DNA of 64,000 bases from Citrus sinensis. Its lineage: Eukaryota; Streptophyta; Magnoliopsida; Sapindales; Rutaceae. This document shows positions 1 through 64,000 of this stretch, one piece after another. The position numbers and the translations under genes were made by a program. Within the stretch, counting starts at the first letter, position 1. The number at the start of each line of letters is the position of its first letter. The stretch lies in assembly GCF_022201045.2 (NCBI RefSeq), contig NC_068563.1, positions 7,316,001 through 7,380,000 of the forward strand, read 5' to 3'. The notes beneath the pieces were generated by a model that had not been told where the DNA came from, did not search any database, and worked only from the letters and a program-made list of their open reading frames with translations.

Positions 1-1300
1 TTTTTAATCATAACATGACATATAACAATCGTAAGAGTGAGGGGGACTATTTTCACCCTAAATTCCATTTTGTAGACTCATTCAATAATTTTAATATTTT
101 TATTTTTACTTTGGACACTCCTTGCAAATACCTAAATAGTCCACCATCAAATTGCTTGCATCAATTTATTTATCACACCTAACATACTTTCTTTTTCTTC
201 TTTTTTGACAAAAACGCACAGAAAAGAATATGTTGACGACAAATAATTACAAAATTTTGGGATTTAATAAAAATCTCTAAATTATTAAAATTTTGAGATT
301 TTTATTTTTAATAAATAAATTCAGTTATTTTAATAAAATTTTGTAAATTATAATTTTAATAAAAATGATTATTAAAATTTTGCAAAATATAAACTTAATA
401 AAAATCAGTTGAGCACCTCTATTTGAGATTTATTTTTATTAAATTTAGGGATATTTTTATAATTATAATTTTTTTATTTTTCAAAGTTTTTATAAAATGA
501 AATGATTTTTTAATTTATTTAAGGATAAAATTATCATTTCGTTTAAATTATTTAACGGTGTTAGTGTAAAAGTGGCTAATTGATACATATTTAAAATGAA
601 ATATGATGCAAAGAACATATTAAAAATTTGTGGTGGTTGAATGAATATAAAACAAAAGAGAGGTGGTGCAATGATAATTTCTCTTTATTTTTTAACGTAT
701 TAAGACAAACTAAATTGTTATTAAAGATGATAATTTTTGGGTTTCACAAAAGGTGTAATCTAATGACTGCTCTAAGTGGGTGTCAAGAAATGTAATTTAC
801 ATAATAAACAATTTAATAATACAAAACTTTATTAAATTAAGAGTACTCATAACATAATTGAACATGTAATTATAGTTATGATAACGGTTACTCATGAGTA
901 TTATATCTCAAAGTTTAAGCACTCTTGAGATAACGAATTTTTTTTATTTTTTAATTATTTATGATGTCGAAACTATACAATAAATACACATGTTTGATTT
1001 TAAAAAACATAAATAAGGGAGAGAAGAAAAAAAAATAAAGCGTAAAATATAAATTTTATATTCAATTAAATAATAAAAATAACATTAATTCTCTTTTTCA
1101 CTCATTTTTTCTTCTATTATTTCTGGTTAGAGCATTCTGTAAACGAAGTTGAACTCATACACAATTATCAAGAAACTAAAAATAAAAATAATAATTTAAT
1201 CCCACGTTACTGTCTTACCTTTTCTCACATGGCCTTGACAACAGACTCCCAACTCAAACAACAGACATAATCTCGTAAATATCTCAAAAACCAAGGCCAT
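1..1300. other. AT-rich intergenic DNA upstream of the first SAUR gene
   Basis: No open frame of note and no recognisable domain in either strand. The sequence is very AT-rich with many A and T runs. The last 150 bases before the SAUR TATA box become more C-rich, as is usual for a plant core promoter. Confidence 0.5.
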
Positions 1301-1323
1301 TGTCGTCTTTTCATCGTGTTACG

Positions 1324-1336
1324 CATTTATAAGATA
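1324..1336 (+). promoter_or_regulatory. Probable TATA box of the SAUR49/52-like gene
   Basis: The string ATTTATAAGATA lies about 115 bases before the start codon at 1445, followed by a C-rich leader. This spacing gives a leader of roughly 85 bases, normal for SAUR genes. No experimental start site is available. Confidence 0.5.
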
Positions 1337-1444
1337 CCCCCTTCCCCACTCCCCATGTAACTCCACTCTCCCACCCCACTTGAAAACAAGACTAAGACCA
1401 AAACCACTCCACTTTCCCACACTTTCCTTCACTTTCCTGAGAAA

Positions 1445-1885
1445 ATGTCGAAGTGCAACAAAATCCGTCACATTGTGAGGATCCGTCAGATGCTGAGGCA
1501 GTGGCGTAGGAAGGCCCGGATAGCGGCCTCGGCCTCCCGTGCGACGCCGTCCGATGTTCCAGCGGGACACGTGGCTGTCTGCGTGGGGAGCAGCTCTAGG
1601 AGGTTCATCGTGCGCGCGACGTACCTGAACCACCCCATGTTCAAGAAGCTCCTCGTGCAAGCCGAAGAGGAGTACGGTTTCAGCCACGTGGGCCCGTTAA
1701 CTATCCCCTGTGACGAGTCCACGTTCGAGGAGATCCTCCGGGTCGTCTCCCGCCCCGAAACCGGTACCCCGGATCCGTTATGGAGCGTCAAGGAGGTCCA
1801 GAGGTGCTGCCACGTGGGCATGAGGGATAACAATCTCCAGTTTTTGAACGAATCGAGGCCGTTGCTTCGTGGAGCGCTTGGCTGA
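1445..1885 (+). CDS. SAUR-family auxin-responsive protein, SAUR49/SAUR52-like (146 aa)
   Basis: Complete intronless frame. The N-terminus is basic (KIRHIVRIRQMLRQW at about residues 6-20), as in the Arabidopsis SAUR49/52/53/69 subgroup. The SAUR domain runs from about residue 37 (DVPAGHVAVCVG) through RFIVRATYLNHPMF and AEEEYGF to GPLTIPCDE near residue 90. A 45-residue tail follows, which the short SAURs lack. SAURs of this kind are known to bind PP2C-D phosphatases at the plasma membrane and relieve their inhibition of proton pumps, promoting cell expansion; this role is inferred here. The third codon positions are clearly more G+C-rich than in the other SAURs of the window. The start is the first ATG after the probable TATA box. 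A normal YVG is replaced by CVG. Family call is secure; the exact orthologue is likely but not proven. Confidence 0.93.
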   Translation: MSKCNKIRHIVRIRQMLRQWRRKARIAASASRATPSDVPAGHVAVCVGSSSRRFIVRATYLNHPMFKKLLVQAEEEYGFSHVGPLTIPCDESTFEEILRVVSRPETGTPDPLWSVKEVQRCCHVGMRDNNLQFLNESRPLLRGALG

Positions 1886-3640
1886 GTTGACTCGGCTGAG
1901 ATACCGAGCTGTGGATGAAACTAACAAAGAGAGAGAGATATATAATTTTTATATTTCTAGGATAATAATTAATTATTAATTAATTAATTATTGAGTTGGT
2001 TAGTGGGTTTTTTTATTATTTAAAAATATCAACTGGGTTTTGTGACTTTTGTTAAGGGAGGTGGCTGATACAGCGCCGTTTAGCTGAGTCATCCCGAGTC
2101 GATCAGACTCTGGAAGGTAGCAGGGAGGGATGATGAGAGGTTTTTTTTTTAATTTTTTAATTATTCTCTCTTGTAAATTCGGTGACTTAAATTGATTTAC
2201 TAATTGTATGAATTTGAGGGATAATTTGATGAACATTATTATTATCATCATCATCATCATCAATTTGTGTTATTTATTTTCTTGTTATTATTTATCAATG
2301 GTGAGATTTTTCACGAGTGTTGAAGCAATTTGTTTTTAATTTAGTTTTTGTTTATATTTTGGCAAAATTGTCTATTAACCCTCATACTCAATAATAATAA
2401 CAATAATATAATCCAAATATTATCTAAAATCTAAATCCCTACTTTGAAGTAAGAATACATTTTTACAGAATCATAAAATTAAAATTTCGTTGATTATGAA
2501 TCAATTTGAAATCAAGGATTTTTCGGAATCTGAAAAAATGTGGTTCATTTGTGGATAAAATCAAGTTTGTTGTATAAATTCGATACCAATAAATTAATTC
2601 AATAAAAAAGCTAAAAGTCCTAGGATACTTTCACTTAAATTTTTTTTATTTAAAATCTTGACAAAAATCTTAAAATTTCAACAAATTCAATGGTCGGTGA
2701 ATAACAAACTAAAGTAACTTTAGTAAATTAACTGTTAAATTAGTTTAGGTAGTCAAATTGAATTTGGAATTTTTACTAATAATCGTGACACAAATTTTTT
2801 TTTTTTTCCTAGTCATAAGGTGAAGGGTTCAACTCCCTATCTTCATTGTAATTGTATTTTATTTAACAATTGATATGATTGATGAATGTTTTATATGCAT
2901 TAGATTTTAGTTCAGTCGTATCACAATTCAAATGATTGACTTTTTTAAGGCTGGATCAAAATATCTAAATTTTGGATAAAATTTACTCCTATAAGATTAA
3001 GTAGTTAATAGAATTCTAATATTATAGAGTCATTGAAGAATTAAAATCTTCTCATAATCTAAGGAATTTTTAAAGATCTTTTACCATGTGTTATATAATA
3101 ACAATATATGAATATGATTTATTTTCTTTAATTAATGACTAGATAATACATAAATTTCTACTCATAAGAAGTTTAAATTAGAAGAGGATCTTATTCTTGA
3201 GCAAACTTTTAAATATAGTTTATAATTATTTAAATTTTAAAAATAAATGCATGATTACTATATCTTAATCGCACTTTAAAAGGATAGGCAATAAAATCTC
3301 TTTATTAATAGTTTTATAGTTGTGCAATTACAGAACAGTAGTACAACTTTTGCATAAACAAGATTTAAAGTTGTCATGTCAGTTAGTAAATAAATTTTCA
3401 AGACATCAAAGATAAGGTTGTACTAATCCGTGGAAAAAGTGAAGAAAAAGTAAGGGCAAAAACGCAACCAAGCGGTGGCTTTTGTCACCGTGACATAAAT
3501 AATAATTGTTAATCCTATTTATTATATTAATCATTCAAGTATTAAATGAGCAGGAAATACTTCAACATGGTGCACCTAGGTACACAAGATTACAATGGAA
3601 AAATATTAGTGGAAAAATAAATATATGAGTTGAAATTTTA
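1886..3640. other. Intergenic DNA, no gene seen
   Basis: AT-rich DNA with a short ATT/ATC triplet repeat near 2230-2262. No credible coding region. A degenerate foldback at about 3030-3205 belongs to a dispersed repeat described separately. Confidence 0.5.
3030..3205. repeat. Dispersed small foldback repeat, copy 1
   Basis: The left end carries AAAATCTTCTCATAATCT and the right end carries its approximate reverse complement (AGAAGAGGATCTTATTC). Related sequence occurs near 22834-23009 and, best preserved, at 37821-37995. No target duplication could be fixed. Likely an old MITE. Confidence 0.4.
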
Positions 3641-3650
3641 CTAATATTTA

Positions 3651-4539
3651 GGTAGTGTTTACTTTCTGGAGTGGGAGTGTGGAGTGTGGATTCCTCTCAC
3701 TCCAGTGTTTACTTACCTTAAAAAAGGGGGGAGTGGGAGTGGGAATCCGTGGATTCCACCCAATTTTGGAGTGGGGAGTGGGATTCCCACTCCCATGGGG
3801 AGAGGTGGGAGTGGGAATCTACTCCCCCCTCTTCCCATTTTATCCTTATAAAAATAAAATAAATAAATAATATTTAATAAAATAAATAAATAATATTTAA
3901 TAAAATAAATAATAACATATTTAATAAAATAAATAATAACATATTTAATAAAATAAATAATATCATATTTATTAAAAATAATAATTATATCATATTTATT
4001 TTATTAAATTTAATAAAATAAAAATAAATAAATATTATATTTAAATTAATAATATTAAACATTAATTTTAATAAATATTAATTATTTATTTAATAATAAT
4101 AAATATTTTATTCTAAAAAAAGATTAATTTTGTACTATATTATCAATAATAATATTTCATTTGTGTTGCTATTATTAATAATTTTTATTCACATAATTTA
4201 AATTAAAATTAATAAAAAATTATGATTTACATAATTAAGAATATTAGTAATTATTATTAATTTATAAATATAATAAAATATTTATTTTATTTTTCAAATA
4301 TATTTTTTATTAATTTTTTAATTACAAATTATAATTCTGTACATAAGGATAAAATTGTAATTTAAAACAATTTACTCCCAATCCAAGACAAAGTAAACAA
4401 ATAATTAGGATTCTGATTGACAATCCATACTTTTATTTAGTCTAAGTAAACACCCTACTCTCACTCCCACTCCACACTCCTAATCCAAGGATTCCCACTC
4501 CTCAGGATTCTCACTCCAATCCAAAAAGTAAACGCAGCA
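3651..4539. mobile_element. PIF/Harbinger-like non-autonomous DNA transposon
   Basis: The element starts GGTAGTGTTTACTTTCTGGA and its other end, read in reverse complement, is TGCTGCGTTTACTTTTTGGA. Both ends are followed by inverted GAGTGGGAGTG-type tracts (3671-3800 and 4460-4520). It is flanked by TTA on both sides (3648-3650 and 4540-4542), the 3-bp duplication typical of Harbinger elements. The interior is nearly pure A+T and encodes no transposase, so it depends on another element for movement. The superfamily call rests on the TTA duplication and terminal style. Confidence 0.7.
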
Positions 4540-4542
4540 TTA

Positions 4543-6229
4543 GTGAATTTTACGTTTGTACCCCTCAATTTTATATATTACTATACAGCCAAGGATATCA
4601 TTTATGATTTCTCCATTGTGGCCCCCACAATGCCTCGGCCTCGTCATTTTACTGAAATAATCTTAAAGCCTGCTTTATTTTACGTTCTATAATGGCCTCT
4701 ATCAAACCAAAATCTAAGTTTTGTCATTCTACATCAACATACCGAGATAGCGTGGAATACTAATAACAACATGTCATTTTGACAGATTTGGTCGGTCTTA
4801 TAATAGGATAATCTATTTTTATGTTACGAGACCCACTAGTTTTAAAGTAAAAAGTTTAATAAGTCTCACTACTTGGCAAATGATGGGTTTGGTGTATCAC
4901 CTTAGCATGCTAAGATAATCCGCTCAACGTAAGGTAAGTTTTTCTCTTAAATTAGGATCACAACAAAGTTAATAATATCAATGGTAAAATATTGCTTTTG
5001 ATGTTTTAGATATTGTCTTAGGTTAAATAACCATATGATATAAAGCACTTTTAAACAAAACAATGATATATAGTATCGAAAACATAAAAGTTCAAAGGAA
5101 CCATCCCTCGGAATATTTCTACATCATTGGAGTAAATGTTAGATAGCATTAATTATTTGGGGTTATGTTAAGTTTTCAATATTAAAGGGGTAGTACTAGA
5201 GTATGTCAAAATATTTGGGGTTTGTTTAAAATATTCCTATTAAAAAATTATTTGAATTTCGAAGGTTTTCTTTTGAATACTTTGAAAGATTGAATTTAGC
5301 TTAAAATAATCGTATTTAGCAATTCTCAAAAAAAAAAAAAGGCCTGTTTAAGGCGATAATCCATGTCCCACTAGAAACGATAAAATGAGCTGTAAGCATG
5401 ATTATTGGCTTTTGATCATGTCAATTAAAAAGCCAACCATTCAGATAATTAAATGACACGCTAAGCTGTTCATGAGAAAATTCAACATCAATGTCGCAAT
5501 GGATTTGTCTTCCATTTTGTTGTCGTTGTCACATTAATTCAAATTGGTATCTCCATCAACGAAAGTTGTGAACGATTATGATTGAAGACTCGTTTTGGAT
5601 GCAGAGAATGCTTCTATTAGGACTGATTAAGCTTAATAGGTTCACTTGAGTGTAAGATTTAATTGGACCAAATTAAATAGAGACCGAAATAAATTCAGAT
5701 GCAAACATATCGTGCATGTACATTTTTTTGTTAAATCAACACTAAGGCCTATTTGAAATTGAGATTAAATAGTTGTAGATTAAAAATTAAAATATTAAAA
5801 TATTTAGTAAACAATAGCTGTTGTGACTTTAAAAATAAGTTGATTTGATTTTTCACTTGTGTAATTAAAATTTATATTTTTTATTATTTTTAAAATTATT
5901 ATTTAAAAGTCATATTTATTATGAATTATTAACTTTTATTTCATAATTATAATATTTTTTTTCCACAACCACCGTAGCTTAACTCAATCAGGGCCAATAT
6001 CAAGTTAAAAAAAAAATTAAAGTATTGAATAAAAATTTTACCTGTTTTCATGCATGTTCTATGTTTAAACTTCCTATTTACGTTATGTGTGTCATGGCCT
6101 GGCACATAATTTCTCTGTTATGATCCTCATTGTTGGCCGCCTCAATTTTGCCGATTTTTACGTTATACCCAATAAAAGTTTGTGGTTTATGAATTATGGC
6201 CCTCACTGGGCCAAAATCTTGGTTCCCAC
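4543..6229. other. Intergenic DNA with one MITE, no gene seen
   Basis: No convincing open frame. Contains the MITE copy at about 5745-5985 that pairs with 6892-7174. The rest is AT-rich unique-looking sequence. Confidence 0.5.
5745..5985. repeat. MITE-like repeat, copy 1 of a local pair
   Basis: Shares its order of short blocks with 6892-7174: a TTTGAGATTGAG-like start, ATTTAGTAAACA about 60 bases in, an AT-rich middle, and a TTTTTTCCACA-CAAC-GTAG end. The two copies are about 1.1 kb apart in the same orientation. No coding capacity. Boundaries are approximate. Confidence 0.45.
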
Positions 6230-6667
6230 TAGAGATGGCAAAACCCCGGGCCGGGTCCGGGTATTACCATGACCAGACCCTACCCGGATGTAACCGGTCC
6301 GGGTCCAGGTCCGGGCCGGGTTTTAATCCGGATACCCGAATTTTATATTTTTTAATATTTTATGTGTATATATTTTTTATTTTTTGGTAATTTTATAAGT
6401 TTTAAATTTATTTCAATAAAATTTGACATGAAAATATAAACTTTAAGTGTTTAAAATTATATATATATATATAATAAATGAGTCAAATAAATATAAAATA
6501 TTTAAAATAATATATATTTTATAATTTTTTTAATAAAATCCGGGTTCCGGATTTATCAAGTGATGCCCAAGACCGACCCGGCTTCATACCCGGGCCGGGT
6601 AATACCCGGCCCGCAACGCCCGGGTACGGTCCGGGTCCGGACCGGACGGGTATTTTTGCCATCTCTA
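6230..6667. mobile_element. hAT-like foldback MITE with G+C-rich ends
   Basis: Ends are TAGAGATGGCAAAA and its inverted partner TTTTTGCCATCTCTA. Perfect 8-bp direct repeats GTTCCCAC flank it at 6222-6229 and 6668-6675, the duplication length of the hAT superfamily. Both arms carry repeated CCGGGTC-type motifs in opposite orientation, while the middle is A+T-rich. It contains no transposase. Short open frames here are by-products of the G+C-rich repeats. Confidence 0.8.
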
Positions 6668-6891
6668 GTTCCCACATTGCACTTAACTTAAAAGCTTAAA
6701 AGCTTTGGATAGTTGACCATCACATACTACATTATTTTGTATTTCGAATTCAAATCTATTAAGTAGTTATATTTAAACATCAAAGCAGTTAACTTTGCAA
6801 TTTTGTCATTTTGGCCCCAATGTTTTGACACTCAAAAATTCAAATCCGGCTCCTGCCATGATTAGAAATGTTTTCGTTATCAAATAATTAC

Positions 6892-7174
6892 AGGGTGCAT
6901 TTGAGATTGAGCTTGAACAGTTGTACCTTAAAAGTTAGAGCACTAAAGTGTTTAGTAAACATTAACTGATGTATATTATAAGTTATTTTAATATAATTTT
7001 TTACTTATATAATAAAAAATATATTATATCTTTAATAATTTTAATTTATTAAAATTATTATGTAAAATTTATATTTACTATATATTATTAATTTTTATTT
7101 GATAGTTACAATTTTTTTTTCCACAGCAACTGTAGTTTAAAAACTATAGCACCTTAATCCCAAACAAGACCACA
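6892..7174. repeat. MITE-like repeat, copy 2 of a local pair
   Basis: Begins with GCATTTGAGATTGAGC and ends with CTTAATCCCAAACAAGAC, whose reverse complement resembles the start, so it is a foldback. Shares block order with 5745-5985. No coding capacity. Confidence 0.45.
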
Positions 7175-10100
7175 ATCCGCCACATTCAATGTCATAATTT
7201 TTTTTTTTTTTTTTGTCTCTTGGAATTAATAGTTCTTGATAAAACTATTCGATGCCATATATAATTGATAAGGTTGCTTTGAGCAATTGAAGGTTCATAG
7301 AAGGAAGCAAGCAATCCCACTAGTCTTTGTGGACGTCAAGTCATGAGACAATGAAGTTAATTGCCATTAATAATTCATTGTATCTCTTGTTTAATTTTGA
7401 TGGATGTGATCAGAAGAAATTGCGCTGCGGTCGCTAGTTCTGAGAATAACAACAAAGTGTCCAAAGTCCATACGTAATTTGTCGATGCATGATTGCAGTA
7501 CTTGTATTTATCTTCAATGCATGTAATTCCTCGTTGAAATAAATTTAAAAAAAAAAGAGTATTATTATGATTATTACTATTATTAAAGCCAACTCCGTGG
7601 CAATGAAAATACTGTAGAAAATGATATGCCTCTAGAATCTCACATCTTTATTTCATGAATGAACTGAAATTGTTAAAACAAAATAAGATTATGTCAGACA
7701 ATTTTTAATGTTTGAAAAAAAAACTCATTAATCTCGAGTTTTGACTTTAAAAGGTATGAAATTTGAGTTTTCTTACTATAGTTAAGTTATCGCCAAAATT
7801 TAGTCAAGTTGGTGTGTGGGCTGTCAATTAGATCCTCACGCTAACATCTGAATTTACTTGCAGGGGGGAAACAACTTTTGCCTTTTTCTTATAGTCTGAC
7901 GACTATGAATTGAACCCTAGCGAGTACCTATAACCACAAAAACCATCAAGTACGTGGAAGTTTTTCTAACGTTAATTTTTTGATGCTCAAGTCAATTTCA
8001 CAAGTTTATTAAAAAAGATATAGTGTTCAGTTTTTATAAACTAAATGAAGAGAAAAAAAAAAAAACACGTAAGAAGAACATTTCTCTCCTTTAAATAATA
8101 AAAATAGGGACGGATCAAGAAGAAGAATTCGAATTAAATCAAATAAGATAATTTAGATATCGAGAGTGGATAAGATCCGCGAAAAAGAAAAGCCCACACC
8201 TCTTGAGCTCTTGAGAGTTTAAAATAATTATTGATAATTGTGCTGTAAAAATAATCAGTTGTGAAAATAATCAATTAAACATTTAGTAATTTAAAAAAAT
8301 GTTCGTAAATTTTAAGCACAAGCAAATGTGTTTGGTAAATTTTTACTACTAAATTGTTATAAGAAAAATATGACTAAATTGAACATAATGTTGAATAAAA
8401 TTTATTTACACATATTACACATATATAAAAAAAATATTTTTAATTGTGTACATATAATAATTGAATAACAAAATGAATATCTTTATATTATTAATTTTAA
8501 TTTTTATTACTTATGCTAATGTAATTGTTAATAATAATAACTCTTTAGGTTAGTGATTTTATTTCTAAATTAATAAGGATGATTTTGAATTTTTATAATA
8601 TATATGAGAATATATATGAAATTGTATTGAGTATAAAAAGAATTTTTAAAATCAAATTTTAAAAAACTACTCGTTTTGTGATTTTCAAAATCTATTATAA
8701 GATGAGGTGATTTTGTTAAAAGTGATTTCTAACAAAAATTATTAAACACCAAAATTAATTTTTAATTTTTTAAAATTATTTTTCAGTCTCCCAAAGCAAT
8801 TCTAAATAGACCGATATAAAGCAATTCCAAATAGGCGGCTATAAGGATTGAAATCCTCTTTCCACTGAGTCAAGGTGCAACATTTAATCTTTGATTTTTT
8901 GAAGAGGATTGGGAAAGTGATTTTCAATAGGTTTATCCTCAATTTAACTGTCTCCTCACCCAAATCCTACTCACCAACGTTCCTTTGACTAAGTTAATGA
9001 CAAGACGAGCATAATAAGGCTTTATATATAGGCTCTTCTCCAACTACAACTAAACGACACCAAAAGGGGGGGAAAAAGGTTAAACCAAATAGCCTTTTTG
9101 AAGACCATATTATATATGTGATGTGAAACGATTTTTAGAATTGGAAATAAATTGACAAAACACATAAACTGGGAATGGAAATGCGAAAATCCATCTTCTA
9201 TCATGAAAATTTATATTAGTTCAATTTATTTTATTCTACTTGAACCAAGAGAGTGTTTAATCTCTTGAGTTGTTTCATTTTTAATTAATTATCCAATATA
9301 TTTTAAATCTAACTATAAATATCAGAGGGTTTTTATTGGCACCTCTATTTGGCACTGGTGAATCCTTGAATAGTTTCTTTAGTTTTTAAGTTAAAGATTT
9401 AAAGTTCACATTGGCATTCGAGTTCAGTTTGTGTCGATTTCTCAATAAAAATAAATTCAGCTGTTAAAATCATTTTTTTACATCAACATAATATACAGAG
9501 AGTTAACAATAATTTGCATTTAAAATATATACCAAAATCCTCCTTAGTGTAAAATTACAACGGCATGAAATCACAATAGAAATGTGATTAAGAAAGGTCA
9601 ATAGCTATTCTATTCAAGTGAAGAGAGAGAAACTTGTCATTTAAGCTTAACTTCATTAATGGTCCTAAAGCAAATTGATTCCCATGAGTGCTTTCTAGCA
9701 TTGGCCTTGAAAAAACATGATTTTGGTTTTAACACAAACACAATAAATCAAAGACCGGTGCTAGTAGCGCCCCTCTAGAATCTTTGTAAAACCACCCCGA
9801 TTCTATATATTGACATTTTCACGCCTACGAATTGGAGTACAGAATGGTAAGCACCTCCTTTTTTTCTATTTAGATTTTCTTTCGATTAAAGAAAGGAGAA
9901 AGCACTGCGTAGATGTCCTTTCAAGAGGCTTCTTCACTAGCAAATAATAAACACTAATTGAACAGAATTTCAATCTAGAGTCTAACTGTCTAAGCTTTTT
10001 TTTTTAAAAAAAAAAAAGAAAAAAAAATTGAAGAACAATCGACCAAGATACAAAGGCACCAAGAAATAGACAAGGTAGAGATGATAAAATTCAGGTCCGG

Positions 10101-11739
10101 GTCTGGATTAAGATTCTTATATCCGGATCCGTAAAAAATATGTGGATATGGATGCAGGTAATATCCGCATAGATTGGGGTAGATATTTAGAATATTTGAA
10201 TCCGTAAAAATTAAAATTTAATAATTTAAAATATAATTTAAAATTCAACAATTTACCTAATAAAATCCAATCATAATTCAGCAATCAACAATTTAAACCG
10301 AGAGTAATATACAACACCACAAAGTCACAAATAAAAATACACAATATAAATCAAACATTAAGAATAACATAAATCCAAGTCTAGCATAACTACAAATCCA
10401 CAAATAAAATTATAAAAACACCACAAATCCACATTAATGGATCCCAATATATTTCTTAATTTAATTTAATTTTTATATTTTTAATTAATCCTGTTATGTT
10501 TTTTATTTACTTATATATTTTTTCATTTAATTTTAATTTAACAAATAATTTCAGTAAAACAAATCATGCGGATCTAGATATCCAATGGGGTATACTTAAT
10601 AAATAGGTTTTATAAGGACTTCAAATTGGTGTTAGAAACCCCACACTGAATTGCACTCATGTCACCCAAGAAACACAGCGCAGGCCCAGACCCATTGGCT
10701 CTTGTCTTAGAATCGCTTTGTACAACAATTTTCTTGCCCTCTCATCCATTGAGTAATAATATAATTATAAATTCTTGTATAAATTTTTTTTTTCACAAAC
10801 TGATGTGGCATGAATTAATTGCTTAGATTAGATATCTCTTAGTCTACTTGTTTTGTTTTTATTATTTTTTATTTTTATTCAATCAACAAGTTAATACCAA
10901 ATTAATTTGTATAAAATAAGTTTATATAAGAATTTGTGACTATATCATTACTCTCCATCCGTTACATATTCAAAAATATACACTATTATTACTATTATTT
11001 TTTTTTCTTTAAAAAAAAGGTTTATTTCTTTAGACAATTCAATTTGAGGATGGGACTTAACCATGATCATTTTATTTACTACATGCTAAGAATTTGATCA
11101 TCAGCGAAGTAAGCTCTTTTGGGGGACCCTTTTTCTTGTCAGCTGTCACAACAGTTGGCCGTTAAGGTCCTGAACTGTTAAAGCTTGCTTAGCATGTTGG
11201 AAGATGAAATATAAAATTTGTATTCCAACTGATTTTGTCATATATGATGTGATATATTAAGTAATTATTTATTTTATTGTGAATACGGTCACACGTGACG
11301 AGGCATGTGAATACTATTTTAGTTAGGAATCAAAGTTTTTATCCGAACTTCATTAGTGTAGCATTACTTAATTAAGGACATGTTCATGAAAATAAATTTT
11401 AAAAAATTAATAATCATTAATATAAATTGTAAATAGATCTCTAATATTATCAGAACATGCTCAATAACCATTTATTATTAATATAAATTAATACTTTATT
11501 ATTTTATAGGATAATATTGAAGTACACGTTATCAAGTTTATATTTTTAATTTCTACAAAATAATTATTTTTACGAACGAGTAGTTTATAACTGTATCATT
11601 AAGTATTTACACTAAAATTCTAAGTACTGATGTCCAATTTATTGACATAAATAAAGAAAATTTAGAGGGAAAAAAAGGGGAAAATAAAAAGAAAAAGTTT
11701 CGCTATTGTTGTCCAAGTAATGTGCGCTGCATGGACGCA

Positions 11740-11880
11740 TTACACGTAAGCAGCAAATGGTGATAATGGCATCCACGTCAGCGAGTAGCGGCAGTCCACG
11801 TGGCACACATCAGATGTTCCACTTAGGCACTTATTTAACGGATACGCGGGCCCAAATGTGGGTTGGGAATCACGTGCTTC
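11740..11880. promoter_or_regulatory. Cluster of ACGT-core (G-box/ABRE-like) motifs
   Basis: Four ACGT cores occur within about 130 bases: TACACGTAAG (11741-11750), CCACGTCAGC (11774-11783), the palindrome CCACGTGG (11796-11803) and CACGTG (11871-11876). The segment is also more G+C-rich than its surroundings. Such clusters are typical binding sites for plant bZIP and bHLH factors. No gene could be found next to it, so it may be an orphan promoter or chance. Confidence 0.35.
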
Positions 11881-12605
11881 TCATCCCCATGCAATAGTAA
11901 TGCCAAAGAGATTCCCAAGCACATATCTGAATCCGTTATCTAACGGACCACTCACAAAATTACATTCGTCATTTCTGTTTGGCTAGATCACAGTTTCTTA
12001 TTTATGAGAAAACTGAGGTGAGATTATCAAGAATCTGCAAATTTTTTAAAAAATAAAATTATTTTATTGACAGGCCCCAGTACAGACTCGTACCTTCCTA
12101 ACAAGACAAGTTTATCCCCATCCTTGGCTCGCTCGACGCGCTAAAGCCTCATAAAATGTTGGGGATATTTTCGGTAAAAAGTGAAAAGAGTATTCTTCAT
12201 TTTTTTTCTTAAAAAAAAAAGGTTGGCAACCAAGGCAACTTGTGTTGGTGCCCGGATTACAACGATGTCGTTTCCTAGGTAAATCAGGATAGAACCAACT
12301 TTACCATAATATTCTATAAGATAGAATTAAAAAATTGTGCAACATAAAAAATTATAGAATATATCACAAGTATTTACACCCAATTAATATATGTATGTCA
12401 TATATACATTTATTTTGAAAAATTATCATATAATTTTAGTTACCTTTAATCGAATCACACATAGTATACCTATATTAATTGGATATAATATTCCTAATGT
12501 ACATGCACTCTAGAATTTCTCATTCGATGACAGCTAAAACAATTAAGCACATATTCCTATTGATATAAATACTAATGAACTAACGTAATCTTACATTATA
12601 TTATA

Positions 12606-14066
12606 GGGTTCGCCTAAGTTACATTTAGCGTAACTTACGGCTGACCCCCACAATATCAATTAGCCCCATATACTCTATAGTATTTACAATTTATTCATAA
12701 GAATTATAAAACTTTTTATCCTGTAAAATTTCGTTGAACCTCTTATACTCTGTTTTATTTTATTGAAACCCTTAAAGTACCAATTCACCCCCTATAATTT
12801 TAAATTTCCAAAATACCCTCCATTTAATTAAAAAATAAAATAATTATTAAATAGATTATAATTATAATAATATAACTAATATGATTATTATAATTATAAT
12901 TTTAAATGGATTATTATTATTATTATTAACAACAAGAATAAAAAGTATTATAATTAATTAATCTATTAACAATAATTAATAATAATTTTTAGTTAAAATG
13001 TCAATAATAATAATTAACAATAATTACTATTAATAATTAATTTTTGAATAATAATAACAATAACAATAATTAAAATAAAAAATAATTATAATAAAATTAA
13101 TTAAGGATTTTATAGTAATTTATTACTATTTAACTCATTCCGATATTTATTATAAGAAAAAATAAACACATAAATGGTAATACCGTTTATTTTAATTACA
13201 ATTCATGCAGTTCAAGTAAATAAATTATTCTAATTCCAATTCTTCATTTTAATTCTAGTTATTCCAATTCTAACTCATTATGTTTCCAGCTAATTTCGAT
13301 TCCTTTTTAATGAATGCACTATAAAATTGTAAATCATTTTATATTCAATTAGACCACTCTATATTATTTACAGTTTTTTTTATAAGTATTATGAATTTTA
13401 TAGTTCATTCACTAAACATGAATAAAAATTGAATGAAAACATAATAAGCTAAAATCAAAATATCTAGAATCCAAATGAGGAATTGGAATCAGAATAATTT
13501 ATTTACTTGAATGGCAGGAATCATAATTAGAATTAGCTGTATTACCATTTATGCGTTTACTTTGTCTGAGAATAAAAATCAGAATAAATTAAATTGTAAC
13601 AAATTAGTATAAAATCCTTCATTAATTTTTATCATAATTATTAATTTTTATTTTAATTATTGTTATTGTTATTATTATTCAAAAATTTAATTATTAATAG
13701 TAATTATTGTTATTATTATTATTATTAACATTTTAACTAAAACATTAATAGATTAATTAATTATAACACTTTTTATTCTTGTTAATAATAATAATAATAA
13801 TCCATTTAAAAATTATAATTATAATTTATTTAATAATTATTATATTTTTTAATTAAATGTAGGGTATTTTGGAAATTTAAAATTATAGGGGGTAAATTGG
13901 TACTCCAAGAGTTTCACTAAAATAAAACAGAGTACAAGGGGCTCAATGAAATTTTACAAGACAAAAAATTTTATAATACTTATACATAAATTATAAATAA
14001 TATAGAGTATAGGGAGCTGAATCACTAAACAAAATAAATTACTCTAAATGTAACTTAGGCAGACCC
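12606..14066. mobile_element. Mutator-like foldback element with very long terminal inverted repeats
   Basis: The two halves are near-complete inverted copies of each other. One end is GGGTTCGCCTAAGTTACATT; the other, reverse-complemented, is GGGTCTGCCTAAGTTACATT, and matching continues for hundreds of bases (for example the CCCCCTATAATTTTAAATTT tract at about 12787 and its complement at 13880). A perfect 9-bp direct repeat TATATTATA flanks it (12597-12605 and 14067-14075), the length made by Mutator transposases. There is no coding region. If transcribed, it would form a long hairpin RNA. Confidence 0.8.
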
Positions 14067-14075
14067 TATATTATA

Positions 14076-15120
14076 TAGCACCCATTTATTTAATTATGAG
14101 CACTACTAAGAAGATAAGACGTCGACAAGACTAGTAACAAGATAGCATATGTTTGATTTTTTCTCCCTTTTAGAGAAAAAAAAAGGCTAACTCATTAAAA
14201 TTTTTCTTAATTATTAATTGTACCTTTTAATGCTCAACACCAAATCTTTTGGTTCTTTATTATCTCCGTTGTACATACAGCCAATCACTAAAATCATGAC
14301 ATGTTACGATCACCGCCATTTATTTATCAACCCGACATATGATCGCCATTTATTAATTGTACATGGTAGTACGTAGACACTACAGAAAATGACATCTCTT
14401 TTGTTATATGTATGTATGTGTACGTAGTTATTTTGTCAGTAGATTTCAGTTTTGTATGCAATTGCTAGGGTTTTAATAATGAATGAATGCTTTTAATTTG
14501 TGGATGGCAAAGCTGAAAATGAGATCAAGGAAAGCAAGCCGACAATGCCTACTCACAGTATCCATTCAAAATAAATAGTCGAGCCCAACATGTCTTGTCT
14601 TCCCCACAATCTCCTTCACCGGCAGCTCTCTTTGTCCTGGACCCGATTCAAAGAAAAGACACAATCACTGTTTCATAATAACTTCAACTAAACAACATTT
14701 GCAACAACGAAAACGAAATATCCACAAAGCCTTTGGATGATAGTAATTTTTTTTATTACATATTATTAACAAAAATTAAAAAAATACAAACATCTGCATT
14801 TTTTAATATTATGATTTGACATCTTTGCATACTTAATTTATTAATAGACATGAATTTATGAATTTCCACTTATTATTTACAATAAAAAAAATGTACTCAT
14901 TGTCTGTTCACCTTACTCATTAATCCATGATATTAATGATTAGAATCATTAGCTGTGGAATATAAGTGGGTAAATGGTTAGCAAACAATACCTTATTAGA
15001 GAAATTTTATTTTATTTTATTTTTAATTTTTAAAGATGTAAATGTGTACAAAATTTAGAATAATTAATATATCAAAACCTATTGTCCATGCTCATCCATG
15101 CATAGAATTGTTTATGGCAA
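14076..15120. other. Intergenic DNA, no gene seen
   Basis: AT-rich sequence with no recognised coding or repeat structure. Confidence 0.45.
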
Positions 15121-15123
15121 TTC

Positions 15124-15233
15124 CTATCTTACATGCATGTAAGATACATTCTTCTCACATGAAAAGTATGTGAGCCCCATACATGCACTGTTTATATGAA
15201 GGAAATATATTTTACATGCATGTAAGATAGAGG
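15124..15233. repeat. Short foldback MITE with ACATGCATGT ends
   Basis: Both ends contain TTACATGCATGTAA (15129-15142 and about 15212-15225) and the terminal CTATCTTACATGCATGTAAG is inverted at the other end. A better preserved relative is at 19407-19513. The inner arms have diverged. Confidence 0.5.
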
Positions 15234-15239
15234 GATCCA

Positions 15240-16200
15240 TTATTTATTCAAATGTCAAAATTGGCTATGAGTAGGATCTTATAAGAGTTTGTACAACTTA
15301 TAAGATAATAAATAATCAAGATTCTGGCTGCTGTACTATTGTAGTTATCTATGAAATAGGACTGCTTTCAAGGATTCTGCTCTAATAATTCTTTTTGAAT
15401 TACCCAATAACTTTTGGTTTACAATTCACCCAAGGTTAATGGAGTTTATATACCAACTGAAATTTTGCAGACCTTGCTTTCTGATGGCCATATTATGCAA
15501 CAAAATGGGTTTTGGGGGGGGGGGCGGGGGGGGGGGAACACTGCACCCAGTTATAATTTCAAAAACCTTAGTATGATTTTTTTTTCTTTTTCCATGTGAG
15601 TTAGAGATTCACCAGATTTTCTTGTTACCCAATTCCTTGTATTGGAAATCTTTTGTGGGGTTTGGAATGTAAGTGCTTATATTTATTTTTTTAAAAACGA
15701 AACTAAAAAAATTGTATAGAAAATTAGTAAATCTAGTGACTAGCATAACTGTATAATCAACTAGGCCACCCCATTCTCTGTCCCGTTTCCTATTTTAAAC
15801 CTCATTCTTAACTTTTCACATGGAGGAGAACGCAAGCAACTTGGAAAATGTATTGAGTGACCCTGAGTAATAATATATTCTGTACAAATTCATGTGGCAA
15901 TGCACATAAATTTTTACGAGCAGAATTTTTACGCTAATTATCATCATGATAATTTATTTGTGTATTGCAATTGAAAATTTTCCAAATATGGATTGGACAA
16001 TTAATCAACGTGTCATTTCTGTCTCCCCCTTTCACTGTGGATACTTGTGTGCTTTTAAACAATGAATACAACAATGAGGGCAAAAAGAACTTGATTTGAT
16101 GCATCGGCCGCAGCTGCTTAAGGTTTATTGTTTTATCAATATCTGCGACATTTGATTGCTCAAGTTCAACTACTAGAGTACTAGTACCATTTTCTATAGG
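15240..16200. other. Intergenic DNA with a poly-G tract, no gene seen
   Basis: Contains an unusual run of 19 G and one C around 15513-15535. The short open frame crossing it is not believable as a gene. Confidence 0.45.
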
Positions 16201-16207
16201 GGAGCTC

Positions 16208-16319
16208 CTATGTTATAATTAATGTAACATACACACTCAACAACAACCACACAAATGATGGACCCACATAATTTGTGTGGTTGTTGTTGAATGTGTATAT
16301 TACATTAATTGTAACATAG
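16208..16319. repeat. Short foldback MITE, near-perfect hairpin
   Basis: About 50-base arms (16208-16256 and 16272-16319) are inverted copies with only a few mismatches; the ends are CTATGTTA and the inverted ...TAACATAG. The inner arms carry CAACAACAACCACACAAAT and its complement. The loop is about 15 bases. A tiny relative with the same ends is at 23493-23525. Confidence 0.7.
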
Positions 16320-16333
16320 CATTTACCTTTCTA

Positions 16334-16979
16334 TAGGGCTGGGCAAATTCGGTTTGGATCGGTTTGAGACATATTCTCAAACCGATATTAACCTAAATTT
16401 TTTTTAAACCAAACCATTTGAGCTTATTAAATAAAAGCTCACTTCTTTTATATTATTTTACTTAAATTATTTGTTATTTTTTTGTGTCCGTAATCCAAAT
16501 TGATATCTCTTTTATATTATTCATATCTACTTTGATATCTACATAATAATTCAAAGATACATCCATACAAGTTTACAGCATAATACATCCTAATAAAGAA
16601 GTTCTTAACATGTTCATTCAAAACAAACTCACAAAATTAAAATAAACTTGAACAACATTTGACAATTAAAATATTGTGCATCTTGTCCGACAAAACTTAT
16701 GGCCCAATTACTTTTGATTTGTCAAAATCTGTATTAAATGATAAATATAATTAGTTAGATTGCTTAACTTAGAATATAATGTAATTATATAATATTTCTG
16801 GATTGGATCGGTTTGAATCGGTTTGGAATCCTTCCAAACCGAAATCCAAACCGAGTGATGTCGGTTTGCAATCCAACAAACCGAAACCAATTTTTTTACT
16901 AATGAAACTGATCCAAACCGATCCAAATGGTCGATTTAGATCGGTTTGGATTGGTTCGGTTAAAATATGCCCACCCCTA
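16334..16979. mobile_element. hAT-like foldback element
   Basis: Ends are TAGGGCTGGGCAAATTCGG and, in reverse complement, TAGGGGTGGGCATATTTTAA, the CAGGGGTGGGC style common in plant hAT elements. Both arms carry repeated ATCGGTTTGGAT-type motifs in opposite orientation. I could not find matching 8-bp flanks, so one edge may have decayed. It lies only 14 bases from the previous MITE. No transposase. Confidence 0.6.
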
Positions 16980-17054
16980 ATTTTCCTTTTCCTCGTCGTT
17001 AGATTTTTTAAATCAAAATTTTATATAGACTAGTAAATATGAGTTCTGCTATTT

Positions 17055-17960
17055 ATCCTGGGTCAAATCTCAGGTCAAACCCTGAAACTTTAGAAAACGA
17101 TGCCGTTTTGAGAATTAATTTTTTTAATTGAAAAAATGTTAATTGCACGCACCGAGGACTTAACTTCTGCTTTCTCTTTTCATTTTCGTTTTCTCTTTCT
17201 TCCCAACTATAGACTCCTTTAACTGTTTCTTCAACTAGCAAAAGAAGACTGCACCATGAGCAATTTATGAAAAAGAAAGTAAGAAGGTAAAGTTCAGACT
17301 TTCAATTACACATTTATGAAAAGGGAAAAAACATTTGCAGCTTCACAATCTTCAAATTTTTTCATCCTCTTTTTCACGACATTACACTTCGTTGTTCAAC
17401 ACAAGTGTCCAAAGAAAACAATTCAAGAAGAAAAATCACTTGCAGCAACTACCAAAAATATAAATAAACAAGTAAAAGTCTCTTAATTTACTACTCATAC
17501 TAGCAAAATCGAAGCAGAAGCTTAAGCAAAGCTTTCGGCTTAGTAACTTACAAAAAAAAAAAGAAGAGAATTCGAAATATCTCAGCTCGCAAGCAAATTA
17601 AAAATCAGCTTTCACAACCAGATATGCTCTACGAATGTTAAAGAGCTTGATCTCGCTATCGCATGATGGCTGTGGGAGTCGTTCTCTTTGTGAAGTCGTG
17701 GCTGTGAGTTGTGGATTGTGAATGGAAATTTCAGGCGCGGATTGTGGATTGCGATTTGCGAATGACTGTGGTTGGAGCTCGATCGACGAAGGAAGTGGCT
17801 GGAGCTCGATTGACGAAGGAAATGAAAGGGGAAATATTTGGCTTTGGCTGTGGCAGGAGCTCCATGGATGAAGGAAATAGGAAATATTTGGTAAGGAAAA
17901 CGGCATCGTTTTTTGCTTTAGTAAAACGCAGCGTTTCATTTTTGGGGTTTGACCTGGGGT
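17055..17960. repeat. Possible decayed foldback element
   Basis: AAAACGATGCCGTTTTG (17094-17110) recurs inverted at 17897-17913, and CAGGTCAAACCC (about 17071) recurs inverted near 17946-17957. The interior has short direct repeats such as GGAGCTCGATCGACGAAGGA (17776) and a near copy 31 bases later. Edges and class are unclear. Confidence 0.35.
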
Positions 17961-18107
17961 ATGTAGTATTTTCCAGTAAATATATGCACGGAGACAAAGA
18001 TATAGAGAGAGATTCTCAGATAATGCAGGTGATTTTCATTTTTTTTTAATGAAATACACTGTTAAAGTATACAATTTCATAGAGTCAATATTCAATTCAC
18101 TTAAAAA

Positions 18108-18392
18108 GTCATATGGTTTAGTGGTAAGAGATGCCGGGGCGAGCCGCAGGTTTTGATGCTGGGCATGGGTATCGTTCATGATCTGGAGATGGAACTATTG
18201 CTCTAGGTACCCTTGTCAATGTTGAGTCGACAACCATCGAGAGGGGTACCACCAAGCAGCAAGATCGAGATTAGCACATTGTATGGGGTTCCAAACCTGT
18301 GCTTTTTCAAATATCCCATAAATCAAGATCAAGGTAGGGGTTTCAAAGCTTGACTAACAAGTGAGAAACTTGACTTTTTTTTTTTTTTTTTT
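18108..18392 (+). mobile_element. SINE-like element
   Basis: TAGTGGTAAGAG at 18119 resembles a tRNA-type box A and GGTTTTGATGC at 18149 resembles box B (GGTTCGAATCC) at a normal spacing. The segment ends in an 18-base T run (18375-18392), a tail seen in some plant SINEs. No clear target duplication was found, so this is tentative. Confidence 0.35.
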
Positions 18393-19406
18393 AAGGGGGC
18401 GCGCTAGCTGCATTTTATAGTGTCTCTCTATTAAATTATATGCCTTAATAATATGTTTGTATAAAATAAAAATGAGAACATCTATACGAGAGAAAGACTC
18501 CATCTTTATATTTTACATTTTAATAATAAAAATCTTAAGAAATATAATAAAAAAATTTAAACGATAATAATGTTATAATCATATTACAATGTAAATTACT
18601 TTCAGTCATTTAGTTGAGGATTTTTAAGTATTTTTATTTAGCTGATAACTTGAGCTCTATGTCAAAAAAGAAAAAAGAAAACATTAATTTGGTATAACCA
18701 GTGGAATATGGACTGAACAAGAAACTGAATGAAGTATGTATTTGATGTTTGGAGAAGGTTGTTAATGGAGGCTAAAATCAAAACAAACAAAGGCACCTTC
18801 CAGGAACTTTCACAAAGGGTGGGACAATGGGGAACAAAAATCAGAAGAAACATGGCAACCCACCTGGAAATTTTGTAAGTTCTACTACATAATTTGTAGA
18901 TTTTAAATCTTTCCAACTCATTTTTCTGATATTGATGTGAAAGAAAGACGTGTCCTCTCTTTTCAATTCTTCAATAACAACTTAACTGGTGCTTGTCAAA
19001 TCTTGTGTCCCTAGTTTCATCAGAACTCTGTCACTATGTGTCCTTATGAACAGTAAGAATTTAAAGGAACCTAAAATGTAAAATTAACCCCAGCATGCAA
19101 GATATCCGAATAATTTGGATAGCGAATTTTAATAGGTATTTTTAAGTGCATTGTGAGTGTTGATTTTTTTTTTTTTTTGTTTTCAAATGTTTGGAAGCGA
19201 TTCAGGTTATTTAAGTTCAGATTTTCGAATTACGACATTATAAACTGATTTAAAAGATTTAAATAGACTTCATATTATAAATACCCCAGTAGTTTGCAAT
19301 TTATTTTTATTTTAAAAAAAAAAGAGAGAAAAACCTGAGCATGCAAGAAAATGGATCTGAATAGTCTAGATGCCTGGCTTTATTATATATCAAGTAAAGG
19401 ATCCCT

Positions 19407-19513
19407 CTAAGTTACATGCATGTACCTTACAACCCTCTCACATGAATAGTGAGTGGACCCACATCATTCACTATTCATGTGAGAGGGGTGTAAGGTACAT
19501 GCATGTAACTTAG
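19407..19513. repeat. Short foldback MITE, near-perfect hairpin
   Basis: Arms of about 48 bases start CTAAGTTACATGCATGTACC and end with the inverted ...GGTACATGCATGTAACTTAG. The middle contains ATTCACTATTCATGTGAGAG and its complement. The arms are almost identical, so this copy looks young. Related to 15124-15233. Confidence 0.7.
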
Positions 19514-20807
19514 CATTAGCCTCAAGTAAAATATACTTTCGGGTGAAGTAGATATAAAATCTTTGACGCTTCTTTTGGAGTTTTCTTCCTTTTATTAGGA
19601 AGTATGCCTTTTCAAGTCTCCACAGCAGGTTTTGGCAACTTCATGTTTTTCTATTATTTGTTAACAATATTATTAAAATAGAATTAATGGGGTGATTGAA
19701 TTTTTTTGTTAAATAATGTCATATATCAACTTCTATTATTTGTATAATAAGAAAAATATAGAATTATTCTTATTCTAGTGTGTCAATAGTTTATTATTTT
19801 ATTTTATTATTACTTTATCCGTGAAGACAAATATGACCCATCGGACAGAGAAATGGGGATGTTGGAAAGATACAAATAGGGCAATAATTAATGGGAAAGA
19901 TTTTTTTTTTTTCTGAGGAGGAAATTGTCAAATGGATTTTTGTGCAGCAGAAGATATTCTTTTGAGAGCAAAGGGGGTTGAAGAAGCAGTTATAAATGAG
20001 CAGGAGTTGTAATTGTCAGAAGAGCTTTGTGGCTCAAAGTTAAAGAGGGGCACAAGAACAGTTGGATTTAAAGAAAAAGGACAGAGAGAGGACCAACTTA
20101 ATTTAGCTAGCTAACAAGAGCCAGAGGCAGCCTTTGCTTTTTTCAGTCTCTCACTGGTCCTAATTTGAAAAAAAAAAAAACAAAAACAAAAACACAAAGT
20201 AGTTGCTTCCCAAGTTACATAAATAAAAAATTGGTTCAATATTGTTTTTAGTGGTGGGGCTTAGAATTGCTGATTGATCCCTTGCCACCAATTGATCCTT
20301 TTCTATAAAAAATATTCCATTGGCTTTGGTTATGTTTGTTTACATACAAACGATAATTAGAGATTAAGGATGATAGAAATCCCTGGTTGACTGGTCTAAA
20401 AGGATTTTTTTTTTTATTAAGATAGGGTTTGAAGATAATTTTATATTTAATATCCTATTTGAGAAGGGGATGAAATTTATTTTATACTCATATTATTTTG
20501 GAAAGGGACAATGATTAAGTAGAATTAATAATTTAAATTATCTACATTTATTGTTATTAATAATTTAAATTCATTAGCTAAAATAAACACTTTTCACTAT
20601 CGGCAATAGGCGTTGTTTGATATTTTGATACCATTTGAATTATTATCATTAAAACTACCGCAACAGTATGGGTATTACCGATAAATTTTTAGTTTTAAAA
20701 ATTTATTTACTGTAGATTTATGACAAACAAAGCTTTTTTTTATCAATAATAGTTGAACTGTTGCATAGCCTTGATAATATCGATTCTAATAGTACCATAT
20801 TTTACTG
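19514..20807. other. Intergenic DNA, no gene seen
   Basis: No recognised coding or repeat structure apart from homopolymer runs. Confidence 0.45.
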
Positions 20808-20815
20808 CAAATGAC

Positions 20816-21502
20816 TAGAACTGGCAAAATGGTTCATCGGATCGAGTTCGTGTCGTGTCAAATTTAAATCGACCCAAACTCGATCCATTTAATAATCATG
20901 TCAAAATATTGAAACCCAAACCCAATACGAAAAAATTGTCGGGTTACCCAATAACCCATTTAATATCTATATATTAAACAAAATTTACATCAAACATTTA
21001 CACACTGTCGTACATACATAAATACATACATAATTTATCGATATTATAAAATGTACATATCTACCAAAATATTACACATTTACACTATAAAGTTTTAATT
21101 ATATATATAAATAATATTATATATCGATATTTATAAAATATATATGTCTAATAATATTTTACACATTTACATTATTGAAACTCTAAATGTATATAAAATT
21201 TTATAAATAAAATACTTTGTTTATATTCATTTTTTTGAAAAATAAAAATAAAAGAGTGAATCATCTATAATATTTGAGTTTTGATAATAAGAACTTACAA
21301 ATTATTTTAAAATAAAAAATATAATCGGGCATTCATCGGGTAAATGGATTAAGAACTTTAACCCTCATCCGACACAGAAAAAAATCGTGTCGACCCGGAC
21401 CCAACGTATTTAATAATCGTGTTAAATTCGACGACTCATACCTATTTATTCGTGTCGTACTCGTGTCGGATAATCAGATCGTGTCAAATTTTACTAGTTC
21501 TA
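20816..21502. mobile_element. hAT-like foldback MITE
   Basis: Left end TAGAACTGGCAAAATGG and, in reverse complement, right end TAGAACTAGTAAAATTTG. Flanks are CAAATGAC (20808-20815) and CAAAGGAC (21503-21510), an 8-bp duplication with one mismatch. Both arms carry inverted GTGTCG/CGACAC-type motifs around an A+T-rich core. Same general design as 6230-6667. No transposase. Confidence 0.7.
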
Positions 21503-22833
21503 CAAAGGACATTAACTAACGCTGGTGGTTCATCATCATCGCGACAATATTTTTGGGTTCTTAATTTTATTTAATAATATATTTTATTATTTTAATTAAA
21601 GAACCAAAAAACTTATGAGGCAGCTGCACCCCAATGCAGCCTCAGCCCTCATGGAGGTGTCAAACATGAAGTCTCATATTATGTGGGATTCCAAAGCCAC
21701 CAAAAAGTATATAAGCTTTTACTGTTTGATTTTGGAAAACAAATAAAGAGCTAAAAAGCAACGGGAGGCCGAAATTTGCATTGACTTTGACGATATTATA
21801 CACACCTAGATCATGCTGCCGTGTAATCAATATATTCATAACTTGGTCATTATTTCCACGAACAACCTCATTTTAAATTAATTAATGTTGTTTTGGGATG
21901 GACCCTATTAGTTTAACAAATAATGTACGCTTCAATTCTAAACAAATTCACTTTCGATCATATCTTTGATGCTTTGATTAATGCATACATTTTCTTTTTG
22001 AGATATATATATATTTTAAGGCATGGTGTATAAATATATGCTAATTATCTCATATCATCTTAATGTGAGAGAAATTTGCATCTCAAATTTTTATACTGCC
22101 TAAAAATTGGTCAAATAATATGTTGATTCATCTATGTATAGTTTTCGGTGCCAAGTACTAGATGATCTTCAATCAATAGGCCATGGACCACAGAAGAAAA
22201 AGGATAAGATAAGGCATGCAATTTTCGAGTGGTAATGAGGAGTGTTCAATCCTAGATCATGCACATATGACAATTGTGAACCACATTTTTTTTCAGTTAA
22301 ATTCATATATGACCCATTTAATTAACTAGCATGATAATAGTATTTTTCAATAGTATGCTTGCATTCACAATTTCAACTACGTAAATTCAAGAAACGAGAT
22401 CTAAGTTAAAGTGCTTTTTTTTTTTTTAATTGGCTCAAATAATTTTACATTTAATATAATTTAACTAGGACCGAAAAGATTTGAAGTTTTTAGCCGATAA
22501 AAGATAATGAAATAATTTAACTTGTACGGAAAAGCTTCACCTTTCAACATGCAATCACTCTCTCTCTCTCTCTGTGAAAACTGCTGCTTCAAACTTTGGT
22601 TAAAGAGTTTTGTCAGCGACATCACATGCTACACTTTTGACTTCTTTCAACCGTTTTTTTTTTCACCCTTCAATTTTGCATGCTCCCCGAGGGCAAGATT
22701 ATTCTAATCCGAAATTTGTGCTAATCCTGCTTAAATAATGTTGTTATGGCACTGTTTGAACAGTTCAGAGTTCAAAACAATTATATCTGCTCGATGTCAA
22801 ATATTTGCAAGAGAATTATTCCCTCCTCCTTAG

Positions 22834-23009
22834 CTCTTAAATTCAAATTTATCTGAACATTCTTAATTTTTTACAGACCTTCTGTCATTCGTATTTTAAT
22901 ATTAATATGTGATTAAGATTTAATTATTTTTTTAAAATTTATTAACCACTAATTATATTAATAAAATTTACTTAAAAAAAGATCAGATTATAATCTCTTA
23001 AATTCAAAT
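22834..23009. repeat. Dispersed small repeat, copy 2
   Basis: Shares the core ATTTATTAACCACTAATTATATTAATA and surrounding order with 37821-37995. The segment is bounded by a 15-base direct repeat CTCTTAAATTCAAAT at 22834-22848 and 22995-23009, which may be a target duplication. Confidence 0.45.
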
Positions 23010-23492
23010 GATTAACTAAAAATTAATTAGATACTACTGGATGAACTGATCAAGCCCTTGGGAATAATAAAAAAGTAATTAATTAGCTGAAAACTTTGAA
23101 GTTAAATTTGAATCTTGTATAGGCAATAGCTCCCGATAAATATAGTATGGGAGCGCCCAATATCATTGGGGTATTTTAAAAACAAAGGGTGACTGATAAA
23201 TAAGAAGGGGATGATCCGTACATAATTTACGTACCCCACGTTCCCTGACAAACTTATATTATGGTATGGGATTATTATGCTGTACACTTATAATAACTTT
23301 TTGAAAAAGCTGTAGATAAATGCATGTGGCCGGTTCCTTTGATTTAGGTTTGACTTAAGGAATTAAGATCTTGTTTTTGGACTCAGCTAAGTTGCAGCTT
23401 CTGCAAGTAACAGCTGAGGCCTTTATGGCCTTGCATCAGCCAAGTCCCAACTGCTTTTCCTCTCTCCTGCAACAGCGTATAAGCTTCTCATT

Positions 23493-23525
23493 TGCTATGT
23501 TACATACAGAATCTGTAACATAGCA
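23493..23525. repeat. 33-base perfect micro-hairpin
   Basis: TGCTATGTTACA then a short loop then TGTAACATAGCA. The ends match those of the MITE at 16208-16319, so this may be an internally deleted copy of that family. Confidence 0.45.
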
Positions 23526-23962
23526 AGCTCCCTTGTTTTTTTCATACTTTCATTTCAAGCTGTCAGGCATGCACGCATCTTAATCACTCACAAATCAGAG
23601 AACTTAATCAAGAAAGAAAGATATGAGAGAAAAGAGAAGTCATGGAGAGGAAATGAACCCCTTTGCTTCATTAATTCTTGGCATTAATTATTAAAAACTT
23701 CTCTCACAGGATGTTATCTGTGAGGAAAAACCCCCCTTACATTTTTATACAATTCTAACCCAGAACACATTTAATAATTCTTGATTCTTGGGTCAAGTTA
23801 GAGTCACTTAGAATAAAAACCCTGTATGGGTTCAAAAGAAAAAAAAAATAAAGAAAAACAAGATCTGGAGAAGATGTAAAAAAAAAAAGAGAAGCAAAAG
23901 AGCTTCATCTTGTAATGGATCATCTTCTCCTCCAAGCAAGCAAACCAAGCTCTTTTTCCTTT

Positions 23963-24283
23963 TCATCTAAGCATGGATGTTAGAGAGCGAAAAACGACTT
24001 CTTCACAAGGGATAGTGAGCCCCATATCATGATCGAAACCAAACTCTTCCTCAGCTTGTCGAAGCAGGCATTGAAACTCAGGATGAGACAAGAAAGAGAT
24101 TGGAACAATGTATCTGCTTCTGTGCTCGCCAACGTAGACAGCAAAATGGCCTTTCGGGACATCAAGAGGGAGGCCATCTTCATCATAGGAGCTATGTTGT
24201 TTCTTGCCCAGGCTTGAACATCTCTTGAGAATCTGCTTCAAGACTGCTGCTTGTGGGAGCTTGCTTGACTTTCTAATGGCCAT
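23963..24283 (-). CDS. SAUR-family protein, SAUR50/SAUR10-like (106 aa)
   Basis: Complete intronless frame, with a strongly conserved SAUR core: [20 protein letters not shown] at about residues 38-57, then [32 protein letters not shown] and a short LTSMLR end. The N-terminal [20 protein letters not shown] and the [10 protein letters not shown] stretch are hallmarks of the Arabidopsis SAUR10/SAUR50 group. Members of this group are known to promote hypocotyl or cotyledon growth by inhibiting PP2C-D phosphatases; that role is inferred here. The start is the first ATG after a TATA-like GTATTTAT about 115-120 bases upstream. Its position between a SAUR49-like gene and a TAF14 gene matches my memory of Arabidopsis gene order. 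Confidence 0.95.
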
Positions 24284-24850
24284 TTTGATCTGGTTTTTGA
24301 GAGAGTGAAGGTTGAGCTAGGCAAGAAACAAGAAGCAAGAAGCAAGAGCCAAAGGTGTTTGTGTTGGTGGTGATGGGAGAGTAGAGAAGAGGTGATAGGG
24401 GTATTTATGAAGATGTTCAGGGAAGAGAGAGTGAGTGTGGGGGCAAACGACATACCACGGGTTTTTTGGGGTATGTGTTACAGAGAAATAAAGGACATGG
24501 TGGGTGCCAAAGCCATTGGGTTTACAATTCCTTGTTGGCCCTCCTAATGGCAACATGGACCCTCTCCCTCTCTCCTCTCTCCCAAGGACAATCTCTAATT
24601 TCTCAAAATTTATCTATTTCTTGACCTTTCTCTATCGGAATATTGTTGTGTTCGTAATCAATTAATCTCTTTAACAAAATTTAGAGTACTTTACAATAAT
24701 CAAGAGATACAATTATATTGGGGATAACCCCGTTTCTCTTGGTTTGGATGGTCATATCACATTAGGTCCAATGTAGTTAGATTTTTCTATAATAAACTAT
24801 AGTAGAGTTGTTCTCCATCATTACAGTAGATTTTCGTAGCACATATATTG

Positions 24851-25028
24851 GTTAATCTGTATTGTGTTAATCAAGATTGATCCTCACATATTTATATTTG
24901 TAATATCAATAAATTGAGATATATTATATTATAAACAAGGTTAACTTACATTGTGTTATATTAAGATTGATCCTTACAGATTTATATTTGTAATATCAAT
25001 AGATTCAGATACATTATATTGTGTACAA
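24851..25028. repeat. Imperfect tandem duplication, unit about 89 bases
   Basis: Two adjacent units starting GTTAATCTGTATTGTG (24851) and GTTAACTTACATTGTG (24940) share AAGATTGATCCT-ACA-ATTTATATTTGTAATATCAATA and the following bases. Confidence 0.6.
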
Positions 25029-25944
25029 TCTCTATTATTATTATTTTTTATAAAAAAGATGACATGATACAAGAGGTATTATAGAAATCAAGAGAGCTTT
25101 TCTAACCTTTCGTTACTACCCCATGTTATTTTAGCAACTCTGACCTTATGGTACAAGCTTATTTTAATTTCTTGATAGTTTAACTTTCTCTAAAGTATTC
25201 ACTAGTTGTTTATTGTTAAGTCATTTGAAGCAGTGACAAAAGTCTCTAACCTCTTTGAATCATTATGCTGGAAGACAGAATCAATCAATGTCCTGATCTC
25301 TTTTAATTTGATGTGATTTCAAAGACTAGTTATTTTCTAAATCAAGAAAGGCAACTCAAGAGTCAAAGCCTACTCACTGCCATGCTAAAAAGAGGAGAAG
25401 TATTTTCAATCTGAAAATTGATTATAGGAAACTTTCTTTATTGTGATTATTTATTAACTAAATTATGTTAAATGATTTACCTGAAATCACGGGCCAATTG
25501 CAAGTGTACCAGAGAGTACAACGCTGTTGAGAGTTTGGTTTTATCTGATTGTTTGGGCTTGTGATTCTTTAGACTCACTGACATATAAAGCATCAGTTTC
25601 TCCGAGAGTCCGAGTACAACAAATTCTTTTCAGAAACCCATGTGTATTTTACTGCTTGGTATCAGGTTTTCGACCACACTAAATATTTTTTTCTATCTGG
25701 TCCTACTCATACCTAACCCAAAAAAAAAAAAAAAAAAAAAAACAAAATAAAGAAACCCTATGCCTACTTGAATAAGGGGAAATTTAAAACTTGATCCTGG
25801 ACCCTCTTACGTATAACATTGCAGGTAATTAAATTTCTTCTCATCCTCCACCCTCTTGTATAATATATTAATATGACTCGTAAACAAATTCTTTTCTCTT
25901 TATTAATGTGAGCGAAATTTTAAAAACTTTTCTCTCTAAAAAGA

Positions 25945-26020
25945 TTTGATTCAGAACTATTATATGTCTAAGGTTTAATATTAAAATAATTTTTAAAATT
26001 TTCCCAACTTTGGCTTAAAA
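25945..26020. repeat. Dispersed repeat, copy 1
   Basis: AGATTTGATTCAGAACTATTATATGTC and following bases match 63747-63835 closely. Possibly a piece of a retroelement. No coding region. Confidence 0.4.
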
Positions 26021-28978
26021 AATAACTAAAATGTGGATTTAAGTGATGAAATTTGACCTAAATATGAATAAGATAGTTTTGTTCAATATGCTATTTCTGT
26101 ATAGATCGCTTCATGTCATTTTCATAAAATCGTGCCCACAAATTCAATGTCCAAATTGAAGTACTCTCAATGTGCCCACCATGTGATGGACACAATTTTA
26201 TCATGATTTCTTGTTGAACCGTTTATCTCTGAATTTCAAGACCTCACCACCTTCTAAAAATCAATTCTTTCTCCTCAGGAGACTGAGAATGTGAAAATTG
26301 TTTAGGCTAAAAATAAGGGACATCAACATTAATGCTTAATCCGGCCTATAAACCTGATAAGAGTACACATATACTTCTGCAGTAGCTGTTACAAGAAATT
26401 AAGTGCGCCCAGAAAGCAAGAGAGAGCTTTCCTCTCTTGTGGTCCTGGAGAAACCACCACCACCACCACCACCACCTAAAATAAGAGTTGTAATGAGACA
26501 TGATTCTACTACCTAGAAATGTGCATCACTGGTATCTTCTTTGCTAGTCTTGTTGGCTCTATCTCCATATCTCTCATAAATTGTACATCTCCATGTTCTA
26601 AGGCTCAGAAAGTTATCTCAAAAAGGTTATAAATTTGATACGGCAATGTACTGCATCTTTCTGTCTTCTCTTTTTGTTTTCCTCATCCACCAAATTTATG
26701 TATGTCCATCCCCACCAAAGCATTAACCTATACATTCTCGACCACAAGAATATTCGTATCCCAACTTCGTATGCGTAACATTATTCATCGGCTAATATAT
26801 AATCAGCCTTTTTCTTTCTCTTATGCTTTAATTATCATTGCTTTCCTTTCTTTAACACCATGATTAAATATCTATACGGTAAACTTTTAAAAAAAGTTAC
26901 CAGAGGTCACCATCTATCAAATAAGTGCTCCCATGTTCTGTGAATGAGAATGCTTGGGACAAGAAATGATAAAAACAGCAAGAGAAAGGCCCACCTTTTT
27001 CACACCAAAATGCGATGCTCTGCTGAGCATAAGAGCCTTAACACGCATGCAGCAATTTTCTATATAGTTGATAATGACATTGGCTTTTGTTTAGCACATG
27101 AAGGCCATGTTACTTTTGCCCCCAGACTCTCCTGTAAAGACAACATAGTAAGGCCTTTGTGAGATCATTCACTCCAACTACTTCAAACGGCCAAATTATC
27201 ATTAAATCAAATGAAAATGAATCTGTTGATCACTAACCACCTGAAATCTATCATGTAAATTCCTTTCATTACTCTGGTTTATCTTTTCTAGCAGCTCTTA
27301 ATCATATTGCATGGAACTTGTTGAAACCGCATATTAAATGAGAGCAAAATTATTCAAACCCATGTGGTTGTAAAGGAAATTTTCTGAATAATCAAATCTC
27401 AGTCCTTGAAACTGCATAAAGGAACTTCGAGATGATGTCGAGCTGCTGGGTTGTTTTTGAGTTTTGAGGGAAACTTTCAATGGTTAAAAGTAACTTTGCT
27501 CCCTAAGAAATTTTCTATGATGTCATTCTAACAATTTACAGTGTCTTTGATCAGATAACCGATTGTGATGCCAGTAGCAGGCAAAACTAGTCAGTTCACA
27601 TGGGGTGTAAGGGACATGATGGAGAAAAATGGCCTCAAGAAAACAGAATGGCACATAGGGTGATGGTAGAAAATCAATCAGGGTGAGACTTGTTGCATAC
27701 GGAGTCAAAAGAAATACATAAACAAATTAACTAGAAAGACAAGAAAGCAAACACTAATAATTGGATTAGTACCTTGATCATAACAATTTAGATAGAGATG
27801 GGTGTTATCAAATTGTTGAAATTATTAATGTGGACCCATTATGACAAAACTAAAGAGCATTTATGGGAGTTAAGGAAAGAAGGTTGTACCTGGAGTGTGT
27901 CTAACCAAAAAGGATGAGATTGACACTGGAATTATGTTGAAATGACCTTGACGGCACATGGGAGGACCCAATCCAAAAGCCAGAGCTGATGAGATGACCC
28001 CATTCCAATTTTACCTATATACTCAAAGCATCAAAAGGACTGATACAAGTACCTAAGAATGGCACCCCAGCTTTAAGGACATGTACTCTGCACAAATCCG
28101 CTCATCATGCAAAGCTTGAAACTGTGCAATCTCTCAGATTTGGTTTTGTGGTGGGGGGTGGGGATGAGTAGCACAAATGCTTTGACCCTGAAAATATTTT
28201 CAGCAATGACAGTAGAGAAACAAGTAGAAGACCGACAATTCATAGCCCGCAACCCTGGCTCCAGCCCAGGTCAATCCATCCAGTTGCAGCTTAATTACAA
28301 GAGAGGTTGAATCTGCTAGTACAGGAGATGTCTCAACCCCCAGGCTTTTGAACTAGTTAGCTTGTCACTTCAGCCTTACTGGCTCGCTAAATCAAGAACT
28401 TCAAATTCCCTCTCATAGGAGTCAAATATTTAACCTCTGAAGGATAGTAAGAGGGTAACATACACATGAATTTTGCAAATATTTGGATTTCCTGCAATTT
28501 TACTTCCAACTCGCCCAAAACTAACAGGAAAAAAACAGCTGAAATGCTGCATTCTACTTTTTTTTTTTTTTTTGGAATGTGCATTCTACTTGAGTCTTCT
28601 GATTTCACTTGATTTGTGTGAAGAGACACAATTAAATTCTAAAGAAAATAAACAAAATACTTGAGTCTCCTGATCAAATTTGATGCACTTCAGTGAGCAA
28701 TCTCAGAATACTGTACAAAATGCAGTAACTTCAAAACATTTAACTCAAAATTATTCAAATGATGCTTATTCTTTTGCACTTTGTTTACTGATACAAAGAT
28801 AAACTGTAACATTGGGGCAAAAACAACACTAGAAATTGAAATAAAAAAGTACAAGAGGACAAAACCCTCCATATCCAAGAAAATACATATCACTTATACA
28901 ATTCTATACTATGATGTGCTCTGCTGCAAAACCAATTTGAACTTGAAATCTCAAAAATTTGCCGGACTACATGTACAG

Positions 28979-31900
28979 TTACGGGTCAGAGGTAGATCTC
29001 AACTGTTGCTGCTGCCCATCTATCAAACTTATCTGTCTTTTGAGTTTTGCAATATGAGCTTGGACCTAATACATTGGAACTACAGCATCAAAATATTTAA
29101 CTTGCACACTCGTAAAATACTGAAACAGCTCATCTCAATTAAGATATGTCAACATTGAGTAAAATGCATTGTCAATGCAAATAAAACATAAAGTTAAAAA
29201 GCTTCCTATTTAAGTACCAAAATTTGGAATTCTGGCTCAATCAATTCCGAAACATTTTTGGATTTTCAAATTGATCCACCAAAAAAAAAAAAAGGGGAAT
29301 TGGAATGTTCCTACAAAAAAATCAAAGGAGGAACCTTGAGTAAGAAAGCAATACATGGATATACTACTAGTTTTCAGAGATTTTGAGCTAATACATCACT
29401 TATAGATAAGCTAAAAGAATAATTAAGAAAGTTGGTACTACAGTCTGATACTGATAGGATTCAACAAAAGGCTTCATTTGAGAAAATGATATGTGAACAG
29501 CTTGCCTTCATATGTGAGAAAATTTCCAAAATATATAAATCAATAAATAGTTGATTAAGACAAAAATAAGCTGTTTCAGATAATGGTCTATGGCAGCTTG
29601 CCTTCATAGATCAAATTGATAAGATGACTTAGAGACCAAAGAAGATGAAAAAAAGAACCATATTCTAGTCTAATCAGCAATTTTATACTTTCTGATATAG
29701 ATCAAAGCCAAGGTATAAAATCAGATAATCATATGGTAGACACATTTCATACAATCTCATTCTCTGCCACTTTAATCATCCTTTGCAGTGCTGAGTCAGT
29801 CTTCAAGTAGATAGACTTGTAGTTTGGATCATTAAATTGAATCAACACATTTTGCAGCATCTTAGGTAAGGATAATAAAGATGATACATCTCAGTTTTAC
29901 AAATAATTTTCACTAGTTTAATCAGATAGATGAAAGAATGTAATCTTCAAAACCATGCAACCCCTTCAGCATGAAAAATTTTTATGATCTATTTATTGTC
30001 TTCAACTACTGAATGATGCTCATAAAGCTGTGTACAAATGTACATAATATGGATGAACTACCTTAATTGATAACACAGTTCGTACCAAGTGTCCCTTTTC
30101 TTGGAAGCTACCAACAAAAAAAAAAGAGAAGAAGCTTTGAAATGACCTTGGAGTTCGACATCCGTTGTAAACTGGTATCACTACAAAATTGGATTCGATG
30201 GAATATCCATATCTTCCATGGTAGATTCCAGATTCATTGATTTTTAAGAGCCCTATTTGTGCTGATAAAGTTGGAAGGGAGCAAGTAGTAGGCACAGGTT
30301 AAATGTTTGAACCAGCTAGGGAGTTGGTAATAAATCCAGCTTAGTTGTGTACAGCATGTAGGGATAAAAGGCAATGATAAGAATGAGATGAAGAACATGT
30401 CAGCTATATTGCATGCAACTACTAAACTCAAATGCCACAAATGGCTTTTTAAAATTGTATCTAGTGGATGATTCCCAACCAGTATCATAAAGAAACTGAA
30501 GTTTGCATCTAGGTGAAATAAGAAGATGGAACTCCAAAAGCATTAAACATATTTTGAGGATTTATTAAAAGCGTGTAAAGATTATGAATAGAAATTTCCT
30601 ATTTCTCTCGAACACAGTCCGCTAAACATGAGAAGTGATTGTAAATGAGTGTCATAAATCATCATCAATATCACAAAATTTTTATACAAACTGAACAAGA
30701 GGTGAGGAAATGGCATGCATTCCATTCTTGCTGACCTGCTGACGAGCTGCTGCAAGTTGCAATAGTTCATCTGCTTCTGAGAAATTCATGAACCACTGGG
30801 CCAAGGGGTGATCTTTAGTATCTCCTCTCTTCCTTTTACTTGTATCCTCAATTGGCACTACAGTAATTTAAGGCATACTTATTCACCTGAAGCATAGTAA
30901 AGAGGAGTATCTGCAGACAACAAAGCTCTCAAACCTACCAGGAGGAGGCAAAGTAAAACCGACAGGCAATCTAGGTAAGGTTACCGCTGGATGATTCTGC
31001 ACACGAGCCAAAAAGCTATCTGAAGGCTCAGGGAACACAATCTCGTCATAGGATTCCACAACGACAGGCTTCTTAGTGGACATGGAACCGGATTCATCTT
31101 CTGGGTACAACTTCAAATGATGATATCTGTGCATAATTAAAATTTATTTAAAATTAATCCTGAGGATCATTTTCAAATTTTTGGATTTTTACATATCAGG
31201 TTTGAGATTATTTGATCAAGACATTTGGAATCATCCTGTTGAAACAGAAGATAATTGAGATATTACAAAAAAACCATAATGAGGTTAGCCACCGGAAAAC
31301 TCACACCAGCACTGCTCACACAACAGGTGCTTCTAACACACAGCAGAGATCATGTGATTGACTAACACCAGCAAGTGGTGGTTATCTATCTAGCTTCATT
31401 ATTAAATTATGTGGCTTGGATGGAGGCTAGCAATCAAATGAAGAGCTGAGGAGCTGCAAGAATTCTTGGCAGAGAAAATGGTTTGCAACAGAGGAGGATA
31501 ATAAGGAGAAAGTTCTGGAGAGATGGAGATAAAGGGGCGCTGTAGTCCCTTTTGATACTTTCAACTGAACTACTGAGAGTATGCTCCATTAATTACTAAT
31601 TCCTACCATTTTGGCACAAAAAAGATCAAGTGAAAATGCTTCACGGATCATCCTTAGAATATCAAATGATGGCTACAGTGAGTTGAATCAAAGGTTGACA
31701 AGAAGAAGCTCAAGCAAATTTGGCACTGACTCACTACACTAGTGTTCATGACTAAGTTCATGTGCATAACTGAATCTGAGTATTTGTTTCAAATTTGTCA
31801 TTCTCACTCTTTTCTTGTGAACATAATAAACCTTTGCTCTAAGGTCCAACAATACTAACAGTGTCTTGGAACAAAATGGCTGTTTAGGTTTTGTCCCAAG

Positions 31901-33127
31901 GGTGCTTGACCGAGTGGTTTTCAAACAGCTTCATTTGGCTGGCACCCAAGTTTGAGTCCCAAGGGAAATAAAGGATTAAAAAAATTTGATTTCGGCATTG
32001 CCCATTCCCTACCTTTTTAGCAGGGGGCAAAAAAATTCAGTGTTTCCAAAGCAATGCTCAAGTAAATAGGAAGTAATTATAGGTTAAGCAACTCACAAGT
32101 TCAATGGTTTATCACAAACATCAGCATGGAAGTAAAGCGTTATAGCTATTTCAAATTCACCCCATCCTGACTCTGATAATTCAAACGGTGGTGACTCCAC
32201 AGCCCTTGTGGGATTATTGAAGCTGGAATGCAACTGGAAAACAGCACGCTTTATCACCACTCCTAGATCCTCATTTGTTGCTCCTCGAACATACACAGTC
32301 CACTTATGAGATTGATACCTAATTAGTCATTAAGAAAATGCAAATAACCATCTATTCAAAACATGTAAAAACAAAAAGTACGAAGCTATAAAACTAGCAA
32401 TATTCAACAATAATGATACTTACTCGCTTGCTTTCTTGCCAAGCCAAAATGCAACGTTACCGTACACTATAGGAATACTAATTTCAACATCTTTAAGTTT
32501 CTTATTCAAATTCTGCACAAAAGCCATAACACATTCAACAAAAATCACACTCTATTAGCTATATATGATTTCAAACTAAGTTTTCATGATTCTTTATTAT
32601 TAACATCACTAAGCAACATTATTTTGGCCAATTATACTCTTGCACAAGTTAAATACTACAATATTACCCTAATAAAATAACTTCATCACAATATTTTGGG
32701 TATTAAAATTTTTCAAATCTGCTGCCAAAAATTAAAATTTGCTTCCTGAGTAACAATGTTCTCTGGTGATAAAAGTAATGGGTAATTGCCAAAATTTAAA
32801 CTTGCAACAAAAAATCTCAGCTTCAAACTATTAGAAGGAAATGAAGCGATCGAAAAAACTGAGTTCTCAGTGATGAGTGACAGTACAAGAAAGTAGAAAC
32901 TGCTTTGAAAAAACACATTTTGCCTTTCTGGGCAACACTATTTTAGCAATTTCCATAATGGGTAACCATCAAAAGTTGGTTTCATAATCGAAACCGCTAA
33001 ATTAATTACTCACCTTCTTTTCAGCTTCTTCAGGTTTGCTCATTTTGATACGTTGAAGTTTAAGTGTGGGCCCACTTTCTTCAGGTTGACCAGGACCATG
33101 CTTTTTCGATGATGAACTATTTGTCAT
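28979..33127 (-). CDS. TAF14B: YEATS-domain protein, TAF14b/GAS41/YAF9A-like (six exons, 273 aa)
   Basis: Exons on the minus strand: 33014-33127, 32424-32512, 32097-32318, 30939-31126, 30736-30857, 28979-29065. All introns are GT-AG, phases agree, and the lengths sum to 822 bases. The YEATS domain spans exons 2-4: [43 protein letters not shown] and [10 protein letters not shown]. The C-terminal part has [20 protein letters not shown] and ends with a helix starting [11 protein letters not shown], likely coiled coil. YEATS domains bind acylated histone H3 tails; the plant protein is known as a shared subunit of NuA4-type acetyltransferase and SWR1 complexes and as TFIID subunit 14b, so it acts in the nucleus. 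Length agrees with Arabidopsis GAS41. No disabling change seen. Intron 3 carries a SINE-like insertion. Confidence 0.92.
31893..32037 (+). mobile_element. tRNA-derived SINE-like element in intron 3 of the TAF14b gene
   Basis: TGACCGAGTGG at about 31907-31917 matches a tRNA-Leu/Ser type box A almost perfectly, and AGTTTGAGTCC at about 31949-31959 matches box B. It ends near GGGGGCAAAAAAA. It lies antisense within the intron 31127-32096. Target duplications are not clear. Confidence 0.45.
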
Positions 33128-34509
33128 GTCCTAACACCACAAACTCTTCTGAAAAAACAATGTTATTTTTTTTCAAGAAACTAGGGTTTTTGTCCACTGA
33201 TTACTGTTCTCTGATTCACAGAAATGAGGGTTTGAATTATGATTCCGTACGACCAGAACTTGGGAAGCATTTTCGGCGAAGCCAATAATAAAGAGGGTCT
33301 GCTATTACAATGACTATAAAGCCCTTGATTAGGTGTCGTGTCACGATGTGGCTTGTTCTTTACTGTGAGCAATAGAACACTGGACCATATTGATTTGTTT
33401 GACAGTTAAGAATTTACAGGTATGCCTTTAACAGCATGTGCAATTCTACACTTCAATTTTTGGAAGTAATTGTTTCAACTTTTTAATCACATGTTTATTG
33501 TTGATTTTTTTTTTCTTTTTTTTGGTGAAACAATAGTTTTTCTTCTTCTATGCTCCTGTCTGACGCCTGCAGGCTGTAGCAATTTTTATGAATTGAAAAT
33601 AGATGCAGCCTGCCGGAATTTCTGCTTGTGAAAAGTAGCTGCAAACTTGCACTTGCAAAAATGAGCTAACTCTTCAGGGACCTTTGCTACTTTGTTATCG
33701 CTTCCAAGATAGCTGATCCTGGGAAAGTAAATTTCTTGATCGTAGATGACATGTCGTTTGGATGCTTTGCGACAAATTGTATAATTAGCAAGGCAAACAT
33801 GGTGAAACATTCTTTCAGGACAACAATCTGAATTCGCACAGAGCAATAGCTAAACATAGTGAAATCATCATGACTACGACCCTGAAGCTAAATGAATATT
33901 GGGACGTTTTTAACAAATTATCATTATTCACAAAAGAACTGAAGAGTACAAGGTAGACTCTTTTAAGTTTCTAGCCTTATAAATTTGTGTTCTCTTTCAA
34001 TCTCATATTTCTGTTCTGTTTCTGCTTTGTTGTCATTCTGCTTTCAAACATGAAAATTCTGAACAGTTCTACAAACTGTTTTACAAACTCGAATCTTGTT
34101 GCACAAACCAAACCGAGAATCAAAAACTGATAACATGGCATTGATCCTGCATTTAAGGAATCTCCAGCCAATTCACCAACTTTAATGCTGGCATAATCTT
34201 TGCCAAGCACTCAGGAAAGCTCCCAATAAGAACAGCTTTAACTGCCAAGTCCTTGACAAGGCATCTCATTCTGAAGTTCAATAATCAGTTGAATTCTAAG
34301 ATTATCATCAGTCAACAGCAAACTGTGCATCGCCTCATTGTCTTCCACTTCCCAACACAGCTACCGACTAGATGTTATCAATGAGCACTTGTGACCTGAG
34401 GCTCTAGACTAAAAAATGCCAGTTGAGACAGCTCCATATTTGGTATGGAATCCCACCTCTCTGATGTTGTCAGTTTTCCATTAGAAATCAATACCGATTT
34501 CCCGTGCAT
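33128..34509. other. Spacer between TAF14b and PPR genes
   Basis: Contains the promoter and leader of the TAF14b gene next to 33128, and the 3' flank of the PPR gene near 34509. Small frames at 33586-33846 and 33977-34210 show no known domain and are not called. Confidence 0.45.
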
Positions 34510-35784
34510 TCAACCTGTGACTTCAATCCAACTGCAACCAACATCTTTCTTTAATCCCTTTTCTTTCATTAGCTCTCTCAACTGGCCGATCTCATCCCAC
34601 ATGCAGAATTTAGAATATAAGTTGGATAACATAACATAAATTCCAACATTATGTGGATCCAACTCTAGTGCCTTTTGAGCAGCCAATTTTCCCAATTCAA
34701 ACTTTCCACAATCGTGGCAAGCACTAAGTAAAGCCCCCCACATAGAAACACTACTGCTACCATGCCCTCTATCGAGCATCTCATTTATCAGCTTCCATGC
34801 CTTATCCAATTCACCAGCTCTACAAAGCAAATCAACCAAACAACTATAGTGCTCGGGGCCAGGTTCCAGCTTATAGTCATGAACCATCCATTCAAAATAC
34901 TCAATTCCAAGTTTCACTTGACCTGTGTGACTACAAGCTGAAATTACAGTCACAAATGCAACCTCATCTGGTTTTGTCCCATTCATCAACATCGCTTCAT
35001 ATAATTTAATCACTTCTTTGAAGTATCCATTTCTACCATATACACCAAGCATTGAAGTCCATAGAACAACATCTTTATTTATTTCCCCTTCTAGTCTATG
35101 CCCTGCTAAATTAAATACTTGCAATGCCTTTGTCACCAAACCACATTTCCCGTACATTTCAATCAATGAACTCTGCATAAACACATCATTTCCTAAATTG
35201 CAACACTTACGGATCATATAGGCATGCACCTGTCTCCCAAATTCAGCGGCAGATAGCCCTGCACATGCACGTAACAATGCAGATAATGTGAAGTGATCGT
35301 AATCCAATCCCAGTGCAGGCATCAATCTAACCAATTCGAGTCCCCCAGCCCACAACTTAGCCTCACAATAACCCGATAACAGCGCATTTGCACACACACT
35401 ATTCTTCACAGGAATTTCATCAAACATCAGCTCCGCGTCGTGAATAAGCAATAATTTTGCATACAAATCAATCAAAGCACTGCCCACAAAAACACTGGAC
35501 AGCCAACCCGATTTAGTTACATGGGCCTGTACTTGTTTACCAAATCTAGCATCTTTTACAGAAGTCGAAGCTGTTAAAGAACTACACAGTGCATAAGTAT
35601 CTAAGAAAATGCCATGAACATGCATGAAAGAAAAGGTTTTTAGAGCATACAAAGGGGACCCATTTCGACAAAAATCGGATATGACAACGTTAAATGGTAA
35701 TGGGTTTCTGGGGTTTAGGAATTTCAAGCAGTTGGTTAAAGTTCCAAGGTTCTTTTTGTGACGGCATGTGGTGTACGGTAACAT
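34510..35784 (-). CDS. Pentatricopeptide repeat protein, PLS class with E domain (424 aa)
   Basis: Complete intronless frame. PPR motifs can be read at about residues 30-62 (FNVVISDFCRNGSPLYALKTF), 98-128 (SALIDLYAKLLLIHDAELMF), 131-163, 200-225 (SSLIEMYGKCGLVTKALQVF), 241-273 (WTSMLGVYGRNGYFKEVIKL), 276-309 and 312-336. An E domain follows from about 348 (WGALLSACHDCGKFELGKLA) to WIEVTG at the end. There is no DYW domain. Proteins of this class bind single-stranded RNA in mitochondria or plastids, often in C-to-U editing with a partner supplying the deaminase; that function is inferred. It is shorter than many family members, stopping right after WIEVTG. Lack of introns is usual for this family. 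The specific orthologue is not recognised. Confidence 0.9.
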   Translation of the reverse strand: MLPYTTCRHKKNLGTLTNCLKFLNPRNPLPFNVVISDFCRNGSPLYALKTFSFMHVHGIFLDTYALCSSLTASTSVKDARFGKQVQAHVTKSGWLSSVFVGSALIDLYAKLLLIHDAELMFDEIPVKNSVCANALLSGYCEAKLWAGGLELVRLMPALGLDYDHFTLSALLRACAGLSAAEFGRQVHAYMIRKCCNLGNDVFMQSSLIEMYGKCGLVTKALQVFNLAGHRLEGEINKDVVLWTSMLGVYGRNGYFKEVIKLYEAMLMNGTKPDEVAFVTVISACSHTGQVKLGIEYFEWMVHDYKLEPGPEHYSCLVDLLCRAGELDKAWKLINEMLDRGHGSSSVSMWGALLSACHDCGKFELGKLAAQKALELDPHNVGIYVMLSNLYSKFCMWDEIGQLRELMKEKGLKKDVGCSWIEVTG

Positions 35785-36579
35785 GAGTCTACTTTGAAAA
35801 ATAATAAGACAAATAAGGAGTAAGCCTGTTTCAAATTGATGGGCATGGACGTTCTCAGTGGATATTATTAGACTTTTAGTTAGTTGATTCTAGTTGTGTA
35901 AAGCTTAGTGAGACTCGTTTGACACAATGATGGAGCAAATAAGACGCATTGCAATTGTTTGATGTAATGCAACTTTATTCAGAGAAACAGTGGTTTGGGA
36001 AACAAATAGATTTTCAATCTGTTATAATAGTAAGAAGCTGTTATTTATTTATTTTTTATTTTTTGTTTTTGAGTGAGGTTTCAGTTTCACACGCACATTA
36101 CAGTTTCAATCCAATTTGATGAAAGCTTTGACTTCATAAAATAAATTGATCTACTAAGGCTTGGGCCTAGCGGTGGCTGATGCCTAATAATATTTCCGAG
36201 CTATGTTCTTTAGTAGACTTTGGTACTGTACTATAAGCCTATCAATTCAGATTTTCAGTAGAATATACTGTTATCTGAAGATGCTAACGGTTTAAAATCA
36301 AAATTTAATAAATCGAGGTTAAATTTGATTTTAGACTATTTTTGTTGTTAAAATTTTCACATGCACAGGAGAGGTGAGAGTTCAGAAATATGATTCAATC
36401 AAACATCAAGATAATACAAACATTCTGTGTGTCATTGCTAACTAACTTTGCTCAAATGGGAAGATTATAATCCCAAAACTCCTATCAAAGGAGGAAAAAT
36501 AATACATATCTACATTCTACATGTCAGTTCAGGCCTAAAAAACTGTGGTAGTTATTAGTTAAGAACTATGAGCCTTGTC
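35785..36579. other. Spacer between the PPR gene and SAUR A1
   Basis: Holds the PPR promoter near 35785-36000 and the 3' region of SAUR A1. No other gene seen. Confidence 0.45.
36478..36494 (-). other. Conserved 3'-UTR hairpin of SAUR A1
   Basis: ACTCCTATCAAAGGAGGA can fold into a short stem. The same block, with nearby TTTTGGGATT and CCCAT(C/T)TGA, lies behind the A2 (40906) and A3 (50277) copies, about 90-120 bases after each stop codon. It may be an mRNA-level element or just inherited sequence. Confidence 0.4.
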
Positions 36580-36882
36580 TTAAGATCTTTCCAAGCGAGA
36601 AGTGATGTCAATGAAAGTGTTCTCTTCACAAGGAATTGTCAAGCCACCCATTGGATGGTTAAAGCCAAATTCCTCTTCTGCTCTGCTCAGCAAATCTTGA
36701 AACAAAGGCTGGTTCAGATATGATACTGGAACCAGAAAGCGTTTCCTTTGAGTCTCTCCAACATATACTGCTAAGAAGCCTTTTGGTACATCTAATGATG
36801 TTGAAGCTCCTTTCTTTGCGGTTAGAGCAGACTGGCGTAGAATTTGCTTAGCAAGAATGAAACCGGGAAGACGAATGCCCAT
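36580..36882 (-). CDS. SAUR-family protein, subtype A copy 1 (100 aa)
   Basis: Complete intronless frame starting [21 protein letters not shown] core: [12 protein letters not shown] at about 31-42, [13 protein letters not shown] at 47-59, [20 protein letters not shown] at 68-87, and a short ITSRLERS end. This is the compact SAUR19-24/X15 type, known to be rapidly induced by auxin and to drive cell expansion by blocking PP2C-D phosphatases. The A subtype is marked by PGF at 6-8, [10 protein letters not shown] and LFQDLLSR. It is nearly the same as A2 at 41027 and the broken A3 at 50345. The upstream region carries a TATA box and a TGTCTC motif. Confidence 0.95.
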
Positions 36883-37016
36883 TTGCTTTTACTTGATATG
36901 CAAGCAGCTTCAAATATCAAAATAGAATGAGAGGATTTGGAGAGGTGTTTGAAGCAAAAGGAGATTGATTGGTATTGCTGAAACTTTGAGTTGGTTTTGT
37001 GATCAATGTATGTGGG

Positions 37017-37025
37017 TATATATAG
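37017..37025 (-). promoter_or_regulatory. TATA box of SAUR A1
   Basis: CTATATATA on the minus strand, about 135 bases before the start codon. The same place in A2 and A3 also has a TATA box (41457-41465 and 50767-50775), each followed by the same kind of leader. Confidence 0.65.
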
Positions 37026-37284
37026 ATACACTTATTGGCTATTGCGTATGCAATACATATAAAACCTTGAGTGAATGGAACATAGCTCAAGATGGCATCA
37101 CATGGTTTTGTCCACCAACTAATCAACAAAGATTAGGGGGCTAAATCATATCATGCTTGTGGTTGACAATCAAATATGGCCTACAATTTTGAAACCAAGC
37201 CAATGGAGGACCATCTAAAGATTGGTAAATGACAGTTGGATACTCAGTGCTGATATGGATGCAAAGCTAAGTGATCATTGGTTT

Positions 37285-37290
37285 GAGACA
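37285..37290 (-). promoter_or_regulatory. Candidate auxin response element upstream of SAUR A1
   Basis: TGTCTC on the minus strand, about 400 bases before the start. TGTCTC is the classic ARF-binding motif. It lies in a block conserved among A copies (A2: 41746-41751 and 41757-41762; A3: 51171-51176). Confidence 0.45.
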
Positions 37291-37820
37291 TGCTTTAGAC
37301 AGCTTTTAAGAGCGTGCTCACAGATTAGGGATTAAAGGTAAAATGGAAAAGCAAGCAAGATTTAATACTAAGCAACTGGCACCAACATACAGAAGAGTGG
37401 AAGATAAAGTTGCATAGACTGAGATACATTTGGCTCCAATCAACCTGTAACATCGTTTCTTTTTTTTTTTTTTAATTTAATAACTCACACACCCATTGAA
37501 GTTTGACCAAATCTAAATTCCTAAGAAGGCTGCTTCTTACCACTAGAGCTAGACCTTGACTTAAAAAAGTATTACTTTAAGATATTTACTCTATTTTTAT
37601 TTGTACCCGCTTAAGTTTTCATTCTCAATTTGCATACCTATCTGGCATGCAAAAGAGGGGAGCAATAACATGTAAGTTCAATAATTGATCTAAAATAATA
37701 TTCACCACAGTTAATCCCTCTTACTACTTTAAATTACCTGCTTCAGCTATCTAAACAAGCAGCAAATCATCCATAAGCATTTCTCTTTGCCAATGATGCC
37801 GACAACATGTTAAATCTACG

Positions 37821-37995
37821 GATCAAGATCCTCTCATGATCTGAGCACGCCTGATCTTTTACAGATCTTATGCCACTTGTGTTTTAGTGTTAGTGGATGA
37901 TTATGATTTAACTACTTTTTCTTTTTAATTTATTAACCACCAATCATATTAATAGAATTTGCTTAAATAAAGATTAGATCAGGAGAAGATCCTAA
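37821..37995. repeat. Dispersed small foldback repeat, copy 3
   Basis: Left end GATCCTCTCATGATCTG and right end, in reverse complement, AGGATCTTCTCCTGATCTAA. Related copies at 3030-3205 and 22834-23009. Probably a MITE. Confidence 0.5.
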
Positions 37996-39311
37996 TTCTA
38001 AATTAACACAGGGGTGTTTGAAATATTTGGTATTCAAGTTATACCAAGTGCAGTTCAAGTTCTTACTTTAATCAAGTGAGCGGAATTTCTGTGCAGAAAA
38101 GGGCATCTTTGGGAATTAATCTGTACTGCATGAGATCGAATTAATTTTCGAGCCATACATCATTGAAAAGATATTTCTGTTAGCTTTCCAATGAATTTTA
38201 CTAATCTAAATTTGGAGCTTTTTACAGTAAGTTATGATCAGTTATGTGCAGGCTGTTCAGTTTTGAGTCGAGAAGAATATTTCTGGACTTGTATTTTTTT
38301 TAATGCTCTTTGCTGTGTTTTAAGCATACCAATGTTTTATTAATGTCTAGCTTTAATGTTGGTCTTTAAAGTCAAGTCATTTGAAGGGTTTCTTTCTAGT
38401 ATATCTATGCTTGGAGGAATGTTCCAAGAAAGTTATTTAAGCTTATGTAGTTGTAACCAAAGGAGAGAGATTAATTTTGGGGATTGGATGAACTTTGAGT
38501 TATTATCAAACTCTGTATCTCTTTGGTGGATTCCATTGAGTGGTGAGTATTTTAAGCCTTGTATCCTTAACTTAACAACTTTAGGTGGTGAATTTTTTTC
38601 TGTATCCTTTTGTTGTTTGCTGTGGTGGTGAGCTTGTGATTTTTTGAGTGTGTGACGTTGTGTTTTCCCATCTATTGTGTCCGGTGTCATCAATCTACAC
38701 TCATTAATTGGTTATCGTTTTCATTCATGTCAAATGAAATAACCAATTTGAAAGACGCTATTTTACGGATCAGACTGAAAGGCAGTTGCTTCCCTTTCTA
38801 TTTTGATGGAAAAGTTGTCATTGTGAAATTCAACATTCATGTTATCACTCTTACCTTTTTTTGGTGTGTTTTTTATACAGTTGAAAACCTTTTGTGCTAC
38901 TCTTTTTGATGATTTTCAAGATACAAGTTAATCAATATTCATGATATGTTTGAGAACCATTTTCTTGCTGATATTTGGAAAGTACTGTCACATAGATGAC
39001 TAGCTAATAAGTATACATAACTTTAATAAAAGAAAAAGAAATGTTACAACAAATTTTGACTAACATATAAGATGCCCAATCTTGATGGAAAGTAAAAGTG
39101 GAGAAACAATCTCAGAATATGAAGATTGCCCATTTAAAATAAATGAAGTTCTCATTTTGCAATTGAGAAAAAATTCTGCAAAACACCCTTCTGCAGTCTG
39201 GTGTGGGAATTTTTACTCAGTGTCCCATCTCTTTTTCAGGTAAAGAAATGAGAAAAGAATCTTAAAAGTATTTACAACATTTTCCATACCAGTTAGTTCT
39301 AGTATTGCATT

Positions 39312-39614
39312 CTATGATCCATTCAGGCTAGAAGTGATATCAATGAAGATTTCTTCTTTGCAAGGGATTGTGAGACCACCCATTGGATGGTTAAACCCGA
39401 ATTCTTCCTCGGCTTTACTTAATAATTCCTGAAATGAAGGTTGATTCAAGAATGATACAGGAATGATGAATCTTTTCTTTTGCCTCTCTCCAACATAAAC
39501 TGCCAAATAGCCTTTCGGAACATCTACAGACTTCGAAGTTGCTTGACTTGCACATAATTTAGATTGGCGTAGAATCTGCTTAGCGTGCATGATGCCAGGT
39601 ACTCGAATAGCCAT
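39312..39614 (-). CDS. SAUR-family protein, subtype B copy 1 (100 aa)
   Basis: Complete intronless frame starting [17 protein letters not shown]. Core motifs: [12 protein letters not shown] at about 31-42, [14 protein letters not shown] at 46-59, [20 protein letters not shown] at 68-87 and an ITSSLNGS end. The B subtype is marked by [22 protein letters not shown] and the SLN ending. Compact SAUR19-24-type protein; the expected role is auxin-induced cell expansion through PP2C-D inhibition. Its paralogues are the broken B2 at 49433 and intact B3 at 53157, which share its promoter as well as its coding region. Confidence 0.95.
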
Positions 39615-39760
39615 TGCTATATCTATCTATATTATATCTTCTGAATGAAGATGATGAAGAATGAAGGGCACAAACGACTTGTGAGTTGTGAGACGAAATG
39701 AAGAAGATTCGCTAATGCAGAATGTGAAGGACTTAACTCAGTTGTGTATACAACATATGT

Positions 39761-39767
39761 ATTTATA
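39761..39767 (-). promoter_or_regulatory. TATA box of SAUR B1
   Basis: TATAAAT on the minus strand about 147 bases before the start. Conserved in B3 (53582-53588) and damaged in B2. Confidence 0.65.
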
Positions 39768-41026
39768 GAAGGCATTCTATGTGGAAAATCTTTGGTATTT
39801 TAGGGGAGTGGCGCTGATGCATTGAGACTCAAGCATAATTCACATGGCTTGTCTAGCTAGTCATCACTTAGAATTTGGAACTGATTGACTGTTTTAACAG
39901 ATTATGCCCACCTATTTCTAGGATACCCTACTACTAGGGACCCAAATAGGGTACCTTCCATTAAGATAATTAGGCACATTCTTTCTGCTACGTTTTAACT
40001 GGCCTATCTTTTCTATCACCCATTCTGCCGACCAAAAAATATTTGCTAATATAACTGGAATTCTTTGTTACAGCATTAATTCTTCCTCGGTGCTAATGGC
40101 CTAATACATTGAATAAAATGTGATCTATAATAATACATTGAATTCTTTGACGGATGGCCTAATGCATTGAATAAAATGTAACTGAATGATAGATGTTAAT
40201 CCCGAGTTTGGCAGATGTCTATTAGTGACATGTCATGAACAAATGTTACTAAGATGTTCTTTAGTACACCATTAGGCAAGACGCTACAGGGTAAAGCATG
40301 TGATGAAATGTGTCCTTTGAAAAACCAAGAGACTGAAAACAACCCAGTTGATGAAGAAACTGATTGTTGCTAAAAGTAAAAATTATCACTGTTGACAATG
40401 CAATATTCAGAGCTGGTTGGCATTTATCACATTTCGGCTTTCGGCAGTATTTGGTATGAGGTACTATAGCCCATGGCCTTCATTTACTTCACATTTGCTT
40501 TGCTCCTAGGCTAAAAAGGACAGTGCTCCCATCATCACGGTTACTTTATTTGTTAGCTCCCTCACCTGTATTTAAACATACAAATTCCATATATACAACA
40601 AACTGATTGATCTACAAGGATGGAAAGTCGCCTGCATATAACTTGTGGTTGAAATTTTCTGGCAGTTTAGGAAAACTGAACGGAAAAATAAGCAAATATT
40701 GATGGCATTTTTCTCATAGGTTAGAAATCTTAATAAATTGCTAGATTGGATGACAGTTGACACTTGCAATTTAGCTTGTCCCGAACTTGAACTGTAATCA
40801 AGAATAACATAAAAGAGCTATATAAAGCATCTGGAATTAGAGATAAACAATTTGTATGATGCATTCCATTATTGATTTTTCTCAGATGGGACATTTTAAT
40901 TCTAAACTCCTTTCAAAATAGGAGGAAAAAGTATTTACATCAGATTTAACAGTTCCTAGATAGCTTGCAGATTAGTGTTTTTTTTTTCGGCTACCATGCA
41001 AAATTATGTTGATTAAGTGGCTTCTC
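39768..41026. other. Spacer between SAUR B1 and SAUR A2
   Basis: Contains the B1 upstream block, with CATGGCTTGTCTAGCTAGTC and later AGATTATGCCCACC, both also found upstream of B3. At the far end is the 3' region of A2. No further gene seen. Confidence 0.45.
40906..40925 (-). other. Conserved 3'-UTR hairpin of SAUR A2
   Basis: ACTCCTTTCAAAATAGGAGG; same position relative to the stop codon as in A1 and A3, slightly weaker pairing. Confidence 0.35.
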
Positions 41027-41329
41027 TTATGATCTAATCAATTGAGAAGTGATATCAGTGAAAGTGTCTTCTCCACAGGGGATTGTCAAACCGCCCATTG
41101 AATGGTTGAATCCGAATTCCTCTTCAACTCTACTTAGCAAATCTTGAAACAAAGGCTGGTTCAGATAGGATACAGGAATCAGAAAGCGCTTCATTTGAGT
41201 CTCTCCAACATATACTGCTAAGAAACCTTTTGGTACATCTAATGATGTTGAAGCTCCTTTCTTCGCATTTAGAACAGACTGCCGAAGAATTTGCTTAGCA
41301 AGAAAGAAACCAGGCAGACGAATAACCAT
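41027..41329 (-). CDS. SAUR-family protein, subtype A copy 2 (100 aa)
   Basis: Complete intronless frame starting [17 protein letters not shown]. Same core as A1 with few changes: [25 protein letters not shown], then [20 protein letters not shown], where the first A of the usual AEEEFGF is V and HPMGG is HSMGG. The end is ITSQLIRS. Compact SAUR19-24 type, presumed plasma-membrane-associated growth promoter. A tandem duplicate of A1; similarity continues at least 400 bases upstream. A 6.85-kb copia element sits 605 bases upstream of its start, beyond the TGTCTC motifs at 41746-41762, so the proximal promoter is intact. Confidence 0.94.
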
Positions 41330-41928
41330 TTGCTTTTACTTGAATTTAAGCTACTTCAAATTAGAATATTTGTGAGAGGTGTTTGAAGGAAAGGCTATTT
41401 GTTGAATAATTGTTAATGCTCAAACTTGAGTTGGTTTAGTGACCAAAACATATGGGTTTATATAGATGAACTTACATATGAAATCATGAATTATCTTCAG
41501 CGAGTGATTGGTCAAGAGCATTTTTTGGGGTCTGCTTACGACATTAGCTCAAGAGGGCATCACACCATCACATGGCTCTGTCTTCCAACTACTGCACAAA
41601 GATTAGGGGCTGAAAAATCATCATGCTAGTTTGTTGAGAATCAACTGTGGCGTACAAATTTCAAAAGCAAACCAATGGAGAACCAAATAAACATTTGGGA
41701 AAGCCAGAGTTGCTATAAATGCATAACTAAGTGAGACTTTGACTAGAGACAAGTTTGAGACAGCTTTTAAGAGCGGGTTAATTAATGAAAGGATAAGCAG
41801 GCAAGATAGATGGTGTACACTGGCTAATAGCGCAAGGAAAACAAAAGGGACCAAATAAGATTAAAAAAAAAAGTCTACTTTAATTGAATTCACATCCAAA
41901 ACAATAATTGGTGACAGCAAGAGATGAA
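41330..41928. other. Promoter and upstream block of SAUR A2
   Basis: TATA box at 41457-41465 (minus strand CTATATAAA). Two TGTCTC motifs on the minus strand at 41746-41751 and 41757-41762. The block beginning CAAAGATTAGGGG (41596) matches the A1 and A3 upstream regions. Confidence 0.6.
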
Positions 41929-41933
41929 CATTC

Positions 41934-42535
41934 TGTTGAAACAATAACAAACTTTATACCCTTAATCATGCATTTCCAAGCAAACACATATTTTAGGTAA
42001 TTTCGAAATTTACCATGATCTCCCATGAATCCGACCTTGGAAGCTTGTTATGGAGCTTTACCGAGTTGTTACAAGCTTGATCTAGCTTCTGAATTCCTGT
42101 TTCCCTTGCTTCAGCTCAAGGATTGGCTTGCTTCAAAATTTACTGTACATACACACACGGGAGACGAGAGGGAGAGGGAGAGAGAGAGAGGTGCACTGCG
42201 CACATGCCACTGATTTTTCAACAGTTAACTTCCAATGGGCTGAAGTTACTTAAATACAGCGGTTGAGCGCAGGGACCCCTCATGTGTTAATACAAAATTG
42301 CCCATCCCATTATGGGCTAAAATAACACAATTAAGGATATACTTGTCCATAATATACTACTGTACAAGGTATGTCAAAATTAGACTCATTAACACCATAT
42401 TTGATCACTTAATAAATGAGTTTGTCAAAATTGCTCAATAATATTTGACTTTAGTCACGTATTAATTCGGTAAAATATAGAAAATAATTAGAATGATTTA
42501 TGTCAGTCCACATAATGTGAGAAATAAATCTAACA
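41934..42535 (-). repeat. 3' LTR of copia-1
   Basis: 602 bases, same length as its partner. Contains a (GA)n tract at about 42165-42190. Ends TG...CA. Confidence 0.93.
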
Positions 42536-42549
42536 ATCTCCCACTTGGA
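42536..42549 (-). other. Polypurine tract of copia-1
   Basis: Minus strand CAAGTGGGAGAT directly next to the 3' LTR, the expected plus-strand primer. Confidence 0.7.
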
Positions 42550-43253
42550 CGACAAAAATCACTCTAATGATAAATTTAAAATAAAATAATATTTTGAAAA
42601 CAACCGAATTAATCAATATGTGACTATAACAAAAGGTCAAATACAAGCAATCACCCAAAACATAAATAAGTCCAAAATGTGCCATAAATATCAAATCATA
42701 TGTGCACCGACAGAATGCTCCATATAATAAGACACCTATAAACACGTGACCATGTAGTAGTATATAAGTATAATTATGGAAATAACATAACAATGTGATC
42801 AACATGCTCATTTCCATAAAGTCCACATGTCTAGCAAAATGAGACGAAAACAATATGTCTCCTAGACCATTGCTTCGTTATAACCATAATGAGACTCTAG
42901 CAAAATGTCTCGAGAAGCGAGCTTCCATTTTCATCATAATGAGACTAATACCAAGATGTCTCATGGAAGTCATGCTTTCTTATGATCATAATGAGATTGA
43001 ATCAAAATGTCTCCAGAAAGCACACTGAAGCTAAGTCAAAATGCTTCAGTCTTTAATGTCCATATTAAGACTAAGCAAAATGTCTCGGACCATCGTATCC
43101 TTATTCTATACATAATGCCATACACAACCAAATGTGTACACAATATATGGCATATCCATATCACATAACAATATGCATGCATGATAACAAAATGAGTAAT
43201 ACATAAGCTCATTTAAGTTGCAACTCATAATACAAACCAGAACTCCCATTGAC

Positions 43254-44065
43254 TCAGCATATATAAGTGGATTCAAATAATCCCATATGCGTGACATGCT
43301 CCCTAAATACTTTTGGAGCTAAAGCTTTAGTAAGTGGATCGGCTAACATGAGTTCTGTAGGGATATACTCTACTGATACACAAGATAGAGCAATTTTCTC
43401 TCTCACAAACAAATATTTAATATCAATGTGCTTGGAACGTGAGGAACTCACTGTATTGTGAGAAAAAGAAACAGCCGCAGAATTATCACAATATATTTTT
43501 AATGGCCTCGGTACGGCCAATATACAATCTAGCCCTGTGATAAAATTCTGCATCCATAAAGCATGACGTGTAGCCTCAAAACAGGCTACATATTCTGCTT
43601 CCATTGTTGAAGAAGCTATGAGTGTCTGCTTGATATAGCTCCTCCTGCCATCATAAAGATGTAACCTGATGTGGATTTCTTGTCTTCCAAGCACCCTGCG
43701 AAATCAGCATCAGAATATCCAACTATATTCAAATGGTTAGATTGCTGATATGTCAATACAAAATCTTTAGTGGCTTGCAAATATCTAAGTACTTTCTTTG
43801 CAGCCTTCCAGTGTTCAAATCCAGGATTGCTCAGGTATCTTCCAAGTACTCCCACTGGAAAAGCAATATCAGGGCGAGTACAGACTTGAGCATACATCAG
43901 GCTACCCACAACGGATGCATACGGGACTGTTTGCATTCTAGCTTTGTCTACATCATTATCGGGACACTGACAACATTTGCTTAGTCTCAAGTAACAAATT
44001 AGTGTCATTAGCAGCGAGCAAGATATCATCCACATAAAGCACCAAAATGATATACTTGCTCCCAC
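43254..44065 (-). pseudogene. copia-1 RNase H region (frameshifted)
   Basis: Two overlapping frames (43616-44065 and 43254-43694) together resemble the end of a copia polyprotein: a SLMYAQVCTRPDIAF block, GYSDADFAG with the RNase H aspartates, SSTMEAEYVA and a KHIDIKYLFVRE block before the ADPLTKAL end. A small deletion of about 11 bases near 43628 shifts the frame just before the KQTLIASS block. Not able to make a working enzyme. Confidence 0.85.
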
Positions 44066-45200
44066 TGACTCTCAAGTATATACACTGATTAACGACATTC
44101 TCCTGGAACCCATAAGAGGTGACAATATCGTGAAATTTCAAATACCACTGTCTGGATGCCTGTTTAAGTCCATAAATGGACCTTTTAAGCTTACACACCA
44201 TGTTTTCTCTACCAGTCTCAACAAAACCATCAGGTTGCACCATGTACACATCTTCAGACAAGCTCCCATTGAGAAAAGCTGTCTTCACATCCATATGATG
44301 CAATTCTAAATTAAAATGAGCTACCAATGCCATGATAATACGAAAAGAGTCTTTGGTAGAAACAGGAGAGTAGGTTTTAGTGTAATCAATGCCTTCTCTT
44401 TGACTGAAACCCTTAGCCACAAGCCTGGCCTTATACCTCTCTACCTGACCTCTGACATCTCTCTTGGTTTTGAAAACCCATTTGCAACCAATTGGCCTGC
44501 ATCCATCTGGCAACTCAACTAAATCCCAAACCCCATTATGATACATAGATGCCATCTCATCATGCATCGCATGTAGCCAAGATGAGGATTCTAAACAACT
44601 GATGGCCTCTTGAAAGGTAATAGGATCAGATGAAGAGTTAGCATCAAAATCATGCTCCTGTAAGTAAACAACATAATCATCAGAAATTGTAGGTCTCCTG
44701 ATCCTCTCTGATCTCCTCAATGGCACATCAGTACCATTATCCTCTACAATCATAGGCTCTATATCATGATGAAGTTCAGGATCAACAGAAGAATCATCAA
44801 TATGTGGTAATCCCATCGCAGAAGTCGGAAAAGATGGAATAGGCAAAACCACACATTCTTCTCTCAATGTCAGACTGCGAGGCTCAGAAATCCCACCATT
44901 GTGATCATCCTCAAAATAAATGGCACGATCAGACTCAATGATTCTAGTAGTGTGGGAAGGACAATAAAATCTAGAACCCCTTGAGCCGATACAATAGCCA
45001 ATAAAATGACCACTAATTGTTTTCGGATCAAGTTTCCTTGATTGTGGATTATAGGGCCTCACTTCTACTCTGCATCCCCAGACATGAAAATGACGAAGAC
45101 TCGGTCTCTTTCCTGACCACAACTCATAAGGAGTTTTGGGCACCGATTTACTAGGTACCTGATTCAAAATGTAAGCTGCAGTTCTTAAGGCTTCACCCAC
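43956..45200 (-). pseudogene. copia-1 integrase C-terminus and reverse transcriptase (truncated)
   Basis: Begins in the integrase C-terminal region (YELWSGKRPSLRHFHVWGC), continues through KWVFKTKRD, ARLVAKGFSQ, DVKTAFLNG and YGLKQASRQW, and reaches the catalytic YVDD near its end. It stops about 20 residues later. The stretch that normally follows YVDD (a FEMKDLG-type region and connection) is missing, and the text resumes at a CPDND-VPYAS block, so roughly 60-70 codons were deleted around 43975-44000. Confidence 0.88.
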
Positions 45201-46314
45201 AGAAAATCTAGTAAGGTGGAGTTACTTAGCATACACCGCACCATGTCAAGAAGGGTACGATTTCTCCTTTCTACAATTCCATTCTGTTCAGGAGTCCCGG
45301 GCATTGTATACTGGGCTTTTATTCCACATTCCTGAAGAAATTTAGCAAAAGGTCCAGGATTACGCCCAGTTTCATCATATTGCCCATAGTACTCTCCACC
45401 TATGTCTGATCTTACTGCTTTAATTTCCTTGCCCTTTTGGAGCTCAACATTAGCCTTAAAGGCTTGAAACACAGATAAAGATTCAGACTTTTCAACAAGA
45501 AGTTCAACATGACCATAACGAGAAAAGTCATCGATGAACGTGATGAAGTACTTATAACCTCCAATAGCAATATGAGTAAATGGCCCACAGATGTCTGTAT
45601 GTACCAACTCCAGCACCTGTTGACTCCTCTGAGTTCTCTCTTTTCTGGTTTTGGCAGTAAGTTTGCCTTTGATACAATCAACACACGTGCCAAAATCAGA
45701 GAAATCCAACTTATGTAAAATCCCATCTTTAATAAGCCTCTCCATCCTCTGTTAGAAATGTGACCTAACCGTTTATGCCACAACATAGAGGAATTTTCAT
45801 CAACCCTGACACGATTAGAGCTAACAACATGCATAACATGAGCATTGGATGATGATTCAACAGCACGAGGAAATAAATCAATCATATATAAGCCATCATA
45901 TAAAGTGCCAGAACCAACTAACTCTGAATTGCAGAATAAGTAAACTTTTCTGTCACCAAAATGAAAAGTATAGCCACATCTATCCAAAATAGATACAGAT
46001 ATCAAATTTCTCCTAATAGAAGGAATATAAACCGTATCTAACAGATCCAAAACATAGCCTGTGGCTAGATGTAGTCTGACAACTCCTATGCTTTCAACTT
46101 TGGCTATCACTCCATTGCCCATGTGAACTATCAACTCCCCTTCATTGGGCTCCCTCCTGCTTCTGAATTCCTTTCTTTTCCAACCATGCTTTGAATCCTC
46201 TGCATTCAGCTCTCTTGTGCCCAGGTTTCTTACAAAAGTGGCACTTTCCCTTAAAGCTCTCAGAGGTGGAACCAGAAGTGGTAGAAGAATTACCACGCGA
46301 AGTTTTCTTGCCAA
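45185..46314 (-). pseudogene. copia-1 pre-integrase and integrase (frameshifted)
   Basis: Upstream frame: an NEGELIVHMGNG block, then SIRRNLISVS and LWHKRLGHIS. After a frameshift near 45745 the frame carries CVDCIKGK, HTDICGPF, FIDDFSRYGHVEL, and GTPEQNGIVERRNRTL, which hold the zinc-binding and D,D,E residues of the core. Another one-base shift near 45190 separates it from the reverse transcriptase frame. Confidence 0.88.
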
Positions 46315-47047
46315 ACTTTTTCTTCTTGAAAAACTTATTGCTGCCCTTTGAAGAGCCTTTCTTCACACTTCCACTCTCTTGAGTAGTTGCCACCATGACA
46401 GTGTGAGATTTCCCCTTCTTCAATGATTCCTCTTCTTAAACCACATAAGCAGTCAACTCAGTGATATTCCAAGTGTCTCTCTGAGTATTGTATTGGCTTC
46501 TCGAATTGCCAAATTGTGGTGGAAGAGATTCAAGGATTTGGAAGACCAGGTAGTCATCAGGCAGATTGACATTCATGTCCTTTAGCTTTTTATGGTAACT
46601 AGTCATCTTAAGGATGTGCTCTCTCACCCCAGAAACACCATCATACTGAGTGTTAGCAAGCAACCTCAGATAGTTACCCTTTTCTGCCTTATCTACCTTC
46701 TTAAAAGTTCTTCCAACAGCTGCCAAGTAATCTTTGGCCTTATCACATGCAGGGATGCTATCTCGAGTTGTTCTATCAATGGTGTATTTCATTGTATCCA
46801 GACAGTGTCTATTGGATTCATCCCAAGCTGCCCACTCTGCTTTTTCAGCAGCAGTGCTCTTATCTGTGGGCTTGACTGGTTCATCAACTCTTAATGCCAA
46901 GTCTCTATTCAGTGTAGACAACTAAAACAAAATGGACTCATGCCAGTCCTCAAAATTTGTCCCAGTTAAATTCTTGAGGGAGGCTACTTGGAGAAATGAG
47001 AGAATATCAAGAGCCGAGGAAGCAATAACAAAAGGATTATCAAGCAT
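46142..47047 (-). pseudogene. copia-1 gag with two premature stops; protease missing
   Basis: Frame from the ATG at 47045-47047 is broken by TAG at 46922-46924 and TAA at 46436-46438; both fit C-to-T changes of glutamine codons. The intact zinc knuckle CHFCKKPGHKRAEC is at 46202-46243. After it, the linker runs directly into the pre-integrase region near 46150, so the aspartic protease active site (a D-S/T-G-A motif) is absent. Nothing else in the element supplies it. Confidence 0.85.
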
Positions 47048-48168
47048 GCCAAATGAAAATTATGCTATAATCAATTACTCCTCATTTTTAGTTTTTCTAA
47101 TAGCAACACAATATGTTAGGCATCCTTTAACAATATAGGATTGCACTAACCTAAAGATAAAGCAGACAAGTTGAATATAACACCAACATTGACCTATTAC
47201 CGACAGGGTAATTAAGCCACTCAGTAGAAAATACTCAACAAACCTCTTTATCTTCCCAAGCATCCTACCAAGTAGTGATTTGCCGATAGGGCAGTATCAT
47301 CACCCGTATGGATCTTGGTCAGAACAATAACAATCCATCACATAATCCATAATTCATAATTGTAAATGGACAATCAATTGCAAACCACCAAATAATTTAT
47401 CATGATTGGTCGTACGATAAGCAGATACGCAATCACTCTAAATTGTAGTTTTGCATCATATATATATTTCATACATTAACAAAATTGAGGCTAAATAAAC
47501 TTTGTCAAAACGTAATTAAAGTTTCCACCAAGATATTCAATCAAATAAAATATCTACATGCCTCAATAAAATATATGAATATTATGCCCATAAAATTCAA
47601 CAATGATGGATTATTCTTAAATTTAAATTCTGAAAAATCGCCAAAATTTAAAGGATTTTGGACTAAACTGCCGAATTTTTAGAATTATGTTTACTGTTTT
47701 AAATATTAAAACTTTTGGCCCAAACTATAAATAAAATAAAATCAAATGTTGGGCCATAATATAATTTACTAAAATTTAAGGACCAAACTGATTTTTTACA
47801 AAGTTGACCCTCGGTCAAGGACCATTTCGAAAATTTTGCAAATATGTTGGGCCATAATGACATTTTGCAAAGTTTAGGGATCCAACAAAATTATCCCGTC
47901 ATATCATCTTCAACCTCAAATGTCTCAACAGTGTTGCTACAGTAAAATTACAGCAACCACATTCATACCATCCCGATTTTGGCCACCAAAAATCACGGAA
48001 AAATCATATTTTTACTCCAAACTCATCACTCATGCATTATTTAACAACGATTTGATCAAATATGCCCAAATCCAAAACTTCGAAAAATCCAAAATTAAAG
48101 GAAAAATTCCATGAGTGAGATTTCACCAACAAATCAACTATGATTTATAAGGAAATGCATAACCATGA
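47048..48168 (-). other. Untranslated leader of copia-1
   Basis: About 1.1 kb between the primer site and the gag start. AT-rich with no meaningful open frame. Long leaders are common in plant copia elements. Confidence 0.6.
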
Positions 48169-48180
48169 GCTCTGATACCA
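48169..48180 (-). other. Primer binding site of copia-1 (initiator tRNA-Met)
   Basis: Minus strand TGGTATCAGAGC, complementary to the 3' end of plant initiator tRNA-Met, two bases from the 5' LTR. Confidence 0.92.
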
Positions 48181-48182
48181 AT

Positions 48183-48784
48183 TGTTGAAACAATAACAAA
48201 CTTTATGCCCTTAATCGTGCATTTCCAAGCAAACACATATTTTAGGTAATTTCGAAATTTACCATGATCTCCCATGAATCCGACCTTGGAAGCTTGTTAT
48301 GGAGCTTTACTGAGTTGTTACAAGCTTGATCTAGCTTTTGAATTCCTGTTTCCCTTGCTTCAGCTCAAGGATCGGCTTGCTTCAAAATTTACTGTACATA
48401 CACACACGGGAGACGAGAGGGAGAGGGAGAGAGAGAGAGGTGCACTGCGCACATGCCACTGATTTTTCAACAGTTAACTTTCAATGGGCTGAAGTTACTT
48501 AAATACAGCGGTTGAGCGCAGGGACCCCTCATGTGTTAGTACAAAATTACCCATCCCATTATGGGCTAAAATAACACAATTAAGGATATACTTGTCCATA
48601 ATATACTACTGTACAGGATATGTCAAAATTAGACTCATTAACACCATATTTGATCACTTAATAAATGAGTCTGTCAAAATTACTCAACAATATTTAACTT
48701 TAGTCACGTATTAATTCGGTAAAATATAGAAAATAATTAGAATGATTTATGTCAGTTCACATAATGTGAGAAATAAATCTAACA
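48183..48784 (-). repeat. 5' LTR of copia-1
   Basis: 602 bases. Differs from 41934-42535 at about 15 positions, all A/G or C/T. Confidence 0.93.
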
Positions 48785-48789
48785 CATTC

Positions 48790-49432
48790 TCCAATGCATA
48801 TAAGAGCATAAGAGAATTTAGTGACAGAAATATGACATTCCTGTCTGAGATGTAAATATCTTTTATAATTCAACACTTTAAATCTTTTTCTTTGCTCTTG
48901 TTTCTGATCATCCTCAGTACTCAAGTGTCCATTTTCAACTCACCGTAGAAATTTGGTGTAAAAGTAATGGAAGCAAGTACAATTGAAAATTCTGAAATGA
49001 TGTGATTTTAAAGCCTTTGCAAAATGATTAATGCATTTTTGACTTCCAATATAGTGTGCAACGAAATGAAATATCTGATGCTTAATGGCCATAGAAATAT
49101 CAGTGTTATTTGTTCTGTTAGGCAGGCCAATCATCACACTTCCATCCGATAGCTTATCATGGCTCTGCCATTAGAGCACATGAATACTGTTGAGGATGTC
49201 TTTCTCAAAGTAATATCATATACTAATGTGACACAACAAAATCATTTTTTAATGACACGTTGTACAAAGATTTTAACTAATATAAATGGAAAAGTAATAG
49301 TAGAAATAAAATAATAGTCGGTTTAAATTAAATGATGTTTTCTATTTGAGAACTAGAACTGTAACTTTTCTAGCATACAAACATAGAACTTACAACATTG
49401 TAGTCTTCACTCATTGGTTACAGTGTTGCTTA
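48790..49432. other. Spacer between copia-1 and the B2 pseudogene
   Basis: Contains GGCAGGCCAATCATCAC (49118) that recurs upstream of A3 (51322 and 51410), showing that duplication covered flanking DNA. No gene seen. Confidence 0.45.
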
Positions 49433-49732
49433 TCATGATCCATTCAAACTACAAGTAAGATTAATGAAGATATCTTCTCTACAAGGAATTGTGAGACTAC
49501 CCATTAGATGATTAAATCCAAATTCTTCTTAGGCTTTACTTAATAGTTCTTGAAAGGAAGGCTGATTCAAGAATGATACTGGAATGATGAATCTTGTCTT
49601 TTGGCTCTCTCCAACAGAAACAGCCAAATAACATTTGGGAACATCTACAAATGTTGAAGCTACTTGACGGGCAAATAATTTAGATTTGCAGAGAATCTGC
49701 TTGGCATGCATTACGCCAGGAGCGAAAAGCAT
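49433..49732 (-). pseudogene. SAUR subtype B copy 2, pseudogene
   Basis: Aligns end to end with B1 and B3. The frame opens at the ATG at 49730-49732 (reading MLFAPGVMHAKQIL where B1 has [15 protein letters not shown]), keeps [19 protein letters not shown], and then meets TAA at 49529-49531 where a glutamate codon should start the EEEFGF block. The rest of the domain ([19 protein letters not shown]) continues in the same frame to a TGA at 49433. Other drift: VPKG is VPKC and YVG is SVG. Its TATA box is also changed. A protein truncated at residue 67 would lack the conserved C-terminal half, so it is judged non-functional. Confidence 0.88.
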
Positions 49733-50344
49733 AAATGACTTGCTGGTAGAGAATGTGAAGGTATACATACAAATAAATGGCTGGCTTTATCGAAAATTTT
49801 GAAATTTCAAGTGAATGGAGTAGACGACATTTGGGGAAAGACATGAGCAGCAGTTCACATGGTTTGTCTTCCAAGTCATTACCAGAATTTTGAAATGGTT
49901 GAGATTGCATAAGACATTTTTCCGAACCATTTCTGGTCAAGTTTCCTAAACAGGGCACCCAAATTTAAGTGCTGACCTCTTGAGATAGAGAACATGTTTT
50001 TGTTGAACAGTTGGTATTCAATTGCCATGTCAATTGTGTTTGAATATATTTTTTTCTTTTTTCAATAGGAAAGCTTTTCATTCTTAGCCATGTAAATATT
50101 GAAATATATGTCATATTTATCAATAGATGAAATATATCTAAATGAAACTTCATGCTGTATAGTATATCAAGGATAATAATAAAGAATGATTAAATACTAA
50201 AAATCTGACAAATGGAAGTCAAACAATTTGTATTTCTTTACTAACAATGATCAGATGGGAAGATTCAAATCCCAAAACTCCTTTTAAAGGAGGAGAAAAA
50301 TATTTACATTAAAGTTGGCAGTTGAAGCTAGTGCATGCCTACTC
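49733..50344. other. Upstream block of the B2 pseudogene and 3' flank of A3
   Basis: CATGGTTTGTCTTCCAAGTC (49858) and CCATTTCTGGTC match the B1 and B3 upstream blocks. Where B1 and B3 have TTTATAGA the sequence reads TTTATCGA (49786-49793), so the core promoter is damaged. A conserved hairpin of A3 is at 50277-50294. Confidence 0.5.
50277..50294 (-). other. Conserved 3'-UTR hairpin of SAUR A3 pseudogene
   Basis: ACTCCTTTTAAAGGAGGA, the best paired of the three A-type copies. Confidence 0.4.
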
Positions 50345-50646
50345 TTATGATCTATCTAATCGTGAAATGACCTCAATGAAAGTGTCCTGTCCACTGGGAA
50401 TTGTCGACGCACCCATTGGATAGTTAAAGCCGAATTCCTCTTCAGCTATAGCAAATCTTGAAACAAAGGCTGGTTCAGATAGGATACAGGAACCAGAAAC
50501 CGCTTCTTTTGATTCTCTCCGACATATACTGATAAGAAGCCTTTTGGTACATCTGCACATGTTGAAGCTTCTTTATTCTTTGTTGTTAGAACTGAGTGAG
50601 GAAGAATTTGTTTAGCAGGAATGAAACCAAGGACACGGATTCCCAT
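50345..50646 (-). pseudogene. SAUR subtype A copy 3, pseudogene
   Basis: Aligns with A1 and A2 over the full length. Starts [15 protein letters not shown] and keeps [19 protein letters not shown] and [15 protein letters not shown]. Then a deletion of about four bases near 50449 replaces the CTGAGCAGAGCA-type stretch of A1 and creates a TAG almost at once. The rest of the domain (EEEFGFNYPMG, then ending SRLDRS) is in another frame up to 50345. Further drift includes STIPSGQD for LTIPCEE, losing the conserved cysteine. The promoter is well kept, with TATA at 50767-50775 and TGTCTC at 51171-51176, so it may still be transcribed. Confidence 0.9.
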
Positions 50647-51487
50647 TGGTTTTACTTTGTATGTATGTGGCTTCAAATGAGAATCAAACAAGAGAATTTG
50701 GAGAAATGCTATTGATTGTAGTGCTGAAACTTGGGTTAGTTTTGTATGGTCATCAATGTATGTGGGCATATATAGATGAATTTTCGTATGATAATCATCT
50801 ACAATGGTCAATAGACATAATCATCTAAAATGGTCAAAAGACATTTCTGGGGTCTGCTTAAGGCATTGCTAAAGAGGGTATCATACTATCACATGGTTTT
50901 GTCTTGCAAAGAATCAGCCAAGATTAGAGGGCCGAAAGATAATCGTGCTAGTTTGTTGACAATCAAGATTGGCCTACAATTTCTAAAGCAAGACAATGAA
51001 GGACCATCTAAATATATGATAGAAGAACATTTGCTGATAAAAACAAAAAAAGTTAGATAATTACACCAATATAAAACAAAACTGTCAGATCATTAGTTCT
51101 CATATGGATGCAAAACAAAAAAAATTAGGTACTGCTGATATTGGCGCTAAGTTGAGTGATCCTTTGATTAGAGACATGCGTCATACCACTGTCAAGTGGA
51201 TTTTCATGAATAAGGATAAGATAGCATGATAATTGATGCAATGGCAATGCGTGTTAAGTTCATAACTTGTCGAAAAAGAAAAGAGGAAGATTAAAACATC
51301 TTGAGTGCAATAAAAAAATGTAGGCAGGCCAATCATGTGATTAGTTCCAATTTCTGCTTTTTCCTTACCATGCAGTCAAAGAACCATTGCCATCAATCTT
51401 CAAATATTAGGCAGGCCAATCGTCACTCTCCATTAGTTAGCTTCTCTAATCATGGCTATACAATGAAAATCGATTGTTCAACTCTAG
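50647..51487. other. Upstream block of the A3 pseudogene
   Basis: TATA box at 50767-50775 and conserved A-type block (AAGATTAGAGGGC at 50920, GATTGGCCTACAATTTC at 50968). Two copies of AGGCAGGCCAATC at 51321 and 51410. No gene. Confidence 0.5.
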
Positions 51488-51492
51488 GTTCT

Positions 51493-52684
51493 TGATGGTT
51501 GTCGAAGCCAGCAAAAATAAATACCTACTCTAAATAAATTGTGTATAGTGATTGAGCAGAGTCGTGTCCACAGAGATCGGTAATTATTTAAATCCTTTTA
51601 AAATATAAAATGCAAAATGGGGGAATTGTTGACAATAATAAAAATCAAATTAAAATAACAAGAATGCAAATTAAAATTGTAATTCAAATTGGAGAAAGCT
51701 CTGGTTGAAGGAATTAACTCAGTTTGATTCGACTACTGATCATTGATTCAAATATAAATTATTACTACTTATGAATAGACCGATTATAACTACTGAGACC
51801 CTCTAATAGTCAATCTCTCCTTAACTAGTCGATAACCAAGGTATGACCGTTGGTTATTTCCCTAATCAATAGACAACCCTAGATACGATCATAGGATTTA
51901 ATCAATTGACAACCTGAAAAACCAGAGAGACCCAAATCCTAATCAACAAATGCATACGATGGTTCATTTAAATTAGATTGTTTATTCTCATAACACAACT
52001 CACTGCTATATTATTTGTCACAAACATTAAAATCTTCATACGATGAATCCTTTAATGGACAATAGATTAAGTTGATAATTAAATAGTGGCCAGTTATCTA
52101 ATTAACAAACATAATCATGAAAATAATTCAGAGAACAAACAAATACCCAAAAAGTAATAAAACAATTAAAGCATAAGAAAGATCTCACAGTAGTGATGAA
52201 TCAAAGCTTCATTAACCTTCAACCAGAATAATAGGTTTAGTTCTTCATAGAGAGAAGAGAAAAATTTAGATCTAGGGTTTTTTTCTTTTCTCCAAAAGTT
52301 TACTTTTTCACAATAGATTCCTCCCTTAAATACTCTCTCTCTCCTCTCCTCTAGAGTTCTTTTTAAAATAAAATACTAATATTTGAAATATTAAATTCTT
52401 AATTACAAAAATAATTAAAAATACAAAACACGTTAAACTAAAAATTGCAGGTCCGTAGTTGACAGCAGGCGTCCACGTCTTATCAACAAAGTTCTTCTGA
52501 CGCTCATAATTTCTCTAAGAGAACAATCATCCTTAAACATTATCTTGTAGCTCAATTTTATCACCAATCAATAGAATTGCACCTACAAAAGTAAAACATA
52601 AGTAAATCACTATTATTAAGTGCAAAACATCGGTATTAAGGGAAGTAAACAATGCAAAACTAGTGCATAATTTGCACTCTAACA
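51493..52684. mobile_element. Solo LTR of an LTR retrotransposon
   Basis: 1192 bases starting TGATGGTTGTCGAAGCC and ending GCACTCTAACA, so TG...CA. Flanked by the 5-base direct repeat GTTCT (51488-51492 and 52685-52689). It encodes no protein and has no internal region. This is best explained by recombination between the two LTRs of a former element. The family and orientation are not certain; it is unrelated to the two copia elements here. Confidence 0.7.
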
Positions 52685-52689
52685 GTTCT

Positions 52690-53156
52690 AGTCTCGGATT
52701 CTAAATTTAAAATGTTTATTATCTATCATTGTAGTCCTATACAGTTCATGTTCTCTGGTTGCTCATTTATATCAAAATCAATTACATTTGCTCATCATAG
52801 GTTAAGCTTCCCATTGACGTCCATTAGAAAAACTCTGCTCAAAGACACCATCTTCTACATCAGAGATGTGTAATTTATTAATTGCTCAGTTCCCTTTTCC
52901 GTGCCGATGGACAACTAGTTCATTATGCAATTCCATACCCTTTTGATAACTTTTATGTATAGTCAATTTCATTAAAAGGAGTACTCAAGATTGATATCCA
53001 GAAGAAAAACTGCAGTAACATTAATTCATGAATTTCTTACAAATGTAGAAATTTTCTTTACCCTCTCCTTTTCTGCCTAAAGAGAACCCAACAAAAAAAA
53101 AAAATTCCAAATGGATTTACAAAATTGTCTATACTAGGAAGTTCTAGTGTTGCATT
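52690..53156. other. Spacer between the solo LTR and SAUR B3
   Basis: 3' flank of B3. No gene seen. A 13-base A run is at 53092-53104. Confidence 0.45.
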
Positions 53157-53459
53157 TCATGATTCATTCAAGCTGGAAGTGACATTAATGAAGATATCTT
53201 CTCTGCAAGGAATTGTGAGGCCACCCATCGGATGATCAAACCCGAATTCTTCCTCAGCCTTACTCAACAGTTCTTGAAATGAAGGTTGATTCAAGAAAGA
53301 TACTGGAATTACAAATCTTTTCTTTTGGTTCTCTCCTACATAAACTGCGAAATGGCCTTTTGGCACGACTTTGGATGTTGAAACTCCTTGACTTACAATT
53401 AATTTAGCCTGGCGGAGAATCTGCTTAGCGTACATGATTCCAGGTACATGAATAGCCAT
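53157..53459 (-). CDS. SAUR-family protein, subtype B copy 3 (100 aa)
   Basis: Complete intronless frame starting [17 protein letters not shown]. Core: [12 protein letters not shown] at about 31-42 (the usual D of DVPKG is V), [16 protein letters not shown] at 44-59, [20 protein letters not shown] at 68-87, ending VTSSLNES. Compact SAUR19-24 type with the same inferred role as the other copies. TATAAAT lies on the minus strand at 53582-53588, about 125 bases before the start. It is the only intact B copy in the right half of the cluster. Confidence 0.95.
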
Positions 53460-54847
53460 ATCTATCTATCAATAATTTACTTCTGAATTAAGATGATGAA
53501 GAGTGAAGAGCACAAATGACTTATGAGATGAAAGGAAAGTGTTTCTATTTGGTTTTGCCGCTTTGGATACAATACCTCTGTATTTATAGAATACATTGAA
53601 ATTTGAAGTGAGTGGTATAGAGGCATTTGATGGAGACACCAGCAAAGTTTCACATGGCTTGTCTTGCAAGTCATCACTAACAATTTGGAGCTGACATAGA
53701 CTGTATAACATCTTATGCCCAACCATTTCTTGGATAACAACCTACAAGGGCCCCCGATTCTAAATTGCTGATTCCTCTGGATAAAGGGTATGCTTGAAAC
53801 ATTTATGATTTATAAATTTTTGATGATAACAGGTAACCTATTCTTTTGAAAAGAATATTATGTATTTGAAGTCCATTAAGATAAGTATGTACCTTATTGT
53901 TAGGTTTTTGGACCCTACTTGATTGCCATTATAATCATTGGACAAAGGGCTTTTTGCCCAATGTCATTAGAATTCTCTCTTACAATATTAATAATCGTTG
54001 AGTTGACTGAAATATTGACTGAGATATATTTGGTTTTTTTAAAGTATGATTAAAAGATATTAAAGATCATGAATAATTAGCAGCTGATGTGTATGAGAGT
54101 TTTGTAAAACACGAGGCAGCAAGACAACTGTAATAAGTAAAACCTCAGTAACTAGCCCAAATTATGCTAAATTGAATTATGCTAATTTATGTACTCTTAT
54201 TAGAAGTAAAAACTTATTAGCAAAATGTCGTAGTGGAACATGGAACCTTTTCATGAAGACCTGAATCTCAAAAGTGGTTGCCTTAAGCATATATTCTTAG
54301 TCTAGGAACTATTCTCAGTAGATGTGGGTTGCAAGATTCGTGGAGAGTTCTACCATTAATGTTTTTGCAGTATAACTTTAGTTAAAAGTACTTCAAGGTG
54401 CTGCACCTGCTACATTTTTCTGTCACGGATCCATTTAAAAATGCTATTGTGGTCAGGTGACACCAATAGTTACTATTTAAAATTACCATAATACTCGGCT
54501 GTCCGCTTTTGATTATGTATTTGTATAGAAGGTCTACGAGATAAGTGAGTCCTGAACATTTTTCATGAAGGCAAGAACTTTTATAAAATGTTAATCTGGA
54601 AGTATATGTACATTAGTTTTTTATTCAATACTGTCATCTACTACTGGAAAAGAGAACTAACACTTTTGAGTTTCAAGTGAAATAACATTGATTGAATTTT
54701 GTTTTCAATTAGCTGATAAAAGAACGTGAACAAATCTGCAAGAATTTCTAGTAGTCACTCTCTTAGAAGGAGTGTACATTTTCCATTCAAATCTCTTTCT
54801 CTACCCACAAAAAAAGAGTTATAAAATCGTCTCTTCTGATTTCCATA
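53460..54847. other. Promoter of SAUR B3 and spacer to C1
   Basis: TATA at 53582-53588; the B-type block CATGGCTTGTCTTGCAAGTC is at 53652. Beyond about 53800 no repeat or gene is recognised. Confidence 0.45.
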
Positions 54848-55144
54848 TCACAAATTACTCAAGCGGGAAGTGAGGTCAAGAAACATCTCTTCAGCACAGG
54901 GAATAGTAAGGCCTCCCATTGGATGATTGAACCCAAATTCTTCCTCTGCCTTGTATAGCAATTCCTGAAATAAAGGTTCATTCAAGAATGATATTGGGAT
55001 TACAAATCTTTTCTTTTCACACTGTCCAACATAAACTGCTAGGTTGCCTTTTGGAACATCTATGAATATAGATTGATTGGGGAAAAAATTTGATCTGCGA
55101 AAAACTTGTTTAGCATGCAAAATTCGAGGCAAACGGATAGCCAT
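54848..55144 (-). CDS. SAUR-family protein, subtype C copy 1 (98 aa), promoter split by a retrotransposon
   Basis: Complete intronless frame starting MAIRLPRILHAKQVFRR. Core: IDVPKGNLAVYVGQCEKKRF at about 28-47, [38 protein letters not shown] and an LTSRLSNL end. It is two residues shorter than A and B types in the N-terminal linker (FFPNQSIF). Compact SAUR type; role inferred as for its neighbours. The leader runs only 70 bases before a 5.6-kb copia element begins at 55215. The TATA box and upstream region that belong to this gene now lie beyond the element at 60864-60877 and onward. The intact frame shows that coding constraint has held or that the insertion is not old. The copia LTR may supply a promoter. 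Confidence 0.94.
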   Translation of the reverse strand: MAIRLPRILHAKQVFRRSNFFPNQSIFIDVPKGNLAVYVGQCEKKRFVIPISFLNEPLFQELLYKAEEEFGFNHPMGGLTIPCAEEMFLDLTSRLSNL

Positions 55145-55214
55145 TATTATTGAAGTTATTGCTAGAAAATGATGAATGTTACAAGTGATTTGGGAGCAGA
55201 AAGGAGAGCTTTAC

Positions 55215-55799
55215 TGTTGTACGTGGAATGCGGAATCAAGCGTATCAAATAATTATAGAAAAATAAAGGACAAAAGAATTACGTGGTTCAGTAATTAAAC
55301 CTACATCCATGGAAACAAGAAAGAATAATTGTTTATTTAACAATTAATAGAGTACAAATATTTTTGTAACGAATCTCACTTTCCAGAAACCCAAATATAC
55401 CCAGTACTCTCACATTCTGTAGGAAAGATAAATTCCCCAGACACACTTCTCTCACTTCTCTCAAAAGCTTAGAAACTTATAAGCTTAACAATTTTGGGAT
55501 GCTTAACAAATGAAAAACTCCCTCTATTTATAGGAAGTATTTTGCACTATTACAAATTCGGCGTTCACCAACAATTTGCCAAATTGTCAATGTTGTTGTT
55601 AATTTGTCAAACTATCACATGCTTCACCAACTCCTTTGGCTTCAATTTCCACGATTCCAACCACATGCTTCATCTAAATTTCCAAGGGTCTCTGCCAACT
55701 TTTCAAGCTTTGCATGCTTAGCCACATACATAGGTCAAATTTCTACAGTTGGTGCCAACTTTGGCCAATTTGTCACCAAGTTTTGTTAACTTTTCAATA
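55215..55799 (-). repeat. 3' LTR of copia-2, reading towards SAUR C1
   Basis: 585 bases. Its terminal CA on the internal side has become TA. Contains a TATA box facing C1 (next entry). Confidence 0.93.
55525..55532 (-). promoter_or_regulatory. TATA box in the copia-2 LTR
   Basis: TATAAATA on the minus strand, in the same place in both LTRs. In the 3' LTR, transcription from here would run into SAUR C1, whose start codon is about 380 bases downstream. Confidence 0.55.
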
Positions 55800-56816
55800 A
55801 TTCTCCACCTCGGCGAAGATTTGTCCAAATCTGAGCCGACTTACCAACGGATTATCATCCCCAAAGTGGCTGCATCTCTGTGACTGCCTACGTACCTTTG
55901 TCAACATATCTGATGGATTATCTTTGGTATCGATCTTTCTCAACCACACAATACTGCTCTCGATAATCTCTCTCACATAATGATATTTCACATCTATGTG
56001 CTTCGTCCGAGCGTGATATGTTTGATTCTTCGCAATGAATATCTCATTTTGATTATCACAGAAGACCGCAATATTCTCCTGGATTATTCCCAAATCACCT
56101 AACAAGCCTTTGAACCAGATAGCTTCTTTTACAGCTTCAGTTGCTGCCATATACTCTGCTTTCGTAGTGGACAGAGTAATTGTCGTTTGCAAAATTGACC
56201 TCCAGCTAACCGGACCTCCACCCAATGTGAATACGTAGCCCATTGTTGATCTTCGCTTGTCAAGGTCTCCAACGAAATCAGAATCACAATACCCAACACA
56301 TTGTTGACCACAATCCTTATTGAACAATAACCCAACATCAACTGTCCCATACAGATATCGAAGAACCCACTTTACCGTAAGCCATTGATTTTTACCCGGA
56401 TTGTGCATGTATCTACTAATCATGCTTATTGCTTGAGATATATCGGGCCTTATATATACTATAGCATACATAAGACTACCCACAACACTAGCATATGGAA
56501 CGCGAGCCATGTAATTGCGCTCTTCTTGAGATCTAGGACATGAAGAAGAGATTAATTTGAAATGAAGAGCTAAAGGTGTACATACCGGTTTAGTTTTGTC
56601 ATCCATGCCAAATCTTTCTAGCACTTTCTTCAAATAAGACTCTTGAGTCAACCATACGCTCCCATTCTTCTTGTCTCTACGAATCTCCATCCCAAGTCTT
56701 CTCTGTGCATTACCCAAGTCTTTCATCTCGAACTCAGAAGCCAGTTGCTTCTTTAATCTTTCGATCTCGTCTCTATTCTTCGAAGCTATAAGCATATCAT
56801 CCACATAGAGTAACAA
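55794..56816 (-). pseudogene. copia-2 reverse transcriptase C-terminus and RNase H
   Basis: Open frame from the catalytic YVDD (LLYVDDMLIAS) through FEMKDLG, VPYASVVGSLMYA, GYCDSDFVGD, TKAEYMA and KHIDVKYHYVRE, ending in the 3' LTR. This is the least damaged part of the element, but it is cut off from the rest of the polymerase by a stop near 56990. Confidence 0.88.
55800..55815 (-). other. Polypurine tract of copia-2
   Basis: Minus strand CCGAGGTGGAGAAT next to the 3' LTR. Confidence 0.65.
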
Positions 56817-58424
56817 ATATATGAAAACTCCATCTAGTAGTCTTCTAAAGTAAACACAATGATCGTGTTCACTTCTAGTGAATTTATGCTATTGTATAAA
56901 TTGATCAAATCTTTTGTACTACTGCCTTGGCGATTGCTTCAGCCCGTACAAAGATTTAATCAACCTACACACATGATTCTACTTTTCAGCAACTCAGAAA
57001 ACGCAAGGCTGAATCATATAGATTTCTTCCTCCAAATCTCCATGTAAGAACGCCCTTTTAACATCCAATTGAGGCAACTCTAACTCATATTCTGCAACTA
57101 AGGCAAGTAGGATATGAATAGAAGTATATTTTACAACTGGAGAGAAAACTTCATTGTAGCCAATATCTTCATTTTGAGCAAAACCTTTTGCTATAAGCCT
57201 TGCCTTGTATCGAGGAGTTGTTTGATTTGGAGATCCTTGCTTTTTGGTGTGGACCCATTTATTGTCAATAGCCCTTTTCCCTTTTGGTAACTTTACAAGT
57301 TCCCAAGTCTGGTTTTGATGGAGAGATTTTATCTCTTCCTCCATGGCTAACTTCCACTGATCACTTTCACTCCTGCGTAATGCTTCACCGAAAGTGTTAG
57401 GGATGTTATCATCAATAACTGGAAGTGCATAGGCTACCACCATATCTTTAGTAAGCCATCCGGGTTTCTTTATCTCTCTTCTTGGCCTCCTTGTTGCTAT
57501 AAAATCATCATTATCTACATCATCAATTGTTTCTTCATTTTGTGGGACATCAGAAGAAACAACCTCTTTTTCAACTTTAGGTGTCACCTCCATAGTTGAA
57601 CTCTTCTTTGATGTAGAACTAACTGGTACATATGGAGTTGCATCAAACTCCACCTGCTGCAATACCTCTTTGTTCTTGTTCTCTACCTGCTGAGAACTTG
57701 AAGTTTTCATCATTAAAGCTTCATCAAATGTGACATCTCTGCTACACAAAAACTTTTTGTCTTCGAGATCCCAAAGCTTGAAGCACTTTCCTCCACCTTT
57801 GAATCCCACAAAGATAGCTCTTCTAGCACGAGGATCCAATTTACCATCTTTGACATGATAATAAGCTGGACACCCGAATATACGAAGGGAATCATAGTCT
57901 TGTGCATGCTTTCCAGACTACATTTCCATAGGAGTTTTACCTCCAATTACAGCAGAAGGCAACCAGTTTAGCAAGTGACTTGCGTAGCTCACAGTTTCAG
58001 CCCAAAACTTTTTATCTAAACCAGCATTAGATAACATACATCGTACATTTTCTAGTAAAGTACGATTCATACGCTCAGCCACACCATTATGTTGCGGAGT
58101 ATGTCTCATCGTAAAATGTCTTTTAATACCCTCGTTCTAGTATACTTGCAAGAATGGATCAGAAGTATATTCACCCCCATTATCAGATCGTAATACTTTG
58201 ATCTTTCTGCTAGTTTGAGTCTCCACCAATTTCTTCCATTTCACGAAAATCTCTAGAACCTCATCATTTGCTCGCATGGTGTACACCCACACACGTCTAG
58301 AGAAATCATCAACAAATGTAACAAAATAATGGCTTCCACTAATTGATGCAGTCTTGGTTGGTCCCCCATACATCACTGTGAACATATTCAAGGATCTCAC
58401 GAGTATCGTGATTAGCTGTACCAA
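56817..58424 (-). pseudogene. copia-2 integrase and reverse transcriptase N-terminus (several stops)
   Basis: Pieces at 58137-58424 (FVDDFSRRVWVY, SDNGGEY), 57918-58109 (TPQHNGVAERMNRTL) and 56994-57839 (FVGFKGGGKCFKL, KARLIAKGFAQNE, LDVKRAFLHGDLEEE) lie in order, separated by in-frame stops. Together they cover the integrase core and the palm region before YVDD. Confidence 0.87.
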
Positions 58425-59658
58425 ACTTGACCCTTGTTTTCTTGTCTATTACACAATGCTCACAGAAATTTAATTTATAGGTTTTGGTACCTTTTAAGAG
58501 TTCGTGCCTCATTAGAGTTTGCAAAGACTTCTCTCCAGCATGTCCCAGTCGTACATGCCATAGCTTGGTGGTGTCACTGTGCGCCTCAACAATATTTGCT
58601 TCATCAGTTGTACCTCCCTTCAAATAGTACAGATTGTGACGCCGAACCCCTTGCAAAATCACCATAGCCCCATGTGTAAACTTCATTATACCATCTTCAA
58701 TGGTAACCTTGTAACCTTTAACTTCCAAAGCACCCACAGAAATTAGATTTTTCTTTAAAGCTGGAACATATCTAACCTCTCTGAGTTCTCTGACCATTCC
58801 ATCAAACATTTTTAGCCGAATTGTTCCTATCCCCATTGTGCGACAAGGTTGATCATTCCCCATCACAATTGCACCAGATTCCAGATTACGAAAATCTGTA
58901 AACCATTCCTTAATAGGACACAAATGATAGGTTGCTCTAGTATCAAGTATCCACTCGCTCGAACTAGCCGCATATGCTGCAAGAGTAATACTTAGTGAAT
59001 AATTAGAGTCTTCATCTTTTCGGGCCATGTTTGCTGCTTCTGATTTCTTCCCATCTCTCTTTTGAGCATTTGGATAATCTTTCCTCCAATGACATTTTTC
59101 ATGACAAAAGGCACACTTGTCTCGAGGTATATTTCTACTTCTCGATTTGGATTGAGAATTCTTTCCACCACGCTTCTTCTGTTTCTCCATGGCCCAATCT
59201 CTGCTCACCAAAGCTTCAGACGATGCTCGTTCAGAATTTTTATCATTATTCTGAATTTCTAAGCTAGTCAATACTGTACAAACATCTTTAAAGGCGATCA
59301 CACTCTTCTCATATATCAAAGTAGTCACAAAATGGCTATATTCCTTTGGTAGTGAGTGTAACAGAATCATAGCCTTGACTTCATCCTTAATATCTTGATC
59401 AAGATTCTTCAAATAAGCAAGTAACTTTTCAAATATTGAGACATGATCGTGCATTGACACCCCAGGCTTCATTCGAAAGCCATATACTTGGCTCATTGCA
59501 TGAAGGCGATTTTCAGGACTTTTCACCAGGTACTTCCCCTCCAATGTACGCCACAAAGTCACCGCACACTCCTCATCTTTCACTAAGTATTTCACCTCCT
59601 TAGTCAAATAAGATCTGATCTGATCTGACCACAAACTTTCTCGTTCATACGATTCCAA
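58339..59658 (-). pseudogene. copia-2 gag C-terminus, protease and pre-integrase
   Basis: 439-codon open frame. Contains the gag UBN2-like part (HAMSQVYGFRM, LLHSLPKEY), a zinc knuckle CAFCHEKCHWRKDY whose glycine is C and whose last cysteine is Y, then WILDTRATYHLCP where the protease motif D-S/T-G is D-T-R, then LWHVRLGHAGEKSL of the pre-integrase zinc finger. The frame is open, but both the knuckle and protease active site look disabled. Confidence 0.88.
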
Positions 59659-59909
59659 ATTTCTTCATCATACAAGTATCTTTTATTTTTCAGAACAATA
59701 TCGAGATCGATTTGAATAAGGGCATCCATAACTTCGCGCCTCCACATGCCGAAGTTGATTTTCCCATCAAACTTTTCAACATCGATCTTTTGGCCTCCTA
59801 TAACAAGTACTGAATAGCGATTTGACAAATCTCGCCTCCCACTTGAAGTGTCTCCTGAAATAGTCTCGGTAGATCTCTCCCCAATTCTAGAAGTTTCACC
59901 TTCTACCAT
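59604..59909 (-). pseudogene. copia-2 gag N-terminus
   Basis: Starts at the ATG 59907-59909 and carries VEKFDGKINFGMWRREV, the usual copia gag start block. A frameshift near 59640 separates it from the next frame. Confidence 0.82.
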
Positions 59910-60211
59910 TTTCTCAACGAAGTATTTCTACTTGAAAAACAACCTCTATGATGTTAATTTCGCATGAATAAATGCACCAGAAAAGTTCTCAGGAGACTGG
60001 ACGGGAACTCGGTCCCAATTAAAAACCAGAATCCTTAGACTTTTATCGCCTTTGTTGACAGAACTTTCCTAGACATGTAAAAATACACACTACTTACAGT
60101 AGACTGTCTCCCAAGTACAAATGGCCGTCTCTACCGTATTCGTGAACAGTACCGTATGTGAACAGTACCGTATATGTGAACAGTATCGTATCCCCCAAGT
60201 ACGAACCGTCG

Positions 60212-60223
60212 GCTCTGATACCA
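60212..60223 (-). other. Primer binding site of copia-2 (initiator tRNA-Met)
   Basis: Minus strand TGGTATCAGAGC, two bases from the 5' LTR. Identical to the copia-1 site. Confidence 0.92.
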
Positions 60224-60225
60224 CT

Positions 60226-60810
60226 TGTTGTGCGCGGAATGAGGAATCAAGCGCACCAAATAATTATAGAAAAATAAAGGACACAAGAATTACGTGGTTC
60301 GGTAATTAAACCTACATCCACCGAGGCAAGAAAGAATAATTGTTTATTTAACAATTAATAGAGTACAAATATTTTTGTAACGAATCTCACTTCCCAGAAA
60401 CCTAAATATACCCAGTACTCTCACACTTTGCAGGAAAGATAAATTCCTCAAACACACTTCTCTCACTTCTCTCAAAAGCTTAGAAACTTATAAGCTTCAC
60501 AATTTTGGGATGCTTAACAAATGAAAAACTCCCTCTATTTATAGGAAGTATTTTGCACTATTACAAATTCGGCGTTCACCAACAATTTGCCAAATTGTCA
60601 ATATTGTTGTGAATTTGTCAAACTGTCACATGCTTCACCAACTCCGTTGGCTTTAATTTCCACGATTCCAACCACATGCTTCATCTAAATTTCTAAGGGT
60701 CTCTGCCAACTTTTCAAGCTTTGCATGCTTAGCCACATGCATGTGTCAAATTTCCAAGGTCGGTGCCAACTTTGGCCAATTTGTCACCACGTTTTGTCAA
60801 GTTTTCAACA
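60226..60810 (-). repeat. 5' LTR of copia-2
   Basis: 585 bases, ends TG...CA intact. Differs from 55215-55799 at about 36 positions including transversions. Confidence 0.93.
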
Positions 60811-60815
60811 TTTAC

Positions 60816-61450
60816 AAGACTTGAAATGTGAGTACCTGGTTTTGTTGGAGACACAATGTGCTCTATATATATATATAGATCAAGGGAGAGTAGCTAAAAC
60901 CTCCTGGAGGTGGAACTAGTGGTGAAGAGGAATTTGTGCTGATTTATTGAGACATAGCCATCTGAAAGAAGAAAGATCACATGATCTTGTCTTGAAGATC
61001 AAATACTTGGCTTAAACAAGTACTGCATATTTGTTGGATAGCATTTTGGCCAGCCATGTAAGGTGAGTGACCAACCTACAAGAGACCCTACTAAGAATTA
61101 AACAGATTTGGCAGGGACAAGTACCCTTAGTGCTCTTTGAACAATATCAAAGAATATATATTCATTATTTGCAAAGTGAAAAATCTGAAAGTGTTAAGAA
61201 CATTAGAGCTTGGAGGTGTCTATATAGTTAAAGCAAAAGGCAGGAATATGACTGTATTTGTTGTCTTAGCTCCTTAAGTTGGCAGACAGGCCCTTGTGAA
61301 TTGCATATGAAGCATGTCCTACGACTAGTCGCTATCTGAACCCATACACTATTTTTTTCCCCAAGCCATATTACTGTTGAAATGGATAGGATTGCCACAG
61401 ATAGATGATAACATAGTCAATGCTGGCCATGTAAAATTTGAGAGGTAGGA
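60816..61450 (-). promoter_or_regulatory. Stranded original promoter of SAUR C1
   Basis: Starting right after the copia-2 target repeat, AAGACTTGAAATGTGAG and GGTTTTGTT, then a (TA)7 TATA box at 60864-60877, then GGTGGAACTAGTGGTGAAGAG and AAAGATCACATGATCTTGTC. Each of these has an inverted counterpart before the C2 pseudogene (62680-62900). The original gene therefore continued from here straight to position 55209. Confidence 0.8.
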
Positions 61451-62278
61451 ATTAACTCATCTTAGTCTACTGCACAATCATTTATTTCGTAGAAAGGCAA
61501 AAATGCCAAATTGCCTTCAGATAAGTTTGAAAAACTGGATGACTAATTATATCAACGTGGTTAACGAGGAGCCAGTCTTGATTGGATATTTTCTATAGAT
61601 TTGTATGGAGAAGTACTTTGGCATAGACAATCCTGCATAAATATTTAAAGGAAGGAGAGGATTCATTTTGCTTGCACTTTAGGTATGTAATTGCTTTCAC
61701 CTAGACTCCATTCATTGGGGAAATTGTGTTGCAAAACCACATATTTGTCTACAAATTGTGTTGTCTATTTGTTTACACAAATATGGCCTACAATTTTGGT
61801 AATACACCACTGAAATTCAAGCTAGAGATTGCATATGCCTACTAATTATTATTAATATGATCAGCTTCACTATAAATACGAGACTGACGGAACTTTGCTT
61901 TGCGGACAAGATTGAGACAACCGAGTCAGCGAATGCTCCTCAAATGAGATATGAACAATAAACATGAGTATGATAGAACTAGAAAGTCTGATAAAACCAA
62001 TAGACACAGAAAATGAAACCGAAAAAAGGGATACATGACATTTCGGAGCTGATTGAGACTGTGCAACATATTATGCTCAACCATTTTAACATATATCACA
62101 TTATAACGTGCTTTAAATTTCTGTAAACAAAATAAGAAATCAGATCCCTCTGTCAAAGATAGCAAACAGAAGTTTTTTATTTCATCCTTATGAATGTAAT
62201 CTCAAAAAATTAACCATGAATATGTGTTAATCAATCTGAGCGCACCAAAAGTATTCTTCTTTGAAAAGGCTTTTAAAA
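61451..62278. other. Spacer with relics of A-type and B-type SAUR promoters
   Basis: 61783-61800 (AATATGGCCTACAATTTTGG) and TGTCTC on the minus strand at 61914-61919 match the A-type upstream block. 62040-62090 (TTTCGGAGCTGATTGAGACTG, then TTATGCTCAACCATTT) matches the B-type upstream block of B3. No SAUR coding sequence remains with either. Confidence 0.55.
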
Positions 62279-62279
62279 A

Positions 62280-62948
62280 TTACTCAAGTCTTCATGAGAT
62301 TTGGCATTATTGCTTTTCCTGAAGTAATATGCAGCAGACTGAGGTGAAATGATTCCTACCTCTCAAATTTTAGTTGGCCAGCATTGACAAGTGAGAGTTC
62401 TGATAGTTGACTTGTGTAGGACACACTTCATGCATAAATAGAGCCATATTCCTGCCTTCTGCTTTAATTAATTACATTTGTAGACATCTGCAAGCTCTAA
62501 TATTTTTAGCACTTTCAGATTTCACTTTGCAAATAATATATATTCTTTGATTGTTCAGATGATATTAATAGTACTGGTCCCTGGCAAAATCTATTTAATT
62601 CATAGTAGGGCCTGTTGCTGGTTGCTGACCTTAAATGGTTGGCCAAAATGCTTTCTAACGAAAATTAAGCATCAATTTGTTGCCAAATTTTTTATCTTGA
62701 AGACAAGGCCATGTGATCTTTCATATGCTATGTCTCACTAAATTAAATCAGCCCAAATTCCTCTCCACCACAAGCTCCACCTCTTTTAAGTTTTTGCTGC
62801 TCTTCCTCAATCTATTTATACAAAATATAAGCACACTGTGCCCGAAACAAAACCAAATACTCATCACATTTCTCTCCTACTAAACTTTCCTTTCTGCCAC
62901 CAAATCACTTGTTATCTTCATCATTTTTTAGCAATAACTTCCATAGCC
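62280..62948 (+). promoter_or_regulatory. Promoter and leader of the C2 pseudogene, inverted copy of the C1 promoter
   Basis: Reverse-complement match to 60816-61450 plus 55145-55214. TATA-like TATTTATACAAAATATAAG at about 62812. This copy has no element inserted, so it shows the original uninterrupted structure. Confidence 0.75.
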
Positions 62949-63240
62949 ATGGATATTCGTTTGCATACAACTGTGCATTCTAAACAAGTTCTCCTCAGAT
63001 AAGTTTGGTTTCAAATAATCAATCAATAGTCATAAATGTTCCTAAAGGCTTCGTTGCAGTTTATGTTGGAGAGAGCGAAAAGAAAAAATTCGTAATCCCA
63101 TATCGTTCTTGAATGAACCTTCATCTCAAGAATTGCTATGCAAGGCAGAGGAAAATTTTGGGTTCAATCATCCCATGGGAGGCCTCAAAATTCCCAGTGC
63201 TGAAGAAATTTTTGTAGAATCTCACTTCTCAGTTGAGTAG
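62949..63240 (+). pseudogene. SAUR subtype C copy 2, inverted pseudogene
   Basis: Starts MDIRLHTTVHSKQVLLR and then hits TAA at 62999-63001 after a one-base loss. In the next frame it reads [19 protein letters not shown] and VIPY, where a second one-base loss near 63102 gives TGA at 63108. In the third frame it continues with a LNEPS block, [19 protein letters not shown] and ends at TAG 63238-63240. It is closest to C1, which shares FLNEP and the short N-terminal linker. It is the only cluster member on the plus strand. Two frameshifts, IPS for IPC and loss of the usual end make function very unlikely. Confidence 0.92.
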
Positions 63241-64000
63241 TGCTTGATATACGGCAATACAAAAATGTATCAGAAGGAACAATTTTGTTTACTATATAAA
63301 TATTTATCTTTTTGGTGGAGGAAGAGATGTATCCGGAAAATTTATACATTTTCAAGAAAGAGTTAATTAGTACGTAATAGAAAATATTTGAAGATTATCA
63401 CATTTTAATCACCTTTACCAAAATATATATAATTCGATCCATGTGTTTGCCTATAACTTCTGATGGATAAACTTGTGCAAGGTACTTCACGAGTGTTTTT
63501 GTTGAGTGCTTATTTTTATTTAATCTGTTTATTGCTTGAATTTCTTGAATATTAGAAACTGAAATGTATTCAATTTATTGATTTTTTACTTATGAATTAA
63601 TATTATAAAAACAACTTAACACCTTAAGATATCCCGTCAAGCTTCTTTATTTAGTTGGCCACTTGAGTTTAAATGTGGAGCAGACTAATAATCTCATAAG
63701 AGGACTAAAGCAGGTTACCACGAATGTGACATATGGAGTCCATAATATTCTTTCTAAAGAGATTTGATTCGGAACTATTATATGTCCAAGGTCCAATATT
63801 GAAATAATTTTAGAGGTTTTCCCTGACTTTGTCCGTGTCAACAAACAATTCGAAATGCCTCGACTTTTTTAGAACAGGTCCGGGTCAAATAGCAATGATC
63901 TAAAGCACTTCCTTTTACAACTCAATCGTATGATATGACACTCAAACCATGAATGCTTTTATCCTTATCATTTCTAATCAGTTCCTCGTTCAGGACCTTA
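63241..64000. other. Flank beyond the SAUR cluster
   Basis: AT-rich, no gene seen. Contains a dispersed repeat at 63747-63835. Confidence 0.45.
63747..63835. repeat. Dispersed repeat, copy 2
   Basis: AGATTTGATTCGGAACTATT and ATATGTCCAAGGTCCAATATTG match 25945-26020 in the same orientation. Confidence 0.4.

Follow-up and report, generated by a model that had tools for sequence, protein, structure and literature searches.

A Ty1/copia retrotransposon in the expected 5' leader of a Citrus sinensis SAUR gene, with the empty site preserved in a neighbouring inverted paralogue

One of the closest described systems is the blood orange element Tcs1, a retrotransposon upstream of Ruby whose 3' LTR is said, in the available part of a later account (PMC5056178, retelling Butelli et al. 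2012), to supply the transcription start. For G. hirsutum, the accessible portion of another report describes LTR elements near SAUR-like genes and states that auxin-response genes are over-represented where LTR insertion polymorphisms are strongly differentiated (PMC12557855). SAUR72 copy number in apple, as treated in the accessible text of PMC10651928, was judged not relevant to the gene considered here, C1. A literature search found no title on the C1 locus, but it was run without the species name and thus carries little weight.

The window, i.e., the whole stretch of 64,000 nucleotides that was analysed, contains C1 and, next to it, the following parts of a retrotransposon:

54848-55144, minus strand: SAUR gene C1, an uninterrupted 98-codon frame with a PF02519 (Auxin_inducible) match
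55210-55214, minus strand: target-site duplication TTTAC, gene side
55215-55799, minus strand: 3' LTR, 585 bp, pointing towards C1
55525-55532, minus strand: TATAAATA of the 3' LTR (the LTR's TATA), an identical motif standing at the equivalent place in both LTRs
55800-60225, minus strand: internal region with Retrotran_gag_2 (gag), Pol_BBD, gag_pre-integrs, rve and RVT_2, in copia order
60226-60810, minus strand: 5' LTR, 585 bp
60811-60815, minus strand: target-site duplication TTTAC, far side

C1 is a member of the SAUR family, as seen from its profile match (E 4.7e-22; 78.5 bits against a cut-off of 26.3) and its short uninterrupted frame within a gene cluster, and the intact frame claimed in the initial annotation is indeed present. 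PF02519 is listed at no fewer than 79 places in the genome, 28 of which lie in the SAUR cluster at C8:7.32-7.66 Mb. Other broken SAUR members are already present in this cluster. When at least 20 LTR copies were compared by eye with the at least 79 PF02519 places, only this element's two LTRs lay within 400 kb, among the matches listed.

The element (5,596 bp, 55215-60810, minus strand) has the same orientation as C1, and its edge lies 70 bp upstream of the C1 ATG. It is a Ty1/copia LTR retrotransposon, as demonstrated by the LTR pair, the exact 5-bp duplication, and the copia domain order, with rve at 58137-58385 and RVT_2 at 56994-57713 and 55794-56795 (minus strand), i.e., integrase precedes reverse transcriptase. 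Pfam reports no RNase H domain for the frame 55794-56795, although this frame looks similar to copia RNase H. The primer-binding site TGGTATCAGAGC (minus strand) adjoins the 5' LTR, two bases inside 60226, and presumably fits the initiator methionine tRNA. The LTR pair, the 5-bp duplication and the domain order are shared with plant Ty1/copia elements in general, from which the present copy differs in that its internal coding region is split into separate frames; otherwise nothing unusual was noticed, and the insertion is an event of an ordinary and well-known kind. Over their 585 aligned sites, free of gaps, the two LTRs show 36 differences (p 0.0615; K2P 0.065; bootstrap 95% 0.044-0.087). 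The position, flanks and approximately 6% LTR divergence given earlier for this element, as well as a gene-side LTR that reads towards C1 with its own TATAAATA, are thus all borne out.

What distinguishes the locus is that the window also contains a record of its state before the insertion, in the form of an inverted twin of C1, overlooked in the initial annotation, which can be set beside the remnants of the old C1 promoter and leader:

55145-55209, minus strand: gene-side remainder of the old 5' leader of C1, 65 nt, no ATG, aligns with the twin's leader
60816-60845, minus strand: far-side stub of the old 5' leader, placed by TATA spacing, aligns with the twin
60864-60877, minus strand: former TATA tract of C1, at -132 from the ATG once the flanks are joined
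60949-60954, minus strand: TGTCTC motif farther upstream than the old TATA; its counterpart in the alignment is a TGTCTC of the twin at 62731
62800-62948, plus strand: TATA region and leader of the twin, with no break at the point where C1 carries the element
62949-63239, plus strand: inverted twin of C1, a pseudogene with a premature stop at codon 18 and three frameshifting indels relative to C1

The twin is 81-82% identical to C1, has TATA-like matches at -137 and -136, and its upstream DNA aligns without a break across the C1 insertion point. It is therefore a natural empty site, single-copy and in the pre-insertion state, and this paralogue backs both the anatomy and the insertion history of the C1 locus. 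A chance origin is not an issue, since the LTR pair, the exact duplication, the copia domains and the twin's continuous alignment agree.

The initial annotation placed the insertion between the C1 start codon and its TATA box, just beyond the far side of the element. Both positions hold, although the comparison refines the point of entry. Because the TATA tract lies 132 bp before the ATG once the flanks are joined, the start site would be expected at approximately 60845, and the insertion point would lie approximately 35 nt downstream of it. Judged from the TATA position, the element thus sits within the expected 5' leader, and the promoter proper is uninterrupted. This leader would have been approximately 100 nt long in its native form, with no upstream ATG. 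Of 13 cluster paralogues, 12 show a TATA-like match in the range from -79 to -153 (the -79 match belongs to L018, whose start codon is doubtful), and one has it only at -256/-255. This set combines four loci from the window with nine of 20 fetched cluster loci that passed a filter on frame length and motif; the filter removed the other 11, in some of which the PF02519 match contained no stop. Two SAUR matches of greater divergence, at window positions 1478-1744 and 23969-24241, were left out.

On the far side of the element, the old TATA tract and the conserved TGTCTC, which we take to be an auxin-response motif, are cut off from C1. The stranded upstream region holds two TGTCTC (60848-60853 and 60949-60954; shuffle mean 0.31, both strands together), and a scan of both strands of the gene-side LTR for TGTCTC, TGTCGG and TGTCCC found none. 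With modest confidence, we lean towards the reading that C1 is losing normal expression after the element cut off its proximal promoter. The element would have jumped into the 5' leader in sense orientation, duplicating TTTAC. Transcripts from the old promoter would then run into the element and are predicted to stop at a poly(A) signal of an LTR; the proximal promoter, including the TATA tract and the TGTCTC motif, would thereby be lost to C1. The gene would be left with little or no normal auxin-type expression, and any residual expression would come from the gene-side LTR. In favour of this loss, the leader of such a transcript would be approximately 358 nt long and contain three upstream ATGs. 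Several observations count against the loss of expression. The twin has kept its promoter and lost its frame, whereas C1 shows the reverse, and 179 bp around the TATA of the gene-side LTR are unchanged, as would fit promoter use; the conserved columns and the branch values of C1 given below count on the same side.

The open frame itself, offered earlier as an argument, is a fact that decides little. From the LTR clock, approximately 6-13 changes are expected in C1 since the insertion, and the neutral chance of the frame remaining open is 0.61-0.78 for substitutions alone, or 0.17-0.41 with indels assumed at 10% of substitutions. With this neutral survival probability of about 0.2-0.8, the frame might mostly reflect the short time elapsed (K/2 ~0.03) and is no proof of use. 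The two alternatives first proposed, LTR-driven expression or decay, are nonetheless still the right pair. At 24 columns invariant in the 13 other cluster paralogues, C1 deviates once (E41Q), and in a leave-one-out control it is no worse than nine of the 13. Whole-branch dN/dS over six outgroups is 0.17-0.43 for C1 and 0.58-3.1 for the twin, three-taxon values that shift with the outgroup (dS to outgroups 0.85-1.99, near saturation). These values suggest past constraint on C1, with an interval for dN minus dS that includes zero for all six outgroups, for C1 and the twin alike. C1 has the lower dN of the two with every outgroup, and the bootstrap interval of this difference excludes zero in three of the six (W53, W39 and L011). 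The calculation used 94 of 99 codons (stop included), excluding four that were gapped and one at which the twin carries a stop; bootstrap replicates without a value were dropped, which kept 173 to 300 of 300. Selection on C1 since the insertion is inseparable from what preceded it, because C1 and the twin separated long before the two LTRs began to diverge (dS 0.36 against an LTR divergence of 0.065, a depth approximately five times greater).

A tentative alternative, less probable than loss of expression, is that the 3' LTR took over as promoter: C1 transcripts would start approximately 30 nt below its TATA (near 55500), and an element-controlled pattern would replace the auxin-type one. In favour are the sense orientation of the LTR, its intact TATA, its distance of 70 bp to the ATG and the open C1 frame, and the distribution of LTR changes is partly in line with it. 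None of the 24 polarised changes in the gene-side LTR fall at LTR positions 201-379, the 179 bp around the TATA (uniform placement, P 0.003 for a longest gap of at least 179), whereas four of 12 in the other LTR do (Fisher 0.008, for a region picked after inspection of the data). However, if changes no more than 6 bp apart are counted as one, 14 events remain and the P value of the gap rises to 0.085. When the LTR labels are shuffled, the value is 0.019 for the gap and 0.052 for four or more other-LTR changes inside it, and in fixed windows of 101-103 bp at the TATA the gene-side LTR has no change (P 0.010-0.011) and the other LTR only one (Fisher 0.33). Differences in core versus rest are fewer in the core than in three control pairs (4:32 vs. 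30:56, P 0.008) and in six pooled pairs (4:30 vs. 57:127, P 0.022), part of the control counts omitting LTR positions <=12 because of flank misalignment, which turns the present 4:32 into 4:30. In the three added pairs the LTRs are separated by 12, 15 and 16 kb and were matched up solely from their positions and flanks, and control pair C5:8668517/8684418 has differing U3 ends. Low core rates also occur in two of the six control pairs (5/109 vs. 20/189 and 3/111 vs. 15/201). The evidence for core conservation is therefore mixed: it looked strong at first and became weaker after cluster merging and the three extra control pairs.

Other features of the LTR speak against its use as a promoter. 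Two of the three upstream ATGs are absent from the other LTR, and the LTR-started leader would contain a poly(A) signal, AATAAA, at LTR position 463, 195 nt after the LTR TATA. The gene-side LTR also shows C>T-rich decay: 19 of its 24 changes are C>T/G>A, compared with six of 12 in the other LTR (24 vs. 12, P 0.065; 19 vs. 6, P 0.015; 19/24 vs. 6/12, P 0.12). This is as might be expected if the gene-side LTR were methylated, a soft reading; 12 of the 19 C>T-type changes are in CHH context, yet so are 171 of 215 available sites. It is improbable that the stronger version holds, in which the LTR is now the working promoter, the 179-bp core was kept change-free for that reason (unlike the core of the far LTR), and a retrotransposon promoter has replaced the conserved auxin motif of one SAUR, whereas its twin retained the auxin promoter and died.

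Very unlikely is an active old promoter with splicing that removes the element as one long intron, whose donor would be a GT of the old leader in the far stub (CAG|GTACTC) and whose other end would be TTTTCTAG just before the ATG; both motifs are found in the flanks and C1 has AGGT where the twin has AAAT, but the donor is weak by the plant consensus, and transcription would have to pass poly(A) signals in both LTRs. Equally hard to credit is a distant enhancer, in the old upstream region with its retained TATA tract and two TGTCTC or in the twin's promoter, acting on the LTR or a cryptic start to keep some auxin response in C1, with 5.6 kb of transposon intervening.

An LTR element and an intact SAUR frame, with the promoter as it was before the insertion still visible in the neighbouring inverted paralogue, constitute a clean natural experiment. 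LTR-started transcripts, if borne out by RNA data, would make the locus a dated case of promoter exchange within an auxin-response family, with a built-in control; if C1 is not LTR-driven, the SAUR cluster would simply be losing another gene in a routine way.

As far as the accessible parts of the published accounts go, the comparison with known systems is as follows. The cotton insertions near SAUR-like genes include one 565 bp upstream and another that is intronic, whereas that at C1 is 70 bp from the ATG and is seen in one assembly (PMC12557855). Tcs1/Ruby and C1 share a retrotransposon upstream of a plant gene, and the arrangement typical of the former, a sense LTR whose core promoter stands a short way upstream of a gene that is intact, is found at C1. 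However, for Ruby expression has been measured, whereas C1 is known from its sequence; its element occupies the expected 5' leader, and its inverted twin serves as the empty site.

The genome searched (299.7 Mb in 11 contigs) yielded 16 matches to the coding sequence of C1, the SAUR gene with the intact frame in window C8:7316001-7380000. Three features of this window are relevant here:

54848-55144, minus strand: C1, SAUR protein of 98 residues
55215-60810, minus strand (the same strand as C1): copia element, TTTAC at each end
62949-63239, plus strand: the twin, an inverted paralogue and the best match to the C1 coding sequence after C1 itself

The initial annotation had described the C1 frame, the copia insertion, its TTTAC flanks and an LTR divergence of about 6%, all of which were confirmed in the sequence. 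Between its LTRs of 585 bp each, the element retains domains of gag, integrase and reverse transcriptase, arranged as in copia and distributed over several broken frames. The two LTRs differ at 36/585 sites (26 transitions, 10 transversions) with no gap, i.e., a K2P of 0.065 (bootstrap limits 0.044-0.087). Given plant rates between 6.5e-9 and 1.5e-8 substitutions per site per year, the insertion would be ~2-5 million years old (point estimate), or 1.5-6.7 million years with the bootstrap limits. The insertion claim is strengthened by the twin (82% identical to C1 in the genome search, 81% over 294 aligned bases), which supplies the empty site. With the element's flanks joined, C1 (~61259 to 60811, then 55209 to ~54685) aligns with the twin (62436-63444) over 1,039 columns at 74% identity, unbroken at the insertion point on the twin side. 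C1 and the twin are thus arranged head to head as an inverted duplication (60811-63444, including at least 0.4 kb of upstream DNA), in which C1 is the intact SAUR copy and the twin is a pseudogene: its codon 18 is a stop, and three indels shift its frame compared with C1.

In the joined sequence, the C1 TATA tract starts at -132 from the ATG. The twin has TATA-like matches at -137 and -136, and 12 of 13 other paralogues (9 of 20 fetched loci passing the filter, plus four from the window) have one at -79 to -153, the sole exception, L011, matching only at -256/-255. With a start site placed ~32 nt below the TATA, the element would sit ~35 nt inside a C1 leader of ~100 nt, which would leave the leader split and the promoter not destroyed. 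A TGTCTC at 60949-60954, aligned with the twin's TGTCTC at 62731, is now cut off beyond the element.

Three-taxon NG86 estimates (94 codons, six outgroups), which span the whole time since the C1-twin split, gave a dN of 0.046-0.069 and dN/dS of 0.17-0.43 for the C1 branch vs. 0.117-0.140 and 0.58-3.1 for the twin branch. dN was lower in C1 with all six outgroups, the interval excluding zero for three; the interval for C1 dN minus dS included zero with all six. Of the 24 columns that do not vary among the 13 paralogues, C1 differs at one (E41Q), and of the 18 common to all but one paralogue it also differs at one (L15F); leave-one-out departures for the other paralogues range from 0 to 5. The frame is indeed still open, as the initial annotation had stressed, but this is a weak argument: ~6-13 neutral changes are expected since insertion, and the probability of an open frame under neutrality is 0.61-0.78 with substitutions alone and 0.17-0.41 with indels assumed at 10% of substitutions (the 585-bp LTR alignment contains none). 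Thus, a neutral survival probability of 0.17-0.78 makes the open frame not decisive.

That the gene-side (3') LTR drives C1 as a new promoter is a possible but rather doubtful reading. This LTR lies in sense orientation towards C1, keeps TATAAATA intact and has no polarised change at LTR positions 201-379, the core around its TATA. Polarisation by the majority among seven other LTRs placed 36/36 differences, 24 in the gene-side and 12 in the far LTR (P 0.065). For 24 uniformly placed changes, a stretch of 179 bp or more without any change has a P of 0.003; however, this rises to 0.019 when LTR labels are shuffled and to 0.085 when changes within 6 bp are merged into 14 events. Core vs. rest differences are 4/179 v 30/394 in this pair, and the first three control pairs have no low core rate (9/178 v 14/393, 13/180 v 26/394, 8/179 v 16/353; P 0.008 for this pair vs. 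these three), whereas two of three further pairs are also low (5/109 v 20/189, 3/111 v 15/201) and the remaining one mildly so (19/173 v 36/261). Comparing this pair (4:30) with the pooled six control pairs (57:127) gives a P of 0.022. As the region was picked post hoc from the data, core conservation is a hint at most.

An LTR-started transcript would also be costly. Its leader would be ~358 nt, with an AATAAA at LTR position 463 and upstream ATGs at -271, -166 and -162, two of the three not present in the far LTR; the ATG at -166 opens a 21-codon frame ending at -100, and none overlaps the C1 start. C>T/G>A changes number 19 in the gene-side vs. 6 in the far LTR (two-sided P 0.015; as proportions, 19/24 v 6/12, P 0.12), an excess consistent with methylation, although no clear targeting of methylation-type contexts was found (12/19 changes in CHH vs. 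171/215 available sites).

Comparison of 55215-55540 with genome copies (42 listed matches, with 40 of the 487 candidates scored) suggests a modular LTR, its U3 part occurring in few copies among the matches listed: 24 of the 42 have their start at query 252-274, close to the TATA, and extend towards the LTR end, and only 9 start at query 31 or below and reach it. A second LTR element (minus strand, 41934-48482 and beyond) has direct repeats at 41934-42233 and 48183-48482 (98% identical), enclosing frames that we take to be copia-like. Some 605 bp downstream of this element is a further intact SAUR (41027-41329, minus), which keeps its own undisturbed TATA at -135. SAUR-like stretches at 49445-49699 and 50440-50580 have one in-frame stop each, so the cluster contains several decayed members. 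Nested inverted repeats occupy 12662-14018, with inner arms 13093-13341/13381-13629 (80% complementary, 39 nt apart) and outer arms 12662-12868/13812-14018 (89%).

On balance, we lean towards decay over an LTR promoter: there is a slightly better than even chance that C1 has lost normal expression and is decaying. The kind of event is already well known. In blood orange, the Tcs1 3' LTR is said to supply the Ruby transcript start (PMC5056178), and a cotton study describes LTR insertion polymorphisms close to SAUR-like genes (PMC12557855).
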